Below, piece after piece: positions 1 through 64,000 of a DNA stretch of 64,000 bases (the stretch's first letter is position 1; each line of letters opens with the position of its first letter). The translations under genes and the position numbers were made by a program. The notes beneath the pieces are model-generated. The model saw only the letters and a program-made list of their open reading frames with translations, did no database searches and was not told the DNA's origin. The stretch is from Arthrobacter sp. 9AX (GTDB lineage Bacteria > Actinomycetota > Actinomycetes > Actinomycetales > Micrococcaceae). The stretch is taken from NCBI RefSeq assembly GCF_902506095.1, contig NZ_LR733293.1:1567103-1631102 (forward strand), read 5' to 3'.

Positions 1-122
1 TCCGTTATCGACTGGGTCTGAATCTCCCTTCGAAAGTGGGCCGCCTCCGGGCCGCCCGGCGTTGAAGGTCGCAACAGACCTCCGCCCTTGCTGAACACCG
101 TTTAGTTATCAAGGAGATACCC

Positions 123-707
123 ATGTCTGAGCAGAAGCTTGCAGCAGAACTTCGTACCGAATTCGGCAAGGGCTACGCCCGCCGCGCCCGGATGGCCAAC
201 CTGATCCCCGCCGTCATCTACGGCCACGGCGCAGAGCCCATCCACATCACCCTCCCCGCCAAGGCAACCACCCTGGCCGTCCGCACCGCCAACGCACTGC
301 TGTCCCTGGACATCAACGGCGAAGGCCACCTGGCCCTGGTCAAGGACGTCCAGCGCGACCCCATCAAGCAGATCATCGAGCACATCGACCTGCTGACCGT
401 CCGCCAGGGCGAGAAGGTCACCGTTGACGTTCCGGTCCACGTTGAAGGCGAATCCGCTCCCGGCACCGTCCACAACCTGGAACTGACCGTTGTGTCCCTC
501 GAAGCCGAGGCCACCCACCTGCCCGAGTCCGTCACGGTCAGCATCGAAGGCCGCGCGGCCGGCGAGCACATCCACGCTTCGGACCTGGTCCTGCCCAAGG
601 GCTCCGTCCTGCTGGCTGACGCTGACGCACTCGTGGTGAACATCTCGGAGTCCACCGAGTCCAATGAGGAAGAGGCTGAAGAAGCTTCCGAAGCTGCCGC
701 CGAGTAA
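123..707 (+). CDS. rplY: 50S ribosomal protein L25 (Ctc/TL5 type)
   Basis: The 194-residue product is the long form of L25, which binds 5S rRNA in the large ribosomal subunit. Residues 1-95 form the L25 RNA-binding domain (the start through the LLTVRQGEKV stretch), followed by the beta-rich TL5/Ctc domain to about residue 180 and a strongly acidic Glu/Ala tail typical of actinobacterial homologues. The ATG is preceded by a perfect AAGGAG at 111-116 with 6-bp spacing. pth follows 109 bp downstream on the same strand, the usual rplY-pth order, but a hairpin lies between them. In several Gram-positives the gene is induced by general stress (Ctc); nothing in the 122 bp of leader visible here shows such control. 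Confidence 0.96.
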   Translation: MSEQKLAAELRTEFGKGYARRARMANLIPAVIYGHGAEPIHITLPAKATTLAVRTANALLSLDINGEGHLALVKDVQRDPIKQIIEHIDLLTVRQGEKVTVDVPVHVEGESAPGTVHNLELTVVSLEAEATHLPESVTVSIEGRAAGEHIHASDLVLPKGSVLLADADALVVNISESTESNEEEAEEASEAAAE

Positions 708-728
708 TTCCGCTTCACATTGTGACAG

Positions 729-754
729 TGGCCGGATCCCCAGGGGTCCGGCCA
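729..754 (+). terminator. Hairpin between rplY and pth
   Basis: TGGCCGGA (729-736) pairs perfectly with TCCGGCCA (747-754), with a bulged T and a further CCC/GGG pairing inside. No T-run follows, as is common for high-GC actinobacterial terminators. It probably ends or attenuates rplY transcription before pth. Confidence 0.6.
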
Positions 755-816
755 TTGGCATGTCCGCACTACAGCCGGCGCCATGTGCGCACAAACCGCC
801 ACCTTAGGATTGACTC

Positions 817-1407
817 ATGACTGACACCTGGCTGATCGTTGGACTCGGAAACCCCGGGGCGCAGTACCAGGGGAACAGGCACAACGTCGGCCAGATGGTG
901 CTTGATGAGCTTGCCGGCAGGGTGGGGGCCGGGTTTAGGACCCACAAGGCACGTGCCCAAGTGGTGGAAGGGCGGCTCGGCATCGGTGGTCCCCGCGTAG
1001 TGCTCGCCAAACCGATGAGCTACATGAACGTCTCCGGCGGCCCCGTCTCGGCCCTGGCCAACTTCTACGGCATCGAGGCCGGGCACGTTGTCGCCGTGCA
1101 TGATGAAATCGACATTCCCTTTAACACAGTGAAGCTCAAGCTCGGAGGTGGCGAAGGCGGCCACAACGGGCTGCGGGATATTTCCAAGGCGCTCGGCACC
1201 AAGGACTACCTCCGGGTCCGGGTGGGGGTAGGCCGGCCACCGGGCCGGATGGACACCGCGGACTACGTCCTGAGGGATTTCGGTACTGCCGAACTCAAGG
1301 AGCTGCCTTTCCTGCTGGACGAATCGGCCGATGCCGTGGAGCTGCTGTTGCGGGACGGGTTGCTGGCGGCGCAGCAGAAGTTCCATCCGGCCAAGTCTGA
1401 GCAATAG
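817..1407 (+). CDS. pth: Peptidyl-tRNA hydrolase
   Basis: The 196-residue protein matches bacterial Pth, which hydrolyses the ester bond of peptidyl-tRNAs released from stalled ribosomes and recycles the tRNA. The N-terminus has the family signature with IVGLGNPG at residues 7-14 and the catalytic histidine in NRHNVG (His22). The conserved KPMSYMN segment and the VHDEIDIPF segment carrying the catalytic aspartate follow, then the [12 protein letters not shown] loop and the GRP signature. Length is normal for actinobacteria. There is no strong Shine-Dalgarno sequence before the ATG. The gene lies in the widely conserved rplY-pth pair; mfd, often next in order, is displaced by about 10 kb here. 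Confidence 0.96.
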
Positions 1408-1529
1408 ACACAAAAAACTTAAAAGTCGCCTGAACCTGTTTCCATGTCTGCACCACGAGGTACTCTGTCTCGTAGGCGGGGGAGCAATGGGGCTACATCC
1501 CGCTAATCGGGGACGTAGGGGATAAGTTC

Positions 1530-4265
1530 ATGTCAATCGAGCCACTCAGCTGGGGACGTGGGTCAACGCCCCAGCACGCTGGGCTACAGACCGAGACCTC
1601 CGGGGCGCCAGGGGGGCAACAGTGGTCTGCACCTGCCCGCAGCGCAAACCTTGAATCCGTCCGGGCGGCACTGACTCCCGAAAATTCGCTGGGCGTGGTG
1701 ATCACCGGCGGCCGCGGTGTGGGTAAATCGTCGCTGGCCCGGGCCGCAGTGGCCGATCTCGGCCCCGATGTCTGGTCACTTCAACTCCGGAACGGTCCCT
1801 CCGGCGCCAACACCCCCTACGGCTGCCTCTCCTTCCTCCTGGCCCGCCTTCCCCAGGCCTATATGGGTTCTCCTACAGCCATCCTGCGGGGCATCACGTC
1901 GCTGATCCGCAGCGATTCCGCCGGGCGGCCGTGCGTCATCACCCTCGATACGTCAGGCAGCATCGACGACATGAGCGCCGGCGTGCTCCTGAACGTCCTC
2001 CTGACGGGCACGGCGAGGATCATCGCCGTCGCACCAAAAATCAGCGACCTGCCCGCTGATTTCCACTGGCTCCTCACGGACCGGCGCCTCACCGAGGTCA
2101 GGCTGAGCAACCTCAATGAGCTGCAGACCCGCCAGGTGCTGCTGTCCCAACTCGGCCACCGCGTTTCCGCTTCCCTGGTCAACACGTTCCACCACATCGT
2201 GGGCGGCAACCCGCTGCTGCTGAAGGCACTGGTTACTGAACAGAAGCTTTCGGGAAACCTCGTCCTCTCCGACTCCGTCTGGACCCTCCGCGACAAAGTG
2301 GTGCTCGACGGCGCCGCCAGCCTTGATGACATCGTCCGCTCCCGCTGGTCCAGGGAGACGCCGGGAACCCGGGAAGTCATCGAGATGCTCTCCTGCGCCC
2401 GCCGCGTGGAACTGGCCAGGCTGACTGCCATCTACAGTGCGGACGTCGTGGCCGACATGGAGGACGGCGGCCTGCTGGAAATCGACGAATCGGATCACCG
2501 CTGGGTCTCGTTGCGGGAGAAATACATCGGCGACGTGGTGCGCTCCTGGCTGAGCATTGCCCGCCGCCGTGAATTGCGGGGCGTGCTCCTTGGCGGGACG
2601 GAACCTGATCCGTCGGACATGACCGTCGAAGAGCTGATGGCCTTCGCAGCCTGGACCCATGAATGCGAGGCCGAACTCAGCCCCGCCCTGGCCCTCGCAG
2701 CCGCCGAAGCTGCCGTGCAGCTTTTTGACCCCCGCTTCGCCCTGGCCTACGCGGACATGCTCAGGAGGACGGACCGGGAGTGGGTTCCGGCCCAGCGGCA
2801 CAAGGCCGCCGCGTACCTTCAGCTGGACCTGCCCGTCCAGGCGCTGGCTGCCCTGGATGACATCTCGCAGCCCGAGCTGGACGGCGTTGGCGTCGAAGAA
2901 TATGCCAACGTCGTTGCGTCCAGGGTCCGGGTGATGCTGTGGCTGCCGGAGCAGGCCGGCAAGGTTCCCGACGTTCTCGCCGCCGCCCGGGAACGGCTGG
3001 AAGACGCCAGGAGCCATGCCGTGTGGCCACACCCGGCCGTTGCGGCCGCCAACCGTGTGGCGCTGAGCGCGTTCGAATACCGCGCGTTCGCCGGTGACTA
3101 CGCAGCCATGATTCCGGAGCTTGAGGCAGCAGCGGATCCGGCCGGCAACCCCGACACCTCCTACCGGATGCAGGCTGCAGTCATCCTGATGACCGCGCTG
3201 TCCCTGACCGGTCGGGAAATGGACGCACTGGGCCTGATGCGGCGGCTGGGCGGCCAGATTTCGGATGCCTCGCACGTGGTGGGGCTGCGGGAGCAGTACA
3301 CCCGGGAGGCGTTCCTGGTGCTGCTGACGGCGGGGCAGTGGCGGCGCTGCATCGACCTTGTGGGAGCACCCACCGACGCCGAAGCAAACCCTTTGCCGTA
3401 CCGGAGCGCCGCCTCTGAACTTGCGGCCGGGCTGGCGTACGTCTACTCCGGCCGGGGCGGCGCTGCCCTGGACCCGTTGATTTCGGCGGTGGCGCAGCTG
3501 GAGCTCCAGCCTGCCCAGAGCGCCCTTCGCATGGCCTATGCCGCAACCGCCCTGGCGTACGCCCAGACGGGCAACGCGCCGCAGGCCCGTAAGTACCTGG
3601 CCAAACTGCAAAGGACACCCGGTAAATCCAGTTTTTCCGCCGAGAACATCATTGAGTTCTGCTCGCTGGTGGCCGGACGCTGGCTCGGTGACTCCGAATC
3701 CGTTGCCGGCCTGAAGCAGTCGGCTCAGCGGAGCCTCAAGACCGGCCTCTACACAGTGGCGGGGATCAGCCTGCTCGCCGCCACCGTCAACGGCAGCGAC
3801 GCCGACTTCCGTCTTCTGGAGGACATCGCCGGGCATCGGCAGGGTCCGCTGGCGGAGGTTTCCCGGCTCATCGCGGTGGGCAGCAGGACCAAGGACGCCA
3901 AAACCCTCCTCGCTGCCGGGGAACTGGCCGCCACGCTGGAGCTTGATGCCGTGGAAGCCCGGTGCATGGCCCTGGCGGTGGACTTCGCCCGGCAGGACGG
4001 GGACGCGGTCTCCTCCCGCACCGCCCAGGCCCGGCTGGACATCCTGGCTGCCACCGTGGCAAACCTTCCCATCGTGCCCAGCAGCGGCAGCCCGCTGCTC
4101 ACCGCCCGGGAGCGCCAGATCGCGCGGCTCGCCGGGCGGGGTGCCTCAAACCGTGATATTGCCCTGGAAATGGGAGTATCAGTCCGAACAGTGGAAGGCC
4201 ATTTGTACCAGGTCTTTACCAAGCTCGGCGTAACTTCCAGGGGTGATTTGACTGGACTCGTCTAA
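1530..4265 (+). CDS. Large LuxR-family transcriptional regulator with P-loop ATPase domain
   Basis: The 911-residue protein has a STAND/LAL-like plan: Walker A GGRGVGKSS at residues 60-68, an ATPase region to about 350, a long helical TPR-like middle and a C-terminal LuxR helix-turn-helix (about 850-911, LTARERQIARLA through VRTVEGHLYQVFTKLGV). Such proteins bind DNA through the C-terminus, with effector and nucleotide sensing in the rest; the ligand here is unknown. The Walker B region reads ITLDTSGSIDD rather than the usual LDDAHxLD seen in the next gene, so nucleotide hydrolysis may be weak. The ATG follows an AGGGGATAAG ribosome site. The end overlaps the proposed start of the following paralogue by 14 bp, suggesting coupled translation. 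No target genes can be deduced. Confidence 0.85.
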   Translation: MSIEPLSWGRGSTPQHAGLQTETSGAPGGQQWSAPARSANLESVRAALTPENSLGVVITGGRGVGKSSLARAAVADLGPDVWSLQLRNGPSGANTPYGCLSFLLARLPQAYMGSPTAILRGITSLIRSDSAGRPCVITLDTSGSIDDMSAGVLLNVLLTGTARIIAVAPKISDLPADFHWLLTDRRLTEVRLSNLNELQTRQVLLSQLGHRVSASLVNTFHHIVGGNPLLLKALVTEQKLSGNLVLSDSVWTLRDKVVLDGAASLDDIVRSRWSRETPGTREVIEMLSCARRVELARLTAIYSADVVADMEDGGLLEIDESDHRWVSLREKYIGDVVRSWLSIARRRELRGVLLGGTEPDPSDMTVEELMAFAAWTHECEAELSPALALAAAEAAVQLFDPRFALAYADMLRRTDREWVPAQRHKAAAYLQLDLPVQALAALDDISQPELDGVGVEEYANVVASRVRVMLWLPEQAGKVPDVLAAARERLEDARSHAVWPHPAVAAANRVALSAFEYRAFAGDYAAMIPELEAAADPAGNPDTSYRMQAAVILMTALSLTGREMDALGLMRRLGGQISDASHVVGLREQYTREAFLVLLTAGQWRRCIDLVGAPTDAEANPLPYRSAASELAAGLAYVYSGRGGAALDPLISAVAQLELQPAQSALRMAYAATALAYAQTGNAPQARKYLAKLQRTPGKSSFSAENIIEFCSLVAGRWLGDSESVAGLKQSAQRSLKTGLYTVAGISLLAATVNGSDADFRLLEDIAGHRQGPLAEVSRLIAVGSRTKDAKTLLAAGELAATLELDAVEARCMALAVDFARQDGDAVSSRTAQARLDILAATVANLPIVPSSGSPLLTARERQIARLAGRGASNRDIALEMGVSVRTVEGHLYQVFTKLGVTSRGDLTGLV

Positions 4266-6921
4266 CGGCCACAAGCCGGCAGCCGCGCACCGCGCCCTCA
4301 CCGGGAGGCGGGAGCCGCTGGAACGGATCTGCAACATCGTGCGGAACGGTACCAGCCAGGCGGTTTTCCTGATGGCAGGGCCCGGCATTGGCAAAACGTC
4401 CCTGACCGAGGCAATCGCCGAGCGCCTCGCCGGGGAGCTGAACATCCTGCAGATCCACGGCAGCTCCGCCCTGGCAGCCGTGCCTTTCGGTGTCCTCACC
4501 CCTTACACCGGTGACCTGACTGCTGAGGAATCTGTATCGCCGGTAGCGGTCCTGCGTTCAATGTGGACCTATTTCGAAAAATTGAAGGCCGGCCGCGGCG
4601 CCCCCGTCCTGCTGGTGCTGGATGACGCCCACCACCTGGACGAAGCCTCCGCGGGCGTTGTGGCGGACCTGATTTCCGCCGGCTGGGCATCGGTGGTGGC
4701 TGCTGCCCGGCCCCGGCCCGGCCTTCCGCAGCCGCTGGACCAGCTCTGGTACGACGGCCTCGCCGAGCGTGTGGACCTCCGCCCGCTGAACCGGGAGCAG
4801 ATCGAAGAGGTCCTTGCCCACGTCCTCGATGGAACCGTCCCGCCTGCCACAGTGGACTCCATCTGGCATGCGTCCGGTGGCAACCCGCGGATTCTGGATG
4901 CCCTGCTCCACGATGCCGCCGAAACGGGGGTACTGGCAAAGCGCAACGGCATCTGGATACTGCTCGGCCCACTTCCGGCCGACGGTCCCCAGCTCACCGC
5001 CGTGGTGACCAAGGACCACCTTCGGCGGCCGCCGGAGGAACAGGAAGCGCTGAAGCTGATCGCCCTCGCCGGGCCGGTGGGCCGGAAGGTGATCGAGGAC
5101 ATCAGCGGCGCCGCCGTGGTCAGGTCCCTCCTGGACCAGCAGATGGTGTCCGAAAACTCGGGCATCCCGTCTGAGCTCTCCATGTGGAACGCCCTCTTCG
5201 CCAAGGCGATCAGGAGCACCCTTTCGGTGTCCCGGAGCCTGCAATTGCTGGAAAAAGTCCGGGACCACCAGGACGCCACTGCCCTGCGCGGCGAAGGGAT
5301 GCTGCGTTCCGTCGAGTGGGCGTTTGAAGTGGGATTGGGGATCCCCGACCCCCACATGCTGGACGCGGCCAGCGAGGCCTTGCGGCGGTTCCGCAACGAC
5401 AGCGCCCGCACCATCGCCGCGAAAATCCAGGATCCTGAACTGCTGCCCCGCGCCAAGGCGATCCAGGCGCGGGCACTTTACAACGAGGGCGCCTACAGCG
5501 CAGCTGCCGACCTCCTGGACGCCTGCTGGCAGCAGCTGTCCGCCACTGCGGAGGGTCCCGCCGTCGTCCTGCTCCGGGCAGCCGCCCACCAGGCAAAAGG
5601 CACATCGTTGAAGGCCTTGGGCGAGGACATGCGCGAATACGCCGGGCAGCCGCGGGAAGGGGACCCGTCCCGGCAGGATCAGCTCGCGCGCGTACTGCAC
5701 CTCCTGGAGCTGGGCGCGGAAGTGGACGCCGAAGCACTCGCCGCTGAAGTCCGGGAGGTCAGGAACAGCACCTCCGCCGAGGCTGACGGCGAACCGGTCC
5801 GGGCGTTGGGGGAGGCGCTTCTCGCGCATGCCATGGCTGCCGCCGGCCGCGCCGCCGAGGGGCTGGACGCCGCACTCCTTGCTGCCTCCGAGCTGCCTCC
5901 GCTGGACGCGAGCCTGTTCTTCTTTCGGGAATTCGTACTGGGCCGGCTGGTGACCGACTACCTCGCCATGGGTGAGTGGGAATCGGCCGAGCGTGAACTC
6001 AACAATTACGCGGCCAGCCATGCGGCCGGGGCCTCCACCTTCAACGGCAGCCTCCAGGTGCTGCGCGGATACTCGCTGCTTCGGCAGGGCCGGATGGAGC
6101 GCGCCTACCAGGTGTTGCTGCCGGCCGTGGAGGCACTCCGGCTGAACGATCCGCTGCAACTGTTCCGCTTCGGTTCGGCCCTGGGTTTCTACGTTGCCGC
6201 AAGGCTGGGCGACACGGCCCAGGGGCAGCGCCTGGAACAGGATTACAGCGACGCCGTGGCCGGAGGCCCGGCCCACGAGCTGCTGGCCGCTGCCTACAGT
6301 GCCGCTGCCGCCGAGTACCTCTCCCGGGACGGCAAGGGCCTTGCCTCGCTGCATACCCTGGCCACCACGCCTGACGCCACCGCCAGGACAGGGACCCTGC
6401 TCGAACTCCTGGCCATCTGCTGGGACCTGGGAGACCCTTCGGTCATCCCCATGGTGCAGGCGGTGGCGCAGTCCGTGGAGGGCCGGTGGGCTCAATCGAT
6501 GCTGACCCTGGCCACCCGCTGGGAAGAGGCTGACGGGGATGCCTTGATGGAAACGGCAGCAGCACTGGAGGAAGCCGGATTCGTCAACCTGGCCCGGGAG
6601 GCCTATGCCCGGTCCAGCACCCTGCTGGAGCAGGCAGGGGAACGCCGGCGCTCCCGGCAGGCCGTGGCCCTGCGCGAGAAATGCGACCATGAACTGGGGG
6701 AGAGGTTCCGGGAAGGCCGCTTTATTGCCGCGGCGCCCGCCGTCCACCTCACCCGGCGTGAACAGGACATTGTGGGACTCGCCGTCCAGGGCCTCACGGA
6801 CCGCGAAATCGCCCAGCGGCTGATGGTGTCAGTGCGCACCGTGGAGGGCCACCTCTACCGCACGTACGTCAAGCTCGGCGTCCGCAGCCGGGATGAGCTG
6901 GAGTCAGCGCTGCCCAAGTAG
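4252..6921 (+). CDS. Second large LuxR-family ATPase regulator, probable CTG start
   Basis: This is a paralogue of the preceding gene, with Walker A GPGIGKTS, Walker B LVLDDAHHLDE, a TPR-like helical middle and a C-terminal LuxR helix-turn-helix ending KLGVRSRDELESALPK. The nearest conventional start is GTG 4339, but the frame stays open back to a TGA at 4249. The codons between encode LTGRREPLERI, the segment that normally precedes Walker A in this family. No ATG, GTG or TTG exists in that stretch; CTG 4252 follows AGGGG (4239-4243) by 8 bp, so I start there (889 residues; 860 from GTG 4339). The CTG start is inference. It overlaps the upstream gene by 14 bp. A strong terminator hairpin follows. 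Confidence 0.82.
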   Translation: MDSSNGHKPAAAHRALTGRREPLERICNIVRNGTSQAVFLMAGPGIGKTSLTEAIAERLAGELNILQIHGSSALAAVPFGVLTPYTGDLTAEESVSPVAVLRSMWTYFEKLKAGRGAPVLLVLDDAHHLDEASAGVVADLISAGWASVVAAARPRPGLPQPLDQLWYDGLAERVDLRPLNREQIEEVLAHVLDGTVPPATVDSIWHASGGNPRILDALLHDAAETGVLAKRNGIWILLGPLPADGPQLTAVVTKDHLRRPPEEQEALKLIALAGPVGRKVIEDISGAAVVRSLLDQQMVSENSGIPSELSMWNALFAKAIRSTLSVSRSLQLLEKVRDHQDATALRGEGMLRSVEWAFEVGLGIPDPHMLDAASEALRRFRNDSARTIAAKIQDPELLPRAKAIQARALYNEGAYSAAADLLDACWQQLSATAEGPAVVLLRAAAHQAKGTSLKALGEDMREYAGQPREGDPSRQDQLARVLHLLELGAEVDAEALAAEVREVRNSTSAEADGEPVRALGEALLAHAMAAAGRAAEGLDAALLAASELPPLDASLFFFREFVLGRLVTDYLAMGEWESAERELNNYAASHAAGASTFNGSLQVLRGYSLLRQGRMERAYQVLLPAVEALRLNDPLQLFRFGSALGFYVAARLGDTAQGQRLEQDYSDAVAGGPAHELLAAAYSAAAAEYLSRDGKGLASLHTLATTPDATARTGTLLELLAICWDLGDPSVIPMVQAVAQSVEGRWAQSMLTLATRWEEADGDALMETAAALEEAGFVNLAREAYARSSTLLEQAGERRRSRQAVALREKCDHELGERFREGRFIAAAPAVHLTRREQDIVGLAVQGLTDREIAQRLMVSVRTVEGHLYRTYVKLGVRSRDELESALPK

Positions 6922-6939
6922 GCCTTCAACCTGGCACCT

Positions 6940-6973
6940 GCAGCAGCGCCCGCCGGCCGGCGGGCGCTGCTGC
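6940..6973 (+). terminator. Perfect 17-bp palindromic terminator after LuxR pair
   Basis: GCAGCAGCGCCCGCCGG is followed directly by its exact reverse complement, giving a 34-bp perfect palindrome 19 bp after the stop codon. It is very stable and T-poor, as expected for an actinobacterial terminator of the two-gene LuxR unit. Confidence 0.75.
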
Positions 6974-7186
6974 ATGCCCCCTTACTGCAAGCCCTGGCAG
7001 CACTGTCCGCCCCGTTTCAAACGCCTTCCGGGTATCAGTGCCCCACAGGTAGTCCCACACAGGCGAATTCGAGTACACCCTACTCGTGTGCCGGGTGGCG
7101 CCGGAGTATTTACTTATGGAAGCAAGGCAAACGGCACAAAAACCGAAGCTGCGCGAACCGAACATGGCCTCGTATACACCAAACTT

Positions 7187-7335
7187 CCGGTCCCTTGCGG
7201 GACCGGGCTGTACGGGGCCGGCGACGTCAGAGTCTTCTGAGACCGAGACTCTCCCCCCAGCCGTCGCCGGCCCTCCACTCCGCGGGCTGAAGCCCGGAGC
7301 GACTGTGGCGGCTGCCCCTCCGGGCGGCCGCCACA
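7187..7335 (+). promoter_or_regulatory. Structured leader: four consecutive hairpins upstream of sufS
   Basis: The 467-bp gap 6922-7388 holds no convincing gene. After the terminator (6940-6973) it contains a small stem (CGAGTA 7070-7075 / TACTCG 7081-7086) and then four hairpins in a row. These are CCGGTCCC-TTGC-GGGACCGG (7187-7206); an 11-bp perfect outer stem GGCCGGCGACG (7216-7226) / CGTCGCCGGCC (7262-7272) enclosing AGAGTCT (7229-7235) / AGACTCT (7246-7252); CGGGC-tgaa-GCCCG at 7283-7296; and TGTGGCGGC (7304-7312) / GCCGCCACA (7327-7335). sufS starts 54 bp further on. The density suggests a regulatory RNA leader or a small RNA; I do not recognise a known riboswitch. Confidence 0.5.
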
Positions 7336-7388
7336 GCCGTGCTGTGGGACAATTGAGTGTCATCCGTTGGCATCTCAAGGAGTTAGTT

Positions 7389-8714
7389 TTGGCCGTAGTA
7401 TCAACGCCAGCCACGCTGGAACGTGCTTTGCCGGTCATGGACAACGCGGAAGTCCGGCGCATCCGCAACGACTTCCCGGTCCTGGACCAACTGGTCAACG
7501 GACGCCCCCTCATCTATTTGGACTCCGGGGCCACCTCGCAGAATCCGCTCAGTGTCATCGAGGCCGAACAGGAATTCTACGAACAGCGCAACGCCGCTGT
7601 GCACCGCGGCGCCCACCACCTTGCGGTCGAGGCCACCGAAGCCTTCGAGGACGCCCGGCAGACGGTAGCGGACTTTATTGGCGCCGACTACGCCGAGGTC
7701 ATCTGGACGTCGAACGCCACCGAGGGCCTGAACCTCCTCAGCTATGCCCTCTCCAACGCCGGACTGTGGGCTGCACAGGGGCGGGGCGATGCCAGGCTCA
7801 AAGAGCTCGCCCTGGAACCGGGCGACGAAATCGTCGTGACCGAGATGGAACACCACGCCAACCTCATACCCTGGCAGGAACTCGCCTTCCGCACCGGGGC
7901 CACCCTGCGGTACATCCCCGTGGACGACGCCGGCGCCCTCCGCATGGACGTGGCCCGCGACACCGTGAACCGGCGGACGAAGGTCCTGGCCTTCACGCAC
8001 GCCTCCAACGTCCTGGGCACCATCAATCCCGTCAAGGATCTCGTGGCGCTGGGCCGGGAAGCCGGAGCCCTGGTGGTGCTTGACGCCTGCCAGTCCGCCC
8101 CTCACATGCCGCTGGACGTCAAAGCCCTGGACGTGGACTTCGCAGCGTTCTCCGGGCACAAAATGCTTGCCCCCACGGGCATCGGTGTGTTTTACGGAAA
8201 GCAGGACCTGCTGGATATCCTCCCGCCTTTCCTGACCGGCGGTTCCATGATCACAACGGTGACCATGGAACGGGCCGAGTACCTCCCGGCGCCCCAGCGC
8301 TTCGAAGCAGGGACACAGCGGATCTCGCAGGCAGTGGCACTGGCGGCAGCAGCGAACTACCTCACCGAAACCGGCCTGGACCGGATCCACCGGTGGGAGT
8401 CCGCGCTGGGCCAGCGGATGGTCACCGGCCTGGAGTCCATCCCCGGCATCCGGGTCCTGGGCCCCGCCGCGGGGCAGGAGCGCATTGGACTGGCGGCGTT
8501 CGACGTCGAGGGCGTGCATGCCCACGATGTGGGGCAGTTCCTTGACGCGCGGGGAATCGCAGTGCGGGTAGGCCACCACTGCGCCCAGCCGCTGCACCGC
8601 CGGCTGGGGCTGACGGCCACCACCAGGGCCAGCGCCTACCTATACAACACCACCGACGACGTCGACCAGTTCCTCGACGCCGTCGCGGGCGTGCGTGCCT
8701 ACTTCCGCGCCTGA
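7389..8714 (+). CDS. sufS: Cysteine desulfurase SufS
   Basis: This group II PLP-dependent cysteine desulfurase removes sulfur from L-cysteine for Fe-S cluster assembly. The PLP lysine is in FSGHKMLAPTG (Lys258) and the persulfide cysteine in VGHHCAQPLH (Cys398), numbered from TTG 7389. The open frame extends further upstream, but TTG 7389 has AAGGAG (7377-7382) 6 bp before it and gives a normal 441-residue protein; ATG 7437 (MDNAEVRR) is a less likely alternative because it lacks such a site. sufU follows after 27 bp, so sulfur is probably passed from SufS to SufU. The scaffold genes sufBDC are not in the window. Confidence 0.94.
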   Translation: MAVVSTPATLERALPVMDNAEVRRIRNDFPVLDQLVNGRPLIYLDSGATSQNPLSVIEAEQEFYEQRNAAVHRGAHHLAVEATEAFEDARQTVADFIGADYAEVIWTSNATEGLNLLSYALSNAGLWAAQGRGDARLKELALEPGDEIVVTEMEHHANLIPWQELAFRTGATLRYIPVDDAGALRMDVARDTVNRRTKVLAFTHASNVLGTINPVKDLVALGREAGALVVLDACQSAPHMPLDVKALDVDFAAFSGHKMLAPTGIGVFYGKQDLLDILPPFLTGGSMITTVTMERAEYLPAPQRFEAGTQRISQAVALAAAANYLTETGLDRIHRWESALGQRMVTGLESIPGIRVLGPAAGQERIGLAAFDVEGVHAHDVGQFLDARGIAVRVGHHCAQPLHRRLGLTATTRASAYLYNTTDDVDQFLDAVAGVRAYFRA

Positions 8715-8741
8715 GACACCCCCACACCTGAAGGTAGAACC

Positions 8742-9191
8742 ATGAGCCTTGACCAGCTGTACCAGCAGATCATCCTGGACCACTCCAAAGCCCGGCACGG
8801 CAGCGGACTGGCCGGCACCCAGGCGCCCGGCGGCGCCACCACCGGCCAGTCCCACCAGCTCAACCCGGTCTGCGGAGACGAAGTGACCCTGCGCCTGGCC
8901 GTCAGCGACGGCAAAGTGGCGCAGATTGCCTGGGACGGTGCGGGATGCTCCATCTCCATGGCCTCCGCCTCAGTCCTGACCGACCTGGCGGAAGGAATGA
9001 CGGTGGCGGAACTTCACGAGGTGATTGACAGCTTCCGGGAAGTCCTGAGGTCCCGGGGGAAGATCCAGGCAGACCCGGACCTGCTGGGCGACGCAGCGGC
9101 CTTTGAGGGCGTGGCCAGGTATGCGGCGCGGGTCAAGTGCGCCATGATTTCCTGGGTTGCCGCGGAGGACGCGCTCAACCAGGCGGCCTGA
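8742..9191 (+). CDS. sufU: SufU sulfur-transfer protein
   Basis: The 149-residue protein belongs to the SufU branch of the IscU fold. In Gram-positive bacteria it is a zinc-dependent sulfur acceptor that activates SufS rather than a true scaffold. The zinc-site residues are present: Cys44 and Asp46 in NPVCGDEV, Cys69 in GAGCSIS and Cys133 in VKCAMISW. It also has the SufU-specific insertion between the second and third cysteines (residues about 85-120). It sits 27 bp after sufS and is presumably co-transcribed, with its own AAGGTAG ribosome site. A strong terminator follows. Confidence 0.94.
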   Translation: MSLDQLYQQIILDHSKARHGSGLAGTQAPGGATTGQSHQLNPVCGDEVTLRLAVSDGKVAQIAWDGAGCSISMASASVLTDLAEGMTVAELHEVIDSFREVLRSRGKIQADPDLLGDAAAFEGVARYAARVKCAMISWVAAEDALNQAA

Positions 9192-9213
9192 CCGCACCAG
9201 CCAACAACGCAGA

Positions 9214-9256
9214 AAACGTCCGGCCCTCGTCCCAGCGGGAAGAGGGCCGGACGTTT
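9214..9256. terminator. Bidirectional terminator after sufU
   Basis: AAACGTCCGGCCCTC (9214-9228) pairs exactly with GAGGGCCGGACGTTT (9242-9256), followed by CTTTG. It separates sufU from the convergent small membrane protein gene and can serve both strands. Confidence 0.88.
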
Positions 9257-9270
9257 CTTTGTGCCGGACG

Positions 9271-9492
9271 CTAGCTAAGAAGCCCCAGAATTCCGATCAC
9301 TGCCGTGGCCGCGCCAAGCACCATCGAGATGCTCACCAGCACCACATGCACGGTGAGGAACCTGGTGGCCTTGCCGGCGCTGTCCCGGGCGCGCGGATCC
9401 TTCATAACCCGGCGCAGGAACTGCGGCCAGACCACCAGTGACCAGATGCCGGCGATGATCAGGACAAGCGCGGCAAAGACGGGCAGTTCCAC
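9271..9492 (-). CDS. SCO4848-family small membrane protein
   Basis: The 73-residue protein has two predicted transmembrane helices (about residues 5-24 and 48-70) joined by a basic loop FLRRVMKDPRARD. The pattern of a Trp-rich first helix (IWSLVVWPQFLR), short basic loop and TVHVVL before the second helix resembles the small actinobacterial SCO4848 family; this assignment is by recall of the pattern. Function is unknown. It begins with GTG 4 bp after the stop of the upstream DUF2505 gene, so the two form one unit. Confidence 0.75.
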   Translation of the reverse strand: MELPVFAALVLIIAGIWSLVVWPQFLRRVMKDPRARDSAGKATRFLTVHVVLVSISMVLGAATAVIGILGLLS

Positions 9493-9496
9493 GCGA

Positions 9497-9994
9497 CTAG
9501 TGGCTTTCCAGCCAGGCCTGTGCCTGCGCAGCCTGCAGGTTCAATGCCTTGGCCACCATGGGCTCGGCGGCATCGGCGATCTTGCCGCCCAGGAACGGAA
9601 CCGAGGACGTAACCGCACCCTCGAGCTCCACGCGGGTGCCGCCGTCGGCCGCCACCAGCCGCTGGACAGCAGTGACGTCCACGGGGGCGCCGGCGATCTT
9701 CAGCGAGATGTTGCTCTGCCGCGAACCGTCAGCGGCGGGAGCGTCCCAGTTCTCCACCTGGGTGACCTTCAAGTGCTCGCCCACGAACTTGCGGGCGATT
9801 TCCGGCAGGCGGGTGGTGGGCAGGGTGCGCACGGACGTGGCGCTGAACGCGCCGGCAACGTCGCCGTCGACGGTGAAGGATTCGAGGCTGCCACCGACGA
9901 GCTGGCTGACGTGGCGCTGGAAGTCCTCGTTCACCAGGACAGCTGCAACGCTGGGGACGGAGTGCGGAAGGGTGGTGGTTGCGCTCAGGGCCAT
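9497..9994 (-). CDS. DUF2505-domain protein
   Basis: The 165-residue soluble protein contains one DUF2505 domain over nearly its full length, a START/SRPBCC-like fold common in actinobacteria. It starts MALSATTTLP, has the hallmark PTTRLPEIARKFVGEHLKV region, and ends with an amphipathic helix (KIADAAEPMVAKALNLQ). There are no catalytic motifs or signal peptide. A lipid- or small-hydrophobe-binding role would fit the fold but is inference. It is co-directional with the small membrane protein downstream (4-bp gap). Confidence 0.78.
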   Translation of the reverse strand: MALSATTTLPHSVPSVAAVLVNEDFQRHVSQLVGGSLESFTVDGDVAGAFSATSVRTLPTTRLPEIARKFVGEHLKVTQVENWDAPAADGSRQSNISLKIAGAPVDVTAVQRLVAADGGTRVELEGAVTSSVPFLGGKIADAAEPMVAKALNLQAAQAQAWLESH

Positions 9995-10037
9995 GGGTCC
10001 TCCTGGGACGTGGGGGTCGGATTAGGCTCCAAACATC

Positions 10038-11546
10038 CTACGGGGTCCGGGCACCGGGCTCCGCATCCGCCAGCTTCCGTGCCGCGCCGGTGATGTTCCT
10101 GGCCATGGCCGGGAAGATCAGGCTGTGGAACGGCAGGACCGCCAGCCAGTAGAGCCGGCCGCTGAGTCCTTTGGGGAAGAAAATGGCCCGCTGCCGGTAG
10201 CGGCTGCCGCTGCCGTCCGGCTCCACGGACAACTCCAGCCACGCACGTCCCGGGGCCCGCATCTCGGCCCGGAGCCGCAGCAGTTTCCCGTGGTCGATCC
10301 GCTCCACCCGCCACCAGTCCACCACCTCGCCGCTGGCCAGCGTGTGCGGATGCCGGCGTCCCCGCAGGAGGCCCGCGCCGCCGGTCAGCTTGTCCAGCCA
10401 GCCGCGCACCTGCCAGGCCAGCGGCAGGGAGTACCAGCCGTTCCGCCCTCCTACGCCCTCGATGACCGTCCACACGTGCGCAGGATCGACGTCGCCGTGG
10501 AAGGTCCGTTCATCGATGTACACCTTGTGCCCGGCCCAGTCGGGGTCGCTGGGCAGGGGATCGGCGGCCACACCGGCGTTGGCCCACGTGGTCTCCACCT
10601 GGCCGTCGCGCTCCTTGCCGAGGGCCAGGGCCACAGCCGTGCGGTAGGCAGTCAGGCCGCCGTCGGGCTCCGGGATGTACCGGTCGATGTCATGCTCATT
10701 GGAGACGGCGTCGTGCTGGAGGGACTGGACCAGCGGAACTGCCATGGACAGCGGGATGGGCGTGGTCAAGGCCACCCACATACCGGCCAGCTTGGGGGCC
10801 GGTACCGGCAGGGCCAGCACCGGCCGGTACGGCAGGCCGGCTTCCGCGGCGTACTCCTGCATCATGCCGGCGTATGTGAGGACCTGGCGGCAGCCGACGT
10901 CGAACGTGCGGTTGAGCGGGCTGTCCAGTAACGCCGCGGAGACGAGGTAGTAGAGCACATCGCGCACGGCGATGGCTTCGATGCGGTTCCTGACCCAGCT
11001 GGGAGCGGGCATCAGCGGCAGCGTTTCGGCGAGGTGGCGGATCATCTCGAAGGATGCCGAGCCCGAGCCGATCACCACGCCGGCCTGGAACACTACCGCG
11101 TCCACCGGGCTGTCCAGGAACACCTGGCCCACAGCCTCCCGGGAACGCATGTGGGTGGAAAGCTCCACACCCTTGGGGTGGAGGCCGCCGAGGTAGACAA
11201 TCCTGTCCACGCCGGCATCCGCGGCCGCATCGGCAGCGGTCCGGGCCATGGCTTTCTCCTTGGCCTCGAACCCTGCCCCGGCGGCCATGGAATGCACCAG
11301 GTAGTAGAAAACGTCGACGCCGGCCAGCGCCGCCCGCAACGCCCCGCCGTCGTCCAGGCTGCTCTCCACCACCTCCACCCTGTCCCGCCAGGGGACACCG
11401 GCGATCTTGCCGGGGGAGCGCACCAGGACTTTGACGGTATGGCCCTCGTCGAGGAGCCTGGGCACCAGCCGGCCGCCGATATAGCCCGTGGCTCCCGTTA
11501 CCAGGACGGTCTTCGGTGAATGCGGCGTGCCGCTGGTTCCGCTCAT
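10038..11546 (-). CDS. NmrA-like/SDR oxidoreductase fused to DUF2867 domain
   Basis: The 502-residue protein begins with a Rossmann fold showing VTGATGYIGGRL near residue 16 and the extended/atypical SDR layout (VDVFYYLVHSM, then VYLGGLHP) to about residue 310. A C-terminal DUF2867 region follows (roughly 330-490; WTVIEGVGGRNGWYSLPLAW). It probably binds NAD(P) and acts on an unknown substrate. The ATG at 11546 is chosen because it immediately precedes the SDR domain and has an AGAGGG upstream; a longer open frame to 11795 would overlap the mfd start and has no homologous sequence. It is divergent from mfd across a 172-bp intergenic region. Confidence 0.82.
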   Translation of the reverse strand: MSGTSGTPHSPKTVLVTGATGYIGGRLVPRLLDEGHTVKVLVRSPGKIAGVPWRDRVEVVESSLDDGGALRAALAGVDVFYYLVHSMAAGAGFEAKEKAMARTAADAAADAGVDRIVYLGGLHPKGVELSTHMRSREAVGQVFLDSPVDAVVFQAGVVIGSGSASFEMIRHLAETLPLMPAPSWVRNRIEAIAVRDVLYYLVSAALLDSPLNRTFDVGCRQVLTYAGMMQEYAAEAGLPYRPVLALPVPAPKLAGMWVALTTPIPLSMAVPLVQSLQHDAVSNEHDIDRYIPEPDGGLTAYRTAVALALGKERDGQVETTWANAGVAADPLPSDPDWAGHKVYIDERTFHGDVDPAHVWTVIEGVGGRNGWYSLPLAWQVRGWLDKLTGGAGLLRGRRHPHTLASGEVVDWWRVERIDHGKLLRLRAEMRAPGRAWLELSVEPDGSGSRYRQRAIFFPKGLSGRLYWLAVLPFHSLIFPAMARNITGAARKLADAEPGARTP

Positions 11547-11718
11547 GCTGTGCCCTCTCGTCCTGTTTCCTTTGCCCTCTGCAGGGGTTCGGAGCGGCCG
11601 CCGTTGTGGACGGCTGCCATGTCGCCGGCTGGGGGTAGGCTGGGATGACCCGGGATTCGCAGCGAATTTCGGGTTTTCGCGTTGCCTGCTTTTCCGTAAC
11701 ACCACAGGAGCTTCTGCC

Positions 11719-14700
11719 ATGAGCCTTCCCGGCCCGTCCACCGCCGGCCCATCCAGCACTGGAAAGTCCGGCACCGGTAAATCCAGCACCGGCAAGTCCA
11801 GCGTAGGCCCTTCACTGGAGGGACTGCGCCGCGCCCTCGCCGCGGACGGGACCTTCGCCCGGGTCCACGCCGAGGCTGCCCGCGGCTTCGCCGTTCGGGG
11901 CCAGGACTACCAGATCAGTGCCCCCGCGGGCCTCCGGCCGGTGCTGCTCGCCGAGATGGCCGACGGCGTGGCTGCCGCCGCCGGAGCATCAGACGGTGCC
12001 GGGCCGGGCGTGGTCCTGGCCGTCACCGCCACCGGGCGGGAAGCGGAGGACCTCACCGCCGCGCTGCGTGCGTACCTGCCGGCTGATGCGGTGGCTGAGT
12101 TCCCCAGCTGGGAGACACTCCCGCATGAGCGGCTCTCGCCGCGCTCGGACACCGTGGGGCGGCGGCTGTCCGTCCTGCGACGGCTCGCGCATCCGGAAAG
12201 TTCGACGACGGGGCCCCTCCGCGTGGTGGTGGCACCCGTCCGCGCCGTGGTCCAGCCCGTTGTGGCCGGATTGGGCGAGCTGGTCCCCGTCACCCTGAAG
12301 GTGGGCCAGGAGAAGCCGTTCACCGACGTGGTGCGGAGCCTGGCCGAAGCCGCGTACGCCCGGGTGGACATGGTGACCCACCGCGGCGAGTTCGCCGTCC
12401 GCGGCGGCATCATCGACGTCTTCCCGCCCACCGAGGACCACCCCATCCGGGTGGAGTTCTTCGGCGACGAAGTGGACCAGATGCGCTGGTTCGCGGTGGC
12501 GGACCAGCGCTCGCTGTCCTCGCCCGGGCTGCACCATCCCACCGAACTGCACGCACCGCCCTGCCGGGAAATCCTCATCACCCCGTCCGTGATGTCACGG
12601 GCAGCGACGTTGAAGTCCCAGCTGCCCGCCGCAGCGGACATGCTGGAAAAGATCGCCGGCGGCATCGCGGTGGAGGGCATGGAGTCCCTGGCACCGGTGC
12701 TGGTGGACGCCATGGTCCCGTTTGTGGACCAGCTCCCCGCAGGTTCCATCTCGGTGATTATCGAACCCGAGAAGGTCCGCACCCGCGCCCACGACCTCGC
12801 CGCCACCAACGAGGAATTCCTCGAAGCGGCCTGGTCCACCGCCTCCGACGGCGGGACGGCCCCGCTGGACCTCAGCTCGCAGGCCAGCGCCGCCCTCCAT
12901 TCCGCCAGTTTCCGTTCACTGACGGAAACCCGGACCTCAGCCCTGGAGCATGGTGTGTCGTGGTGGTCCATTACCTCGTTGGCGCAGGACGAGGAACTGC
13001 TGCCGGACATCGACGTCCTGAACCTGCACGCCCGCGAGCCCCGCGGCTACCAGGGCGACGTGGCGGAAATGATGGACTTCATCGGCTCCCATGTCCGTGA
13101 CCAGTGGCGGATCGTTGTGGCCACCGAGGGTCCCGGGCCCGCCCAGCGGCTGGCAGAACTGTTCCACGACGCGGACATCCCCTGCGCCAGGGTGGACAGC
13201 CTGGACCACGAGCCCCAGGCAGGCATCATCGAGGTCACCACTGCCGCCGTCGGACGCGGTTTTGTCCTGGACGGGCTGAAGCTGGGCCTGCTCACCGAAG
13301 CGGACCTGCTGGGCCGGACCTCCGCCGGGTCCACCAAGGACATGCGCCGGATGCCCTCCAAGCGGCGTAACGCAGTGGACCCGCTGCAGCTGGTGGCGGG
13401 CGATCACGTGGTCCACGAACAGCACGGCATCGGCAAGTTCGTGGAGCTGATCCAGCGCAAGGTTGCCGGCGGAGGTGACGGGGTGCGCGAGTACCTGGTC
13501 CTGGAGTACGCGCCGTCCAAGCGCGGTGCCCCGGGTGACCGGCTGTTCGTCCCCACGGACCAGCTGGACCAGGTGACCCGGTACGTGGGCGGCGACACCC
13601 CGGTGCTGAGCAAGATGGGCGGCGCGGACTGGGCCAGCACCAAGTCCAAGGCCCGGAAGGCAGTCAAGGAGATCGCCGGCGAGCTGATCCGGCTGTATTC
13701 GGCCCGGATGGCTTCCCGCGGGCACGCCTTCGGCCCCGATACCCCCTGGCAGCGCGAGCTGGAAGAAGCGTTCCCGTACGTTGAGACACCGGACCAGCTG
13801 ACCACCATCAACGAGGTCAAGGCGGACATGGAGCGGGAGATCCCCATGGACCGGCTGGTCTCCGGCGACGTGGGGTACGGCAAGACGGAGATCGCAGTGC
13901 GCGCCGCGTTCAAGGCCGTCCAGGACGGCAAACAGGTGGCGGTGCTGGTGCCCACCACCCTGCTGGCCCAGCAGCACTACGAGACGTTCACAGAGCGGTT
14001 CTCCGGCTTCCCCCTGCGCGTGAAGCCCCTGTCCCGCTTCCAGGCGGCCAAGGAGGCGAAGGAAACCCAGGAGGGTGTCAAGAACGGCACCGTGGACGTG
14101 GTGATCGGCACCCACCGGCTGCTGTCCAAGGACTTTGAGTTCAAGGACCTGGGCCTGGTGATCGTGGACGAGGAGCAGCGCTTCGGCGTGGAGCACAAGG
14201 AAGCGCTCAAGAAGATGCGCACCAACGTGGACGTGCTGGCCATGAGTGCCACGCCGATTCCGCGCACCCTGGAGATGTCACTCACCGGCATCCGGGAAAC
14301 CTCCACCCTGGCCACCCCGCCGGAGGAGCGCCACCCCGTCCTGACCTACGTGGGGCCTTACACCGACAAGCAGACCTCGGCCGCGATCCGGCGTGAGCTG
14401 ATGCGCGAAGGCCAGGTGTTCCTGGTCCACAATCGGGTATCCACCATTGAGCGCACCGCGGCCAAGATCCGCGAACTGGTCCCGGAGGCACGGGTGGAGG
14501 TGGCCCACGGGCAGATGTCCGAGAGCCGCCTGGAGCAGATCATCGTGGACTTCTGGGAGAAACGCTTCGACGTGCTGGTGTGCACCACCATCATCGAAAC
14601 CGGCCTGGACATCTCCAACGCCAACACCCTGATCGTGGACGGCGCGGACAAATACGGCCTGTCGCAGCTCCACCAGCTGCGCGGGCGTGTGGGCCGCGGC

Positions 14701-15438
14701 CGCGAGCGGGCGTACGCCTACTTCCTGTACCCGTCCGAGAAACCGCTGGGTGAGGTGGCGCTGGAGCGGCTTAAGGCTGTGGCCACGCACAACGAGCTGG
14801 GCGCCGGCATGCAGCTGGCCATGAAGGACCTCGAAATCCGTGGCGCCGGCAATCTGCTCGGCGGCGAACAGTCCGGGCATATCCAGGGCGTGGGCTTCGA
14901 CCTGTACATCCGCCTGGTGGGCGAGGCGGTGGCCGACTACCGCGGCGAGGCCGAGGAGAAGGCCGCCGAGATGAAGATCGAACTGCCCGTGAACGCGCAC
15001 CTCCCGCACGATTACGTGCCGGGGGAGCGGCTTCGCCTGGAGGCTTACCGCAAGCTGGCGGCAGCCCTCACCAACGAGGCCATCGACGAAGTCCTGGCCG
15101 AACTGGTGGACAGGTACGGCGAGCCGCCCCTGCCCGCCCAGAACCTGGTGGCCGTGGCCCGCTTCCGGGTGGGAGCCCGGGAAGCCGGCCTTTCCGATGT
15201 GGCGCTGCAAGGCAACTTCATCAAGTTCTCGCCCGCCACCCTGCCCGAGTCCAAGGTGATGCGGCTGAACCGGATGTACCCGGGATCCCAGTCCAAGCCT
15301 GCCCTCGATGCCGTGCTGATCCCCAAGCCGAAAACGGCGAAGATCGGCGGCAGGGACCTGCAGGACGCCGAGATCCTGGAGTGGGCCAACGGCGTCATCC
15401 GCAACATCTTCTCCGATGCCCCGCTGGCGGTGAGTTAG
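11719..15438 (+). CDS. mfd: Transcription-repair coupling factor Mfd
   Basis: The 1,239-residue ATP-dependent DNA translocase removes RNA polymerase stalled at lesions and recruits UvrA. The N-terminal UvrB-like region (to about 480) is followed by the RNA-polymerase-interacting domain (DHVVHEQHGIGKFVELI), the RecG-like helicase core with Walker A GDVGYGKTE (Lys722) and DEEQ box (Asp817), and the C-terminal TRCF domain. The ATG has AGGAG at 11706-11710 with 8-bp spacing. The first 31 residues carry an unusual SSTGK repeat (see 11752-11811). The membrane hydrolase gene starts 6 bp after the stop, so the two are probably co-transcribed. Confidence 0.96.
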   Translation: MSLPGPSTAGPSSTGKSGTGKSSTGKSSVGPSLEGLRRALAADGTFARVHAEAARGFAVRGQDYQISAPAGLRPVLLAEMADGVAAAAGASDGAGPGVVLAVTATGREAEDLTAALRAYLPADAVAEFPSWETLPHERLSPRSDTVGRRLSVLRRLAHPESSTTGPLRVVVAPVRAVVQPVVAGLGELVPVTLKVGQEKPFTDVVRSLAEAAYARVDMVTHRGEFAVRGGIIDVFPPTEDHPIRVEFFGDEVDQMRWFAVADQRSLSSPGLHHPTELHAPPCREILITPSVMSRAATLKSQLPAAADMLEKIAGGIAVEGMESLAPVLVDAMVPFVDQLPAGSISVIIEPEKVRTRAHDLAATNEEFLEAAWSTASDGGTAPLDLSSQASAALHSASFRSLTETRTSALEHGVSWWSITSLAQDEELLPDIDVLNLHAREPRGYQGDVAEMMDFIGSHVRDQWRIVVATEGPGPAQRLAELFHDADIPCARVDSLDHEPQAGIIEVTTAAVGRGFVLDGLKLGLLTEADLLGRTSAGSTKDMRRMPSKRRNAVDPLQLVAGDHVVHEQHGIGKFVELIQRKVAGGGDGVREYLVLEYAPSKRGAPGDRLFVPTDQLDQVTRYVGGDTPVLSKMGGADWASTKSKARKAVKEIAGELIRLYSARMASRGHAFGPDTPWQRELEEAFPYVETPDQLTTINEVKADMEREIPMDRLVSGDVGYGKTEIAVRAAFKAVQDGKQVAVLVPTTLLAQQHYETFTERFSGFPLRVKPLSRFQAAKEAKETQEGVKNGTVDVVIGTHRLLSKDFEFKDLGLVIVDEEQRFGVEHKEALKKMRTNVDVLAMSATPIPRTLEMSLTGIRETSTLATPPEERHPVLTYVGPYTDKQTSAAIRRELMREGQVFLVHNRVSTIERTAAKIRELVPEARVEVAHGQMSESRLEQIIVDFWEKRFDVLVCTTIIETGLDISNANTLIVDGADKYGLSQLHQLRGRVGRGRERAYAYFLYPSEKPLGEVALERLKAVATHNELGAGMQLAMKDLEIRGAGNLLGGEQSGHIQGVGFDLYIRLVGEAVADYRGEAEEKAAEMKIELPVNAHLPHDYVPGERLRLEAYRKLAAALTNEAIDEVLAELVDRYGEPPLPAQNLVAVARFRVGAREAGLSDVALQGNFIKFSPATLPESKVMRLNRMYPGSQSKPALDAVLIPKPKTAKIGGRDLQDAEILEWANGVIRNIFSDAPLAVS
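11752..11811 (+). repeat. 15-bp tandem repeat in the mfd 5' end
   Basis: Four 15-bp units (11752-11766, 11767-11781, 11782-11796, 11797-11811) encode SSTGK, SGTGK, SSTGK and a degenerate SSVGP. They lie before the conserved Mfd domains and form a flexible Ser/Gly/Lys-rich tail. Such repeats can change copy number in frame. Confidence 0.8.
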
Positions 15439-15444
15439 GACTTG

Positions 15445-16257
15445 ATGGGAGGACATCACGCCGCGTCGGGAGCCGCGGCGTGGGTAGCCGTTGCCTCAAC
15501 GGGGCCGTACACCCTGGGCTGGTACCCCCTGGACGCCACCGGAATCCTGATCGGCGGAATGGCGACGGCGGGCACCGCCCTGGTGTGCGACTGGGACCAC
15601 CGGCACAGCACCGTAGCGAACTCCCTCCCGCCGCTGTCCAATGTGATCGCCGTCGGGATTGAAAATGCCAGCGGCGGGCACCGGCAGGGCACGCACTCCG
15701 TCCTCGGGGCTGCTTTCTTTGTGCTGCTGGCGACGCTGGCCGGGCAGGTCCAGGTACAGACCCAGTGGGGGCTGCTGTCCGTGGGGGCCGGGCTGCTGTG
15801 CATGTTCATGATCAACATCGCGGCCAAGGCGCTCAAGCTTTTCCCGAAGTCCGGGTTCCTGACCAACTGGATCTTCGGGCTGGTGATGGCCGGGCTCGTC
15901 ACCTGGTACGCCCCGGACCAGTGGACCTGGCTGCCCATGTCCATGCTGATCGGCGTGACCGTCCACATCATCGGCGACCTCGTGACCGTGGGCGGGGTGC
16001 CCCTGCTCTGGCCGCTGGTGATCCGGCCGCCCAAGGTGCTGCGCCGGCTGCCGCTGCTGCGCAACGTCTGGCGGCCCAATGGCGCGCTGTCCGTGCCGCT
16101 GCTGGGCCGGGCAGGGTCAAAGCGGGAATGGCTCCTGCTGATCCCTGTCAGCGCCTACGCGATGGTGGGGCTGTGCGTGGCCGGCTGGTCCATAGCCCAG
16201 ACCCACTGGACCCGCGTGGCCGCGGCCGCCGAAGCGTGGGCCAGCCTCTGGTTCTAA
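15445..16257 (+). CDS. YdjM/DUF457-family membrane-bound metal-dependent hydrolase
   Basis: The 270-residue protein resembles the YdjM-like inner-membrane hydrolase family. It has a GGHHAASGAAAW start with paired histidines, D-W-D-H-R-H-S after the second hydrophobic segment, the R-x-G-T-H-S-V-L-G box and a late HIIGDLVT motif. These His/Asp residues are the family's likely metal ligands. About five hydrophobic segments place it in the membrane. ATG 15445 is preferred over TTG 15442 because AGGA at 15437-15440 leaves only the ATG a workable spacing. It follows mfd by 6 bp. The substrate is unknown. Confidence 0.8.
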   Translation: MGGHHAASGAAAWVAVASTGPYTLGWYPLDATGILIGGMATAGTALVCDWDHRHSTVANSLPPLSNVIAVGIENASGGHRQGTHSVLGAAFFVLLATLAGQVQVQTQWGLLSVGAGLLCMFMINIAAKALKLFPKSGFLTNWIFGLVMAGLVTWYAPDQWTWLPMSMLIGVTVHIIGDLVTVGGVPLLWPLVIRPPKVLRRLPLLRNVWRPNGALSVPLLGRAGSKREWLLLIPVSAYAMVGLCVAGWSIAQTHWTRVAAAAEAWASLWF

Positions 16258-16264
16258 GGTACGC

Positions 16265-16299
16265 AAGAGACCCCCTGGACAGCGTCCAAGGGGTCTCTT
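16265..16299. terminator. Bidirectional terminator
   Basis: AAGAGACCCC (16265-16274) pairs with GGGGTCTCTT (16290-16299), with an inner TGGAC/GTCCA stem, followed by CCCGTTT. It ends the mfd-hydrolase unit and serves the convergent deoC unit. Confidence 0.88.
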
Positions 16300-16379
16300 C
16301 CCGTTTGGGGATCCCAGCCGGGATTGCGCTGAGTGTCCTTCTGAAGCTCAAAACGACACTTGGCGCTACTTATTTGGGG

Positions 16380-16643
16380 TTAGTGCTCGCCTGCGGAGTC
16401 GGAACGGCCCAGGATGGTCTGCGGGATCCAGTAGGTCAGGCCGAAGAGCAGGATGCACACAGCCATGGGCCACGGGTTGCCGAGCGTAAGGAAGGACAGC
16501 GAGTAGATCGCGCCGAGGAACAGGGCCATCATGACCACAAACAGGACGATGCTGGTGCCGAGCTTGTTCTCGTTCTGGGGGGTCTGGATAGCCCCTTCGT
16601 GGGACGCCGGGCCCTGGCTGGAAGCCGTGATCTTGCTGGACAT
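16380..16643 (-). CDS. Small two-helix membrane protein, unknown function
   Basis: The 87-residue product has a polar N-terminus (about 28 residues) and two predicted membrane helices (about 29-50 and 57-77; IVLFVVMMALFLGAIYSL and PMAVCILLFGLTYWIPQ). I do not recognise a named family. Two overlapping ATGs follow AAGGAGGA: the one at 16647 is directly against the ribosome site and opens a frame without membrane segments, while ATG 16643 has a better 4-bp spacing and gives this protein. It lies 51 bp downstream of deoC and is probably co-transcribed with it. Confidence 0.72.
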   Translation of the reverse strand: MSSKITASSQGPASHEGAIQTPQNENKLGTSIVLFVVMMALFLGAIYSLSFLTLGNPWPMAVCILLFGLTYWIPQTILGRSDSAGEH

Positions 16644-16694
16644 TCATTCCTCCTTGGCCGCGCGGGCCTCAATCTGTGGCGGCTCCGGAAGCTG

Positions 16695-17420
16695 TCAGTA
16701 GGAGGATGAACCCTGTTCACCCTTGACAATGGCGATGCCGGAGCTGGCACCAATACGTGTTGCACCTGCTGCAATCATAGCCTGCGCGTCCTCCAGGGAA
16801 CGCACGCCGCCGGAGGCCTTGACACCAAGCCCGGGGCCCACGGTCCGGCGCATCAGGGCGATGTCCTCCGCCGTGGCGCCCCCGCCGTTGAAGCCGGTGG
16901 AGGTCTTGACGAAGTCGGCGCCCGCCTCCACCGCGGCCTCACACGCGAGAACCTTCTGCGGATCGTCCAGCAGCGCCGTTTCGATGATCACTTTCAGGAT
17001 GGCGCCGCTGGCGTGGACGGCCTCCGCCACCGATGTAATGTCCTCCACCAGCGCACCCTTGTCACCGGCGCGGGCGGCCGCGATGTTGATGACCATGTCC
17101 ACCTCGTCCGCGCCGTCCAGCACCGCGCCGCGGGCCTCGAAGGCCTTGACGTCGGTGGGCGTGGCGCCCAGCGGGAAACCCACCACGGAACAGGTGAGTA
17201 CGCCAGAGCCCTTGAGTGCCTTCTTCACGGTCTTGACCCAGACGGGGTTCACGCACACGGATTTGAAGTGGTATTCGGCCGCCTCGGCGCAGACTTTGAG
17301 GATGTCAGCCTCGCCCGCCTCGGGCTTCAACAGCGTGTGGTCGATGAATGACGCGATGCTGCCTGGTCCCGGGGCTCCGGTAGCGGCTGTTTCAACGGAA
17401 GGGGTGGCTTCCTTGCTCAT
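16695..17420 (-). CDS. deoC: Deoxyribose-phosphate aldolase
   Basis: The 241-residue class I aldolase splits 2-deoxyribose-5-phosphate into glyceraldehyde-3-phosphate and acetaldehyde in nucleoside salvage. The family core is complete: [10 protein letters not shown] near the N-terminus, [21 protein letters not shown] with the proton-relay Asp, the Schiff-base lysine in [10 protein letters not shown] and the second lysine in [12 protein letters not shown] 17420 starts a short 22-residue extension before the barrel. Inverted repeats 84-145 bp upstream may be regulatory. The purine nucleoside phosphorylase and phosphosugar mutase of the same salvage route lie 7-10 kb away. Confidence 0.95.
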
Positions 17421-17503
17421 GATGGTCCTCTCGCAGGGGCCGGTGGGGCAGGGGCGTTGGTGACGCCCCTGACTCGTTTCGGAACCATCTTGCCACAGCC
17501 GGA

Positions 17504-17527
17504 CGAACGGGAACGTGGGCCCGTTCG
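17504..17527. promoter_or_regulatory. Inverted repeat upstream of deoC
   Basis: CGAACGGG (17504-17511) and CCCGTTCG (17520-17527) are perfect 8-bp arms around an 8-bp spacer, 84 bp upstream of the deoC ATG. The spacing suits a dimeric repressor site such as a DeoR-type operator, but it could equally be part of the double hairpin that ends the neighbouring oxidoreductase transcript. Confidence 0.35.
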
Positions 17528-17533
17528 CGCAGG

Positions 17534-17565
17534 GCTCCCTGGCCGAGCTTGCGAGGCCAGGGAGC
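17534..17565 (-). terminator. Hairpin after the FAD oxidoreductase; copy 1 of a recurring element
   Basis: GCTCCCTGGCC (17534-17544) pairs with GGCCAGGGAGC (17555-17565) around the 10-nt loop GAGCTTGCGA. It lies 57 bp after the stop of the FAD oxidoreductase gene (minus strand). A second copy with nearly the same loop is at 28551-28578. Confidence 0.7.
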
Positions 17566-17621
17566 GGGTGGGGAGGGCCAGTTTCCGCCCTGTCCGGGCT
17601 GGTTATTGGGCCGGGAGCTGG

Positions 17622-18497
17622 TCAGGCAGCCACCGGCAGGACGGACGGAGCGGAGGAAGCGGGCGGGGCAGCAGCCGTCAGGAGCTGGGTGGCGCAGGCG
17701 CCCGCCGCAGAAGCCGCTGCCACGAGCAGCCCCAGCCGGACGCCGTCGAACGCTGCCGCATCGCCGATGGCCCAGATCCCGGGAACCGAGGTGCGGAAGT
17801 CCTCAGTGATGACAATGCCGCCCGTGGCAGCCGTCTGCAGGCCGGCGCTGGCGGCGAGCCCGTCCCGGGAGACGCGCTCCTCGGCAAGCACCACAAGGTC
17901 GCCATACATGCTGCTGCCGTCCTCGAAGACCACCCCGGAGGCGGCGAGACCGCTGGCTGAAGCCCCGGGCATGACGGCCGCCGGCCTGGCGGTGGTGCGG
18001 ATGGGGCGCACACCCCGGGCGCGGAGCACGGCTTCGGCCTGGCCCGCGGCGGCGCCCGTGCCCACCAGGATCCCGAGCGGGCGCCGGCCCAGCTCCCTGG
18101 TGACTTCGCTGACGGCCTCGCCGATGCGGGCGGCATCGTCAATGGTGGAGTAGCTCAAGCACTTGCCGGCGCCCTCCACCGGGCTGGCCTCCGGTGCTGA
18201 TCCCGTGGCGATGACCAGCTGGTCGTAACCGAATTCCATGCCGTCCGCCGTCGCGACGGTCTGGTTCACCGGGTCGATGTGGCTGGCAGGCTGGCCGAAC
18301 CGGACCGAGACCTGGGGGAGCAGCGCCAGCTCCAGCAGTTCCCCGGGAGCATCGTCCCGGTTGCTCAGCACGGTGATGCTGCCGGTGAACCGGGCACGGT
18401 CAAGCTGGCTGACCAGCGCCTGCGCGGCAGGTCCCGCCCCCGCAATGACGATGCGGGTGGCAGGGGCGGTGGACGTGGAGGGTGCCGGAGCGGACAT
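17622..18497 (-). CDS. FAD/NAD-dependent oxidoreductase, nitrite-reductase-like reductase domain only
   Basis: The 291-residue protein is a compact pyridine-nucleotide-disulfide-type flavoprotein: FAD-binding IVIAGAGPAAQAL near residue 16, the ATG motif LVIATGSAPE, a second nucleotide-binding GxGxxAG segment (LVGTGAAAGQA) and the late FAD motif VPGIWAIGDAAAFDG. It resembles the reductase half of NirB, but the first half is shortened and there is no Fe-S or siroheme domain. It could pass electrons to another component. Its promoter shares a 14-nt motif with the nirB promoter, which links it to nitrite assimilation; the substrate is unknown. ATG 18497. Confidence 0.78.
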   Translation of the reverse strand: MSAPAPSTSTAPATRIVIAGAGPAAQALVSQLDRARFTGSITVLSNRDDAPGELLELALLPQVSVRFGQPASHIDPVNQTVATADGMEFGYDQLVIATGSAPEASPVEGAGKCLSYSTIDDAARIGEAVSEVTRELGRRPLGILVGTGAAAGQAEAVLRARGVRPIRTTARPAAVMPGASASGLAASGVVFEDGSSMYGDLVVLAEERVSRDGLAASAGLQTAATGGIVITEDFRTSVPGIWAIGDAAAFDGVRLGLLVAAASAAGACATQLLTAAAPPASSAPSVLPVAA

Positions 18498-18577
18498 GTG
18501 CTGGCCCTTTCGCTGGCGGCCGGAGCGGCCGGACGTTCGTGATGGAACCCAGCGTAGGGTGCTGCTTTTTCCGGGGT

Positions 18578-18636
18578 GTTTCCCGTCAGTTGCCGTTTAA
18601 CGGGCCCGTGTTCGCCAGTGTTTACCGGCCGGTAAC
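18578..18636 (-). promoter_or_regulatory. Candidate GlnR-type sites upstream of the FAD oxidoreductase
   Basis: Read on the minus strand, GCAAC-n6-GAAAC (18593-18578) fits the published GlnR pattern gTnAC-n6-GaAAC with one mismatch, about 81 bp before the ATG. A second pair GTTAC-n6-GTAAA (18636-18621) lies just upstream inside a 14-bp perfect palindrome (18622-18635). The segment AACTGACGGGAAAC differs by one base from the nirB promoter segment at 23644-23631. Binding by GlnR is inference. Confidence 0.5.
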
Positions 18637-18719
18637 AGAACCCGTGACGTGCCTCTCATCCGGTCGCGGACGGACACAATGGGAGTGCCCTGGCCCCCTC
18701 AAGGGTGATCCGCGGCACA

Positions 18720-19868
18720 CTAGACGCGGATGCGGTACCCGCGCTTCACCACCGTCTCCACCAGGCGGCCGTCCGGCAGCGAGGAGCGGAGCCGGCTGAC
18801 GGTCATGTCCAGTGCGTGGACGGAACCGCGCAGCTCCAGCAGGTCGGACAGGGATTCGCGGGACAGGACCGCGCCGCCGGCACCCAACAGCGCGCGGAGC
18901 AGCAGCAGCGGGGCCGGTGCCAGTTCCACGGGCTGGCCGTCGATCCGGAGGCTGCGGCCGCGCAGCTCGATGTTGCCGGACCTCGTGTCCAGCCGCCGGA
19001 CATGGTTCAGCGCGAGGTGCTCGCATACCAGCCGGATCAGGGCGCCCATCCGGAAGCGTTCCGGAACCAGTGGCGTGATGCCGGCGTCCAGCAGGGGCTG
19101 TGCCGTGACCGGACCCACTACGGCCGTGGTGACATTGGTCTTCAGGCTCGCGATCAGCTGCTTGTAGACACCCATCTCGTGCGCAGTGCTCCACAGGGCG
19201 TCGACGGCGGGTGCGCTGGTAAAGGTGAGTACGTCAAGGTTTCCGCCAACCACAGCCTCGATGAGGCGGGGAAGCTTGTCCTCGCCGTCGGGCTTCACCC
19301 AGCGGTACGGGGTGACCGTCAGGACGTTGGCGCCGGACATGCGCAGGCGTTCCAGCTGCCGGACGTCGGTGTAGCCGTGCAGCTGCACGGCGACGGTTTT
19401 GCCGCGGACGCCCTCAGCCAGCAGCATGTCCACCAGTGTGGCGGTGGTTTCGTCGCTGCTGATTCCGACGTCGGCAAGGCCGGCCGCGCGTACGGCGCCG
19501 CGGGCTTTGGGGCCCCGGACGAACATCCGGCAGGCGCCCAGGGTTTCCAGCAGTTCATCGCCGATGCCGAAGGAATCTGCGGCCTCGCACCAGCGGCGCA
19601 TGCCGTAGGCGGTGGTGGCGATGCAGAGATCCGGCTTGGCGGCGATGATGGCCCGGGTGTCCTCGATGAGGCGCATGTCCTCCTGCACCGGGGCGATTTT
19701 CAGGGCGGGGGCGTGCAGCACTTCAGCGCCGCGGCGTTCAAGGGCCTCGATCAGGTCCTGCGACCGCCTGTCCGAGGTGACACCGATTCGGAAACCCTCC
19801 AGCGGCGCTTCTGTTGCGTCTGAGGTCTCTTCGACCCGTGGTGTTTCGGCCGGTGCAAGTGCATTCAT
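18720..19868 (-). CDS. nnaR: NnaR-type regulator: HemD (uroporphyrinogen-III synthase) domain fused to winged helix
   Basis: The 382-residue protein has a HemD domain (about residues 20-265; FRIGVTSDRRSQDLIEALERRGAEV and VLTVTPYRW) and a C-terminal OmpR/PhoB-type winged helix at 298-382 ending KRGYRIRV. This architecture is that of NnaR (SCO2958, MSMEG_0432/Rv0260c), known to act with GlnR on nitrate and nitrite assimilation genes. Here it lies in the nirB-cobA unit, which supports that role; whether it keeps synthase activity is unclear. ATG 19868 has AAAGGA 9 bp upstream. GTG 19886, overlapping the cobA stop as GTGA, is an alternative that would add 6 residues and couple translation. Confidence 0.85.
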   Translation of the reverse strand: MNALAPAETPRVEETSDATEAPLEGFRIGVTSDRRSQDLIEALERRGAEVLHAPALKIAPVQEDMRLIEDTRAIIAAKPDLCIATTAYGMRRWCEAADSFGIGDELLETLGACRMFVRGPKARGAVRAAGLADVGISSDETTATLVDMLLAEGVRGKTVAVQLHGYTDVRQLERLRMSGANVLTVTPYRWVKPDGEDKLPRLIEAVVGGNLDVLTFTSAPAVDALWSTAHEMGVYKQLIASLKTNVTTAVVGPVTAQPLLDAGITPLVPERFRMGALIRLVCEHLALNHVRRLDTRSGNIELRGRSLRIDGQPVELAPAPLLLLRALLGAGGAVLSRESLSDLLELRGSVHALDMTVSRLRSSLPDGRLVETVVKRGYRIRV

Positions 19869-19882
19869 GGAGGTCAATCCTT

Positions 19883-20917
19883 TCACGAGCCCAGCAGCGA
19901 GGCCGCCAGCCTGTCGAGGTCGGCGGCGGCCTCAGCGTGCCCGCGGTTGGCTTCCGCCACCCGCACCACCTCACCGATGACCAGCACAGCCGGGTTGCTG
20001 CAGCCGGCGGCTGCGGTGGTGATGGTGCCGAGGTCGGCGATCGTGGTGCGCTGCCCGGGACGGTAGCCCCGTTCCACCACGGCCATGGGCATGTCGGTGC
20101 GCATCCCTGCCCGGCGGAGGCCGGCTGCGAGCTGGTGCAGGGTGCCGATGCCCATCAGGACAACGATGGTTCCGCCCAGGCCGGCCAGGTGCCGGTGCTC
20201 TTTTTCGGTCAGGGGCGCGTGGCCCGAGACCACGGTGAACATGTGGCTGACTTCACGGTGTGTGACCGGGATGCCGGCAGCCGCGGGGACGGAAATGGCG
20301 CTGGTGACGCCGGAGATGACGCGCACCGGGACGCCCGCCGCCACGCAGGAGGCAACTTCCTCGCCGCCGCGGCCAAAGACGTATGGATCGCCGCCTTTGA
20401 GCCGGACCACGTTGTTGCCCGCGAGGGCACTTTCCACCATCAGCTTTTCGATGTCGGTTTGGCTGACCTTGTGGTGCCCGGGCTTCTTGCCCACGTCCAC
20501 CAGTTCGGCGGAGGTCAGCGCCGGCAGGTCCTGGCACGGGGCCAGCCGGTCGTAAAAGACGACATCGGCATCGCGCAGCGCCTTGACGGCACCGACAGTG
20601 AGCAGTTCGGTGGTTCCCGGGCCGCCGCCCACCAGGGTGACGTGGCCGACGGGGCCGGCGGCAGGTTCCGCTGCCACGGGGATGCCCGCTGCGCGGAACC
20701 TGTCCAGCAGGGCATCCCAGCCCGGCTGGCCGTCGTCGACCGCTGCCACCAGGAAAGGGCGCTCGGGCAGGGGGCCGCTATGGCCGGCACCCTGCGGGGT
20801 GCTGAGGCGGTGGACGACGGCGCCCGCGGCCTCGTAGCGGCGCACCGCCTGCCGCGCGGCGTGGTCCGAGCCGGCGACCAGGACGTCGCGGCCGGTGAGG
20901 TCGATGGTGAGCTGCAT
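19883..20917 (-). CDS. cobA: Uroporphyrinogen-III C-methyltransferase with vestigial N-terminal CysG domain
   Basis: The 344-residue protein makes precorrin-2 from uroporphyrinogen III using two SAM, the first step to the siroheme needed by NirB. The methyltransferase domain (about 97-335) shows VTLVGGGPGTTELLT, RLKGGDPYVFGRGGEE and the PVTHR segment. The first 95 residues resemble a shrunken CysG/Met8 Rossmann fold (DVLVAGSDHAARQAVRRYEAAGA) lacking a clean GxGxxA and the dimerisation domain, so dehydrogenase/chelatase activity is unlikely. ATG 20917 starts 2 bp beyond the nirB stop; the open frame continues upstream into nirB without homologous sequence. It is the middle gene of nirB-cobA-nnaR. 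Confidence 0.9.
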   Translation of the reverse strand: MQLTIDLTGRDVLVAGSDHAARQAVRRYEAAGAVVHRLSTPQGAGHSGPLPERPFLVAAVDDGQPGWDALLDRFRAAGIPVAAEPAAGPVGHVTLVGGGPGTTELLTVGAVKALRDADVVFYDRLAPCQDLPALTSAELVDVGKKPGHHKVSQTDIEKLMVESALAGNNVVRLKGGDPYVFGRGGEEVASCVAAGVPVRVISGVTSAISVPAAAGIPVTHREVSHMFTVVSGHAPLTEKEHRHLAGLGGTIVVLMGIGTLHQLAAGLRRAGMRTDMPMAVVERGYRPGQRTTIADLGTITTAAAGCSNPAVLVIGEVVRVAEANRGHAEAAADLDRLAASLLGS

Positions 20918-20919
20918 TC

Positions 20920-23550
20920 TTATGCCTCGTTCCCGTTGCCGGACCGGACCGGGATGGAGGCCCCGATCAGGACTTTCCCCTTCTCCTCCGGGGTTGCGGG
21001 GCGCATCTGGCCGCGCTCGTCCGGGACGAAGGTGATGGAGTCGTCCTTCTGGTCCGGGGCGTTGACGAAGGAGCGGAAGCGGCGCAGCCGCTCGGGGTCC
21101 TTCAGGGTGTCTGCCCATTCGTCGATATAGGTGTCCACGTGCTTGGCCATGGCAGCCTCAAGGTCTGCGGCGATGCCCAGGGTGTCCTTGACCACCACGT
21201 CCTCAACGTGCTTGATGCCGCCGTCCAGCTCTTCCTGCCAGCGCGCGGTGCGCTGGAGGCGGTCGGCGGTGCGGATGTAGTACATGAAGTAGCGGTCGAT
21301 GTACTTGATCAGCGTTTCGTCGTCGAGGTCCTTGGCGAGCAGCTGCGCATGGGCCGGGGTGGCTCCGCCGTTGCCGCCGACGTACAGGTTCCAGCCGTCG
21401 GCGGTGGCGATGACGCCGACGTCCTTGCCGCGGGCTTCGGCGCATTCACGGGCGCAGCCGGAAACACCCATCTTGAGCTTGTGGGGGCTGCGCAGGCCGC
21501 GGTACCGCAGTTCCAGCTGGATGGCCATTGCCACTGAGTCCTGGACGCCGAACCGGCACCAGGTGGACCCGACACAGGACTTCACAGTGCGCAGGCTCTT
21601 GCCGTACGCCTGGCCGGACTCGAAGCCCGCATCCACCAGTTCCTTCCAGATCTCCGGGAGCTGTTCCAGGCGGGCACCAAACATGTCGATCCGCTGGCCG
21701 CCGGTGATCTTGGTGTACAGGTTGTACTTCTCGGCCACGGCGGCGATGACGCCCAGTTTCTTCGGCGTGATCTCGCCGCCGGCGATGCGGGGGACCACCG
21801 AGTAGGTGCCGTCCTTCTGCATGTTGGCCAGGGCGCGGTCGTTGGTGTCCTGCAGGGTGCCGCGGCCGGCGTCCAGCACGTAGGCGCTGTTCTGGCTTGC
21901 CAGGATGTTGCCGATGGTGGGCTTGCAGATATCGCAGCCGGCGCCGGTGCCGTACTTGGCCATGATCTCCTCGAACGAGGTCAGCTCCAGGACCCGGATG
22001 GCGTCAAACAGTTCCTGGCGGGACAGTTCGATGTGCTCGCAGAGGGCCTTGGAAACCTCGACACCGGACTTGGTCAGCTCGGTTTCGAGCAGCTTCTTCA
22101 GCATCGGTACGCAGGAACCGCACTGGGTGCCGGCGCGGGTGCAGCCCTTCAGCTCGCCGAGTTCCTGGACGGGGGCGTTGCCTTCGCAGGCGCCGCAGCC
22201 GTTGATGGCGTCCCGGATGGTTCCGGCGGTGACGTTGTTGCAGGAGCAGAGCGTGGCGTCATCCGGCAGTTCGGTTTCGGGGGCATCGCCGCCGCCGGCG
22301 GCGCTGAGGAACGCGCCGGGCTCGGCGGGCAGTTCGCGGCCCAGGAGCGGGCGCAGGCTCATGTACGGTGAGGCGTCGCCCACGAAGATACCGCCGAGCA
22401 GGGTCCTGGCGTCGTCCGTGGTGACGATCTTCTGATAGACGCCGCGGGCGGGGTCGGCGTACACGATTTCGAGGGCGTGCTCGGTCTTGGCGAAGGCGTC
22501 ACCAAAGCTGGCAACGTCGACGCCGGACAGCTTGAGCTTGGTGGCGGTATCGAAGCCGGGGAAGGTGGCGTCCCCGCCGTGCAGGCGGTCGGCGACGATC
22601 TCGGCCATGGTGTTGGCCGGGGCCACCAGGCCCAGGCACATGCCTTCGAAGTTGGCGACCTCGCCGATGGCCCAGATGCCGGGCACCTGGGTGGCGCAGT
22701 AGTCGTTGATCACCACGCCGCCGCGGGGGCCGAGGTCAAACAGGGACTCTTCGCCTTCGGCGGCGCGGAAGAGCTCATCGCGCGGCTTGACGCCGATCGC
22801 CACGATGACGATGTCGGCCGGAATGATGCGGCCGTCAGCCATTAGCACCCCGGTGACCTGGCCGCCGTCGTCCGCCTGGATTTCGGACGGGAACACGCCG
22901 CCGTGGACTTCGAAGCCCTTCGCCTCGATAAGGCGGCCCAGCGCTTGGCCGGCGCCTTCGTCGAGCTGGGTGTTCATGAGCCACGGCGCGCCGTTGATGA
23001 CAACGGGGGTGGCGCCGAGCTGTTCGGTGCCGGCCGCGGATTCGAGGCCAAGGAGGCCGCCGCCGATGGTCACGGCGTTGACCTTGCGGCCGAGTTTTTC
23101 GGTGAGTTCGGCGATGGACTTGTTGATGGCCCAGACATCCTCGAGGGTGCGGTAGACGTGCACGCGCTCGGCGCCGGGCAGCGGGAGCCGGGCGGCATCG
23201 GAACCCGTGGCGACCACCAGTTCGTCGTATTCATAGGTGTTGCCGGCCGCGGTTTCAACGGACTTGCCTGCGGTGTCGATCTTAACGACGCGCTCGCCGG
23301 TCTTCAGGGACATGGCCTCGTGGTCCCACATCCCCGCCTCGCCCAGGGTCAGGTCGTAGTCCGTGTCGGTCAGGGCCTTGCTCAGCGCCACGCGGTCATA
23401 GGGGAGGTGGGTTTCCTCCGTGAGGACCGTGACATGCCAGCCGTCGAGGCCGCGGGCATGCATGGCGTCCGCAAAACGGTGGGCCGCGGGGCCGCCACCG
23501 GCGACGACGATGCGGCGCGGAGTCTCGGTGCTTGAAGTCTGTTCGGTCAC
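20920..23550 (-). CDS. nirB: Assimilatory NADH-dependent nitrite reductase, large subunit
   Basis: The 876-residue protein reduces nitrite to ammonium in the cytoplasm. The N-terminal FAD/NAD reductase (about 10-310) starts with VVAGGGPAAHRF. A BFD-type [2Fe-2S] domain follows (about 425-485; TLCSCNN, GTQCGSC), then the siroheme/[4Fe-4S] reductase region with its four cluster cysteines at 659, 665 (CVGSTWC), 699 and 703 (GCARECAE). The start is GTG 23550. The next gene cobA begins 2 bp after the stop, linking enzyme and siroheme synthesis. The promoter carries a -10-like TAGTCT and a four-part GlnR-type array. nirD is divergent rather than downstream. Confidence 0.96.
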   Translation of the reverse strand: MTEQTSSTETPRRIVVAGGGPAAHRFADAMHARGLDGWHVTVLTEETHLPYDRVALSKALTDTDYDLTLGEAGMWDHEAMSLKTGERVVKIDTAGKSVETAAGNTYEYDELVVATGSDAARLPLPGAERVHVYRTLEDVWAINKSIAELTEKLGRKVNAVTIGGGLLGLESAAGTEQLGATPVVINGAPWLMNTQLDEGAGQALGRLIEAKGFEVHGGVFPSEIQADDGGQVTGVLMADGRIIPADIVIVAIGVKPRDELFRAAEGEESLFDLGPRGGVVINDYCATQVPGIWAIGEVANFEGMCLGLVAPANTMAEIVADRLHGGDATFPGFDTATKLKLSGVDVASFGDAFAKTEHALEIVYADPARGVYQKIVTTDDARTLLGGIFVGDASPYMSLRPLLGRELPAEPGAFLSAAGGGDAPETELPDDATLCSCNNVTAGTIRDAINGCGACEGNAPVQELGELKGCTRAGTQCGSCVPMLKKLLETELTKSGVEVSKALCEHIELSRQELFDAIRVLELTSFEEIMAKYGTGAGCDICKPTIGNILASQNSAYVLDAGRGTLQDTNDRALANMQKDGTYSVVPRIAGGEITPKKLGVIAAVAEKYNLYTKITGGQRIDMFGARLEQLPEIWKELVDAGFESGQAYGKSLRTVKSCVGSTWCRFGVQDSVAMAIQLELRYRGLRSPHKLKMGVSGCARECAEARGKDVGVIATADGWNLYVGGNGGATPAHAQLLAKDLDDETLIKYIDRYFMYYIRTADRLQRTARWQEELDGGIKHVEDVVVKDTLGIAADLEAAMAKHVDTYIDEWADTLKDPERLRRFRSFVNAPDQKDDSITFVPDERGQMRPATPEEKGKVLIGASIPVRSGNGNEA

Positions 23551-23614
23551 TGTGGGCCTTTCGCATGGGCCGCAGGCATATTTCCTGCAGCCTTCTCTGT
23601 CGAGGTGTCCATCC

Positions 23615-23668
23615 AGACTAGGGAGAGGCAGTTTCGCGTCAGTTTCCCAATTGTTTCGTCAACTTAAC
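23615..23668 (-). promoter_or_regulatory. nirB promoter with four-part GlnR-type array
   Basis: On the minus strand four 5-mers lie exactly 11 bp apart: GTTAA, GAAAC, GAAAC, GAAAC (plus-strand starts 23664, 23653, 23642, 23631). This is close to the known GlnR arrangement gTnAC-n6-GaAAC-n6-gTnAC-n6-GaAAC. A -35-like CTGACG (23642-23637) and -10-like TAGTCT (23620-23615) with 16-bp spacing sit at its downstream edge, the geometry of an activator site. The 272-bp region 23551-23822 is shared with the divergent nirD. Confidence 0.65.
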
Positions 23669-23822
23669 TTCTGCATCACGAACGCATTTCCGGCCGCGTG
23701 AGGTGTCTTTTACGCACTGGACACATTCGCTGCACCCCTTCGAAACACCTGCGGCCTAGCGTGGAACACGGCCGCAGAGGCAGCCAAACGCAAGGAAAAC
23801 ACGCACAGGAAGAGGAGCCGAC

Positions 23823-24209
23823 ATGACGGCAACACTGGAACTTGGGGCACCCCCGGCAGCCACCGCCGAGGCCGCAACGGGCATCACCGCCGGTTGGCAG
23901 CGCGTCTGCCTGGTGGACGACCTGGAACCCGCCTGGGGCGAGGCCGCTCTCGTGGCTGGACGCCAGATTGCCCTCTTCCGCACCGGCGCCAGCGAAGTCT
24001 TCGCAGTAGCCCAGGAGGACCCGGCCACCGGGGCCCACGTGATGGCCCGCGGAATCCTCGGATCGCGCGGTGCCCGTCCCACCATCGCCTCTCCGCTGCA
24101 CAAAGAGGTCTACGACCTCGAAACCGGCGAATGCTTCAGCACCCCGAACCTCAGCATTGCCGCGTTCCGCACCCGTATTGTGGACGGCTTCGTCGAGATC
24201 GCGCTGTAA
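23823..24209 (+). CDS. nirD: Nitrite reductase small subunit
   Basis: The 128-residue protein has the NirD Rieske-like fold (residues about 22-128). It starts with an Ala-rich extension and contains LVAGRQIALFRTGASEVFAV, SPLHKEVYDLETGECFS and a terminal VEIAL. The CxH...CxxH cluster ligands of true Rieske proteins are absent, which is usual for NirD, so it is a structural partner of NirB rather than an electron carrier. It is divergent from nirB with a 272-bp shared promoter region, an arrangement different from the common nirB-nirD operon. An ATG with GAGGAG 6-11 bp upstream is used. Its stop codon pairs with that of the convergent mutase gene. Confidence 0.9.
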   Translation: MTATLELGAPPAATAEAATGITAGWQRVCLVDDLEPAWGEAALVAGRQIALFRTGASEVFAVAQEDPATGAHVMARGILGSRGARPTIASPLHKEVYDLETGECFSTPNLSIAAFRTRIVDGFVEIAL

Positions 24210-24220
24210 AAGGGTTACAG
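24204..24220. other. Stem formed by the two convergent stop codons of nirD and the mutase gene
   Basis: CTGTAA (24204-24209, ending in the nirD stop) pairs perfectly with TTACAG (24215-24220, containing the mutase stop) across a 5-nt loop. Only 5 bp separate the two genes, so the stem is the only structure available between the convergent transcripts; at 6 bp it is a weak terminator at best. Confidence 0.5.
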
Positions 24221-25966
24221 CCCCAGCGCCTCGCTGACGTCACGGAGCACTTCGTCCAGCGCCGCGCGCGCGGCCTGCCGGGCTTCGGGCAGTTCAGCCG
24301 CGGTCCCCACATGCTGGATGACCTCGAGGTAGCACTTCAGCTTGGGCTCAGTGCCACTCGGCCTGATGATCACGCGGGTCAGGTCGCGCGTGAGGTACAG
24401 GAGCCCGTCCGTGGGCGGAAGCTTGCCAGTCCCTTCGGCCAGGTCCGTGAAAACCTCGACGGCGGACGATCCGAACGATTCCGGCGGGCTGACCCGGAGC
24501 CGGTTCATCATCGCGTCCAGCAGGCCCAGGTCCGCCACCCTGATGCTGAGCTGGTCGCTGGCGTGCAGGCCGTGCTGCAGGTATAGCTCGTCCAGGGTGT
24601 CAAAGACGGTCTTCCCGTCAGCCTTGGCAGCGGCGGCGAGTTCGGCGATCAGCACCGCAGCCGAGATGCCGTCCTTGTCCTTCACCAGGTCCGGGGCCAC
24701 GCAGTACCCCAGCGCCTCTTCGTAGCCGTACAGCAATCCCGGCACGCGGGAAATCCACTTGAACCCGGTCAGCGTTTCCTCGTGGGCATAGCCTGCTGCC
24801 GCCGCGATTCGGGCCAGCAGCCGCGAGGACACAATCGAGTTCGCGAACACGCCTTCGCGGCCTGCCCCGCCGGCAGTGCCGTCCGCCGCGGCCAGCCGCG
24901 CCGCCACATGAGCGCCCAGCAGCGCCCCCACTTCGTCACCCCGCAACATGCGCCAGGCTCCCGTATACGGGTCCTTCGCCGCAACGGCCGCGCGGTCGGC
25001 GTCGGGATCATTGGCAATCACCAGGTCGGCTTCAAGCCGCCCGGCAGCCTCCAGGGCGAGGTCGAGGGCCCCGGGTTCCTCCGGATTCGGGAAACTGACA
25101 GTGGGAAAATCCGGGTCCGGCTGCGCCTGTTCGGCCACCAGCGTGACATCGGTGAAGCCGGCGGCGTTCAGCACCGCCAGCGCGGTCTCTCCGCCGACGC
25201 CGTGCATGGGGGTGAGCACGATCCGCAGGTCCCTGGCGGGGAAGTGCTCCGGCAGGGCCAGTCCGGCAGTTGCTTTTCGATAGCCGGCTGCCACTGACCC
25301 GTCAAGCACGGTCCAGCCGCCGGGGGCCAGTACTACCGTGTCCAGGGCGCCCACGGCGCTGATACGCTCGGCGATGAGGGCGTCGTAGGGTGCAACAATC
25401 TGGGCGCCGTTGCCGCTCTCCGGCACGGCATGGCGTCCCAGGTAGACCTTGTAGCCGTTGTCCTGCGGCGGGTTGTGGCTGGCTGTGACCATCACGCCGC
25501 CGTCGCATTCCAGCGCCCGCACGGCATAGGCCAGCAGGGGAGTGGGCAGTGCTGACGGCATCAGGAACGTTTCGATGCCGGCCGCCGTGAAGACCGCCGC
25601 GGTTTCGGCAGCGAAGATATCCGAGTTGTACCGCGCGTCATAGCCCACGACGGCGCGCGGCCGGGTTCCGGGCGCAGCCCCGGCCACCGCGGTGAGCAGG
25701 AAGTCCGCCAGCCCCGCGGCCGCCCGGCGAACCACCACCCGGTTCATCCGGTTAGGCCCTGGACCCAGGGCGGCGCGCAGCCCGGCGGTGCCGAACTGCA
25801 GCGTTCCGCGGAAGCTGTCCTCAAGTTCCTGGCGGGCCGCCGGGGACCCCTCTTCCACCAGCCGGACCAACTCCAGCAGGGATGCCGATGTTTCGGGATC
25901 CGGGTCTTGGGCGGCCCAGTCACGGGCCTCACTGAGCAGGCGGAAATCGGCATCGGAAGACGTCAT
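24215..25966 (-). CDS. Phosphosugar mutase (phosphoglucomutase/phosphomannomutase family)
   Basis: The 583-residue alpha-D-phosphohexomutase has the phosphoserine loop GVMVTASHNPPQ, the metal-binding NDPDADR, the sugar-binding loop ending GFKWISRVPG with the EEALGY motif, and the phosphate-binding RPSGTEPKLK near the C-terminus. It would interconvert hexose- or pentose-1- and 6/5-phosphates; its closeness to purine nucleoside phosphorylase and deoC suggests a phosphopentomutase-type role in nucleoside salvage as one option, which is inference. ATG 25966 is used because MTSSDADF precedes the domain; no good ribosome site is visible, so the start is uncertain. The upstream nucleoside phosphorylase stops 55 bp away on the same strand. 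Confidence 0.87.
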   Translation of the reverse strand: MTSSDADFRLLSEARDWAAQDPDPETSASLLELVRLVEEGSPAARQELEDSFRGTLQFGTAGLRAALGPGPNRMNRVVVRRAAAGLADFLLTAVAGAAPGTRPRAVVGYDARYNSDIFAAETAAVFTAAGIETFLMPSALPTPLLAYAVRALECDGGVMVTASHNPPQDNGYKVYLGRHAVPESGNGAQIVAPYDALIAERISAVGALDTVVLAPGGWTVLDGSVAAGYRKATAGLALPEHFPARDLRIVLTPMHGVGGETALAVLNAAGFTDVTLVAEQAQPDPDFPTVSFPNPEEPGALDLALEAAGRLEADLVIANDPDADRAAVAAKDPYTGAWRMLRGDEVGALLGAHVAARLAAADGTAGGAGREGVFANSIVSSRLLARIAAAAGYAHEETLTGFKWISRVPGLLYGYEEALGYCVAPDLVKDKDGISAAVLIAELAAAAKADGKTVFDTLDELYLQHGLHASDQLSIRVADLGLLDAMMNRLRVSPPESFGSSAVEVFTDLAEGTGKLPPTDGLLYLTRDLTRVIIRPSGTEPKLKCYLEVIQHVGTAAELPEARQAARAALDEVLRDVSEALGL

Positions 25967-26021
25967 GGGCACAACGCTATCGTCATTGGCCACCGAACCT
26001 GTCCCGTCCACGGCGTGTGGC

Positions 26022-26840
26022 TCAGAGCCGGGCGATGATTTCGGCGAGCAGTTTGGAGATCCGCGGGCCGGCCGCCTGCCCTGATTCGATGACTTCCTGG
26101 TGGCTGAGCGGCTGCGGGCTGATGCCCGCGGCAAGGTTGGTGACCAATGAGATGCCGAACACTTCCATGCCTGCGTGCCGGCCCGCGATGGCCTCCAGGG
26201 CGGTGGACATTCCCACCAGGTCGGCGCCGATGCGCCTGGCATACTGCACCTCGGCGGGGGTCTCGTAGTGCGGGCCGGGGAACTGGGCGTAGATGCCTTC
26301 ATCCAGCGTGCCATCCACTTCGCGGGCGATCGCACGGATCCGTGCAGAGTAAAGATCTGTCAGGTCAACAAACGTGGCGCCCTCGAGCGGTGAGGCCGCG
26401 GTGAGATTAATGTGATCGCTGATCAGGACGGGGGTGCCTGGCGCCCAGTTTTCGTTCAGCCCGCCGCAGCCATTGGTGAGGACCAAAGTGCTGCAGCCGG
26501 CAGCGGCGGCGGCCCGGATGCCGTGGACTACGGCGCGCACGCCCTTGCCCTCGTAGTAGTGGGTGCGGGCACCCAACACCAGGGCACGCTTGCCCTCCTT
26601 GGTCAGGACGGAGCGGATAGTGCCCACATGCCCTGCCACTGCCGGGGCGTGGAAGCCGGGTACCTCTTCGGCGGACAGGGTGGCGGTGGTTTCGCCGATG
26701 AGATCGGCGGCCTGCGCCCAGCCGGAGCCGAGCACCAGTGCCACGTCATGGCTGTCAACGCCGGTTTCCGCGGCAATGTAGTCGGCGGCGGCACGTGCGG
26801 CAGCGAAGGGATCCGTGTTCAGGAAGTCTGTTGTACTCAC
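26022..26840 (-). CDS. Purine nucleoside phosphorylase (trimeric type)
   Basis: The 272-residue protein phosphorolyses purine nucleosides to base and (deoxy)ribose-1-phosphate. It has the signatures of the trimeric class: VLGSGWAQ, the RTHYYEGKG phosphate site, TNGCGGLN, GPHYETPAE and MSTALEAIA with the base-contacting loop VTNLAAG. The start is GTG 26840 (MSTTDFLNTD); a longer open frame lies over the promoter of the divergent quinone reductase gene and has no homologous sequence. The gene is divergent from that reductase across 106 bp and lies upstream of the phosphosugar mutase, which could act on its sugar phosphate product. Confidence 0.93.
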   Translation of the reverse strand: MSTTDFLNTDPFAAARAAADYIAAETGVDSHDVALVLGSGWAQAADLIGETTATLSAEEVPGFHAPAVAGHVGTIRSVLTKEGKRALVLGARTHYYEGKGVRAVVHGIRAAAAAGCSTLVLTNGCGGLNENWAPGTPVLISDHINLTAASPLEGATFVDLTDLYSARIRAIAREVDGTLDEGIYAQFPGPHYETPAEVQYARRIGADLVGMSTALEAIAGRHAGMEVFGISLVTNLAAGISPQPLSHQEVIESGQAAGPRISKLLAEIIARL

Positions 26841-26946
26841 TGGTACAAGGTATCCCGCCGCCCCGTTGCGGCCCACCCTTTCGCGGTTTTCGCCCAGAGA
26901 ACGGTTTCTTTGGTGGTCCGGGGAGGATGCAGGAGAATGGGATCTT

Positions 26947-28362
26947 GTGACTACGCACCCAGATTTCAGTTCACCCCGGATCGCAATCCTGGGAGGTGGT
27001 CCGGGCGGATACGAGGCAGCCATGGTGGCCGCCTCGCTCGGAGCGCAGGTCACCATCATCGAGCGGGCCGGCCTCGGCGGGTCCGCCGTCCTGACGGACG
27101 TGGTCCCCTCCAAAACCCTTATCGCCACTGCGGACCTGATGACCCGCGTCGCCGAGGCGGGGGAGCTGGGAGTGAAGTTCGACGTCGACGGCGGCGACTT
27201 TGTGCCGGTGATGCGGGCAGACCTCAAGCACATCAACGACCGCCTGCTTAACCTGGCCCGCAGCCAGTCGAAGGACATCCACGATGGCCTGGCGCAGCAG
27301 GGCGTGCGGATCCTGGCCGGCTCGGGGCGCCTCCTGGATGAGCACACCATCGAGGTGCTCACTGCAGACGGCACCGAGACCGTCGAGGCGGACACCATCC
27401 TGCTGGCCGTCGGCGCCCACCCGCGCGAGCTGCCCACGGCCCGCCCCGACGGCGAGCGGATCCTGAACTGGACCCAGATCTACAACCTGGACGAGCTTCC
27501 CGAGGACCTGATCGTGGTGGGCTCCGGCGTAACCGGCGCCGAATTCGCCTCCGCGTATAACGGCCTGGGCTCCAAGGTCACCCTGATTTCCAGTCGTGAC
27601 CGGGTGCTGCCCGGCTCGGACGTGGATGCCGCCGTGGTGCTTGAAGAGGTCTTCGAACGCCGAGGGGTACGCGTCCTGTCACGGTCCCGCGCGGAGCAGG
27701 TGGAGCGCACGGACGACGGCGTGGTGGTCACCCTCAGCGACGGGTCGAAGGTCACTGGCAGCCACTGCCTGCTCTGCCTGGGCTCCATCCCGAACACGGC
27801 GGGCATCGGACTTGAAGAGGCGGGTGTTGCGGTCAGCGAGAGCGGCCACATCAAGGTGGACGGCGTCTCGCGCACCACCGCTCCGAACATCTACGCCGCC
27901 GGCGACTGCACCGGCGTCCTGCCGCTGGCCTCCGTGGCCGCCATGCAGGGCCGGATTGCCGTGGCGCACTTTATGGGTGATGCCGTCACCCCGCTGAAGC
28001 TGCACCAGGTCGCTTCCAACATCTTCACCTCACCGGAAATCGCCAATGTGGGCGTGTCCGAGGCCGACATCGAATCCGGCAAGTACCAGGGCGACGTGGT
28101 CAAGCTCTCGCTTCGCAGCAATGCACGGGCCAAGATGCGCAACAACAAGGACGGTTTCGTCAAGATCTTCGCCCGCAAGGGCTCCGGAACGGTCATCGGC
28201 GGCGTCGTGGTGGGGCCCAACGCCTCAGAGCTGATCTTCCCCATCTCCATCGCCGTCAAGCAGAAGCTGCACGTGGACGACGTCGCCAGCACCTTTACGG
28301 TGTACCCGTCACTGACCGGCTCGATCTCCGAGGCCGCACGCCGCCTGCACGTCCACATGTAG
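26947..28362 (+). CDS. lpdA: LpdA-type NAD(P)H:quinone reductase (cysteine-less lipoamide dehydrogenase homologue)
   Basis: The 471-residue flavoprotein has the full lipoamide dehydrogenase fold: FAD site AILGGGPGGYEAA, NAD site VVGSGVTGAEFA, FAD motif IYAAGDCTGVLPLA and a C-terminal dimerisation domain. The redox-active CxxxxC pair is absent, replaced by GLGGSAVLTDVVPSKTL. This matches mycobacterial LpdA (Rv3303c), shown to reduce quinones rather than lipoamide, so that activity is the likely one. The start is GTG 26947, 11 bp after AGGAG (26931-26935). It is single, with a very strong terminator behind it. Confidence 0.88.
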   Translation: MTTHPDFSSPRIAILGGGPGGYEAAMVAASLGAQVTIIERAGLGGSAVLTDVVPSKTLIATADLMTRVAEAGELGVKFDVDGGDFVPVMRADLKHINDRLLNLARSQSKDIHDGLAQQGVRILAGSGRLLDEHTIEVLTADGTETVEADTILLAVGAHPRELPTARPDGERILNWTQIYNLDELPEDLIVVGSGVTGAEFASAYNGLGSKVTLISSRDRVLPGSDVDAAVVLEEVFERRGVRVLSRSRAEQVERTDDGVVVTLSDGSKVTGSHCLLCLGSIPNTAGIGLEEAGVAVSESGHIKVDGVSRTTAPNIYAAGDCTGVLPLASVAAMQGRIAVAHFMGDAVTPLKLHQVASNIFTSPEIANVGVSEADIESGKYQGDVVKLSLRSNARAKMRNNKDGFVKIFARKGSGTVIGGVVVGPNASELIFPISIAVKQKLHVDDVASTFTVYPSLTGSISEAARRLHVHM

Positions 28363-28379
28363 GGCTGTCACCCTCGAAC

Positions 28380-28420
28380 AGGAACGGCCGGGAACTTCCA
28401 TGAAGTTCCCGGCCGTTCCT
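28380..28420. terminator. Strong terminator after lpdA
   Basis: A perfect 19-bp stem starting AGGAACGGCC (28380-28398) with a 3-nt loop CAT and the complementary arm at 28402-28420. It lies 18 bp after the lpdA stop and can act on both strands. Confidence 0.9.
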
Positions 28421-28550
28421 CTACGGGTCGCAAGCGTCCTATAACGGCGTCAACCAACCACGCCCGTGCCGCACGCATCCGGCGCCCGGCACCTGAGGGG
28501 CATCGGTGCCCTCAGGCCGCAGCCACCGCCTGGGGCCACGGCCGCCGGGT

Positions 28551-28578
28551 TCCCTGACCGGGCTTGCGAGGTTAGGGG
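28551..28578 (-). terminator. Copy 2 of the GCTTGCGA-loop hairpin, overlapping a stop codon
   Basis: TCCCTGACC (28551-28559) and GGTTAGGGG (28570-28578) enclose the loop GGGCTTGCGA, one base different from copy 1 at 17545-17554. The stop codon of the nasB-like gene (28572-28574) lies inside one arm. Both copies follow flavoprotein genes on the minus strand; the pairing here has one weak position. Confidence 0.5.
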
Positions 28579-30128
28579 AAGGCTGGGGAGAAGTGCCGTT
28601 CGATAATGCCCTTGATGTCCTCGTGGCAGCCGCCGCAGCCGGTGCCTGCCCGGGTGGCCTTGGAGACCTCGGCCACCGTGGAGCAGCCTTCTTCAACGGC
28701 GCCCTGGATGGTTGCCCCGCTGACCCCGGCGCACCGGCACACGGTACCCTGCGGGTCAGCTGCCGCGCCGGGCAGCTGGTCCGGGCCGTCCAGCCGGAGG
28801 AGCAGCGACCTGTCAGCGGGCAGCTCCGCGCCGCGCTCAAAGAGCCCCACGAGTTCGGCAGCGGTCCGCGGCATGCCCACGGCCACCAGGCCCTCCAGGA
28901 CCCCGCCGCGGGTGGTCATCTTGACGTAGCGGCCGTGTTCCGGATCTGCCCACTGGGCGATCTGCAGCCGGGCCCGCCCGTTCACCGCGCCGGCCGTAAG
29001 GATTTCCTCGTCCCAGGGCTCTGCCGCGTTGTCGCCGGCCACGGCCATGTTCATGCCACGCGCCTTGAGCACGATAACGCCGGTCTGCTCGGCGGGCAGT
29101 TCAGGGAGCAGCCCGGCCTCGTCGTTTGCCCCTGACGACAGCAGGGTCAGGTATTCGGCGAGCCATTCCGCCTGCCGCCAGCCCGGCCCCACCAGCCCGG
29201 ACGGTCCCTTGGCGTTCCGGCAACGGGCGCAGTCCGGCTCGGGGCAGCGCACCTCGGCGCAGTCGCCGATGGCGAAGATGTGCGGTTCGTGGTGGGCGCG
29301 CAGCCGGTGGTCCACCAGGATCCCGCCGGACGTGGAGAGCCCGCAGCCCTCGGCCAGTTCGGTCCGGGGACGGACGCCGCACGAGATGACCAGGAGGTCC
29401 CCGTCGATCGCGGACCCGTCATCAAGCAGCAAAGCCGAGAATCCGCCGTCGGGCGCGTTGTGTTCCACGCCCGTGGAGCGGGCGTTGCCGGCCATCCGGA
29501 CGCCGCAGCGGCGCAGGCTGGCGGCCAGGACGGCGCCGCCGCCGCGGTCGATGTTGCGGCCCAGCGGGTGCGGCCCGTTGTGGACCACGGTGACGGTGGC
29601 GCCCTCTTCCGCCGCTGCCAGGGCCGTCTCCAGCCCCAGGACGCCGCCGCCCAGGACCACCACGCGCTTTCCGCCGTCCACCGCCTGGCGCAGCACCTCG
29701 GCGTCGCGCAGGTCGCGAAGTGCCGTGACGCCGGCAGGCAGGACCGGCGACGTGGGGTCCGGGTTGATGCCGGTCAGGTTGGGAACCACCGGCCGGGAAC
29801 CTGTAGCGAACACCAGCCGGTCGTAGCGGGCCGTGGAGCCGTCGGTCAGGAGGACCTGCTGCCGGGCCCGGTCCACCCGGCGGACGCGCATGCCGAGCCG
29901 GACGTCCACGCCGTCAGCAGCAAGGGCGCCGGCATCGGCAAGGGCCAGGGCTTCAGCGGTGGTCCGCCCCACGCCCAGGTCGGCCACCAGCACACGGTTG
30001 TAGGCAGCTTCCTCTTCCGCGCCCACCACGGTCAGGTTCACCTGGCCGCCCCGGACAGCGGGCAGCAGCTCATCAACCAGCCGGGCGGCCACCGGGCCGA
30101 ATCCCACAATGACAATCTGCTCGCTCAT
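28572..30128 (-). CDS. nasB: Assimilatory nitrate reductase electron-transfer subunit (NasB-like flavoprotein with BFD domain)
   Basis: The 518-residue protein joins an FAD/NAD reductase (IVIVGFGPVAARL at residue 4, RVVVLGGGVLGLETALAA, PHIFAIGDCAEV), an intermediate NirB-like C-terminal reductase segment and a terminal [2Fe-2S] BFD-type domain (about 465-515; TVCRCAG, GTGCGGCHEDI). It would take electrons from NAD(P)H to the molybdenum subunit encoded just upstream. An extra Cys-rich stretch CPEPDCARC follows the FAD motif. ATG 30128 overlaps the stop of the catalytic subunit gene as ATGA, so the two are translationally coupled. Confidence 0.86.
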   Translation of the reverse strand: MSEQIVIVGFGPVAARLVDELLPAVRGGQVNLTVVGAEEEAAYNRVLVADLGVGRTTAEALALADAGALAADGVDVRLGMRVRRVDRARQQVLLTDGSTARYDRLVFATGSRPVVPNLTGINPDPTSPVLPAGVTALRDLRDAEVLRQAVDGGKRVVVLGGGVLGLETALAAAEEGATVTVVHNGPHPLGRNIDRGGGAVLAASLRRCGVRMAGNARSTGVEHNAPDGGFSALLLDDGSAIDGDLLVISCGVRPRTELAEGCGLSTSGGILVDHRLRAHHEPHIFAIGDCAEVRCPEPDCARCRNAKGPSGLVGPGWRQAEWLAEYLTLLSSGANDEAGLLPELPAEQTGVIVLKARGMNMAVAGDNAAEPWDEEILTAGAVNGRARLQIAQWADPEHGRYVKMTTRGGVLEGLVAVGMPRTAAELVGLFERGAELPADRSLLLRLDGPDQLPGAAADPQGTVCRCAGVSGATIQGAVEEGCSTVAEVSKATRAGTGCGGCHEDIKGIIERHFSPAFP

Positions 30129-32338
30129 GAGGCCTCCGTCGTTTGCAGCATCCTGGTTGAAAGGGGTGCGGCGGCCGGCCGGACCCACACCTTGTTGAAC
30201 TTGAACTCGGGCATCCCGGACGTCGGATCCGTGGCCGCCTCGGTGAGCCGGTTGGCACTTTCGAGTTCGGGGAAGTGGAAGGGCAGGAACACCGTTTCCG
30301 GGCGGATTGCCGTGCTTAGTTCGGCCCGGCAGAGGACCTCGCCGCGCTCGTTCGCTACCGAGACCAGTGCCCCTTCGGTGATGCCCATCGATGCCGCCGC
30401 GGCAGGATGGATCTGCAGTTTCGCCTCCGGCCGCGTTTCGAGCAGTTCGGCCACCCGGCGGGTCTGCGCGCCGGACTGGTAGTGCTCCAGGAGGCGGCCG
30501 GTGATGAGCGTCATGGTTGCGGCGGCCGGGTCAGGATTTGCCGCGGGCGTACGACGGCGGCGTGGAGCCACCGGGACCATCACGGCTTTGCCGTCTGCGT
30601 GGGCGAAGGAGTCGCGGAACAGGCGCGGGGTTCCGTTGCTTCCCTTGGGGTAAGGCCAGTAGGCGGCTTCGCCGCGGTCCAGCATGGCGTAGTCGATGCC
30701 CGAGTAATCGGCCAGCCCGCCGGCCGAGGCCAGCCGGAGTTCCTCGAAAACCGTCTCCGGGTGCTCGCTGTACGTGGACGGGGCGTCGAGGGCTTCGGCC
30801 AGGCGTGCCATGATCCACAGCTCACTGCGGGCTCCGGCGGGCGGGGTCAGGGCGCGGCGGCGGCGCAGCACCCGGCCTTCAAGGTTGGTCAGGGTGCCTT
30901 CCTCCTCGGCCCACTGGAGCACGGGAAGAATGAGGTCGGCTTCGGCAGCGGTCTCGGACATAAAGAAATCGCAGACCACCAGGAAATCCAGGTTGCGCAG
31001 GCCCTTGATGACGGCGTTGGCGTCTGGGGAGGCCACGGCAATGTTGGAGGCGTGCACAAAAAGGCAACGGACGCCGTCGGGCTGTCCCAGCGACTTGAGC
31101 AGCTGGACGGCCGGCAGTCCCGGCCCGGGGATAAGGTTCTCCGGGACGCCCCACACCTTGGCGACGTGCTCCCGCGCGGCGGGATCGGTGATCTTGCGGT
31201 AGCCGGGGAGCTGGTCGGCCTTCTGTCCGTGCTCGCGGCCGCCCTGGCCGTTGCCCTGGCCGGTGAGAGTGCCGTAGCCGCTGCGGGCCGAGCCCGGCAG
31301 GCCCAGCAGGAGGCTGAGGTTGATCGCCGCAGTGGCGGTATCGGTCCCGTCCACGTGCTGTTCCACGCCGCGGCCGGTGAGGATGTAGCTGCCGCCGGCG
31401 CGTGCGCCCAAGGCGAGCCTGCGGGCGGTCTCCCGGATCAGCTCGGCGGGCACACCGGTGATGGACTGGACGCGTTCGGGCCAGAAGGAGTTGACGCTGC
31501 GGACCACCGCGCTGTAGCCCGATGTGCGTTCTTCAATGTAGGCGGTGTCCGCCAGGTTCTCGTGGATGACCACGTGCGAGATGCCCAGCAGGAGGGCGAG
31601 GTCGGTGCCCGGCAGGGGCTGGAGGTGGAGGCCGCCGCCGTCCGCCGTAAAAGCAGCCGTGGCCGAACGGCGGGGATCCACCACAATTAGCCCGCCGGCG
31701 TCGCGGGTTCCCTTCAGGTGCTGGACGAAGGGCGGCATGGTTTCGGCAACATTGGAGCCCAGCATGAGGATGGTGCCTGCAGTGTCCAGGGCTTCGAGCG
31801 GGAACGGCAGGCCGCGGTCCACGCCGAAGGCGCGCATGCCGGCCGCCGCCGCGGAGGACATGCAGAAGCGTCCGTTGTAGTCGATGCGGGAGGTTCCCAG
31901 GGCGAGCCGGGCGAACTTGCCCAGCATGTAGGCCTTTTCGTTCGTGAGGCCGCCGCCGCCGAAAACGCCGACGGAATCGCGTCCGTAGCGTGCGCGGGCG
32001 TCCTTCACTGCGCCGGCGGCGAGCTCCAGGGCCTGGTCCCATCCGATGGGGCGGTGGACGCCGTCAGGCCCTTTCAGCAGCGGCTCGGTGATCCTGCCCG
32101 GGTGGTTCAACAACGTGGCCGAGGTCCAGCCTTTGCGGCACAGGCCGCCACGGTTGGTGGGGAAATCGCGTCCGCTGACCTCGAGAGGGGCCTTGGGGAC
32201 CGGCCGTTCCCCGGTGGCCGGTCCGGACACGGGGACCGGCCCCGGCTGGGAAGCCGGGGCCAGTTCCGCTGGAGGCGTGAGCGTCATGGCGCACTGCAAG
32301 GCGCAGTAAGGGCAGTGCGTGTCGGCGCTTTTGGTCAT
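30125..32338 (-). CDS. nasC: Assimilatory nitrate reductase catalytic subunit (molybdopterin oxidoreductase)
   Basis: The 737-residue enzyme reduces nitrate to nitrite with a bis-MGD molybdenum centre. The N-terminal [4Fe-4S] ligands are Cys9, Cys12, Cys16 (CPYCALQC) and Cys67 (GGLCRKG), separated by an unusually long Pro-rich linker. The molybdopterin body shows GGGGLTNEKAYMLGKFAR, YNGRFCMSS, GQGNGQGGREHG and the VCDFFMSET region; the C-terminal dinucleotide-binding domain begins MTLITGRLLEHYQSGAQTRR. There is no twin-arginine signal, so it is cytoplasmic. ATG 32338 follows the narK stop with almost no gap, forming narK-nasC-nasB. Confidence 0.93.
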   Translation of the reverse strand: MTKSADTHCPYCALQCAMTLTPPAELAPASQPGPVPVSGPATGERPVPKAPLEVSGRDFPTNRGGLCRKGWTSATLLNHPGRITEPLLKGPDGVHRPIGWDQALELAAGAVKDARARYGRDSVGVFGGGGLTNEKAYMLGKFARLALGTSRIDYNGRFCMSSAAAAGMRAFGVDRGLPFPLEALDTAGTILMLGSNVAETMPPFVQHLKGTRDAGGLIVVDPRRSATAAFTADGGGLHLQPLPGTDLALLLGISHVVIHENLADTAYIEERTSGYSAVVRSVNSFWPERVQSITGVPAELIRETARRLALGARAGGSYILTGRGVEQHVDGTDTATAAINLSLLLGLPGSARSGYGTLTGQGNGQGGREHGQKADQLPGYRKITDPAAREHVAKVWGVPENLIPGPGLPAVQLLKSLGQPDGVRCLFVHASNIAVASPDANAVIKGLRNLDFLVVCDFFMSETAAEADLILPVLQWAEEEGTLTNLEGRVLRRRRALTPPAGARSELWIMARLAEALDAPSTYSEHPETVFEELRLASAGGLADYSGIDYAMLDRGEAAYWPYPKGSNGTPRLFRDSFAHADGKAVMVPVAPRRRRTPAANPDPAAATMTLITGRLLEHYQSGAQTRRVAELLETRPEAKLQIHPAAAASMGITEGALVSVANERGEVLCRAELSTAIRPETVFLPFHFPELESANRLTEAATDPTSGMPEFKFNKVWVRPAAAPLSTRMLQTTEAS

Positions 32339-32339
32339 G

Positions 32340-33815
32340 TTAGACGTGTCCCATCGCGTTTCGGTTGGCGTTGCGGATGTAGAAGAACCAGCAGACGGCC
32401 AGCATCAGGGCGTACGCTCCGACGAAGCCGTAGAAGGCCGGCGTGTAGGAGCCGGTGGCCGTGTTGGAGGCGTTCAGTACCTGCGGGATCACAAACCCGC
32501 CGTAGGCGCCGATGGCGGAGATCAGACCCAGCGCCGAGGACGCCAGGCGTTGGGTGGCCACCGAGTTGGCGCCCTTGCGGGCCGCGCGGCTGGAGGTCGC
32601 GAAGATCACCGGGATCATCCGGTAGGTAGCGCCGTTTCCGAAGCCGCTGGCGGTGAAGAGCATCAGGAAGAGGACCAGGAACAGCCAGAAGTTCTTCAGC
32701 GGCAGGGTCCAGATCATGGTCAGGGTGATGACGGCCATGGAAGCGAATGCGGTGACGGTCATCCGGGCGCCGCCCATTCGGTCCGCCATGCGTCCGCCGT
32801 ACGGCCGGGCCAGGGAACCCACCAGCGGGCCGAGGAAGGCCAGCGACAGTGCCACGGTGCCCACTCCGATGGAGGAGAACGCGGGGAAGTAGTCCTTGAT
32901 CAGCTTCGGAAACACACCGGCGAAGCCGATGAAGGAGCCGAAGGTGCCGATGTAGAGCAGGGCCATGATCCACAGGTGCGGTTCCTTCAGTGCTGCCACT
33001 GATCCGGCGATGTCGCCCTTGGCGCTGGTGAGGTTGTCCATGTACTTGAAGGCGCCGAAGGCTGCCACCAGGATGAACGGCACCCACATCCAGCCGGCCA
33101 GCGGCAGGTTGACGGTGCCCGCGGCGAGGAGGGTGATAACGATCGGCACGGCAAGCTGTGCGACGGCGGCGCCCATGTTTCCGCCCGCGGCGTTCAGGCC
33201 CAGGGCCCAGCCCTTTTCCCGTGCCGGATAGAAGAAGGTGATGTTGGCCATGGAGCTGGCGAAGTTTCCGCCGCCGAAGCCGGCAAGGGCCGCCACCAGC
33301 AGCATCACGCCGAAGGGGGTTTCCGGGTTGGAGACGCAGAGCCCCAGTCCGATGGAGGGGATCAGGAGCAGCAAGGCGGACACAATGGTCCAGTTGCGGC
33401 CGCCGAAGCGGGGAACCATAAAGGTGTAGGGTATGCGCAGCGTGGCCCCCACCAGGCTGGGCATGGAGATCAGCCAGAAGATTTCCGAGGTGGAGAAGGT
33501 AAAGCCGGCGGCGGGCAGCTGGACCACCACGATGGACCAGAGCTGCCACACTACGAATCCGAGGAATTCGGCGAAGATGGACCAGTTCAGGTTGCGGCGG
33601 GCGATGGAGCGGCCGGTGGATTCCCACTGCTCCTTGTCTTCGGCGTTCCAGTTGGCGATCCAGCGGCCGGGGCGGAATTCAAGGGCGGGCGCAGTGGTGG
33701 TGCGGGTAGGGCCGGGCTGTGCGCTGGCGGATGCGGGAGCCGTTCCGGGCCTTGCGGCGTCGTCAAGATCAAGGGAATTGCCGGAACCGGCATCAGCGGT
33801 GCGGTCAACAGTCAC
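32340..33815 (-). CDS. narK: NarK-type nitrate/nitrite MFS transporter
   Basis: The 491-residue protein of the nitrate/nitrite porter family has about 12 membrane helices after a disordered 65-residue N-terminus. The family's two nitrate signatures are visible: GGGNFASSMANITFFYP with the following GLNAAGGNMGAA, and GNGATYRMIPVIF. As first gene of narK-nasC-nasB it would import nitrate for assimilation. The start is GTG 33815, 7 bp after AAAGGAGG. A candidate GlnR site lies 50 bp upstream. It is divergent from an MHS transporter gene across a 279-bp region. Confidence 0.94.
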   Translation of the reverse strand: MTVDRTADAGSGNSLDLDDAARPGTAPASASAQPGPTRTTTAPALEFRPGRWIANWNAEDKEQWESTGRSIARRNLNWSIFAEFLGFVVWQLWSIVVVQLPAAGFTFSTSEIFWLISMPSLVGATLRIPYTFMVPRFGGRNWTIVSALLLLIPSIGLGLCVSNPETPFGVMLLVAALAGFGGGNFASSMANITFFYPAREKGWALGLNAAGGNMGAAVAQLAVPIVITLLAAGTVNLPLAGWMWVPFILVAAFGAFKYMDNLTSAKGDIAGSVAALKEPHLWIMALLYIGTFGSFIGFAGVFPKLIKDYFPAFSSIGVGTVALSLAFLGPLVGSLARPYGGRMADRMGGARMTVTAFASMAVITLTMIWTLPLKNFWLFLVLFLMLFTASGFGNGATYRMIPVIFATSSRAARKGANSVATQRLASSALGLISAIGAYGGFVIPQVLNASNTATGSYTPAFYGFVGAYALMLAVCWFFYIRNANRNAMGHV

Positions 33816-33864
33816 GGGTTACCTCCTTTGGGGGGTTGTTGTTCCTCCAAGGTAGGGACGCCGC

Positions 33865-33902
33865 GTTTCACGGACCGACGATCTTTGTTAACGCGCTGTG
33901 AC
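33865..33902 (-). promoter_or_regulatory. Candidate GlnR site upstream of narK-nasC-nasB
   Basis: On the minus strand the 11-bp-phased 5-mers are GTCAC, TTAAC, CGTCG and GAAAC (plus-strand starts 33898, 33887, 33876, 33865). The two outer ones match the GlnR consensus halves exactly; the inner two match partly or not at all. It lies 50 bp before the narK start. The rest of the 279-bp intergenic region (33816-34094), shared with the divergent MHS transporter, shows no other clear signal. Confidence 0.5.
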
Positions 33903-34094
33903 ATTTGCCTATCGGCGGCCCGGGAAGGACGTGAGGCAGCGGTGAGGCGCCGACCAAAATGAGACGTACGGCACAGGTCCGGATAGTGGACTATTCGTCC
34001 ATTGACTGGACCGCGGGAACTAAGATTGAACTCTAACTATTTCCGAGCCGGCGCCCATGCGCGGTCCGGCGGGTTCTCATGAAAGCGTTTACCT

Positions 34095-35498
34095 ATGTCT
34101 TCCCCCGATACGTCGACTGTGTCGCAGCCGGTGAACTCACGCGGCCGCGTGATTGTTGCCAGCCTGATCGGCACCACCGTCGAGTTCTATGACTTCTACG
34201 TTTATGCGACTGCTGCGGTGCTGGTGTTCCCGCAGCTGTTCTTCCCCAACGCCAACGAAACCACCCAGCTGCTGAGCTCCTTCGCCGTCTTTGGTGTGGC
34301 TTTTGTGGCCCGCCCGCTGGGATCCATCATCTTTGGCCACTTCGGCGACAAGTTCGGCCGCAAGGGCACCCTGGTGGCCTCGCTGCTGACCATGGGTATC
34401 GCCACGTTCCTGATCGGCTGCCTGCCCACGGCGCTGGTACCCGGATGGGAATTCCTGGCTCCTGCGCTTCTGGTGGTAATGCGCTTCGCCCAGGGCCTCG
34501 CCCTCGGCGGCGAATGGAGCGGCGCCGCCCTGCTCGCTACCGAAAACGCGCCGGCCAACAAGCGCGCCATCTACGGCACCTTCCCGCAGCTTGGCGCGCC
34601 CATCGGCTTCATCATCGCCAACGTCATCTTCCTGGTGTTCAGCTACGCCCTTTCCCCGGCAGACTTCATGGCGTGGGGCTGGCGCGTGCCGTTCCTGCTC
34701 AGCGCGGTCATGGTGATCATCGGCCTGTATGTGCGCCTGAAGCTGATCGAGACCCCGGCCTTCACCAAGGTCCTCGAGTCCAACGAGGTAGCCAAACTGC
34801 CCCTTGGCCGGGTCTTCAAGACCAGCTGGCGCCAGCTGATCCTGGGCACGTTCATCATGCTCGCCACCTACGTGCTCTTCTACCTGATGACCACATTCAC
34901 CCTGACCTTCGGCACCCGTCCCGCCAGCCTGGACGCTGCCAAAGCCGCGGCGGAAAAGGCCGGAAAGCCGATGTCCGAGGCGGCAGCCGCCGCGTTCGTT
35001 CCCGGCCTGGGCTACACCCGCAACGACTTCCTCTGGATGCTGATTGCCGGCGTCGTCTTCTTTGGCATCTTCACCCTGGTTTCGGGCCCGCTGGCCGAAA
35101 AGTACGGGCGCCGCAAGATGCTGCTGGCGGTAACCGGCGGCATCTTTGTCTTCGGGCTGCTCTTTGTTCCGCTGTTCAGCGGCGGGTTTATTGGCACTAT
35201 GGCCCTGCTCGTCATCGGCTTCTCGCTGATGGGCCTGACGTTCGGTCCCATGGGTGCGCTGTTGCCTGAGCTGTTCCCCACCAACGTCCGCTACACGGGC
35301 TCTGCAGTCAGCTACAACTTCTCCAGCATCCTCGGTGCTGCGGTGGCACCGTTCATCGCCGTGGCACTGTGGGAACTCGCGGACGGCAGTCCGGTGCTGG
35401 TGGGTGTGTACCTGACCGCCATGGCCGTGCTGACCCTCATCGCGTTGTTCGTCAGCAAGGAAACCCGCGACCTGGACTACGAGAACAACGTAGCCTAG
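34095..35498 (+). CDS. MHS-family MFS transporter
   Basis: The 467-residue protein is a metabolite:proton symporter of the MFS, with about 12 helices. It opens with the family motif ASLIGTTVEFYDFYVYATAAVLVFP and has the loop motif GHFGDKFGRKGTL and a second copy EKYGRRKMLL after helix 6-7. A soluble Ala/Lys-rich insertion (about residues 275-305) precedes helix 7. Relatives transport osmolytes, shikimate, citrate or other organic acids; the substrate cannot be told. It is divergent from narK, so control in common with nitrate genes is possible but not shown. The ribosome site is weak (GAAAG, 9 bp). A terminator follows. Confidence 0.86.
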   Translation: MSSPDTSTVSQPVNSRGRVIVASLIGTTVEFYDFYVYATAAVLVFPQLFFPNANETTQLLSSFAVFGVAFVARPLGSIIFGHFGDKFGRKGTLVASLLTMGIATFLIGCLPTALVPGWEFLAPALLVVMRFAQGLALGGEWSGAALLATENAPANKRAIYGTFPQLGAPIGFIIANVIFLVFSYALSPADFMAWGWRVPFLLSAVMVIIGLYVRLKLIETPAFTKVLESNEVAKLPLGRVFKTSWRQLILGTFIMLATYVLFYLMTTFTLTFGTRPASLDAAKAAAEKAGKPMSEAAAAAFVPGLGYTRNDFLWMLIAGVVFFGIFTLVSGPLAEKYGRRKMLLAVTGGIFVFGLLFVPLFSGGFIGTMALLVIGFSLMGLTFGPMGALLPELFPTNVRYTGSAVSYNFSSILGAAVAPFIAVALWELADGSPVLVGVYLTAMAVLTLIALFVSKETRDLDYENNVA

Positions 35499-35537
35499 CA
35501 CCGCTTCGCGTGCATTCCGGCCCGGTTCGTGGCTGAT

Positions 35538-35580
35538 ATGCCCGGCGCCGTCCCCGCAAAACCGGGATGGTGCCGGGCAT
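35538..35580. terminator. Bidirectional terminator between the MHS transporter and the amidotransferase gene
   Basis: ATGCCCGGC (35538-35546) pairs with GCCGGGCAT (35572-35580), with further pairing inside and TTTCC following. It lies 40 bp after the transporter stop and 77 bp after the stop of the convergent amidotransferase gene. Confidence 0.85.
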
Positions 35581-35656
35581 TTTCCTTTGCATCCCGGTGG
35601 TAGCCGGGCAGGAACGCGCGACGGCGGGTGGGGGGCAGGGTGCCGGGGATGGGCTT

Positions 35657-36388
35657 TCAGCCGGCGTAGCGGGCCACGAAGTTCTTGAGGATGTTCATGG
35701 GCTCGGTGACGGTGAAGTGCCGGGCGTTGTCCATCAGCTCTTCGGCGGATTCCGGCGGGAAATAGCCCGCGTGCCGGTAAATATCGATGCGGGTGCACAG
35801 GCCTTCAGCGTCCAGTTCGGGGTGGAACTGGGTGGCGTAGAGGTTTTGCCGGATCCGGAACATCTGGACCGGGCAGGCCGCCGACCGCGCCAGCAGCACC
35901 GCGTGCCGGGGCAGGACGGTGCAGGCTTCCTTGTGGCCGGTGAAGGCGGTAAAAGTCCGGGGCATGCCGCCGAGCACGGGATCTTCCAGTCCGGCGTCCG
36001 TCAGTTCGATCCGGGCGGCGCCCAGCGGCTCTCCGTAGGTCCTGTCGATCACCGCGCCCTGGTGCGTGCCAAGCGTTCCCACGCCGTAGCAGGCGCCCAG
36101 GAACGGGAAGTCCCTGGCCACCAGTACGTCCAGGAGCCCGGCCAGCTCGTGTTCCACGCGGTGCTGGGTGGGCGTTTTGTGCTCCGGCGGGTCGCTGGAG
36201 GTGAACGGACTGCCGCCCACAATGATTCCCGAATATGCCGCCAGGTCGAGTTCGGGCAGGGGAGCGGCCTCCAGCCTGACGCGCCGCAGCTCCGAGGGCT
36301 CCAGTCCGCCGTACCGCAGGTAGGCGGCATATTCGTCCTCCGCTGCGGCGTCCTCGGCCCTCGACGCCAGGAGCAGGAAAGGCAACAT
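35657..36388 (-). CDS. Class I glutamine amidotransferase-like protein
   Basis: The 243-residue protein has a class I GATase domain: oxyanion strand GIIVGGSPF, nucleophile Cys100 in LGACYGVGTL, and His189/Glu191 in ATQFHPELD. All three catalytic residues are present. There is no synthetase partner fused or adjacent, and the family (GuaA-GATase-like, YfeJ type) includes enzymes acting on gamma-glutamyl compounds; the substrate is unknown. It is the last gene of a minus-strand run after the NTF2-like gene (56-bp gap). Confidence 0.82.
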   Translation of the reverse strand: MLPFLLLASRAEDAAAEDEYAAYLRYGGLEPSELRRVRLEAAPLPELDLAAYSGIIVGGSPFTSSDPPEHKTPTQHRVEHELAGLLDVLVARDFPFLGACYGVGTLGTHQGAVIDRTYGEPLGAARIELTDAGLEDPVLGGMPRTFTAFTGHKEACTVLPRHAVLLARSAACPVQMFRIRQNLYATQFHPELDAEGLCTRIDIYRHAGYFPPESAEELMDNARHFTVTEPMNILKNFVARYAG

Positions 36389-36444
36389 GTGCTAAGTGTG
36401 CCTTTTCCGTCCCGGGCTGTCAGCCTTCCCGCCCGTGTCGCCTG

Positions 36445-36885
36445 TCAGCCGGCGGCGTGCTGGCTCAGGGACCGGCGGGACTGCGGGCGGGCAGCCGGGT
36501 CCGCGTGCCGGTGCACGAGTTTCCAGTAGCCTTCCTCGCGCCGGAAGATACTGGTCACCCGGAGCGCGAATTCCTCGGCGACGGGGGAGCCGTCCAGGCG
36601 GGCACGGAAATGCTCGGTTTCCACCAGGTAGGCGGTGTCCGGGGCGGTGTAGGACGTGACGGTGTCAAAGCCCAGCATTTCGCCGTCCTGGAACTGCCGT
36701 GCCGCCTGGTCCAGCCGGGCTTCCACCTGCGCCCACCCGCGGGCGATGCCGCCGAACGGGTTGGCGAGGGTCACGTCGTCCAGCCGCGAATACAGGTCCT
36801 TCACGGGCTCCGGGTTTCCCCGGGTGATTTCGGGGACGGCGAGGTGGTAGCGGTCCACTTCTTCTTCAAAGCTGGGTGCGAGCAT
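36445..36885 (-). CDS. NTF2-like/SnoaL-type small protein
   Basis: The 146-residue protein has the NTF2-like cone fold: an N-terminal helix pair, the LYSRLDDVTLANPFGG turn, and paired strands ending TSIFRREEGYWKLVHRHAD, a typical C-terminal signature of SnoaL-like stress proteins. It has a basic 14-residue tail. Function is unknown; such proteins are enzymes or small-ligand binders. ATG 36885 has GGGGGA 6 bp upstream and lies 18 bp after the stop of the carboxylase alpha gene. Confidence 0.78.
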   Translation of the reverse strand: MLAPSFEEEVDRYHLAVPEITRGNPEPVKDLYSRLDDVTLANPFGGIARGWAQVEARLDQAARQFQDGEMLGFDTVTSYTAPDTAYLVETEHFRARLDGSPVAEEFALRVTSIFRREEGYWKLVHRHADPAARPQSRRSLSQHAAG

Positions 36886-36903
36886 AAGAATCCCCCAGAA
36901 TCG

Positions 36904-38718
36904 CTAGTCTTCGATGGTGGCGATGATGGCGCCCGCCGACACGGTCTCGCCGGCGGCTGCGGTAAGGCCGGTGATGGTTCCGGAGCGGTGCGCCGTGAGT
37001 GGCTGCTCCATCTTCATCGCTTCGAGGACCACTACGAGGTCTCCTTCGGCCACCACGTCACCCTCGGCAACGGCCACCTTGACGATGGTGCCCTGCATGG
37101 GTGAGGTCAGGGCGTTGCCGGTGGCCGCAGCCGTGCCGCCTGAGCGGGAGCGCTTCTTGGACTTACCAGGCTTGGCCGCAGCGGCTGCACTGCCGGTTCC
37201 CACGGAACCGATCGATGCAGGGAGCACCACCTCGAGCCGCTTGCCGCCCACTTCAACCACCACGCGCTGCCGGTCCTCGGGGGTGCTGTCGGTGCCGGCC
37301 CCGGCGTCGGGGGTCCAGGCCGGGAGGTTGTTGACGAACTCGGTCTCGATCCAGCGGGTGTGGACCCGGAACGGGCCTTCGGCCGGAGCGAATGCGGGAT
37401 CGGTAACCACCGCGAGGTCGAACGGGATCACCGTGGGGATACCCTCGACCACCATTTCCTCGAGGGCGCGGCGTGCGCGCTGCAGGGCCTGCGGCCGGCT
37501 GGCGCCGGTGACGATCAGCTTGGAGAGCATGGAGTCGAAGTTGCCGCTGATGACGTCGCCCTGTTCCACCCCCGAGTCGATGCGGACGCCGGGACCGGTG
37601 GGGTTTTTCAGGACGTGGAGGGTGCCGGGGGCGGGCAGGAAGTTCCGGCCCGGGTCTTCGCCCGTGATGCGGAACTCGAAGGAGTGGCCGCGGACCTCGG
37701 GATCGCCGTAGCCGAGCTCTTCGCCGCGCGCCAGCCGGAACTGTTCGCGCACCAGGTCGATGCCTGTGACTTCCTCGGAGACGCAGTGCTCCACCTGCAG
37801 GCGGGTGTTGACCTCGAGGAAGGAGATGGTGCCGTCCTGGCCTACCAGGAATTCGCAGGTGCCGGCGCCGAGGTAGCCGGCCTCCTTCAGGATGGCTTTG
37901 GAGGATTCGTAAAGGCGGCGGTTCTGCTCTTCGGTCAGGAAGGGGGCGGGGGCTTCTTCCACCAGTTTCTGGTTGCGGCGCTGCAGGGAGCAGTCGCGGG
38001 TGGAGACCACCACAACGTTGCCGTGGGCGTCCGCCAGGCACTGGGTTTCAACGTGGCGCGGCGCGTCCAGGAACCGCTCGATGAAGCATTCGCCCCGACC
38101 AAAGGCCGCGGTGGCTTCACGGACGGCGGATTCGTAGAGTTCGGGAATTTCGTCGCGGGTGCGGGCAACTTTGATGCCGCGGCCGCCACCGCCGAAAGCT
38201 GCCTTGATGGCCACGGGCAGGCCGTGCTTGTCCACGAAGTCCAGGATTTCCTCGGCGGACTCGACGGGATCGGCGGTGCCGGGAACCAGGGGTGCGCCGA
38301 CTTTTTCTGCGATGTGGCGGGCCTGGACTTTGTCGCCCAGGGCGGAAATGGCGTCGGGTGACGGGCCGATCCAGGTGATGCCGGCTTCGATGACACGGGC
38401 TGCGAACTGGGCGTTCTCGGCCAGGAATCCGTACCCGGGGTGGATGGCGTCCGCGCCGGACTGGCGGGCGGCGTCGATGATCTTGTCCATCACCAGGTAG
38501 GACTCGGCGGCCGTGTTCCCGCCCAGCGCGAAGGCCTCGTCAGCAAGGCGGACGTGCAGGGCATCCCGGTCTGCGTCCGCGTAGACGGCAACCGAGGCGA
38601 TCCCCTCGTCACGGGCAGCGCGGATGATGCGCACCGCGATTTCACCGCGGTTTGCGATCAGCACCTTTGTGAGGGTCGACTGCGTGGGATGTGCGGACTG
38701 CTCCAAATTTGCTGACAA
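36904..38718 (-). CDS. accA3: Acyl-CoA carboxylase alpha subunit: biotin carboxylase plus biotin carrier
   Basis: The 604-residue protein carboxylates its own biotin with ATP and bicarbonate for acetyl-/propionyl-CoA carboxylation. It begins [20 protein letters not shown], has the ATP-grasp glycine loop GGGGRGIKV, the VETQCLAD and [10 protein letters not shown] motifs, and ends with a biotinyl domain whose lysine is Lys569 in EAMKMEQ. The start is TTG 38718, with AAGGAG 5 bp upstream. In mycobacteria the equivalent gene follows maf and accE5-accD5; here maf is 130 bp upstream but accE/accD lie 8 kb away. BirA, also in the window, would attach the biotin. Confidence 0.95.
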
Positions 38719-38848
38719 GGCGTCTCCTTCTTTCCTTCAGGGAGCCTAGCGCGGTTTTGAGGGTTCCGCCGATATTACTTGCGGATTCCGCGTGTAAAGC
38801 GCCGAGGCTTTGTAGGGAAGCTACAAGACCCGCGGAAATCGTGTCCTT

Positions 38849-39493
38849 TTAGGACGACGGCCAGAGTTCGGTGATGCGCACCTTTGCCTGTGCGAGCAGG
38901 CCGCGGAGCGTGGACACGGAAAGCCCGACGACGGTGTGCGGGTCGCCGTCGACCTTCCGGATGAACGCCCCGCCCAGGCCGTCGATGGTGAAGGAGCCGG
39001 CGCAATACAGCGGCTCACCTGTGGCGATGTACGCGTCGATCTCCGCGGGGTCCATGTCCAGGAAGGAAACCTCTGCCGAGGCCACCGTCCCCAAGGTGGC
39101 GCCCGTGCCCGGCGCCGCGTCGCCGTCGGGCTCGGTATCGCGGCAGTCCACCAGCCAATGCCCGGTGTGCAGCACCCCGGTGCTGCCGCTCATCCGCAGC
39201 ATGCGCTCCCGGGCGACGGCGGCCGTGTAGGGCTTGCCGTGCGCCTCGCCGTCGAACTCGAAAACGGAGTCGCAGCCGAGTACCAGCGCACCCTCGGCTT
39301 CCGGCAGCGCGGCGACAGCTTCCGCCTTGGCGCGTGCCAGCAGCAGGGCGGTGTCGTGCGGATCGGTGACCCCGTACCGCGCCTGGACGGCGTCCTCGTC
39401 GACGTCCGAGACCAGGACAGAATGCCTTATCCCGGCCTCGGTGAGGAGTTTGGTGCGGGCGGGGGACTGGGAGGCGAGAATCAGGCGGACCAC
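38849..39493 (-). CDS. maf: Maf-type nucleoside triphosphate pyrophosphatase
   Basis: The 214-residue Maf protein hydrolyses non-canonical or pyrimidine nucleoside triphosphates to monophosphates. It has the N-terminal LILASQSPARTKLL motif, the DVDEDAV segment, VLGCDSVFEFDGE with the catalytic aspartate and the C-terminal IDGLGGAFIRKVDGDPHTVVGLS signature. A longer-than-usual loop (residues 105-135) lies before the last motif. The start is GTG 39493, 9 bp beyond the stop of the MMPL exporter gene, so it may be read from the tetR promoter as well as its own. Confidence 0.93.
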   Translation of the reverse strand: MVRLILASQSPARTKLLTEAGIRHSVLVSDVDEDAVQARYGVTDPHDTALLLARAKAEAVAALPEAEGALVLGCDSVFEFDGEAHGKPYTAAVARERMLRMSGSTGVLHTGHWLVDCRDTEPDGDAAPGTGATLGTVASAEVSFLDMDPAEIDAYIATGEPLYCAGSFTIDGLGGAFIRKVDGDPHTVVGLSVSTLRGLLAQAKVRITELWPSS

Positions 39494-39502
39494 GGAATCA
39501 GC

Positions 39503-42043
39503 CTAGTGGACCGGCCCCGCCTGGCGGACCAGCGCTTCCGGCACCGGTGCGGGCTTGGGCCGGTTCAGCTGGGCGCCTTCCACGTCGACGTCCGGCAGGA
39601 TCCGGTCCAGCCAGCGCGGCAGCCACCAGGACTTTTCGCCGAGCAGGTACATCACTGCCGGAACAATGGTCATCCGCACCACAAACGCATCCAGCAGGAC
39701 ACCGAAGGCCATGGCGAAGCCCAGCGGCCGCACCATGGTGAGGTGGCTGAAGATGAAGCCGGCGAAGACGCTGACCATGATGATCGCGGCGGCCGTCACC
39801 ACAGCGGCTGCGTGCCGGAACCCCACCCGCACCGCCTGCTTCGCGGTGGAGCCGTGGATGTATGCCTCGCGCATGCCGGAGGCGATGAACACCTGGTAGT
39901 CCATGGCCAGCCCGAAGAGCACACCGATCAGGATGATGGGCAGGAAGCTCAGGACCGCGCCGGGGTTGGCGACGTCGAACACGCCGCCGAGCCAGCCCCA
40001 CTGGTACACGGCCACCACGGCGCCGAACGCTGCGGCGAGCGAGAGCAGGAAGCCGCCGGTGGCGAGCAGCGGTACCACGATGGAGCGGAAGACCAGCAGC
40101 AGGAGGATCAGGGAAAGTCCGACGACGATGGCCAGGTACGGCGGCAGGGCGTCACCGAGCTTCGTGGAGACGTCCACGTTCCCGGCCGTCTGCCCCGTCA
40201 GGCCCATGGCCACGCCGTAATCGGCCTGGATCTGATCGTTCAGGCCACGGAGTTCGGCGACCACCTGGACGGTGCTGGCGCTCGCCGGGCCTTCCTCGGG
40301 GATCACCTGGAAGACGGCGGTGCGGCGGTCTTCGCTGAGGGCGACGGGCACGGCGGCCACCACGTTGTCCACGGCGCGGAGCTTGTCCGCGACGTCGTAC
40401 TGCAGGGTCTGGGCCTGGGCCTCGGTGAGGCCTGCCGGGAATTCGCCCACGGCCACAATGGGGCCGGTGACGCCTTCGCCGAAGCTCCGGGCCGTCAGGT
40501 CATATGCCTGGTAGGCCTCTGACTCCACTGGCTCCGATCCGCCGTCGGGAAGAGCCAGCTGCAGCTGGGTGGCCGGGACCGCCAGTGTGGCCAGCAGCAG
40601 CACCCCCGCCAGCAGCGCAAAGACGGGATGCCGGGTGACAAGGCCGCCCCAGCCGTGCGTGCTGCGCTCGCGGTCCTTGGCATCATCGGCGGCCTCGTGG
40701 CCGGGTTCGGCGTTGTGTGCCTCGGCCTTCGCCCAGGCGCGCCTTGAGATGATGCGCCGGCCGATCAGGGACAGCATGGCCGGTGTGAGGGTGATGGCCA
40801 CAAGGACCGCTACGGCCACCGTCCCGGCCGCTGCCAGGCCCATCACGGCGAGGAACGGAAGGCCCGGCACAACCAGTGCCGCGAGGGCAATGATCACGGT
40901 GAGGCCTGCGAAGACCACGGCGTTGCCGGAGGTTCCGGTGGCGCGTGCCACGGACTCCTCCAGGCCCATGCCGGCCAGCAGCTGCGTACGGTGCCGGTTG
41001 ACGATGAACAGCGAGTAGTCGATGCCGACGGCGAGGCCCAGCATCAGGGCAAGCATGGGGGAGATGGAGCTCATGTCGAACAGCCCGGACAGGGCGAAGG
41101 TAATTCCCACACCCACGCCAACACCAATAACGGCCATCAGGAGCGGCAGCCCGGCGGCGATCAGCGTGCCCAGCATGATGATCAGGACCAGGGCCGCCAC
41201 CGCAATGCCAATGATCTCGGCGGCCCCGAAGAGTTCGGAGATATCCTCGGTGATCTCCTTGCTGGCATAGGCCGTGACGCCGGCCACGGACGTTTCGTGG
41301 GCGATGTCCTGGACCTGCTGGCGGACCTCCGGGCTCAGGCCGTTGATGGAGGTGTTGAACTGCACCTGCGCGACTGCGGCGCGGCCGTCCTCGGAGACAA
41401 AACGGATGGCCGAGGACGCTTCCGCCTGGCGTTTGCCCAGCTCCAGCTTGGCCTTGTTTGCTTCCAGTTCGCTGGCGCCGGCGTCGAGCCTTGCCTGTCC
41501 CTGCGCCAAGGCTGCCTTCTGCTGGCCCAGCTGTGCCTCGATGACGGCCGCGGGGGCTCCGGCGGCGGCCAGCTGCTGCTCTGCTGCTGCCAGCTGTGCC
41601 TTGCCGGCGTCCAGCTGGGCGCGGGAGGCGTCCAGCTGTGCCTGGCCCGCAGCCAGCTGCTGCCCTCCGTCGGTGATGGCCTGTCCGGCCTGGTCCACCT
41701 GCGCCTGGGTGGCGAACGGATCAACAGTGCCGCGGACGCTTGGCACGGATTCGAGCTTCTTCAGGGCATCGGTGACCGCGGCGCGGCTTTCGGCGGTGAA
41801 ACCGCCGTCGGGAGCCTCAAAAACGATCGTTGCCGTGCCCCCGGAAGCGGCAGGAAGCTCTTCCTTCAGCTTGTCCGCGATCCGCTGCGTTTCGGTGCCG
41901 GGGATCTGGAAGTTATTGGACAGGGTGCCGTGGAACGCGGCAGCCGAGCCGCCCACAGCCACCAGGACGGCCAGCCAGAGTGAGATGACCAGCCAGCGCC
42001 GGCGGTAGGAGAACTTGCCCAGGCGGTAGAGGAACAGAGCCAT
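39503..42043 (-). CDS. MMPL/RND-family exporter
   Basis: The 846-residue protein has two MMPL repeats of about six helices each. An extracytoplasmic loop of about 180 residues after helix 1 contains a long Ala/Gln-rich coiled coil (residues about 115-195, QLAAGQAQLDASRAQLDAG pattern). Helix motifs GLAVGIDYSLFIVNRHR and VLFGLAMDYQVFIASGMRE carry the Asp-Tyr proton-relay pairs of the family. Such pumps export lipids or drugs. tetR lies 18 bp upstream in the same unit, a classical repressor-pump pair. No good ribosome site is seen before ATG 42043, consistent with translation coupled to tetR. Confidence 0.9.
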   Translation of the reverse strand: MALFLYRLGKFSYRRRWLVISLWLAVLVAVGGSAAAFHGTLSNNFQIPGTETQRIADKLKEELPAASGGTATIVFEAPDGGFTAESRAAVTDALKKLESVPSVRGTVDPFATQAQVDQAGQAITDGGQQLAAGQAQLDASRAQLDAGKAQLAAAEQQLAAAGAPAAVIEAQLGQQKAALAQGQARLDAGASELEANKAKLELGKRQAEASSAIRFVSEDGRAAVAQVQFNTSINGLSPEVRQQVQDIAHETSVAGVTAYASKEITEDISELFGAAEIIGIAVAALVLIIMLGTLIAAGLPLLMAVIGVGVGVGITFALSGLFDMSSISPMLALMLGLAVGIDYSLFIVNRHRTQLLAGMGLEESVARATGTSGNAVVFAGLTVIIALAALVVPGLPFLAVMGLAAAGTVAVAVLVAITLTPAMLSLIGRRIISRRAWAKAEAHNAEPGHEAADDAKDRERSTHGWGGLVTRHPVFALLAGVLLLATLAVPATQLQLALPDGGSEPVESEAYQAYDLTARSFGEGVTGPIVAVGEFPAGLTEAQAQTLQYDVADKLRAVDNVVAAVPVALSEDRRTAVFQVIPEEGPASASTVQVVAELRGLNDQIQADYGVAMGLTGQTAGNVDVSTKLGDALPPYLAIVVGLSLILLLLVFRSIVVPLLATGGFLLSLAAAFGAVVAVYQWGWLGGVFDVANPGAVLSFLPIILIGVLFGLAMDYQVFIASGMREAYIHGSTAKQAVRVGFRHAAAVVTAAAIIMVSVFAGFIFSHLTMVRPLGFAMAFGVLLDAFVVRMTIVPAVMYLLGEKSWWLPRWLDRILPDVDVEGAQLNRPKPAPVPEALVRQAGPVH

Positions 42044-42061
42044 AAGAGGAAACCGATCTGA

Positions 42062-42751
42062 TCAGGAGGAAACGGATGCGGAAGGGGCGGGACGGAAGGG
42101 GGCAGGTGTGCTGCCTGCGGTGAAACCGGAACCGAGCAGCGACATGGCGTCGATCAGGAGTTGGCGGAGCTCAGCCAGGGAGGCGGGGGAAAGGTCGGCG
42201 CCGCGGCGGGTAAACCAGACCTCGAGGGCGGCCTTGCCGCAGGAGATCACCGCGCCCGCCAGCGCCCGGACATAGAGTTCGTCCTCGCTGTCTTCCGGGC
42301 CCGCCACCCGTTCGCGGGCGACGGCGATGATCTGTTCGGTGCAGTGCTCCCAGGCTTCCAGTTCCGAGTGCGACATCAGCGCGCTTTGCTGGGTGAGGGT
42401 AAACAGTTCGGCTAGTGGTGCAACGGTCATGGGGTCCGCCAGCGCTATAAGGGCGGCCTGGGCGGACTGCAGGATCGGTTCGTCAGCCGGCCGGAGCCGG
42501 AACTGCTGGATGGCGTTGTCCAGGAAGCCGTGGGTGACGGACGCGAGGGCGGCATCGGTGCTGCTGAAGTAGTTGAAGAAGGTGCGCCGGGAAATGCCGG
42601 CAGCGTCCGCGATGTCCTCCACAGTGAAGCTTCCCGGCCCGCGGGTGCGCAGCAGTGCCAGGGCTGCGTCCGTGATGGCCTGCCGGGTGGCTGCCTTGTT
42701 CAGCTCACGCCGGGAAGGTGTGGCCGCTGGCGGAGTGCCGTCAATGCTCAT
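42062..42751 (-). CDS. TetR-family repressor of the MMPL pump
   Basis: The 229-residue protein has an N-terminal TetR helix-turn-helix (about residues 18-65; RQAITDAALALLRTRG, FTVEDIADAAGISRRTFFNYF) and a helical ligand-binding C-terminus ending in a Pro/Ser/Ala tail. It precedes the pump gene by 18 bp. A perfect 16-bp palindrome lies 13 bp upstream of its ATG, so autorepression relieved by a pump substrate is the likely circuit. Confidence 0.9.
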   Translation of the reverse strand: MSIDGTPPAATPSRRELNKAATRQAITDAALALLRTRGPGSFTVEDIADAAGISRRTFFNYFSSTDAALASVTHGFLDNAIQQFRLRPADEPILQSAQAALIALADPMTVAPLAELFTLTQQSALMSHSELEAWEHCTEQIIAVARERVAGPEDSEDELYVRALAGAVISCGKAALEVWFTRRGADLSPASLAELRQLLIDAMSLLGSGFTAGSTPAPFRPAPSASVSS

Positions 42752-42763
42752 GTGGTTACACTA

Positions 42764-42779
42764 CGTGCAAATTTGCACG
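42764..42779. promoter_or_regulatory. Perfect palindrome, probable TetR operator
   Basis: CGTGCAAATTTGCACG is a perfect 16-bp inverted repeat without spacer, 13 bp upstream of the tetR start in the tetR/secreted-protein intergenic region (42752-42926). Its AT-rich centre in a GC-rich genome and its place next to a self-standing TetR gene make it the likely operator. Confidence 0.72.
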
Positions 42780-42926
42780 ACGGGCAAGTTTCTGGTGCGC
42801 CAGATTCACAGGAAGATGAAAGGTTCCCGACAGCTGTTCCAGAACCTGGTCCCGGATGCTTGGAGTGTCCCGGGAGGGATGAATCACCAGCAGCCGTCCC
42901 CGAACGGCAGATCCAGGAGACAAAGA

Positions 42927-43493
42927 ATGTCACGCACAAAGAAAATGACCCTCGGCTTGTCAGCCGCGGCGCTGGCCCTTGGCGCCGGAATCGGCGTAGC
43001 CGGCATGGCCTCCGCCACCACCACGCCAACCCCCTCTCCCAGCGCAAGCTCCAGCGCCTCTGCGGACGGGAGCACCAGCACCGCGCCCGGCGGCATGGGC
43101 AAGCACGGCGGCCGCGGCGGCGAGCGGGGCGTGGCGCAGGCCTCTGCGCTCGCGGAAAAGCTCGGCGTCGACGAGGCCAAGGTCACGGAGGCGCTCCAGG
43201 CATTCCGTGATGCGAACAAGCCCACCACGCCGCCGGCCGAAGGCCAGAAGCCGGACCAGGCCACCCGCGATGCCGCCCTGGCGAAGTCCTTGGCGGGGTC
43301 CCTCGGAATCGAGGAGTCCAAGGTCACGGCCGCCTTGGCGGAGCTCCGCACCGAACGGCAGGCGGAGGAGGCAGCTGGATTGAAGACGCGGCTTGACCAG
43401 GCCGTGACGGACGGAAAGCTGACGCAGGCCGAGGCCGACGCTGTTACCAAGGCGGTGCAGAACGGCGTCATCGGCGGCGGCGGCCGCCACTGA
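42927..43493 (+). CDS. Secreted protein with two LG(V/I)-(D/E)E-(A/S)KVT repeats
   Basis: The 188-residue protein has a signal peptide (residues 1-30; hydrophobic LGLSAAALALGAGIGVAG, predicted cleavage after ASA), a Thr/Ser/Pro linker and a helical region. Two related units, LAEKLGVDEAKVTEALQAFRD and LAGSLGIEESKVTAALAELRTE, are followed by a third helix pair LDQAVTDGKLTQAEADAVTKAV and a Gly-rich end. I do not recognise a named family with confidence; the unit resembles small helical repeats in exported Firmicutes/actinobacterial proteins (DUF2680-like). ATG 42927 follows AGGAGA by 6 bp. It is divergent from tetR and could share its operator. Confidence 0.8.
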   Translation: MSRTKKMTLGLSAAALALGAGIGVAGMASATTTPTPSPSASSSASADGSTSTAPGGMGKHGGRGGERGVAQASALAEKLGVDEAKVTEALQAFRDANKPTTPPAEGQKPDQATRDAALAKSLAGSLGIEESKVTAALAELRTERQAEEAAGLKTRLDQAVTDGKLTQAEADAVTKAVQNGVIGGGGRH

Positions 43494-43510
43494 CCGAGGG
43501 CTGAAAGGCA

Positions 43511-43544
43511 AAGAAGTCCCCGGGATACTTCCCGGGGACTTCTT
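43511..43544. terminator. Bidirectional terminator
   Basis: AAGAAGTCCCCGGG (43511-43524) pairs perfectly with CCCGGGGACTTCTT (43531-43544) around a 6-nt loop, between the secreted protein gene and the convergent symporter gene. Confidence 0.9.
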
Positions 43545-43571
43545 GATCTGCAGGGCGTGAGCAGGGGCCTC

Positions 43572-45005
43572 TTAGGCCTTCGCGTCCGCCAGTTCCCGCG
43601 GCGCGGTGCCGGCGGAGATTCCGTCGGACGGGGCGGCGGCATCAGCAGAATCGTCAACGAACGGAGTGCCGTTGCGGGGTGCGTTGTACAGCTGCTCGTC
43701 CAGGATGCCCTGGCGCTTTGCCACGATGGTGGGTACGAGCGCCTGGCCGGCGACGTTCACCGCGGTGCGGCCCATGTCCAGGATGGGATCGATGGCCAGC
43801 AGGAGGCCGACGCCGGCAAGCGGCAGTCCCAGCGTGGAGAGCGTCAGGGTCAGCATCACCACGGCGCCGGTGGTTCCGGCGGTTGCCGCAGAGCCAAGGA
43901 CAGAGACGAGTGCGATCAGCAGGTACTGGCTGAAGTCCAGCTGGATGCCGAAGAACTGGGCCACAAAGATCGCAGAGATGGCCGGATAGATCGCGGCGCA
44001 GCCATCCATCTTCGTGGTGGCGCCCAGCGGCACGGCAAAGGAAGCGTAGCCGCGGGGGACGCCGAGGCTGCGCTCGGTCACGCGCTGGGTCAGCGGCAGG
44101 GTGCCCACCGAGGAGCGGGAGACGAAGGCCAGCTGGACGGCCGGCCACACTCCGGAGAAGTACTGCTTGACGGACAGGCCGTGGGTGCGGACCAGGATGG
44201 GGTAGACCGCGAAGAGCACCAGGGCCAGGCCCACGTAGATGGCAAAGGTGAACTTGCCCAGGGAGCCGATGGTGTCCCACCCGTAGACGGCAACGGCGTT
44301 GCCGATGAGGCCCACGGTGCCCAGCGGCGCGATGCGGATGATCCACCACAGGACCTTCTGGATTACGGCAAGAGCGGAGGCGTTCAGGTTCAGGAAGGGC
44401 TCGGCAGCCTTGCCCACCTTGAGGGCGGCAACGCCGACGGCGATGGCGATCACCAGGATCTGAAGCACGTTGAAGCTCACGGAGGTGGTGACGGCGCCGG
44501 ATTCGGCCACGGTGGAGCTGGCGCCCAGGCCGAGGAAGTTCTTGGGGAAGAGGCCGATGAGGAAGGACCACCAGTCACCGGACTTGCCGGAGTACTTGGC
44601 CTCCTCGGTGATGCCGGTGTTGGCGCCGGGCTGCAGCAGGACGCCCAGGCCGATCCCGATCAGCACGGCGATCAGGGAGGTGATGGCGAACCACAGGAGG
44701 GTGTTCCAAGCCAGCTTGGCGGCGTTGGACACCTGGCGGAGGTTGGAGATGGAACTGACCACAGCGGTGAAAATGAGGGGCACCACGGCGGTCTGCAGCA
44801 GGGACACATAGCTGGAGCCGATGGTCTGCAGCGTGGCGCCGAGGCCGTTGGGGCTGGCCTTGGTGCTGCCGGTGTACTTGGCCAGGAGGCCAAGGCCAAG
44901 GCCAACGATCAGGGCGGCGATAATCTGGACGCCGAACGAGCCGGCCCACTTGGGAAGCTGGAAGCCGGGCGTGGCGGATTCTGGGGAACGGGTTTGAGTG
45001 CTCAC
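43572..45005 (-). CDS. Dicarboxylate/amino acid:cation symporter (DAACS family)
   Basis: The 477-residue membrane protein belongs to the GltP/DctA family, importing C4-dicarboxylates or acidic amino acids with Na+ or H+. It shows FVSRSSVGTLPLT in re-entrant loop 1 (the serine-rich motif), the helix 7 signature GATTKMDGCAAIYPAI (variant of NMDG) and VLGSAATAGTTGAVVMLTLTLS in loop 2. About eight helices plus two hairpins are expected. The start is GTG 45005; the ribosome site is weak. The 197 bp upstream (45006-45202) hold its promoter region, in which I see no clear motif. Confidence 0.9.
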   Translation of the reverse strand: MSTQTRSPESATPGFQLPKWAGSFGVQIIAALIVGLGLGLLAKYTGSTKASPNGLGATLQTIGSSYVSLLQTAVVPLIFTAVVSSISNLRQVSNAAKLAWNTLLWFAITSLIAVLIGIGLGVLLQPGANTGITEEAKYSGKSGDWWSFLIGLFPKNFLGLGASSTVAESGAVTTSVSFNVLQILVIAIAVGVAALKVGKAAEPFLNLNASALAVIQKVLWWIIRIAPLGTVGLIGNAVAVYGWDTIGSLGKFTFAIYVGLALVLFAVYPILVRTHGLSVKQYFSGVWPAVQLAFVSRSSVGTLPLTQRVTERSLGVPRGYASFAVPLGATTKMDGCAAIYPAISAIFVAQFFGIQLDFSQYLLIALVSVLGSAATAGTTGAVVMLTLTLSTLGLPLAGVGLLLAIDPILDMGRTAVNVAGQALVPTIVAKRQGILDEQLYNAPRNGTPFVDDSADAAAPSDGISAGTAPRELADAKA

Positions 45006-45202
45006 CCGAATACGTTAGGGGCAGGTTCCATATCACGACGAACGAATATTGAGAAATATTACACGAGCAAGACTTTCCCTCGCGACCGCGATCCGCGTGA
45101 AATCAAGGGTTCCAAGGCTTTATGTTACTTATTCCCGGCGTTGGTGTGGCATATCTCTCGCGTCTGGGGGCGGCGACACGACCGCCTTCCACCCGCGGAA
45201 CC

Positions 45203-46888
45203 TTAACCGAGCAGCGCCCGGCGGAGGGTGTCCAGTCCCACGGAGCCGATGTTGAGGGCCTTGGTGTGGAACTCTTTGAGGTCGAACCCTGGCCGTGCTT
45301 CGAGCTCGGCGCGGATCTGTTCCCAAAGGCGCTGGCCCACCTTGTACGAGGGCGCCTGGCCGGGCCAGCCGAGGTACCGGGCGAACTCGAAGTTGAGCTG
45401 GCCTTCGCTGATGGGCAGGTTCTGCTTCAGGAAGTCGTAGCCCTTCTCCGGCGTCCAGGTTCCGGAGCCCCAGCGTGGGGGGACGGTCAGTTCCAGGTGG
45501 ACGCCGATGTCGAACACCACGCGGGTGGCGCGCATCCGCTGCATGTCCAGCATGCCCATATGGTCGCCGGGGTCGTTGAGGTAGCCGAGCTCCTGCATGA
45601 GTTTCTCGGCGTAAAGGGCCCAGCCTTCGCCGTGGCCGGAGGTCCAGCAGACGTTCCGGCGCCACTTGTTCAGCAGTTCACGGCGGTAGGTGGCCGTGGC
45701 CACCTGGAGGTGGTGGCCCGGGACCCCTTCGTGGAAGACAGTGGTGGTTTCCGCCCAGGTGGTGAAGGTGTCCTCGCCTGCCGGGACGGACCACCACATG
45801 CGGCCGGGGCGGCTGAAGTCATCTGATGGGCCGGTGTAGTAGATGCCGCCCTCATCGGTGGGGGCGATGCGGCACTCGAGCTTCTTCATAACGTCCGGAA
45901 TCTCGAAGTGCACGCCGGCGAGCTCGGCCACGGCCTTGTCAGAGAGCTCCTGCATCCATTCCCGCAGCGCCTCCTTGCCTTTCAGCTGGCGGGCGGGATC
46001 GTTGTTCAGGATTTCCTTGGCTTCGTCGATGGACGCGCCGGCCTTGATGCTGTGGGCTACGCGTTCCTGTTCCGCAATGAGCCGGTCCAGCTCTTCCACG
46101 CCCCAGGCGTAGGTTTCTTCCAGGTCCACGGCGGCGCCCAGGAAAGAGCGGGATGCCAGGGCGTAGCGGGCGCGTCCCACGGCGTCTTTCGCGGGTGCGG
46201 CGGGCAGCAGTTCCGTGCGGAGGAAGTCCGCGAACCCGGCGTAGGCGCTCCGGGCCGCGGCAGCTCCGGCGTCGAGCTCGTCCTGGATGGCGGCGGGCAG
46301 GGGACCGGCGGCCGTGGTTGCCTCTGCGGCGAGCTTCGCGAAGAAGCCGTCCTCCGCAGCGTACTTTGTGACCTGCTCAATCACGATGTTGACCTGCCGT
46401 GCGGCCGAGACCCGGCCGGAGTCCCGCGCCAGCCGGAGCGATTCCCGGTACCCGGCAAGGGCTGCCGGAACGTTGGCTGCCCGGCCGGCGATGTGCTGCC
46501 AGTGCTCCGCGGTCTCTGTGGGCATCAGGTCGAAGATGGCACGGATGTCCTGGGCGGGGGAGGCGATGTTGTTCAGGTCCGCGTACTCCCAGCCGGAGGC
46601 ATGGATCAGCAGCTGCAGGCCAAGCCGCTCCTGCATGGCGTCGAGGGTGACGGCGTCCACCTCGTCCTCGGGCTCAAGGCCTTCCAGTTCTTCCAGCGTG
46701 TGGCGGGCAGCCTCGGCGAATTCCGCGATGCCGGCGGGGGAGAAGTCCTGGTATTCCGTTTCGTGTCCGGGCACGCCAAGGGTGGTGGCGAAAGACGGAT
46801 TAAGCCTGATCAGCGTGTCCGTGTAGCTGTCCGCGACGGCGTCGATGCGCGTTTTCGGGCGGGCGGCAGGTGAAGTGTCTGTAGTCAC
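45203..46888 (-). CDS. DUF885 putative metal-dependent peptidase
   Basis: The 561-residue DUF885 protein carries the zinc-type motif HEGVPGHH (residues 386-393) and the distal GHGEGWALYAEKLM motif that supplies the next ligand. The fold is helical, related to M32-like/oligopeptidase families. There is no signal peptide, so it is cytoplasmic. The substrate is not known. GTG 46888 starts 14 bp after the accE stop, placing it in accD-accE-DUF885. Confidence 0.83.
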   Translation of the reverse strand: MTTDTSPAARPKTRIDAVADSYTDTLIRLNPSFATTLGVPGHETEYQDFSPAGIAEFAEAARHTLEELEGLEPEDEVDAVTLDAMQERLGLQLLIHASGWEYADLNNIASPAQDIRAIFDLMPTETAEHWQHIAGRAANVPAALAGYRESLRLARDSGRVSAARQVNIVIEQVTKYAAEDGFFAKLAAEATTAAGPLPAAIQDELDAGAAAARSAYAGFADFLRTELLPAAPAKDAVGRARYALASRSFLGAAVDLEETYAWGVEELDRLIAEQERVAHSIKAGASIDEAKEILNNDPARQLKGKEALREWMQELSDKAVAELAGVHFEIPDVMKKLECRIAPTDEGGIYYTGPSDDFSRPGRMWWSVPAGEDTFTTWAETTTVFHEGVPGHHLQVATATYRRELLNKWRRNVCWTSGHGEGWALYAEKLMQELGYLNDPGDHMGMLDMQRMRATRVVFDIGVHLELTVPPRWGSGTWTPEKGYDFLKQNLPISEGQLNFEFARYLGWPGQAPSYKVGQRLWEQIRAELEARPGFDLKEFHTKALNIGSVGLDTLRRALLG

Positions 46889-46902
46889 TCCACGAGACTA
46901 AT

Positions 46903-47151
46903 TCAGCCGCGGCTTCGCTTCCACGCCCCGGGGCCGGGTGTCGGGGCCAGCCGCAGCTGCTGCCGGCGCACCCAGTGCCGGACGGACGGCTTGTCCTGCC
47001 GGGCCGGCTCGTCGCCGCCCCGGGAGAGGACGACGGCGGTGAGCGCCGCCAGTTCCTCGGCAGTCGGCTGGCCCTTGACAACAGAGAGCAGCGGCGCGGC
47101 GGGTGCCTCGGCTCCGGCCGCCTCGGCCACCGGCTTTTCGGGGATGCTCAC
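46903..47151 (-). CDS. accE: Acyl-CoA carboxylase epsilon subunit
   Basis: The 82-residue protein matches the small actinobacterial epsilon subunit that stabilises the alpha-beta complex. It has a variable N-terminus, the conserved [20 protein letters not shown] helix and a basic Trp-containing end ([17 protein letters not shown]). GTG 47151 overlaps the stop of the beta subunit gene as GTGA, so the two subunits are translationally coupled. Its presence argues for a propionyl-/acetyl-CoA carboxylase of the AccD5/PccB type. Confidence 0.9.
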
Positions 47152-48731
47152 AGCGGGATGTTCCCATGCTTCTTGGTGGGGAGGCTGGCGCGCTTGTCGC
47201 GCAGCGCCCGAAGGCCCTTGATGATCTGGATCCTGGTTTCGGACGGGGCGATGACCGCGTCCACATAGCCGAGTTCGGCTGCCTGGTACGGGTTGAGCAG
47301 CTCTTCCTCGTACTGCCGGATGACCTCGGCCCGGCGCGCCTCGACGTCTCCGCCGGCTTCTGCCACGGCGGCGAGGTCGCGGCGGTAAAGGATGTTCACG
47401 GCTCCCTGGGCACCCATCACGCCGATCTGCGCCGTCGGCCAGGCGAGGTTCAGGTCGGCGCCCAGCTTCTTTGAACCCATCACGATGTAAGCCCCGCCGT
47501 AGGCCTTGCGGGTGATCACGGTTAGCTTGGGAACGGTGGCCTCGGCGTAGGCGTACAGCAGCTTGGCGCCACGGCGGATGATGCCCTGGAACTCCTGGTC
47601 CTTGCCGGGCAGGAAGCCCGGAACGTCCACCAGGGTGATGATGGGGATGTTGAAGGCGTCGCAGTGGCGGACAAAGCGGGCAGCCTTCTCGGACGCGGCG
47701 ATGTCCAAAGTCCCGGCAAACTGCAGGGGCTGGTTGGCCACGATGCCTACCGTGTGGCCCTCCACCCGGCCGTAACCGATCATTACGTTGGGGGCGTACA
47801 GGGCCTGCATCTCCAGGAAGTGGCCGTCATCCACGATCTGCTCAACAACGGTGCGCATGTCGTAGGGCTGGTTGGCCGAATCCGGGATGAGCGCGTCCAG
47901 GGCGAGGTCGTCGTCGTCGAGGTCCAGCTCCTGCTGGTGCTCCAGCACGGGTGCCTCGGAAAGGTTGTTGGAGGGCAGGAAGTCCAGCAGTTCACGGACA
48001 AACTCCACGGCGTCGGCTTCGTCCGAGGCCAGGTACGTGGACGTGCCGGTGGTGGCATTGTGCTGGCGGGCGCCGCCAAGCGTTTCCATGTCCACGTCCT
48101 CGCCCGTGACGGTCTTGATGACGTCCGGGCCGGTAATGAACATGTGCGAGGTTTTGTCCACCATCACCACGTAGTCGGTGAGCGCGGGTGAGTAGGCGGC
48201 GCCGCCGGCGGAGGGGCCCATGATCAGGGAGATCTGCGGCACCACGCCTGAGGCGTGGACGTTGTTGCGGAAGATGTCCGCGAACATGGCCAGGGAAGCG
48301 ACACCCTCCTGGATGCGGGCACCGCCGCCGTCCAGGATGCCCACCACCGGGCAACCGTTGCGGAGCGCGAACTCCTGCACCTTGACGATCTTTTCGCCGT
48401 TGACCTGGCTCAGCGAGCCGCCATAGACGGAGAAGTCCTGGCTGTAGACCGCTACCGGGCGGCCGTCCACCGTGCCGTAGCCCGAAACCAGGCCGTCACC
48501 CAGCGGCTTCTTCTTCTCCATCCCGAACGCGGTGGAGCGGTGGACTGCCAGCGCGTCGAATTCAACAAAGGAGTCTTCGTCGAGGAGGAGCTCAATGCGC
48601 TCGCGGGCGGTGTTCTTGCCGCGGGCGTGCTGCTTTTCGATCGCTTCGGGGCCGGAAGGCTGTTCGGCACGGGCCTGGCGGTCGCGGAAATCGGCGATTT
48701 TTCCCGCTGTCGTTGTCAGATCGTGGCTCAT
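47148..48731 (-). CDS. accD5: Acyl-CoA carboxylase beta subunit (carboxyltransferase)
   Basis: The 527-residue carboxyltransferase moves CO2 from biotin to propionyl-CoA or acetyl-CoA, giving methylmalonyl-/malonyl-CoA. Both crotonase-like halves are present, with oxyanion loops in [12 protein letters not shown] / [14 protein letters not shown] and VDVPGFLPG / [12 protein letters not shown]. It is closest in plan to AccD5/PccB. ATG 48731 is chosen over the adjacent TTG 48734 because GGAGA lies 6 bp upstream. accE overlaps its end by 4 bp. Confidence 0.94.
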
Positions 48732-48914
48732 CAAATATCTCCGGCTCTGTAGCAGATTGGTCCAGTGGCGCTGTTGGTGCTGGCAGGTCTGATGCGGGAG
48801 TTAAGTAGCATCCACACAAAAAACGAACCCTGCTGGCTAGTCTAGTGACGCTTCTGACACCGGCTGCTGTAGAAAACCTACAATTTTCTGCCGTGCCGCA
48901 GCCCGTCCCCACAA

Positions 48915-48946
48915 GTTACCCGCCGGTAACATAACTGGGTTAGAGT
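48915..48946 (+). promoter_or_regulatory. Promoter/operator of the SDR gene, probably leaderless
   Basis: GTTACC-CGCC-GGTAAC (48915-48930) is a perfect 6-bp inverted repeat, and TAGAGT (48941-48946) looks like a -10 box ending 6 bp before the ATG at 48953. That spacing leaves no room for a leader, and no Shine-Dalgarno sequence is visible. The palindrome would cover the -35 zone. The same bases also read GTTAC-n6-GTAAC, the spacing of GlnR half-sites. Confidence 0.45.
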
Positions 48947-48952
48947 GGCTGC

Positions 48953-49840
48953 ATGACTTTGAGCAATGAGGCTTTGGGCTCCCCGGCAAGCCCCTACCGG
49001 GCCGGCGGTTCGCTCCGCGGGCGGACCATCCTGATCTCCGGTGGAAGCCGCGGAATCGGGCTCGCCATCGCGGTCCGCGCCGCGCAGGACGGAGCCAACA
49101 TCGTGCTGATGGCCAAGACCGGCGAGCCGCATCCCAAGCTTGCAGGCACGGTGTACACCGCCGCGGAAGAGCTCGTGGCGGCGGGGGGCCAGGCACTGCC
49201 TCTGGTGGGGGACGTCAGGAGCGATGACGACGTGGCCCGCGCCGTGGCAGCGGCCGTGGACCGCTTTGGAGGCATCGACGTCGTTATCAACAATGCCTCA
49301 GCCATTGACCTGTCCCGCACAGATGCCGTGGACATGAAGCGGTACGACCTCATGCAGGACATCAATGTCCGCGGGACCTTCCTGCTGTCAAAACTGGCAC
49401 TTCCCGCGCTGCGGGCCTCTGCGGCCGGGCAGATCCTGACCCTCTCCCCGCCGCTGAACCTCGACCCGCACTGGGCCGGGAAGCACCTGGCCTACACCAT
49501 GGCCAAGTACGGGATGAGCCTGACCACGCTGGGGCTCGCGCAAGAGCTGAAGCAGGACGGGATCCGGGTCAACTCGCTGTGGCCCTGCACCCTGATCGAC
49601 ACCGCAGCCATCCGGAACATGCCGCACGGAGAGCAGATGGTGCAGGCGGCACGCGGGCCACGCATCATGGCCGATGCCGCCCACGCCGTCCTCACCGGCG
49701 CCAACCTTGCGGCCGGCGGCGCGGCCAGCGGCAACTTCTACACCGACGAGGAAGTCCTGGCGGCGGCCGGTGTAACGGACTTCCGTCCCTACAGCCTGGG
49801 GGCGCCCGAAGACCGGCTTGTCCCGGACATCTTCCTTTAG
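48953..49840 (+). CDS. HSDL2-like short-chain dehydrogenase
   Basis: The 295-residue classical SDR has the cofactor motif ILISGGSRGIGLAIA (about 26-40), the NNAS motif and the catalytic YTMAK. The usual catalytic serine position lies in ILTLSPPLNLDP, a sequence characteristic of hydroxysteroid-dehydrogenase-like protein 2 relatives, which differ from ordinary SDRs. It lacks the SCP2 domain of the animal proteins. The substrate is unknown; fatty acid or acyl metabolism is suggested by the HSDL2 relation and the neighbouring carboxylase genes. birA follows after 49 bp. Confidence 0.86.
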   Translation: MTLSNEALGSPASPYRAGGSLRGRTILISGGSRGIGLAIAVRAAQDGANIVLMAKTGEPHPKLAGTVYTAAEELVAAGGQALPLVGDVRSDDDVARAVAAAVDRFGGIDVVINNASAIDLSRTDAVDMKRYDLMQDINVRGTFLLSKLALPALRASAAGQILTLSPPLNLDPHWAGKHLAYTMAKYGMSLTTLGLAQELKQDGIRVNSLWPCTLIDTAAIRNMPHGEQMVQAARGPRIMADAAHAVLTGANLAAGGAASGNFYTDEEVLAAAGVTDFRPYSLGAPEDRLVPDIFL

Positions 49841-49889
49841 GCCGGGCGCCGGCTCGGACCGGCAGGCGTCGGCTCTGTAGGATTTAGCT

Positions 49890-50798
49890 ATGGATGACGC
49901 ACACACCCCCGGTACGCCCCTGAGCCGGAGTGACCTGGCGGATGAGCTCTTCCTTTCCGCCACCGGCATCCCGCGGCTCGACGTAGTGGATTCCACCGGT
50001 TCCACCAATGCCGACCTCCTGCGCTCAGCCACCGTGGAGCCGGCGGCGTGGCCTGACTTGTCCGTGCTCACCGCGGAGTACCAGACTGCTGCACGGGGAC
50101 GGCTTGACAGGCACTGGGAAGCCCCGCCGCTGAGCGCCATCTCGGTATCGGTTGTCCTTCGCCCGGCCAACGCCGAGGGCAGGCCGCTGCCCACGCACAG
50201 CTACTCCTGGCTGTCGCTGATCGCGGCACTGGCACTGCGCGAAACCCTGCTCGGAACAGCGGGCATCCCCGCCGAACTGAAATGGCCCAACGACGTCCTG
50301 GTCCGGGGCAGGAAGATCGCCGGCATCCTGGCGCAGCTGGGCCCCATGGTGGACGGCTCCGTGCCGCCCGTCATCCTGGGCACCGGCCTGAACGTCACCC
50401 TCACCGCCGGCGAACTCCCTGTTCCCACCGCCACCTCGGTAGTGCTGGAGGGCGCCCGGACGGCGGACCGGACAGTGCTCCTGAAGAGCTATCTTTCACA
50501 CTTTTCCGTGCTGTACCGCAGCTTCTGCAATGCCGACGGCGACCCGGCGGCAGGGATGGCGGGCGGGGCGTCACTGCACAAGCGGGTTGAGGCAGTGATG
50601 GCCACCTTGGGCAAGCAGGTGCGGGCCCAGCTCCCGGGGGACCACGAGATCATCGGCCACGCTTCGCGGCTGGACGAGTACGGTTCGCTGCTGGTGGTGG
50701 ACAAGGACGCGCGCGAGCACGTGGTCACCGCCGGGGACGTAGTGCACCTGCGGCCGTGGACTTCCCCTGACGCTTCCGGTCAAGGCGGTTATGCGTAA
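49890..50798 (+). CDS. birA: Biotin-[acetyl-CoA-carboxylase] ligase
   Basis: The 302-residue ligase attaches biotin to the carrier domain of acyl-CoA carboxylase. It has STNADLL, the biotinyl-AMP loop QTAARGRLDRHW, the catalytic KWPNDVLVRGRKIAGIL and the ILGTGLNV segment; a C-terminal SH3-like cap ends the protein. The N-terminal DNA-binding domain of E. coli BirA is missing, so it is a monofunctional enzyme. ATG 49890 has TAGGA 7 bp upstream. TAGGAT at 49878-49883 could also be a -10 box. The next gene overlaps it by 8 bp. Confidence 0.94.
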   Translation: MDDAHTPGTPLSRSDLADELFLSATGIPRLDVVDSTGSTNADLLRSATVEPAAWPDLSVLTAEYQTAARGRLDRHWEAPPLSAISVSVVLRPANAEGRPLPTHSYSWLSLIAALALRETLLGTAGIPAELKWPNDVLVRGRKIAGILAQLGPMVDGSVPPVILGTGLNVTLTAGELPVPTATSVVLEGARTADRTVLLKSYLSHFSVLYRSFCNADGDPAAGMAGGASLHKRVEAVMATLGKQVRAQLPGDHEIIGHASRLDEYGSLLVVDKDAREHVVTAGDVVHLRPWTSPDASGQGGYA

Positions 50799-51390
50799 AG
50801 ACCTCCTGCCGGGCGAGCAGGTCATTGTGACCACCCGCCCGCAGCCGCGGCAGCTTGCCGGCGCCGCGGTTGCGTTTGTCCTCGCGCCGGCGGTGGCCGC
50901 CTTTTGTTCCGCCTGGGTGATCCGCGGCGGGGCAGCGCGGGCCATCCCTGCGCTTTCGGGCCGCTGGACTCCGTGGCTGGTGGGCGGCTGCGTCCTTGCG
51001 GCCGCCGCGGTGTGGCTGGGCTTCTGCCTGCCCCGGCTGCTGCGGTGGCAGGGCACCCGGTACACCCTCACCAGCAGGAGGCTGGTGGCCAGGTCCGGGA
51101 TGTGGAAGCGGAGCGACCGGCAGGTGAACCTGGCGTCGGTGCGCAACCTCACTGTCCATGAATCGGTCCTGCAACGCCTCTTCCGCTCCGGGAATATATC
51201 CTTGGAAACCGGATACCAGTCGATGGTGACCTTCCCGGACGTGCCGGAGGTGGCCAGGTTCCGGGACTTCATCCTCGACGCCATCGAGGACCTGCCGGAC
51301 GAGCAGGATGACCAGCCGGACGGGCCAACGGATTACCCCGCCGGAGCTATGCCGTGGGAAAAGAGAGAAGGTGGACGGGATGACCGATGA
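50791..51390 (+). CDS. Membrane protein with bacterial PH (DUF304) domain
   Basis: The 199-residue protein has two transmembrane helices (about 23-45 and 62-84) followed by a bacterial pleckstrin-like domain (about 85-170; TRYTLTSRRLVARSGMWKRSDRQVNLASVRNLTV), the YdbS/YdbT-like plan. An acidic Pro-rich tail follows. Its role is unknown. It overlaps birA by 8 bp and the adenylate cyclase gene by 11 bp, so the three are translated from one message; in mycobacteria a similar PH protein also follows birA. Confidence 0.86.
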   Translation: MRKDLLPGEQVIVTTRPQPRQLAGAAVAFVLAPAVAAFCSAWVIRGGAARAIPALSGRWTPWLVGGCVLAAAAVWLGFCLPRLLRWQGTRYTLTSRRLVARSGMWKRSDRQVNLASVRNLTVHESVLQRLFRSGNISLETGYQSMVTFPDVPEVARFRDFILDAIEDLPDEQDDQPDGPTDYPAGAMPWEKREGGRDDR

Positions 51391-52504
51391 GGACCAGCAG
51401 GAACACGTCGGGTCCCTCGCGCCCGCACCGTCGTCGGACGGCCACCCCGCCACCGGCACAATGTCCGCCGAACGGCTTGCCATGAAAGCACTGGAGACCC
51501 GGCTGCTGGGCGGGGAACGAAAGCTCCGCCGTCGTGAAGTGGCGGCAGGCGCAGGCCTGTCCCTGCTGTCGGCGCGCAAATTGTGGCGTGCCCTGGGTTT
51601 CCCCAACTTCGGCGACGAGGACGTTGCCTTCACCGAGCGGGACCAGGAAGCCCTGTCCACCGTGGTGGACCTGGTGCGGTCCGGCAAGCTGACCGAAGAA
51701 GCAGCCATCTCCGTCACGCGTGCCATCGGCCAGATGACGGACCGCATGGTTGTCTGGCAGATCGAGGCCCTGGTGGAAGACATGGTGCACGAGCAGGGCG
51801 TAACCGACGCCGTAGCCCGCAAGCGCCTGGTCAAGGAACTTCCCGGCCTGGTGGATCCGCTCGAGAAAATCCTGGTCTACTCCTGGCGCCGGCAGCTCAA
51901 CGCGGGCATCCAACGGTTGGCCGTCCGGGCCGAAGCCGGCCTGCAGGCAAGCGAGGAAGGCCGGGACGGCGACGAGGATGACGCCCCGCTGCCGCTGGCA
52001 CGCGCCGTCGGCTTTGCGGACCTGGTCTCCTACACCAGCCTCTCCCGGCGGATGAACGAAAAGACACTCGCCCGCCTGGTGCAGCGCTTTGAGAACAAGT
52101 GCGCGGAGATCATCTCCGTGGGCGGCGGCCGGCTGGTGAAAACCGTCGGCGACGAAGTGCTCTACATTGCCGAAACGCCTGCCGCCGGCGCCGAAATCTC
52201 GCTCGCGCTGGCCCAGGCGTTCACCGAGGACGAGATCCTGCCCGAAGCCAGGGTGGCTATGGTGTGGGGCCGGATCCTGTCCAGGCTCGGGGACATCTAC
52301 GGACCTACAGTCAACCTGGCGGCGCGGCTCACGACGCTGGCGGATCCGGGGACCGTCCTGGTGGACTCCATGACGGCCTCGGCGCTGGAGCACGACGAAC
52401 GCTTCGTGCTGGTGCCCCAGCCGCCGGAAAACGTCCGCGGCTTCGGCGAAATCCGCCCCGTCCGGCTGGCCCGGGGGCGCGGCAAGGGACTCGTCCTGGA
52501 CTGA
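51380..52504 (+). CDS. Class III adenylate cyclase with Rv1264-like regulatory domain
   Basis: The 374-residue cyclase makes cAMP from ATP. The N-terminal 1-200 region matches the adenylate-cyclase regulatory domain of mycobacterial Rv1264, an autoinhibitory pH-responsive module. The catalytic domain (about 205-374) has every key residue: metal-binding Asp214 (GFADLVSY) and Asp258, substrate Lys254 (KTVGDE), and transition-state Asn312 and Arg316 (VNLAAR). It is soluble. ATG 51380 lies inside the end of the PH-domain gene and 11 bp before its stop codon ends, with AGAAGG upstream. It is last in birA-PH-cyclase. Confidence 0.9.
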   Translation: MTDEDQQEHVGSLAPAPSSDGHPATGTMSAERLAMKALETRLLGGERKLRRREVAAGAGLSLLSARKLWRALGFPNFGDEDVAFTERDQEALSTVVDLVRSGKLTEEAAISVTRAIGQMTDRMVVWQIEALVEDMVHEQGVTDAVARKRLVKELPGLVDPLEKILVYSWRRQLNAGIQRLAVRAEAGLQASEEGRDGDEDDAPLPLARAVGFADLVSYTSLSRRMNEKTLARLVQRFENKCAEIISVGGGRLVKTVGDEVLYIAETPAAGAEISLALAQAFTEDEILPEARVAMVWGRILSRLGDIYGPTVNLAARLTTLADPGTVLVDSMTASALEHDERFVLVPQPPENVRGFGEIRPVRLARGRGKGLVLD

Positions 52505-52559
52505 TTCCGCTGCCTGAAAAGGCAAGCAACGGTTTTATCCATTTGATGGCGAATGCCGA

Positions 52560-52565
52560 TATAGT
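52560..52565 (+). promoter_or_regulatory. Possible -10 box of the first giant surface-protein gene
   Basis: TATAGT lies 70 bp before the GTG start in the 131-bp gap after the cyclase gene. The best -35-like sequence (TTATCC, 52535-52540) has 19-bp spacing, so the assignment is weak. A small TGCC-tgaaaa-GGCA stem (52511-52524) precedes it. Confidence 0.25.
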
Positions 52566-52635
52566 CGGACTACGCGCCCGGCCGCCGCATGCCGGACACC
52601 GGTTCAGCCGGAGCCTTACTGGGGGAAACAACACC

Positions 52636-55600
52636 GTGAAACTTCGCACACCTGCGCGCTCAAACAGGCCGGGAGCACCCGAATCGCGGCGCCTTATCAG
52701 TGGCGCCGCGTTTGGTGCTGTTGTTGCTGTGGTGGTGGCGGGTGCGGTGTTGTATCCGGGGTTTAAGACCACTGAGGTGGAGTTGAACGACGGTGGTGTG
52801 TGGGTGGTGTCGAAGTCCAAGAACGCGGTCGGCAGGTTGAATTACCCGTCCCGTGTCCTGGACGGTGCGGTGACGCCGGCGTCGACTACGTTTGAGATCC
52901 TGCAGGATGCGGGGGAGGTGTTTGTTGATGATGAGTCTGGTTCGACGTTGAATCAGGTGTCGCCAGCGAATATGCGTTTGGGTGGGGATAAGCGGTTGCC
53001 GGGGGCTGCGGATGTGAGTTTTGGTTCGTCGGTGATTTCGGTGACGGATGCGGCGTCGGGCAAGGTGTGGGCGGTGTCGCCGTCGACGGTGAATGGTTTT
53101 GATGAGGAAGCGTCGGAGCCGGTGTTGGTGGGGTCGGAGGGTACGGTGTCCGCGGTGGGCGCTGATGACCGGATTTATTCGGCGGATCCGAAGTCTGGTG
53201 TGGTGTCGGTGACCGGGGTGGATGCCAATGGTGCGGTGGTGTCGTCGGAGTCTGAGACGTGGTCTGGGTTGAAGGGTTCGGGGGACCTGCAGGTCACGGT
53301 GGTGGGGGACAGGCCTGTCGTCCTGGATGCGGCGGCGGGGAAGTTGTTCCTTCCTGGCGGCAAGCGGCTGCAGTTGGATAATGCGCGGGATGCGAAGTTG
53401 CAGCAGACCGGTCCGGGCAGCGGCTTCGTGGCGATCGCCACGCAGAAGGCGTTGTTGAAGCAGCCGTTGGATGGTGCGACGGCGACGACGGTGACGTTTG
53501 ATGGTGAGGGTGTGCCGGCGGCGCCGGTGCAGTTGGGCGGGTGTGTGCATGCGGCGTGGTCGGGGGCGAACAAGTATGTCCGGGATTGTGTGAATGATGC
53601 TGATGACAAGAATGTGGATGTGCCGAAGGCGAGTGCGTCGCCGTCGTATGTGTTCCGGGTGAACCGGGACCTGGTGGTCCTCAATGATGTGAATTCCGGG
53701 AATGTGTGGCTGGTCAACCAGAACATGCAGCTGGTCAACAACTGGGACGACGTCATCCCGCCGCAGCAGACTTCGGACGACGCCGACAAGGACTCCGCGG
53801 ACGAGGTACGGCAGACCGTCCTGCCGGACCGCACCAAACCCAACAGCGCACCGGTGGCCAACCCGGACACCTTCGGCGTGCGCGCCGGAAAGACCACCAT
53901 CCTGCCTGTGCTGGACAACGACTCCGATCCCGACGGCGACATCCTGACCGTCCGAACGCCGGACCCGCTGCAGTCAGGCGTCGTCTCACCCATCTACGGC
54001 GCCACCGGCTACCAGGTCAGCGTCGGCGCTGACAAGACCGGCACGGAGGGGTTCAAGTACACGGTGGACGACGGCCGGGGCCTCTCCGCATCCGCCGACG
54101 CCACGCTGAACATCATCCCGCCAGGGGAGAACTCCGCCCCGCGGCAGAAGCCCAACCGGAATACCACGCTGGTGGTGCAGGCAGGCAAAGTGGTCAGCCA
54201 GAACATCCTTCCCGACTGGATCGATCCCGACGGCGACGACCTCTTTGTGGTGGGCGCGTCCAGCAGCGACCCCCGCGACCAGGTCAAGGTCCGTCCCGAC
54301 GGGCTGCTCAGCTACCAGGACTCCGGGTCGGAAGCCGCACGCAAGACCGTCACTGTCACCGTTTCGGACGGCCGTGACACCACGGAGGGCAAGGTCACGG
54401 TCGACGTTCGGCCCGCAGGGGCCCTCCCGCCGATTGCCAACGCCGACCACTTGGTGGCCGTCGCCGGGGTGGACACGGTGATCGCCCCGCTGAAGAACGA
54501 TGCGGACCCGCAGGGCGGCGCGCTGCGGCTGGCCCAGGTCACCCCGGACGGCAACTCCACCGCCGTGATGGGCGCGGACCAGCAGACGTTTACGTTCAAC
54601 TCCACCGCCGAGGGCGCCCACTACGTCACCTACCTGGTGACCAACGGACCCGCCAGCGCCCAGCAGCTGGTGCGCGTGGACGTTGTGCCCGGCGGCGGGG
54701 ACGCCGCCCCCGTGGCGGTCCGGGACACCGCCCTGCTGCCCAGCGGTGGCAGCGTGCTGGTGGACGTCCTGGGCAACGACTCGGACCCCTCCGGCGGGGT
54801 GCTGGTGGTCCAGTCGGTGACAGCCGCGGACGGGCTGCCGCTCAGCGTCGCGGTCCTGGACCACTCCGTAGTGCGTATTACCGACCTCCGGGCCCAGGGC
54901 CAGCTCACCGTCCGGTACACCATCTCCAACGGCAAGTCCTCCGCCACCGGCGAGATTTCCGTGCTGGTGGTCCCCGCCCCCGCAAAGCTGCAGGCCCCCC
55001 AGGCCAAACCCGACGAAGCCACCGTCCGCGCCGGGGACGTCGTCACCATCCCCGTGCTGGATAACGACACCGACCCCAACGGCGGGAAGCTCACCCTGGA
55101 ACCTGTGCTGGCACAGGCACCGGACGCCGCGGACGGCCGCATCTTCACCTCGGGGCAATCCGTCCGTTTTATCGCCGGCGACGTGCCCAAAACGGTGTAC
55201 GCCATCTATAAGGTCACCAACGAGTCCGGGCAGTCCGACTCCCAGCAGGTGACCATCCGGATCCGGGCCCGGGAGGACCAACTCAATACCCGGCCCGAAC
55301 CCCGGAACCTGACGGCGCGCGTCGTGGCAGGCATGACAGTCCGCATTCCCGTGCCGTTGGACGGCGTGGACACCGATGGCGATTCCGTCCGGCTGACCGG
55401 CGTGGACAAAGCCCCGGCAATGGGAACGGCGGTGGTCAAGGACGGCTACCTCGAATTCACCGCCGCGGGCAACGCCGCCGGCACCGACACCTTCACCTAC
55501 AGGGCGCGGGACCGCATCGGCGCCGAGAACACGGGCACGGTCATCGTTGGCATCGCACCGCAGGAGACCAACAACCAGAAACCGATCGCCATCGACGACG

Positions 55601-58600
55601 CCGTGGACGTCCGCCCCGGCCGGAAGATCGCCGTCGACGCACTCACCAACGACTCGGACCCGGACGGTGACCCGATCAGCCTGGTATCCAACGGCTTCGA
55701 GGCCCGCCCCGAGCTGGCCGTCGAAGCAGCTGAGGGCGGCAAGGTATTGCTTTCGGCGCCTGCCGCCGCGGGCAACGAAAGCGTCAGCTACAAGATCCAG
55801 GATGACAAAAAAAACCAGGCCGGCGCCGTGATCCGCGTCCGGGTCAGCCCTGACGCCGCGTTGAAGATTCCGCTCGCGAAGGATGACGTGGTCACCCAGG
55901 CGGAGACGCTGGGCAAGTCCGCGGTGGACGTCCCGGTGCTGAAGAACGACGCCGATCCTGACGGCGTCGCTGCAGAGCTGAAGATCAGCCTGCCTGACGG
56001 CAACCCCAACGCCCGCGTGACCGGGGACGGCACCGTGCAGGTCACGCTCGCGCCGGAGGACCAACTGGTGCCCTGCACCGTCACCGACGTTGACGGCCAG
56101 AGCGCCACGGCGGTCATCTGGGTGCCTGGCCAGGGTGAACAGCACCCCACCCTGGCAAGGACCGACGTCGTCGAGGTGATGTCCGGCAAGGAGGTCACGC
56201 TTGACCTGGCCGAATTTGTTCGGGTCCGCGACGGACGAACGCCCCGGATCACCCAGGTGGACAAGGTCCGCGTCCAGGGTGCCGCGCCGGAGAACGTGGT
56301 GGCCGGGAACGGCAACGCCCTGCGCTACGCCGCCCGCACGGACTATGTGGGCCCGGGCTCGGTCACCTTCGAGGTAACCGACGGGACGGGACCGGACGAT
56401 CCCGCCGGCCTCAAGTCCACCCTCAGCATTATCACCAAGGTCATCCCCGACCCCAACGCCAACCATCCGCCCACCTTCAGCGGCGCCACCCTGGACGTTC
56501 CCAAGGGCGAATCCGCCACCTTGGAGCTGGGAAACCTCGCCAAGGACGTTGACTCCGGCGACCAGGAAAAGCTCAGGTTCGAACTGGACGGCGCCCTGCC
56601 CGAGGGCTTCACGGCCACCGTGGACGACGCCACCCTTAAGGTCACCCCCGGATCCGGCAAGGACGCGGGCTGGAAGGGAAGCATCCCGCTCAAAGTCACC
56701 GACGGCCGCTCCGAGCCGGTCCATGCCACCGTTACCGCCACGGTGGTTGCCTCCAGCCGGCCGTTGCCCGTGGCCAACGAGGACGTCCTCGACAAAGCCA
56801 ACGCCGGTGCCTCCGAGACCATCAACGTGCTGGGGAACGACTTCAACCCGTTCCCGGAGACCCCGCTGCGGATCACCTCGGCGACGGTGGAAACCGGCTC
56901 CGCCGCCGGGCAGCCCACCGTCTCGGGCGACTCCATCACCGTCACCCCGGCCAGCGGTTCCAAGGGCGTTATGGTGGTGCGCTACACCGTGATGGACAAG
57001 ACCGGGGACGTCTCGCGGCAGACCGACGGCCGGATCCGCATCACCGTCCGGGACAGGCCGGACGCTCCTTCCGCGCCCACGGCAACGGACGTCCGGAGCC
57101 GGACCGCCGTGCTGAAGTGGACCCCGCCGTCGGACAACGGCGCCGTCATCACCAAGTACACCGTGCGCTCCGGCAACGGCTTCAGCCAGGACTGCCCCAC
57201 CACCACGTGCACGCTGACCGGCCTGACCAACGACGTCGAGTACGTCTTCACCGTCACCGCCACCAATGAAGTCCGTGAATCCGATCCGTCGCCGGTCTCC
57301 AACGAAATCCGGCCGGATGAAAAACCGTCGCCCCCGGAGGCCCCCACCGTCAAGGCCGGTGACAGGAACATGGAGATCACCTGGCCGGCGGCCAGGACCG
57401 AGGGCTCAGCGGTAAAGGCCTACAACCTGGAAATCTCCCCGCCGCCGGCCAGCGGAATTGCCATCAAGAACGGCGTGACCGGACTCAGCTACAACTGGCC
57501 CGGGCTGACCAACGGCGTGCGCTACAAAGTGCGCGCCCAGGCCGTCAACGAGCTCGGCCCGTCCGACTGGGGTCAGTACTCAGCCGAGGACAACCCGGCC
57601 GGCGTCCCGGCTGCTCCGGCGGCCCCCACGTCATCGGTGGCATCTTCGGTAGGTACCTCCAACCAGCTCAAGGTTGACTGGAACGAGCCGAACACCAACG
57701 GCGACGCCATCCGGAACTACTACGTCACCATGAGCGGCGGCGGCGGAGCAGCCCAGACCCAGGTGGTGGCCGGTACCGTCCGGACCGCCAACTTCACCGC
57801 CAACAACTCCGAGGCGTCCTACACCTTCACCGTGCAGGCCGAAAACAAGGCCGGCAAGGGTGCCGTCAGCGCCGCGTCGGCTCCGCGGCGTGCCACAGGC
57901 AAGCTCGGCCAGGTGACGGGCGTGTCCGCAACCGAAGCCGACACCGGAGGTGCCGGGCGTTCCGTGACCATCAACTTCCGGGAGCTCACCGCTGCCGAAC
58001 GGAACGGTTCATCATCCGCCGAGGTCAGTTACACCTACCGCGCCAGCACGGGCCAGACCGGGCCCATCAGGCCCGGGCAAACAGTGGGCGGCTTCGTGAA
58101 CGGCAACAGCACGGCCATCACGGTGGTAGCCAATTCCTCGGTGGCCCCGAGCTCCGACGCCAGTGCTCCGGCAACCGCGAACCCGTACGGATCGCCCGGA
58201 ACGCCTTCGGCCTCGGGACAGAACGGGGCGGAGAACCAGAAAAGCCTCAGCTTCAGCTGGAATTCGCCTTCCACCTCGACCAACGATGTGGCGTACACCC
58301 AGATCAAGATCGACGCCGGGGGCTGGGAGCGGGTGGCCGCCTCCGGCAGCCGCACGGTCAACACCGGTGGTTTCAGTGAACCGCATACGATCCAGGCCCA
58401 GACCGTCAACTCCCGCGGTACGGGTGGCCCGGTGGCATCCGCATCCGCACAATCCGGCGCGCAGAAGACGCGGTGGACCACGCGGCTGAATTCCGGCATG
58501 TACCGCAGCTGCACAGACCTGCCCGGCGCCACCTCCTACGACAACAGCCAGCCGGGGAATTTCACCTGCGACGGACAGGGCGGCACTAACCGCCCCTGGA

Positions 58601-58797
58601 TGGGCGCTGCCGATGTCTTCGACATCATGTGCTGGAAGCCGCACGGCACGTATTACAGCGGAGACGGCCAGTGGTACTACATCATGCGTGGCTCACCCAA
58701 CCAGACACGCTGGATCGATTCGAGGCACACCACGATCGGTACGCCCGGACAGAGCGGCGTCCCGCTGTGCACCTTCCCGGTAGGAGCCACGCCATAG
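52636..58797 (+). CDS. Giant membrane-anchored surface protein: propeller-like head, 11 Ig/cadherin-like repeats, FnIII repeats
   Basis: The 2,053-residue protein starts with a basic tail and a signal anchor (about 21-40). Residues 45-375 form a WVV/VWAV/VWLV-repeat domain that looks propeller-like. Eleven Ig-like repeats follow (to about 1470), most opening PxAxxD...V(L/D)xNDxDPDG, then about five fibronectin-III repeats (about 1475-1940) and a C-terminal module with four cysteines (GMYRSCTDL to VPLCTFP). The role is probably in adhesion or cell-surface architecture. GTG 52636 follows GGGGGAAA. The head is encoded by the duplicated tract 52710-53753, whose G/T-rich codons (GTG, TTG, GGT, GAT) differ sharply from the C-ending codons after it. 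A paralogue follows after 156 bp. Confidence 0.82.
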   Translation: MKLRTPARSNRPGAPESRRLISGAAFGAVVAVVVAGAVLYPGFKTTEVELNDGGVWVVSKSKNAVGRLNYPSRVLDGAVTPASTTFEILQDAGEVFVDDESGSTLNQVSPANMRLGGDKRLPGAADVSFGSSVISVTDAASGKVWAVSPSTVNGFDEEASEPVLVGSEGTVSAVGADDRIYSADPKSGVVSVTGVDANGAVVSSESETWSGLKGSGDLQVTVVGDRPVVLDAAAGKLFLPGGKRLQLDNARDAKLQQTGPGSGFVAIATQKALLKQPLDGATATTVTFDGEGVPAAPVQLGGCVHAAWSGANKYVRDCVNDADDKNVDVPKASASPSYVFRVNRDLVVLNDVNSGNVWLVNQNMQLVNNWDDVIPPQQTSDDADKDSADEVRQTVLPDRTKPNSAPVANPDTFGVRAGKTTILPVLDNDSDPDGDILTVRTPDPLQSGVVSPIYGATGYQVSVGADKTGTEGFKYTVDDGRGLSASADATLNIIPPGENSAPRQKPNRNTTLVVQAGKVVSQNILPDWIDPDGDDLFVVGASSSDPRDQVKVRPDGLLSYQDSGSEAARKTVTVTVSDGRDTTEGKVTVDVRPAGALPPIANADHLVAVAGVDTVIAPLKNDADPQGGALRLAQVTPDGNSTAVMGADQQTFTFNSTAEGAHYVTYLVTNGPASAQQLVRVDVVPGGGDAAPVAVRDTALLPSGGSVLVDVLGNDSDPSGGVLVVQSVTAADGLPLSVAVLDHSVVRITDLRAQGQLTVRYTISNGKSSATGEISVLVVPAPAKLQAPQAKPDEATVRAGDVVTIPVLDNDTDPNGGKLTLEPVLAQAPDAADGRIFTSGQSVRFIAGDVPKTVYAIYKVTNESGQSDSQQVTIRIRAREDQLNTRPEPRNLTARVVAGMTVRIPVPLDGVDTDGDSVRLTGVDKAPAMGTAVVKDGYLEFTAAGNAAGTDTFTYRARDRIGAENTGTVIVGIAPQETNNQKPIAIDDAVDVRPGRKIAVDALTNDSDPDGDPISLVSNGFEARPELAVEAAEGGKVLLSAPAAAGNESVSYKIQDDKKNQAGAVIRVRVSPDAALKIPLAKDDVVTQAETLGKSAVDVPVLKNDADPDGVAAELKISLPDGNPNARVTGDGTVQVTLAPEDQLVPCTVTDVDGQSATAVIWVPGQGEQHPTLARTDVVEVMSGKEVTLDLAEFVRVRDGRTPRITQVDKVRVQGAAPENVVAGNGNALRYAARTDYVGPGSVTFEVTDGTGPDDPAGLKSTLSIITKVIPDPNANHPPTFSGATLDVPKGESATLELGNLAKDVDSGDQEKLRFELDGALPEGFTATVDDATLKVTPGSGKDAGWKGSIPLKVTDGRSEPVHATVTATVVASSRPLPVANEDVLDKANAGASETINVLGNDFNPFPETPLRITSATVETGSAAGQPTVSGDSITVTPASGSKGVMVVRYTVMDKTGDVSRQTDGRIRITVRDRPDAPSAPTATDVRSRTAVLKWTPPSDNGAVITKYTVRSGNGFSQDCPTTTCTLTGLTNDVEYVFTVTATNEVRESDPSPVSNEIRPDEKPSPPEAPTVKAGDRNMEITWPAARTEGSAVKAYNLEISPPPASGIAIKNGVTGLSYNWPGLTNGVRYKVRAQAVNELGPSDWGQYSAEDNPAGVPAAPAAPTSSVASSVGTSNQLKVDWNEPNTNGDAIRNYYVTMSGGGGAAQTQVVAGTVRTANFTANNSEASYTFTVQAENKAGKGAVSAASAPRRATGKLGQVTGVSATEADTGGAGRSVTINFRELTAAERNGSSSAEVSYTYRASTGQTGPIRPGQTVGGFVNGNSTAITVVANSSVAPSSDASAPATANPYGSPGTPSASGQNGAENQKSLSFSWNSPSTSTNDVAYTQIKIDAGGWERVAASGSRTVNTGGFSEPHTIQAQTVNSRGTGGPVASASAQSGAQKTRWTTRLNSGMYRSCTDLPGATSYDNSQPGNFTCDGQGGTNRPWMGAADVFDIMCWKPHGTYYSGDGQWYYIMRGSPNQTRWIDSRHTTIGTPGQSGVPLCTFPVGATP
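52710..53753 (+). repeat. 1,044-bp near-identical direct repeat, copy 1
   Basis: Aligned with 59019-60062 at a constant offset of 6,309 bp, it shows one difference by eye (C52791 versus T59100, silent Asp codon). It covers the membrane anchor and propeller-like head (residues about 26-372). Codon use inside is G/T-ending and shifts to C-ending at about 53640-53760. Outside the tract the paralogues are clearly diverged. Confidence 0.95.
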
Positions 58798-58953
58798 CCG
58801 GCGTCGGGCGGGGCAGGGCCCGGTGCAGGGGAGGGCTCCCCATCGCGGGGCCTGTAGGGGTTCGGTAGGCTTGCGCCGGGGAAAAGAGAGTCTCGTGCCA
58901 GTACCGCGAACGGGCTGCCATACGGCCACACAAACTGAGGGAAAAATAACGCT

Positions 58954-61900
58954 GTGACAAGTCTGCTGGGGAAGCTTGGGCTGAAGACGCGACATAAGAA
59001 GCTCGTTAGCGCCACTGTGTTTGGTGCTGTTGTTGCTGTGGTGGTGGCGGGTGCGGTGTTGTATCCGGGGTTTAAGACCACTGAGGTGGAGTTGAACGAT
59101 GGTGGTGTGTGGGTGGTGTCGAAGTCCAAGAACGCGGTCGGCAGGTTGAATTACCCGTCCCGTGTCCTGGACGGTGCGGTGACGCCGGCGTCGACTACGT
59201 TTGAGATCCTGCAGGATGCGGGGGAGGTGTTTGTTGATGATGAGTCTGGTTCGACGTTGAATCAGGTGTCGCCAGCGAATATGCGTTTGGGTGGGGATAA
59301 GCGGTTGCCGGGGGCTGCGGATGTGAGTTTTGGTTCGTCGGTGATTTCGGTGACGGATGCGGCGTCGGGCAAGGTGTGGGCGGTGTCGCCGTCGACGGTG
59401 AATGGTTTTGATGAGGAAGCGTCGGAGCCGGTGTTGGTGGGGTCGGAGGGTACGGTGTCCGCGGTGGGCGCTGATGACCGGATTTATTCGGCGGATCCGA
59501 AGTCTGGTGTGGTGTCGGTGACCGGGGTGGATGCCAATGGTGCGGTGGTGTCGTCGGAGTCTGAGACGTGGTCTGGGTTGAAGGGTTCGGGGGACCTGCA
59601 GGTCACGGTGGTGGGGGACAGGCCTGTCGTCCTGGATGCGGCGGCGGGGAAGTTGTTCCTTCCTGGCGGCAAGCGGCTGCAGTTGGATAATGCGCGGGAT
59701 GCGAAGTTGCAGCAGACCGGTCCGGGCAGCGGCTTCGTGGCGATCGCCACGCAGAAGGCGTTGTTGAAGCAGCCGTTGGATGGTGCGACGGCGACGACGG
59801 TGACGTTTGATGGTGAGGGTGTGCCGGCGGCGCCGGTGCAGTTGGGCGGGTGTGTGCATGCGGCGTGGTCGGGGGCGAACAAGTATGTCCGGGATTGTGT
59901 GAATGATGCTGATGACAAGAATGTGGATGTGCCGAAGGCGAGTGCGTCGCCGTCGTATGTGTTCCGGGTGAACCGGGACCTGGTGGTCCTCAATGATGTG
60001 AATTCCGGGAATGTGTGGCTGGTCAACCAGAACATGCAGCTGGTCAACAACTGGGACGACGTTGTTCCACCCAAGAACGAATCCGACGAGCAGGACCAGG
60101 AATCGGCGGACAACAACACCATCAACGTCCTGCCGGACCGCACCAAACCCAACCGTCCGCCCGAAACCAAACCCGATGCCGTCGGTGTCCGCCCTGGCCG
60201 GACCACCATCCTCAGCGTCCTGGACAACGACTCCGACCCCGACGGCGACGTGCTCACCGCAGCAGTGACTGACACCGGCCCCAAGGCCGGCACCCTGGAG
60301 AACATCTACGGGGGCACCGCGTTCCAGGTCTCCGTCCCGGCCGGCGCGAAACCCGGGACGGAGACGTTCAGCTACAACGCCTCGGATGGCCGCGGCCTCT
60401 CCGCCGCCGGCCAGGTGACCCTTAGCGTGGTGGGTGCGGAGGAGAACAAGCCGCCGCAGTTCAAGCGCGGCGACAACACCACCATGCTGGTGGAACAGGG
60501 CAAAGCCGTCAGCCAGAACATCCTCACCGACTGGATTGACCCCGACGGCGACGACCTGGTACTCCTTGACGCCAAGGCCGACAACGAGCAGGACCAGGTC
60601 AAGGTCCGGCGCGACGGCCTGCTCACCTTCCAGGACTCCGGTGCCACCGCCGGCAAAAAGAATGTCGAAGTCACCATCTGGGACGGCCGGGCCACGGTCA
60701 CCGGGAAAGTGGTGGTCAACGTCCAGCCGCCGGGAGCCCTGGCGCCGGTAGTCAACGCCGACCACGTCACCGCCGTGGTGGGCCAGGACCTCGTCATCTC
60801 CCCGCTGAAGAACGACGTCGATCCCAACGGAGGAGCCCTCCGCCTGGCGCAGGTGGAAGCCAACGGCCCCGCAGAACTGGGCCCTGTCACCGACGGTGGC
60901 ACCTTTACGTTCCGCAGCACCACTCCCGGCCCCGTCTACCTCACCTACATTGCCAGTAACGGCCCGCAAAGCAGCCAGGGCCTCATCCGGGTGGACGTGG
61001 AATCCGGCGACGACACCGGCAACCCCGTCGCTGTCCACGACGTTGCTCTGATGCCCACGGGCGGCAGCGTGCTGGTGGACCCGCTGGCTAACGACTCCGA
61101 CCCGTCCGGCGGGGTCCTGGTGCTGCAGTCCGTCAAGCTGCCCGAAAACTCCACCGCGTCCGTCAGCGTGATCAACCACGCCGTCCTGCGCATTACGGAC
61201 GTCCTGGGGGCCAAGGACCCCATCCTTTTCGAATACACCATGTCGAACGGGACGAAGTCAGCCACCGGCAGCGTCTCGGTGGTCCCGGTCCCGGCCCCCG
61301 CCGTCGTGGAAGCACCCCAGCCCAAACCCGACGAAGTGAACGTCCGGGTCAACGACGTCGTCACCATCCCGGTGCTCGACAACGACACCCACCCGCAAGG
61401 CCAGGAACTGACTGTGGACCCCGTCCTGCCGCAGGCTGTGGACCCGGCGGACGGGAAGAGCTTCGTCTCGGAAAACACGCTGCGGTTCATCGCCGGCAGC
61501 CAGCCCAAGACGGTCCGGGCCATCTACAACGCGGTGGACCCGCAGGGCCAGAAAAGCGCCGCCGCCGTGACCATCCACATCCTGCCGCTGGAGGGCGCGG
61601 AGAACTCACGCCCGCAGCCGCGAAACCTCACGGCCCGGGTGGTGGCCGCCGATACCGTCCGGATTCCCGTGCCGCTGGATGGCATCGACTCCGACGGCGA
61701 CTCCGTCCAACTGACCGGCATCGACAGCACCCCGGCCATGGGCACAGCGACGGTGGGCAGCAACTTCATCGACTTCGCTGCCGCCGGCGACGGCGCAGGC
61801 ACCGACACGTTCCGCTACAAGGTGGTGGACCGGCAGGGCGCCGTCAACACCGGCACGGTCACGGTGGGCGTGGCCCCGCGCGGTGAAGTCAACCAAAAGC

Positions 61901-64000
61901 CCACTCCCGTGGACGATGAGGTGCGGGTCCGCCCGGGACGCCAGATCGCCGTCGACGCCACCGGTAACGACACCGACCCGGACGGGGACCTGATCCGCAT
62001 CCTGACCGACGGCATCGACGCTGATCCGGAACTTCAGGCCACGGTGAGCAAGGCAAGCGGAAGGATCATCCTGCTGGCCCCGGGCGAAGCCGGAACCGTC
62101 AACGTGCGCTACACCATCGCCGATGACCGGGACGCCTCGGCGCAGGCTGCCATTCGTGTGGTCGTAGACAACGAGGTGCCCTTGAAGGCGCCCATTGCCC
62201 GGGATGACAGGGTGACGTCCGCCCAAACCCTGGGCAAGACCGCCGTGGACGTCCCCGTCCTGAAAAACGACGAGGACCCCGACGGTGTAGGCGAAAACCT
62301 CAAAATCAGCACCGAAGCCACCACCGCCCGGCCGGGCCCCGAAGGCAACATGGTGGTGGACCTGACGGAGCAGCCGCAGCTCATTCCGTACACCGTGGAG
62401 GACGTGGACGGCCAGCAGTCGACGGCGGTCATCTGGGTCCCGGGCCTGGGACAACAGGTGCCCACCCTGGCCAAGGACGAAGTCGTGGAGGTCATCGCGG
62501 GCCAGTCCGTGGACGTTGACCTGGACGAGTGGGTGAAAGTCCGCGAGGGCTGGTCGCCGCGTCTGACCCAGGCAGACCGGATCAAACTGATCGGCGCCGA
62601 CGGCGGCGATCCCGTGACCCGGGACGGCACCGGCCTCAAGTACACGGCAGGCGCCGACTACGTGGGCCCCGGCTCGCTGACCTTCGAGGTGACGGACGGA
62701 ACAGGCCCTGACGATGCGGCCGGCCTGAAGTCCACCCTCAGCATCCGCACCAAGGTACTGCCCGATCCCAACAAGAACAACGCGCCCGAGCTCCTCGGCG
62801 CCAACGTGGACGTTCCGAAGGGCGACTCCGCCAGCACCGACCTGGCGAAGCTGACCACGGACCCGGACCGGGACGACGTCGAAAAAATGAAATACGAGCT
62901 GGTGGGAGGTTCGCCGGCCGGCTTCAACGCCAGCATCGACGGCAAGTCCCTGAAGGTCTCGGCAGCCGATTCCACTGGTACCGGAACCACCGCCGCCGTC
63001 CAGGTCAAGGCCCGGGACCCACGCGGTCTTGAGGCCACCGCCACCTACCAGTTGGCGGTCACCGCCTCGAACCGCCCCAAACCTGTGGCCAACGACGACG
63101 TGGAGGACAACGCCGCCGCCGGCAAGCCCGTCACGGTCAACGTCCTGGCCAACGACGCCAACCCCTTCCCGGAAACGGCGCTGAAGATTATTGCAGCGAA
63201 CACTGAAACGGGCAGCGGCAACGTGGAGGTCAGCGGAGATTCCGTGACGGTGACACCTGCACCTGGATTTACCGGAACCATGGTGGTGTCCTACACCGTG
63301 GCGGACAAGACGGGGGATTCATCCCGGCAGGCAACCGCCCGCATCCGGCTCACCGTCAAGGACAAACCGCAGGCGCCCACCACCCCGCAGGCCCAGAGCG
63401 TGGGGGACCGGACAGCGCTGCTGAACTGGACTGCGCCCGCGGACCGCGGCTCACCCATCACCAAATACACCGTGTACGGCGAGGGCGGGTTCCAGCAGGA
63501 CTGCCCCGCCAACACCTGCACCCTCAACGGGCTGGTCAACAACACCAAGTACCACTTCCAGGTCACGGCCACCAACGAGTTCGGCGAGTCTGACCGGTCG
63601 CCCGCCTCCGCAGAGGTGCGTCCGGACGTCAAGCCCGATACCCCGCTGGCTCCGTCGCTGAAGTTCGGCGACAAGGAGCTGTCCGTTAACTGGACGGCCC
63701 CGGCCAGCAAGGGGTCGCCGGTGAAGTCCTACGACCTGGAAATCTCACCGCCGCCGCCCGGGCAGAACGCCCAGATCCAGAACCTGACCGCTGTCAGCTA
63801 CGTCTGGAAGGGCCTGCAGAACGGCGTCTCGTACAAGGTCCGGGTCCTGGCCCGCAACGAGGCCAAGGAACCCTCGGAGTGGAGCCCGTACTCGGCCGCC
63901 GAGGTTCCGGCGGGTGTCCCGGCAACGCCGACCGCGCCCACCGCGGCGCAGGCCGGTTCGCTGGGTTCGCAAAGCCAGCTGAAGGTGAGTTGGGCTGCGC
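58954..64000 (+). CDS. Second giant surface protein, paralogue of the first (partial, continues beyond window)
   Basis: The frame is open from GTG 58954 to the window end (1,682 codons). The first 22 residues are unique; anchor and propeller-like head (about 23-370) are identical in protein to the first copy, and then 11 Ig-like repeats appear in the same order as in the neighbour but much diverged (for example PETKPDAVGVRPGRTTIL versus PVANPDTFGVRAGKTTIL). Three fibronectin-III repeats are reached before the window ends. GAGGGA (58937-58942) lies 11 bp before the GTG. The 156-bp gap after the first gene shows no clear terminator, so they may be co-transcribed. Its C-terminal end cannot be seen. 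Confidence 0.82.
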   Translation, partial: MTSLLGKLGLKTRHKKLVSATVFGAVVAVVVAGAVLYPGFKTTEVELNDGGVWVVSKSKNAVGRLNYPSRVLDGAVTPASTTFEILQDAGEVFVDDESGSTLNQVSPANMRLGGDKRLPGAADVSFGSSVISVTDAASGKVWAVSPSTVNGFDEEASEPVLVGSEGTVSAVGADDRIYSADPKSGVVSVTGVDANGAVVSSESETWSGLKGSGDLQVTVVGDRPVVLDAAAGKLFLPGGKRLQLDNARDAKLQQTGPGSGFVAIATQKALLKQPLDGATATTVTFDGEGVPAAPVQLGGCVHAAWSGANKYVRDCVNDADDKNVDVPKASASPSYVFRVNRDLVVLNDVNSGNVWLVNQNMQLVNNWDDVVPPKNESDEQDQESADNNTINVLPDRTKPNRPPETKPDAVGVRPGRTTILSVLDNDSDPDGDVLTAAVTDTGPKAGTLENIYGGTAFQVSVPAGAKPGTETFSYNASDGRGLSAAGQVTLSVVGAEENKPPQFKRGDNTTMLVEQGKAVSQNILTDWIDPDGDDLVLLDAKADNEQDQVKVRRDGLLTFQDSGATAGKKNVEVTIWDGRATVTGKVVVNVQPPGALAPVVNADHVTAVVGQDLVISPLKNDVDPNGGALRLAQVEANGPAELGPVTDGGTFTFRSTTPGPVYLTYIASNGPQSSQGLIRVDVESGDDTGNPVAVHDVALMPTGGSVLVDPLANDSDPSGGVLVLQSVKLPENSTASVSVINHAVLRITDVLGAKDPILFEYTMSNGTKSATGSVSVVPVPAPAVVEAPQPKPDEVNVRVNDVVTIPVLDNDTHPQGQELTVDPVLPQAVDPADGKSFVSENTLRFIAGSQPKTVRAIYNAVDPQGQKSAAAVTIHILPLEGAENSRPQPRNLTARVVAADTVRIPVPLDGIDSDGDSVQLTGIDSTPAMGTATVGSNFIDFAAAGDGAGTDTFRYKVVDRQGAVNTGTVTVGVAPRGEVNQKPTPVDDEVRVRPGRQIAVDATGNDTDPDGDLIRILTDGIDADPELQATVSKASGRIILLAPGEAGTVNVRYTIADDRDASAQAAIRVVVDNEVPLKAPIARDDRVTSAQTLGKTAVDVPVLKNDEDPDGVGENLKISTEATTARPGPEGNMVVDLTEQPQLIPYTVEDVDGQQSTAVIWVPGLGQQVPTLAKDEVVEVIAGQSVDVDLDEWVKVREGWSPRLTQADRIKLIGADGGDPVTRDGTGLKYTAGADYVGPGSLTFEVTDGTGPDDAAGLKSTLSIRTKVLPDPNKNNAPELLGANVDVPKGDSASTDLAKLTTDPDRDDVEKMKYELVGGSPAGFNASIDGKSLKVSAADSTGTGTTAAVQVKARDPRGLEATATYQLAVTASNRPKPVANDDVEDNAAAGKPVTVNVLANDANPFPETALKIIAANTETGSGNVEVSGDSVTVTPAPGFTGTMVVSYTVADKTGDSSRQATARIRLTVKDKPQAPTTPQAQSVGDRTALLNWTAPADRGSPITKYTVYGEGGFQQDCPANTCTLNGLVNNTKYHFQVTATNEFGESDRSPASAEVRPDVKPDTPLAPSLKFGDKELSVNWTAPASKGSPVKSYDLEISPPPPGQNAQIQNLTAVSYVWKGLQNGVSYKVRVLARNEAKEPSEWSPYSAAEVPAGVPATPTAPTAAQAGSLGSQSQLKVSWAA
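59019..60062 (+). repeat. 1,044-bp near-identical direct repeat, copy 2
   Basis: Partner of 52710-53753 with one silent difference. The two copies are in direct orientation and in the same reading phase (offset 6,309 = 3 x 2,103), so a crossover would delete 6,309 bp and leave one intact hybrid gene. Confidence 0.95.

Follow-up and report, generated by a model that had tools for sequence, protein, structure and literature searches.

In Arthrobacter sp. 9AX and its relatives, repeated gene conversion appears to hold the heads of an old tandem gene pair together in sequence, with gene 2 probably the main source and gene 1 the recipient. The stalks of the two genes have meanwhile drifted to about 62% identity. 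We put the probability of this reading at about 0.88. The window, meaning the whole 64,000-nucleotide stretch analysed, contains both heads and all of the first gene.

Both genes lie on the forward strand. Gene 1 (52636..58797, 2053 aa) has a predicted GTG start at 52636 within a frame that is open from 52099, and consists of an N-tail, a hydrophobic segment, the head, and a stalk, S1 (53754..58797), its C-terminal part, with Ig-like and fn3 domains (11 Big_9 and three fn3 stretches by Pfam). Gene 2 (58954..64000 within the window, 2035 aa) runs past the window to 65061. Its stalk, S2 (60063..64000), likewise continues outside, and the part of the gene within the window has nine Big_9 and two fn3 stretches; Ig-like and fn3 domains are the only ones that Pfam names in either stalk. 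The 5' region of gene 1 (52505..52709), from the stop of a cyclase-like gene to the predicted start and N-tail, is absent from gene 2. The segment at 58798..59018 holds the intergenic region and the N-tail of gene 2.

In an ungapped comparison, the two tract copies at 52710..53753 and 59019..60062 agree over 1,044 positions with a single mismatch (C at 52791, T at 59100). This change is silent and all 347 encoded residues are identical, bearing out the near-identity reported in a preliminary description of this DNA. The head pair differs at 0 of 211 four-fold sites, and the window's S1 and S2 differ at 298 of 570, with 61.9% nucleotide and 52.5% protein identity. With a 24-base seed, the direct repeats of at least 60 bp listed for the window all belong to this gene pair. 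The preliminary description also had identity stopping abruptly at both ends. At the 5' edge it is lost over about one 60-base step; at the 3' edge it falls to about 70% across the next 200 bp of the ungapped comparison and from there to background. The tract had further been said to encode anchor and head; it covers the head and most of the hydrophobic segment, within which it begins, but not the short basic N-tail. The shared domain follows directly after the membrane segment and is thus predicted to be membrane-proximal, so that "head" serves as a name only. Its fold matches indicate a predicted beta-propeller and no particular function. Sequence comparison of the head profile with solved chains gave no match, and Pfam returned weak scattered matches only. 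A search of seven loci against Rfam gave nothing at gathering score.

We then compared the locus across genomes taken from among the matches listed, plus 20 more; L197 is absent from every count. This yielded 69 non-redundant tandem pairs, a set that leaves out L020/L158, L147, L143, whose first gene is broken, and any locus truncated by a contig end. L147 and L020 were rejected as single genes, the second head being present but split by a frame break or Ns. L031 and L060 were retained despite a broken gene, and their stalk figures are weak. The S2-only loci (n=56) include L047 as well as L021, L037 and L055, which are cut at the head by a contig end; single-locus typing covered 60 of 62 loci. 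Heads are homogenised in 48 pairs (77.6 to 100% identity) and stand at 65 to 70% in 21. The 3' edge of homogenisation falls at residue 346-352 in 47 of the 48. All 21 diverged-head pairs sit together on the S2 stalk tree, in a single Paenarthrobacter-like group (support 100) that contains no homogenised pair. The preliminary description had named relatives with heads as diverged as their stalks as the refuting case. Those 21 of the 69 pairs come close to it; since they form a single S2-tree group, the claim is limited to the other lineages.

Within genomes, four-fold divergence in the homogenised pairs has a median of 0.031 for heads against 0.535 for stalks (n=48). In 990 comparisons among 45 genomes, the corresponding values are 0.381 for gene-2 heads and 0.445 for stalks, so that codons of the head are evidently not frozen; the 14% lower silent divergence of heads reflects mild constraint. 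Gene-1 stalks form a single clade separate from gene-2 stalks (support 100). The stalk tree is sorted by gene and the head tree mostly by genome, and the AU test rejects a single clade uniting every gene-1 head (p 2.35e-10). The rooted trees comprise 28 of the 69 pairs, nine single loci and five outgroup rows, with the S2 tree used in place of a species tree. Among the 48 homogenised pairs, 37 have the gene-2 head of the same genome as the nearest relative of the gene-1 head, as do 0 of the 21 others. For the remaining 11 of the 48 it lies in another genome, which points to intermittent conversion. These 11 are near relatives (L006 and L122; L015, L120 and L121), weakly converted pairs (L009, L036, L126, L133, L134) and L060, a misaligned row. 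Mosaic heads in L043, L144 and L146 are fresh in the 3' part only. The locus thus shows within-genome likeness (in some genomes only), homogenised silent sites and a duplication older than the present likeness. Concerted evolution is here confined to one domain, with gene conversion as its best explanation.

Gene 2 is the likely donor. The homogenised heads of both genes group with gene-2 heads (support 99), and in L023, L058 and also the broken L143, conversion appears to have extended further 5', gene 1 carrying the N-tail of gene 2. In cross-validation, 67 of 67 gene-2 regions were typed as gene 2. Because the head tree is rooted by long outgroup branches, of which one falls on the wrong side, the direction is less certain than conversion itself.

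Recombination between the heads had been expected to join the start of gene 1 to the stalk of gene 2, and this product is present in seven genomes. Each has a single hybrid gene in which the 5' region of gene 1 leads into a head and then into the stalk of gene 2, without the segment corresponding to 58798..59018; the gene-1 stalk was not found in any of the seven. The arrangement is plain in six and weaker in L109. Placed on the stalk tree, the seven fusions require seven changes, and what they show are one-way deletions of about 6.3 kb in different species. L047 was rejected as a fusion, its S1 being present on another contig. L011 and L034 were rejected as excised circles: neither has an exact terminal overlap of 15-300 bases, and an assembly loop accounts for both. 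The preliminary description tied the fusion to the two copies being in phase. A spacing divisible by three is unnecessary for an in-frame fusion and occurs in 13 of the 48 homogenised pairs, about chance level, so we discarded it as meaningful.

A recent duplication, after which the stalk alone changed fast, would explain the nearly identical heads in the window. Yet S1 and S2 form two clades across genomes, with a four-fold divergence of 0.41-0.68 across pairs (excepting two pairs with broken genes), and silent sites cannot diverge so far beside an unchanged stretch in a fresh duplicate; this account is barely tenable, and the earlier preference for gene conversion over simple duplication is supported by the stalk clade of each gene, the genome-wise heads and the AU test. 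Strong protein or codon selection on the heads would fit the slightly lower silent divergence of gene-2 heads than of stalks between genomes, but 38% of four-fold sites in the heads differ from genome to genome, against a median of 3% inside a homogenised one, and the 21 pairs with 65-70% heads keep open frames. Such selection is just as hard to credit as the cause.

An assembly artefact, a single head placed twice, would fit several observations: short-read contigs break or loop at the heads (L011, L021, L034, L037, L055, L041), the pseudo-fusion of L047 has its S1 on a separate contig, and the single 16S match on the window's 4.4-Mb contig means that longer repeats may be collapsed in this genome. 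Against it, the two copies differ by one base, 15 of the 48 homogenised pairs sit in one-contig genomes, and head identity spans 77.6 to 100%, which is not expected from copying error. As a general cause the artefact is highly improbable, and in the window it is unlikely, judged from the assemblies of relatives rather than the window's own reads. Recent duplication, codon constraint and artefact are accordingly rejected as main causes. A dedicated reversible switch using the heads as recombination sites would fit two observations, the window's direct repeats and the fusion product carried by relatives. The deletion discards S1, however, and the cases are differences between species, which makes such a switch improbable, if less so than the other three.

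Repeated gene conversion could proceed through RecA-type homologous recombination. A conversion outcome would renew the head, and a crossover or slippage outcome would remove about 6.3 kb, placing gene 2's stalk after gene 1's 5' region. A possible reason for conversion to halt at the edge of the domain is that flanking identity, now about 60%, no longer suffices for pairing; each round of conversion would in turn keep the head convertible. The two predicted products would be surface fibres anchored in the membrane, alike in their membrane-proximal propeller and different in their stalks, both possibly served by the downstream MoxR, DUF58 and transglutaminase genes.

The two giant genes, both of the fn3 type, belong to a PFNA-like cluster with MoxR, DUF58 and transglutaminase genes. 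As in the bifidobacterial PFNA cluster described in PMC8430577 and PMC6803598, fn3-type genes, MoxR-type ATPase, DUF58 and transglutaminase follow on one strand, with PP2C, FHA and kinase genes close by. Unlike that cluster, the locus has two fn3-type genes. Its kinase gene (74718-76400 in window-based coordinates) also lies downstream rather than first, for which reason we call the cluster PFNA-like and do not file it as a PFNA member. PMC6803598 reports the PFNA cluster to be without sign of recombination and without orthologues beyond bifidobacteria.

The process itself has parallels. The babA/babB genes of Helicobacter pylori (PMC4552749) are paralogous surface-protein genes with near-identical ends, a differing middle and gene-conversion chimeras; here, instead, tandem cluster genes with a 6-kb unit have one 5'-end domain in common. 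In Salmonella rhs main/orphan fusion (PMC3967940), a common region recombines the upstream start onto a downstream C-terminal part. The seven fusions through a common N-terminal region resemble this Rhs-type C-terminal displacement, but there the partner is a start-less toxin fragment, whereas here both genes are full-length and no toxin or immunity gene was recognised, and we do not file the pair as a member. Tandem esaG/tipC immunity genes (PMC9484751) also recombine via conserved blocks and lose copies, although those are small firmicute genes in several copies. PMC6053082 reports 26 prokaryotic genes under long-lasting concerted evolution, with silent-site likeness of paralogues within genomes over long times; that survey is framed in terms of genes, whereas here homogenisation ends inside a gene at a domain edge. 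Gene conversion likewise equalises one region of two receptors in SIGLEC11/SIGLEC16 (PMC5701461), which are primate immune receptors, with no kinship implied. We found no literature on such gene pairs in Arthrobacter or Micrococcaceae in a search that covered only a minority of subscription journals.

The head is present in five of 149 genomes of a phylum sample. In 15 of the head-less genomes from the same genus, S2 gave only weak short matches, nearly all in the fn3 part. Among tandem pairs elsewhere in the order, L198 and L200-L204, from other genera, diverge roughly evenly along the genes and show no domain limit; L199 is patchy.

The process is thus of a known kind, and the new part is its domain limit together with the recurring fusions. 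Trees or short-read assemblies that rest on these heads will mislead. The dozens of genomes, with the non-homogenised group, offer a natural series for the extent, frequency and direction of bacterial gene conversion, and bear on what makes it end at a domain boundary. The recurring natural fusions re-pair parts of predicted giant surface proteins. Speculatively, and rather doubtfully, the head might be a selected recombination handle: gene 2 would serve as the template that keeps gene 1's propeller matched to a single assembly machine, and also as a spare stalk moved under gene 1's control by head-to-head deletion, lineages repeatedly swapping a two-fibre for a one-fibre surface. If true, this would mean a modular, domain-wise evolution of giant surface proteins.

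Two tandem genes, gene 1 (52636-58797, with a predicted start) and gene 2 (58954-65061), share one strand of a 4.415-Mb contig in a genome totalling 4.43 Mb; at the locus level, the nearest named relatives of the window are Arthrobacter and Pseudarthrobacter. The product of each gene has a short basic tail and a hydrophobic segment, followed by a domain of about 320 residues that we call the head and by a stalk. In gene 1, Pfam recognizes 11 Big_9 and 3 fn3 stretches; for gene 2, as far as the window end, the numbers are 9 and 2. On the same strand, 3' of gene 2, follow genes for a MoxR ATPase, DUF58, transglutaminase, RDD/FHA, PP2C, FHA and kinase proteins, then an unnamed gene and one of the FtsK type. 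This far end of the cluster, outside the window (76351-81626 in window-based coordinates; locus L179), consists of a 278-aa gene matching no Pfam family and a 1480-aa FHA + FtsK/SpoIIIE protein reminiscent of type VII secretion ATPases. A 28-nt element (CCGGCGTCTCTATGGGGGAGTGGCGGAA) occurs exactly in 14 of 196 loci (including L106, L111, L143 and L151), upstream of the gene and about 168-173 nt 5' of a head; Rfam returned no match at gathering score for the loci tried. The order of the genes that follow gene 2 closely resembles the PFNA cluster of bifidobacteria (PMC8430577).

As the preliminary description had reported, 1,044 bp are nearly identical between the two genes (52710-53753 and 59019-60062), with a single silent difference; searched against its own genome, this tract was found only in these two places. 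Comparison loci were drawn from the named genomes and further genomes of the same genus. Head matches of more than 300 residues gave 149 loci, of which 17 duplicated others. The remaining 132 comprised 69 tandem pairs carrying the gene-1 stalk (S1) and the gene-2 stalk (S2), 56 loci with S2 alone, 5 with S1 alone and 2 not fully typeable. Stalk identity is 56-67% in every pair except L031, whose genes are broken. Of the 69 pairs, 48 are homogenised, with head identities of 77.6-100% (at least 99% in 14, at least 95% in 37). The other 21, at 65-70%, all fall together in the S2 tree, within a single group (support 100) that contains no homogenised pair. A same-genus pair fetched later (L197; head 100%, stalk 55%) stands outside all counts.

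Gene conversion, proposed earlier in preference to simple duplication, is supported by the trees. The stalks of gene 1 and gene 2 separate fully, whereas the two heads of a homogenised genome mostly group together, and a single clade of all gene-1 heads was rejected. At four-fold sites, gene-2 heads differ between genomes at 38% and stalks at 45%; inside homogenised genomes, the heads differ at a median of 3%. In 47 homogenised pairs, the 3' tract edge lies within residues 346-352, the exception among the 48 being L032 (residue 322); the 5' edge varies between residues -43 and 26 across the 41 tracts of at least 900 bp. Partly converted heads, in which chiefly the 3' part is fresh (L043, L144 and L146), show tract ends. 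Conversion is intermittent rather than constant, since in 11 of the 48 pairs the gene-1 head has a nearer neighbor than its own gene 2; these exceptions involve closely related genomes, pairs with weak conversion and, for L060, a row that was misaligned. In locus L009, the two genes are separated by a third head that is incomplete (residues 1-97; 9340-9624), perhaps a remnant of unequal exchange.

The donor was probably gene 2 in most cases, judging from where the heads fall in the tree, their closeness to gene-2 heads, and the presence of gene 2's N-tail on gene 1. In a rooted tree that sampled 28 pairs (18 homogenised, 10 not), the first heads to branch off are those of gene 1 in the non-homogenised group, and the sampled homogenised heads of both genes group with gene-2 heads (99*). 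All 48 homogenised gene-1 heads are nearer to the other group's gene-2 than gene-1 heads, by a small margin (mean 0.682 vs 0.638). Gene 1 carries gene 2's N-tail where conversion extended further 5' (L023, L058 and the broken L143); all 67 gene-2 regions were typed as gene 2. The longest tracts, 1,185 and 1,124 bp, belong to L142/L058 and L151/L023 (each one locus under two handles), where gene 1 has gene 2's N-tail and leader. The direction is less sure because the outgroup branches are long.

Recombination between the heads had been predicted to join gene 1's start to gene 2's stalk, and this arrangement exists in seven genomes. Profiles of the 5' regions, trained on pairs, were right in cross-validation for 63/67 gene-1 and 67/67 gene-2 regions, and detected a gene-1 5' region in 11 of 60 single loci typed. 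Four were rejected as fusions: L147 and L020 turned out to be pairs whose second head is damaged, L110 carries gene 1's stalk while its genome gave no match to the gene-2 stalk, and L047 has S1 on a separate contig. The seven left (L017, L035, L038, L104, L108, L145 and L109) retain gene 1's 5' region and lack the upstream region of gene 2. S1 was sought in all seven genomes and not found; a repeat check for L017, L035 and L038 agreed. When each is compared with a related pair, the swap is plain in six: in L145, for example, the 5' region shares 95% identity with gene 1 and 46% with gene 2, and the stalk 65% and 96-97%, respectively. L109 is the weaker case (5' region 53% to gene 1, 49% to gene 2). 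The fusions imply seven changes on the 120-row S2 tree, six forced by starred branches. Loss of gene 1 has taken other routes too: in L118 a gene-1 stub lies 5' of an intact gene 2, and gene 2 stands alone in 44 rows of that tree. In L110 (genome G159), where a lone gene combines the 5' region of gene 1 with its stalk, gene 2 was either lost or joined further 3'.

It is very improbable that the near-identical heads are an assembly artefact, with one head placed twice. Heads are indeed break or loop points in some short-read contigs (L011, L021, L034, L037 and L055), and the window's assembly has a single 16S rRNA match (G000:C5:998849-1000374), so that in a genome almost wholly in one contig long repeats may be collapsed; however, one-contig genomes hold 15 of the 48 homogenised pairs and likewise the fusion L104 (G102).

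The head of the window's genome matched no Pfam family. A structural model derived from 46 sequences, with a mean pLDDT of 88.7 but low values at residues 1-26, resembles beta-propellers, including an archaeal surface-layer YVTN propeller, BamB and cd1 nitrite reductase. The head is common across the order (at least 131 of 248 sampled genomes) and rare in a phylum sample (5 of 149 genomes, two from the window's own genus). A more distant third paralogue (head ~43-50% identical; for example L192, L193 and L195) occurs elsewhere in G020, G013, G002, G036, G210, G107, G245 and G253; a second MoxR gene adjoins L194 and L195.

Gene conversion would confine itself to the head because, beyond it, the copies are too dissimilar to pair; in the 21 non-homogenised pairs, the head too would have escaped. 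Selection for a shared membrane-proximal part may help to sustain the conversion. Tandem pairs of other genera in the order diverge near-evenly (L198, L200-L204) or patchily (L199), so tandem arrangement by itself is insufficient for the head-limited pattern. L199 (G398, a different family of the order) has patches of 93-100% identity across much of the gene, as if its conversion were not confined to one domain.

Mechanistically the system belongs to a familiar type, and what the genes do is inferred. Earlier reports describe gene conversion between the surface-protein paralogues babA and babB (PMC4552749), fusion via a shared region in rhs (PMC3967940), recombination of tandem esaG paralogues (PMC9484751) and long-lasting concerted evolution (PMC6053082). 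As far as we searched the literature, three features are new: homogenisation confined to a single domain of a 6-kb gene in dozens of genomes, a natural group that lacks it, and repeated fusions joined at the head. Specialists would find the confinement to one domain and the recurrence of natural fusions striking.
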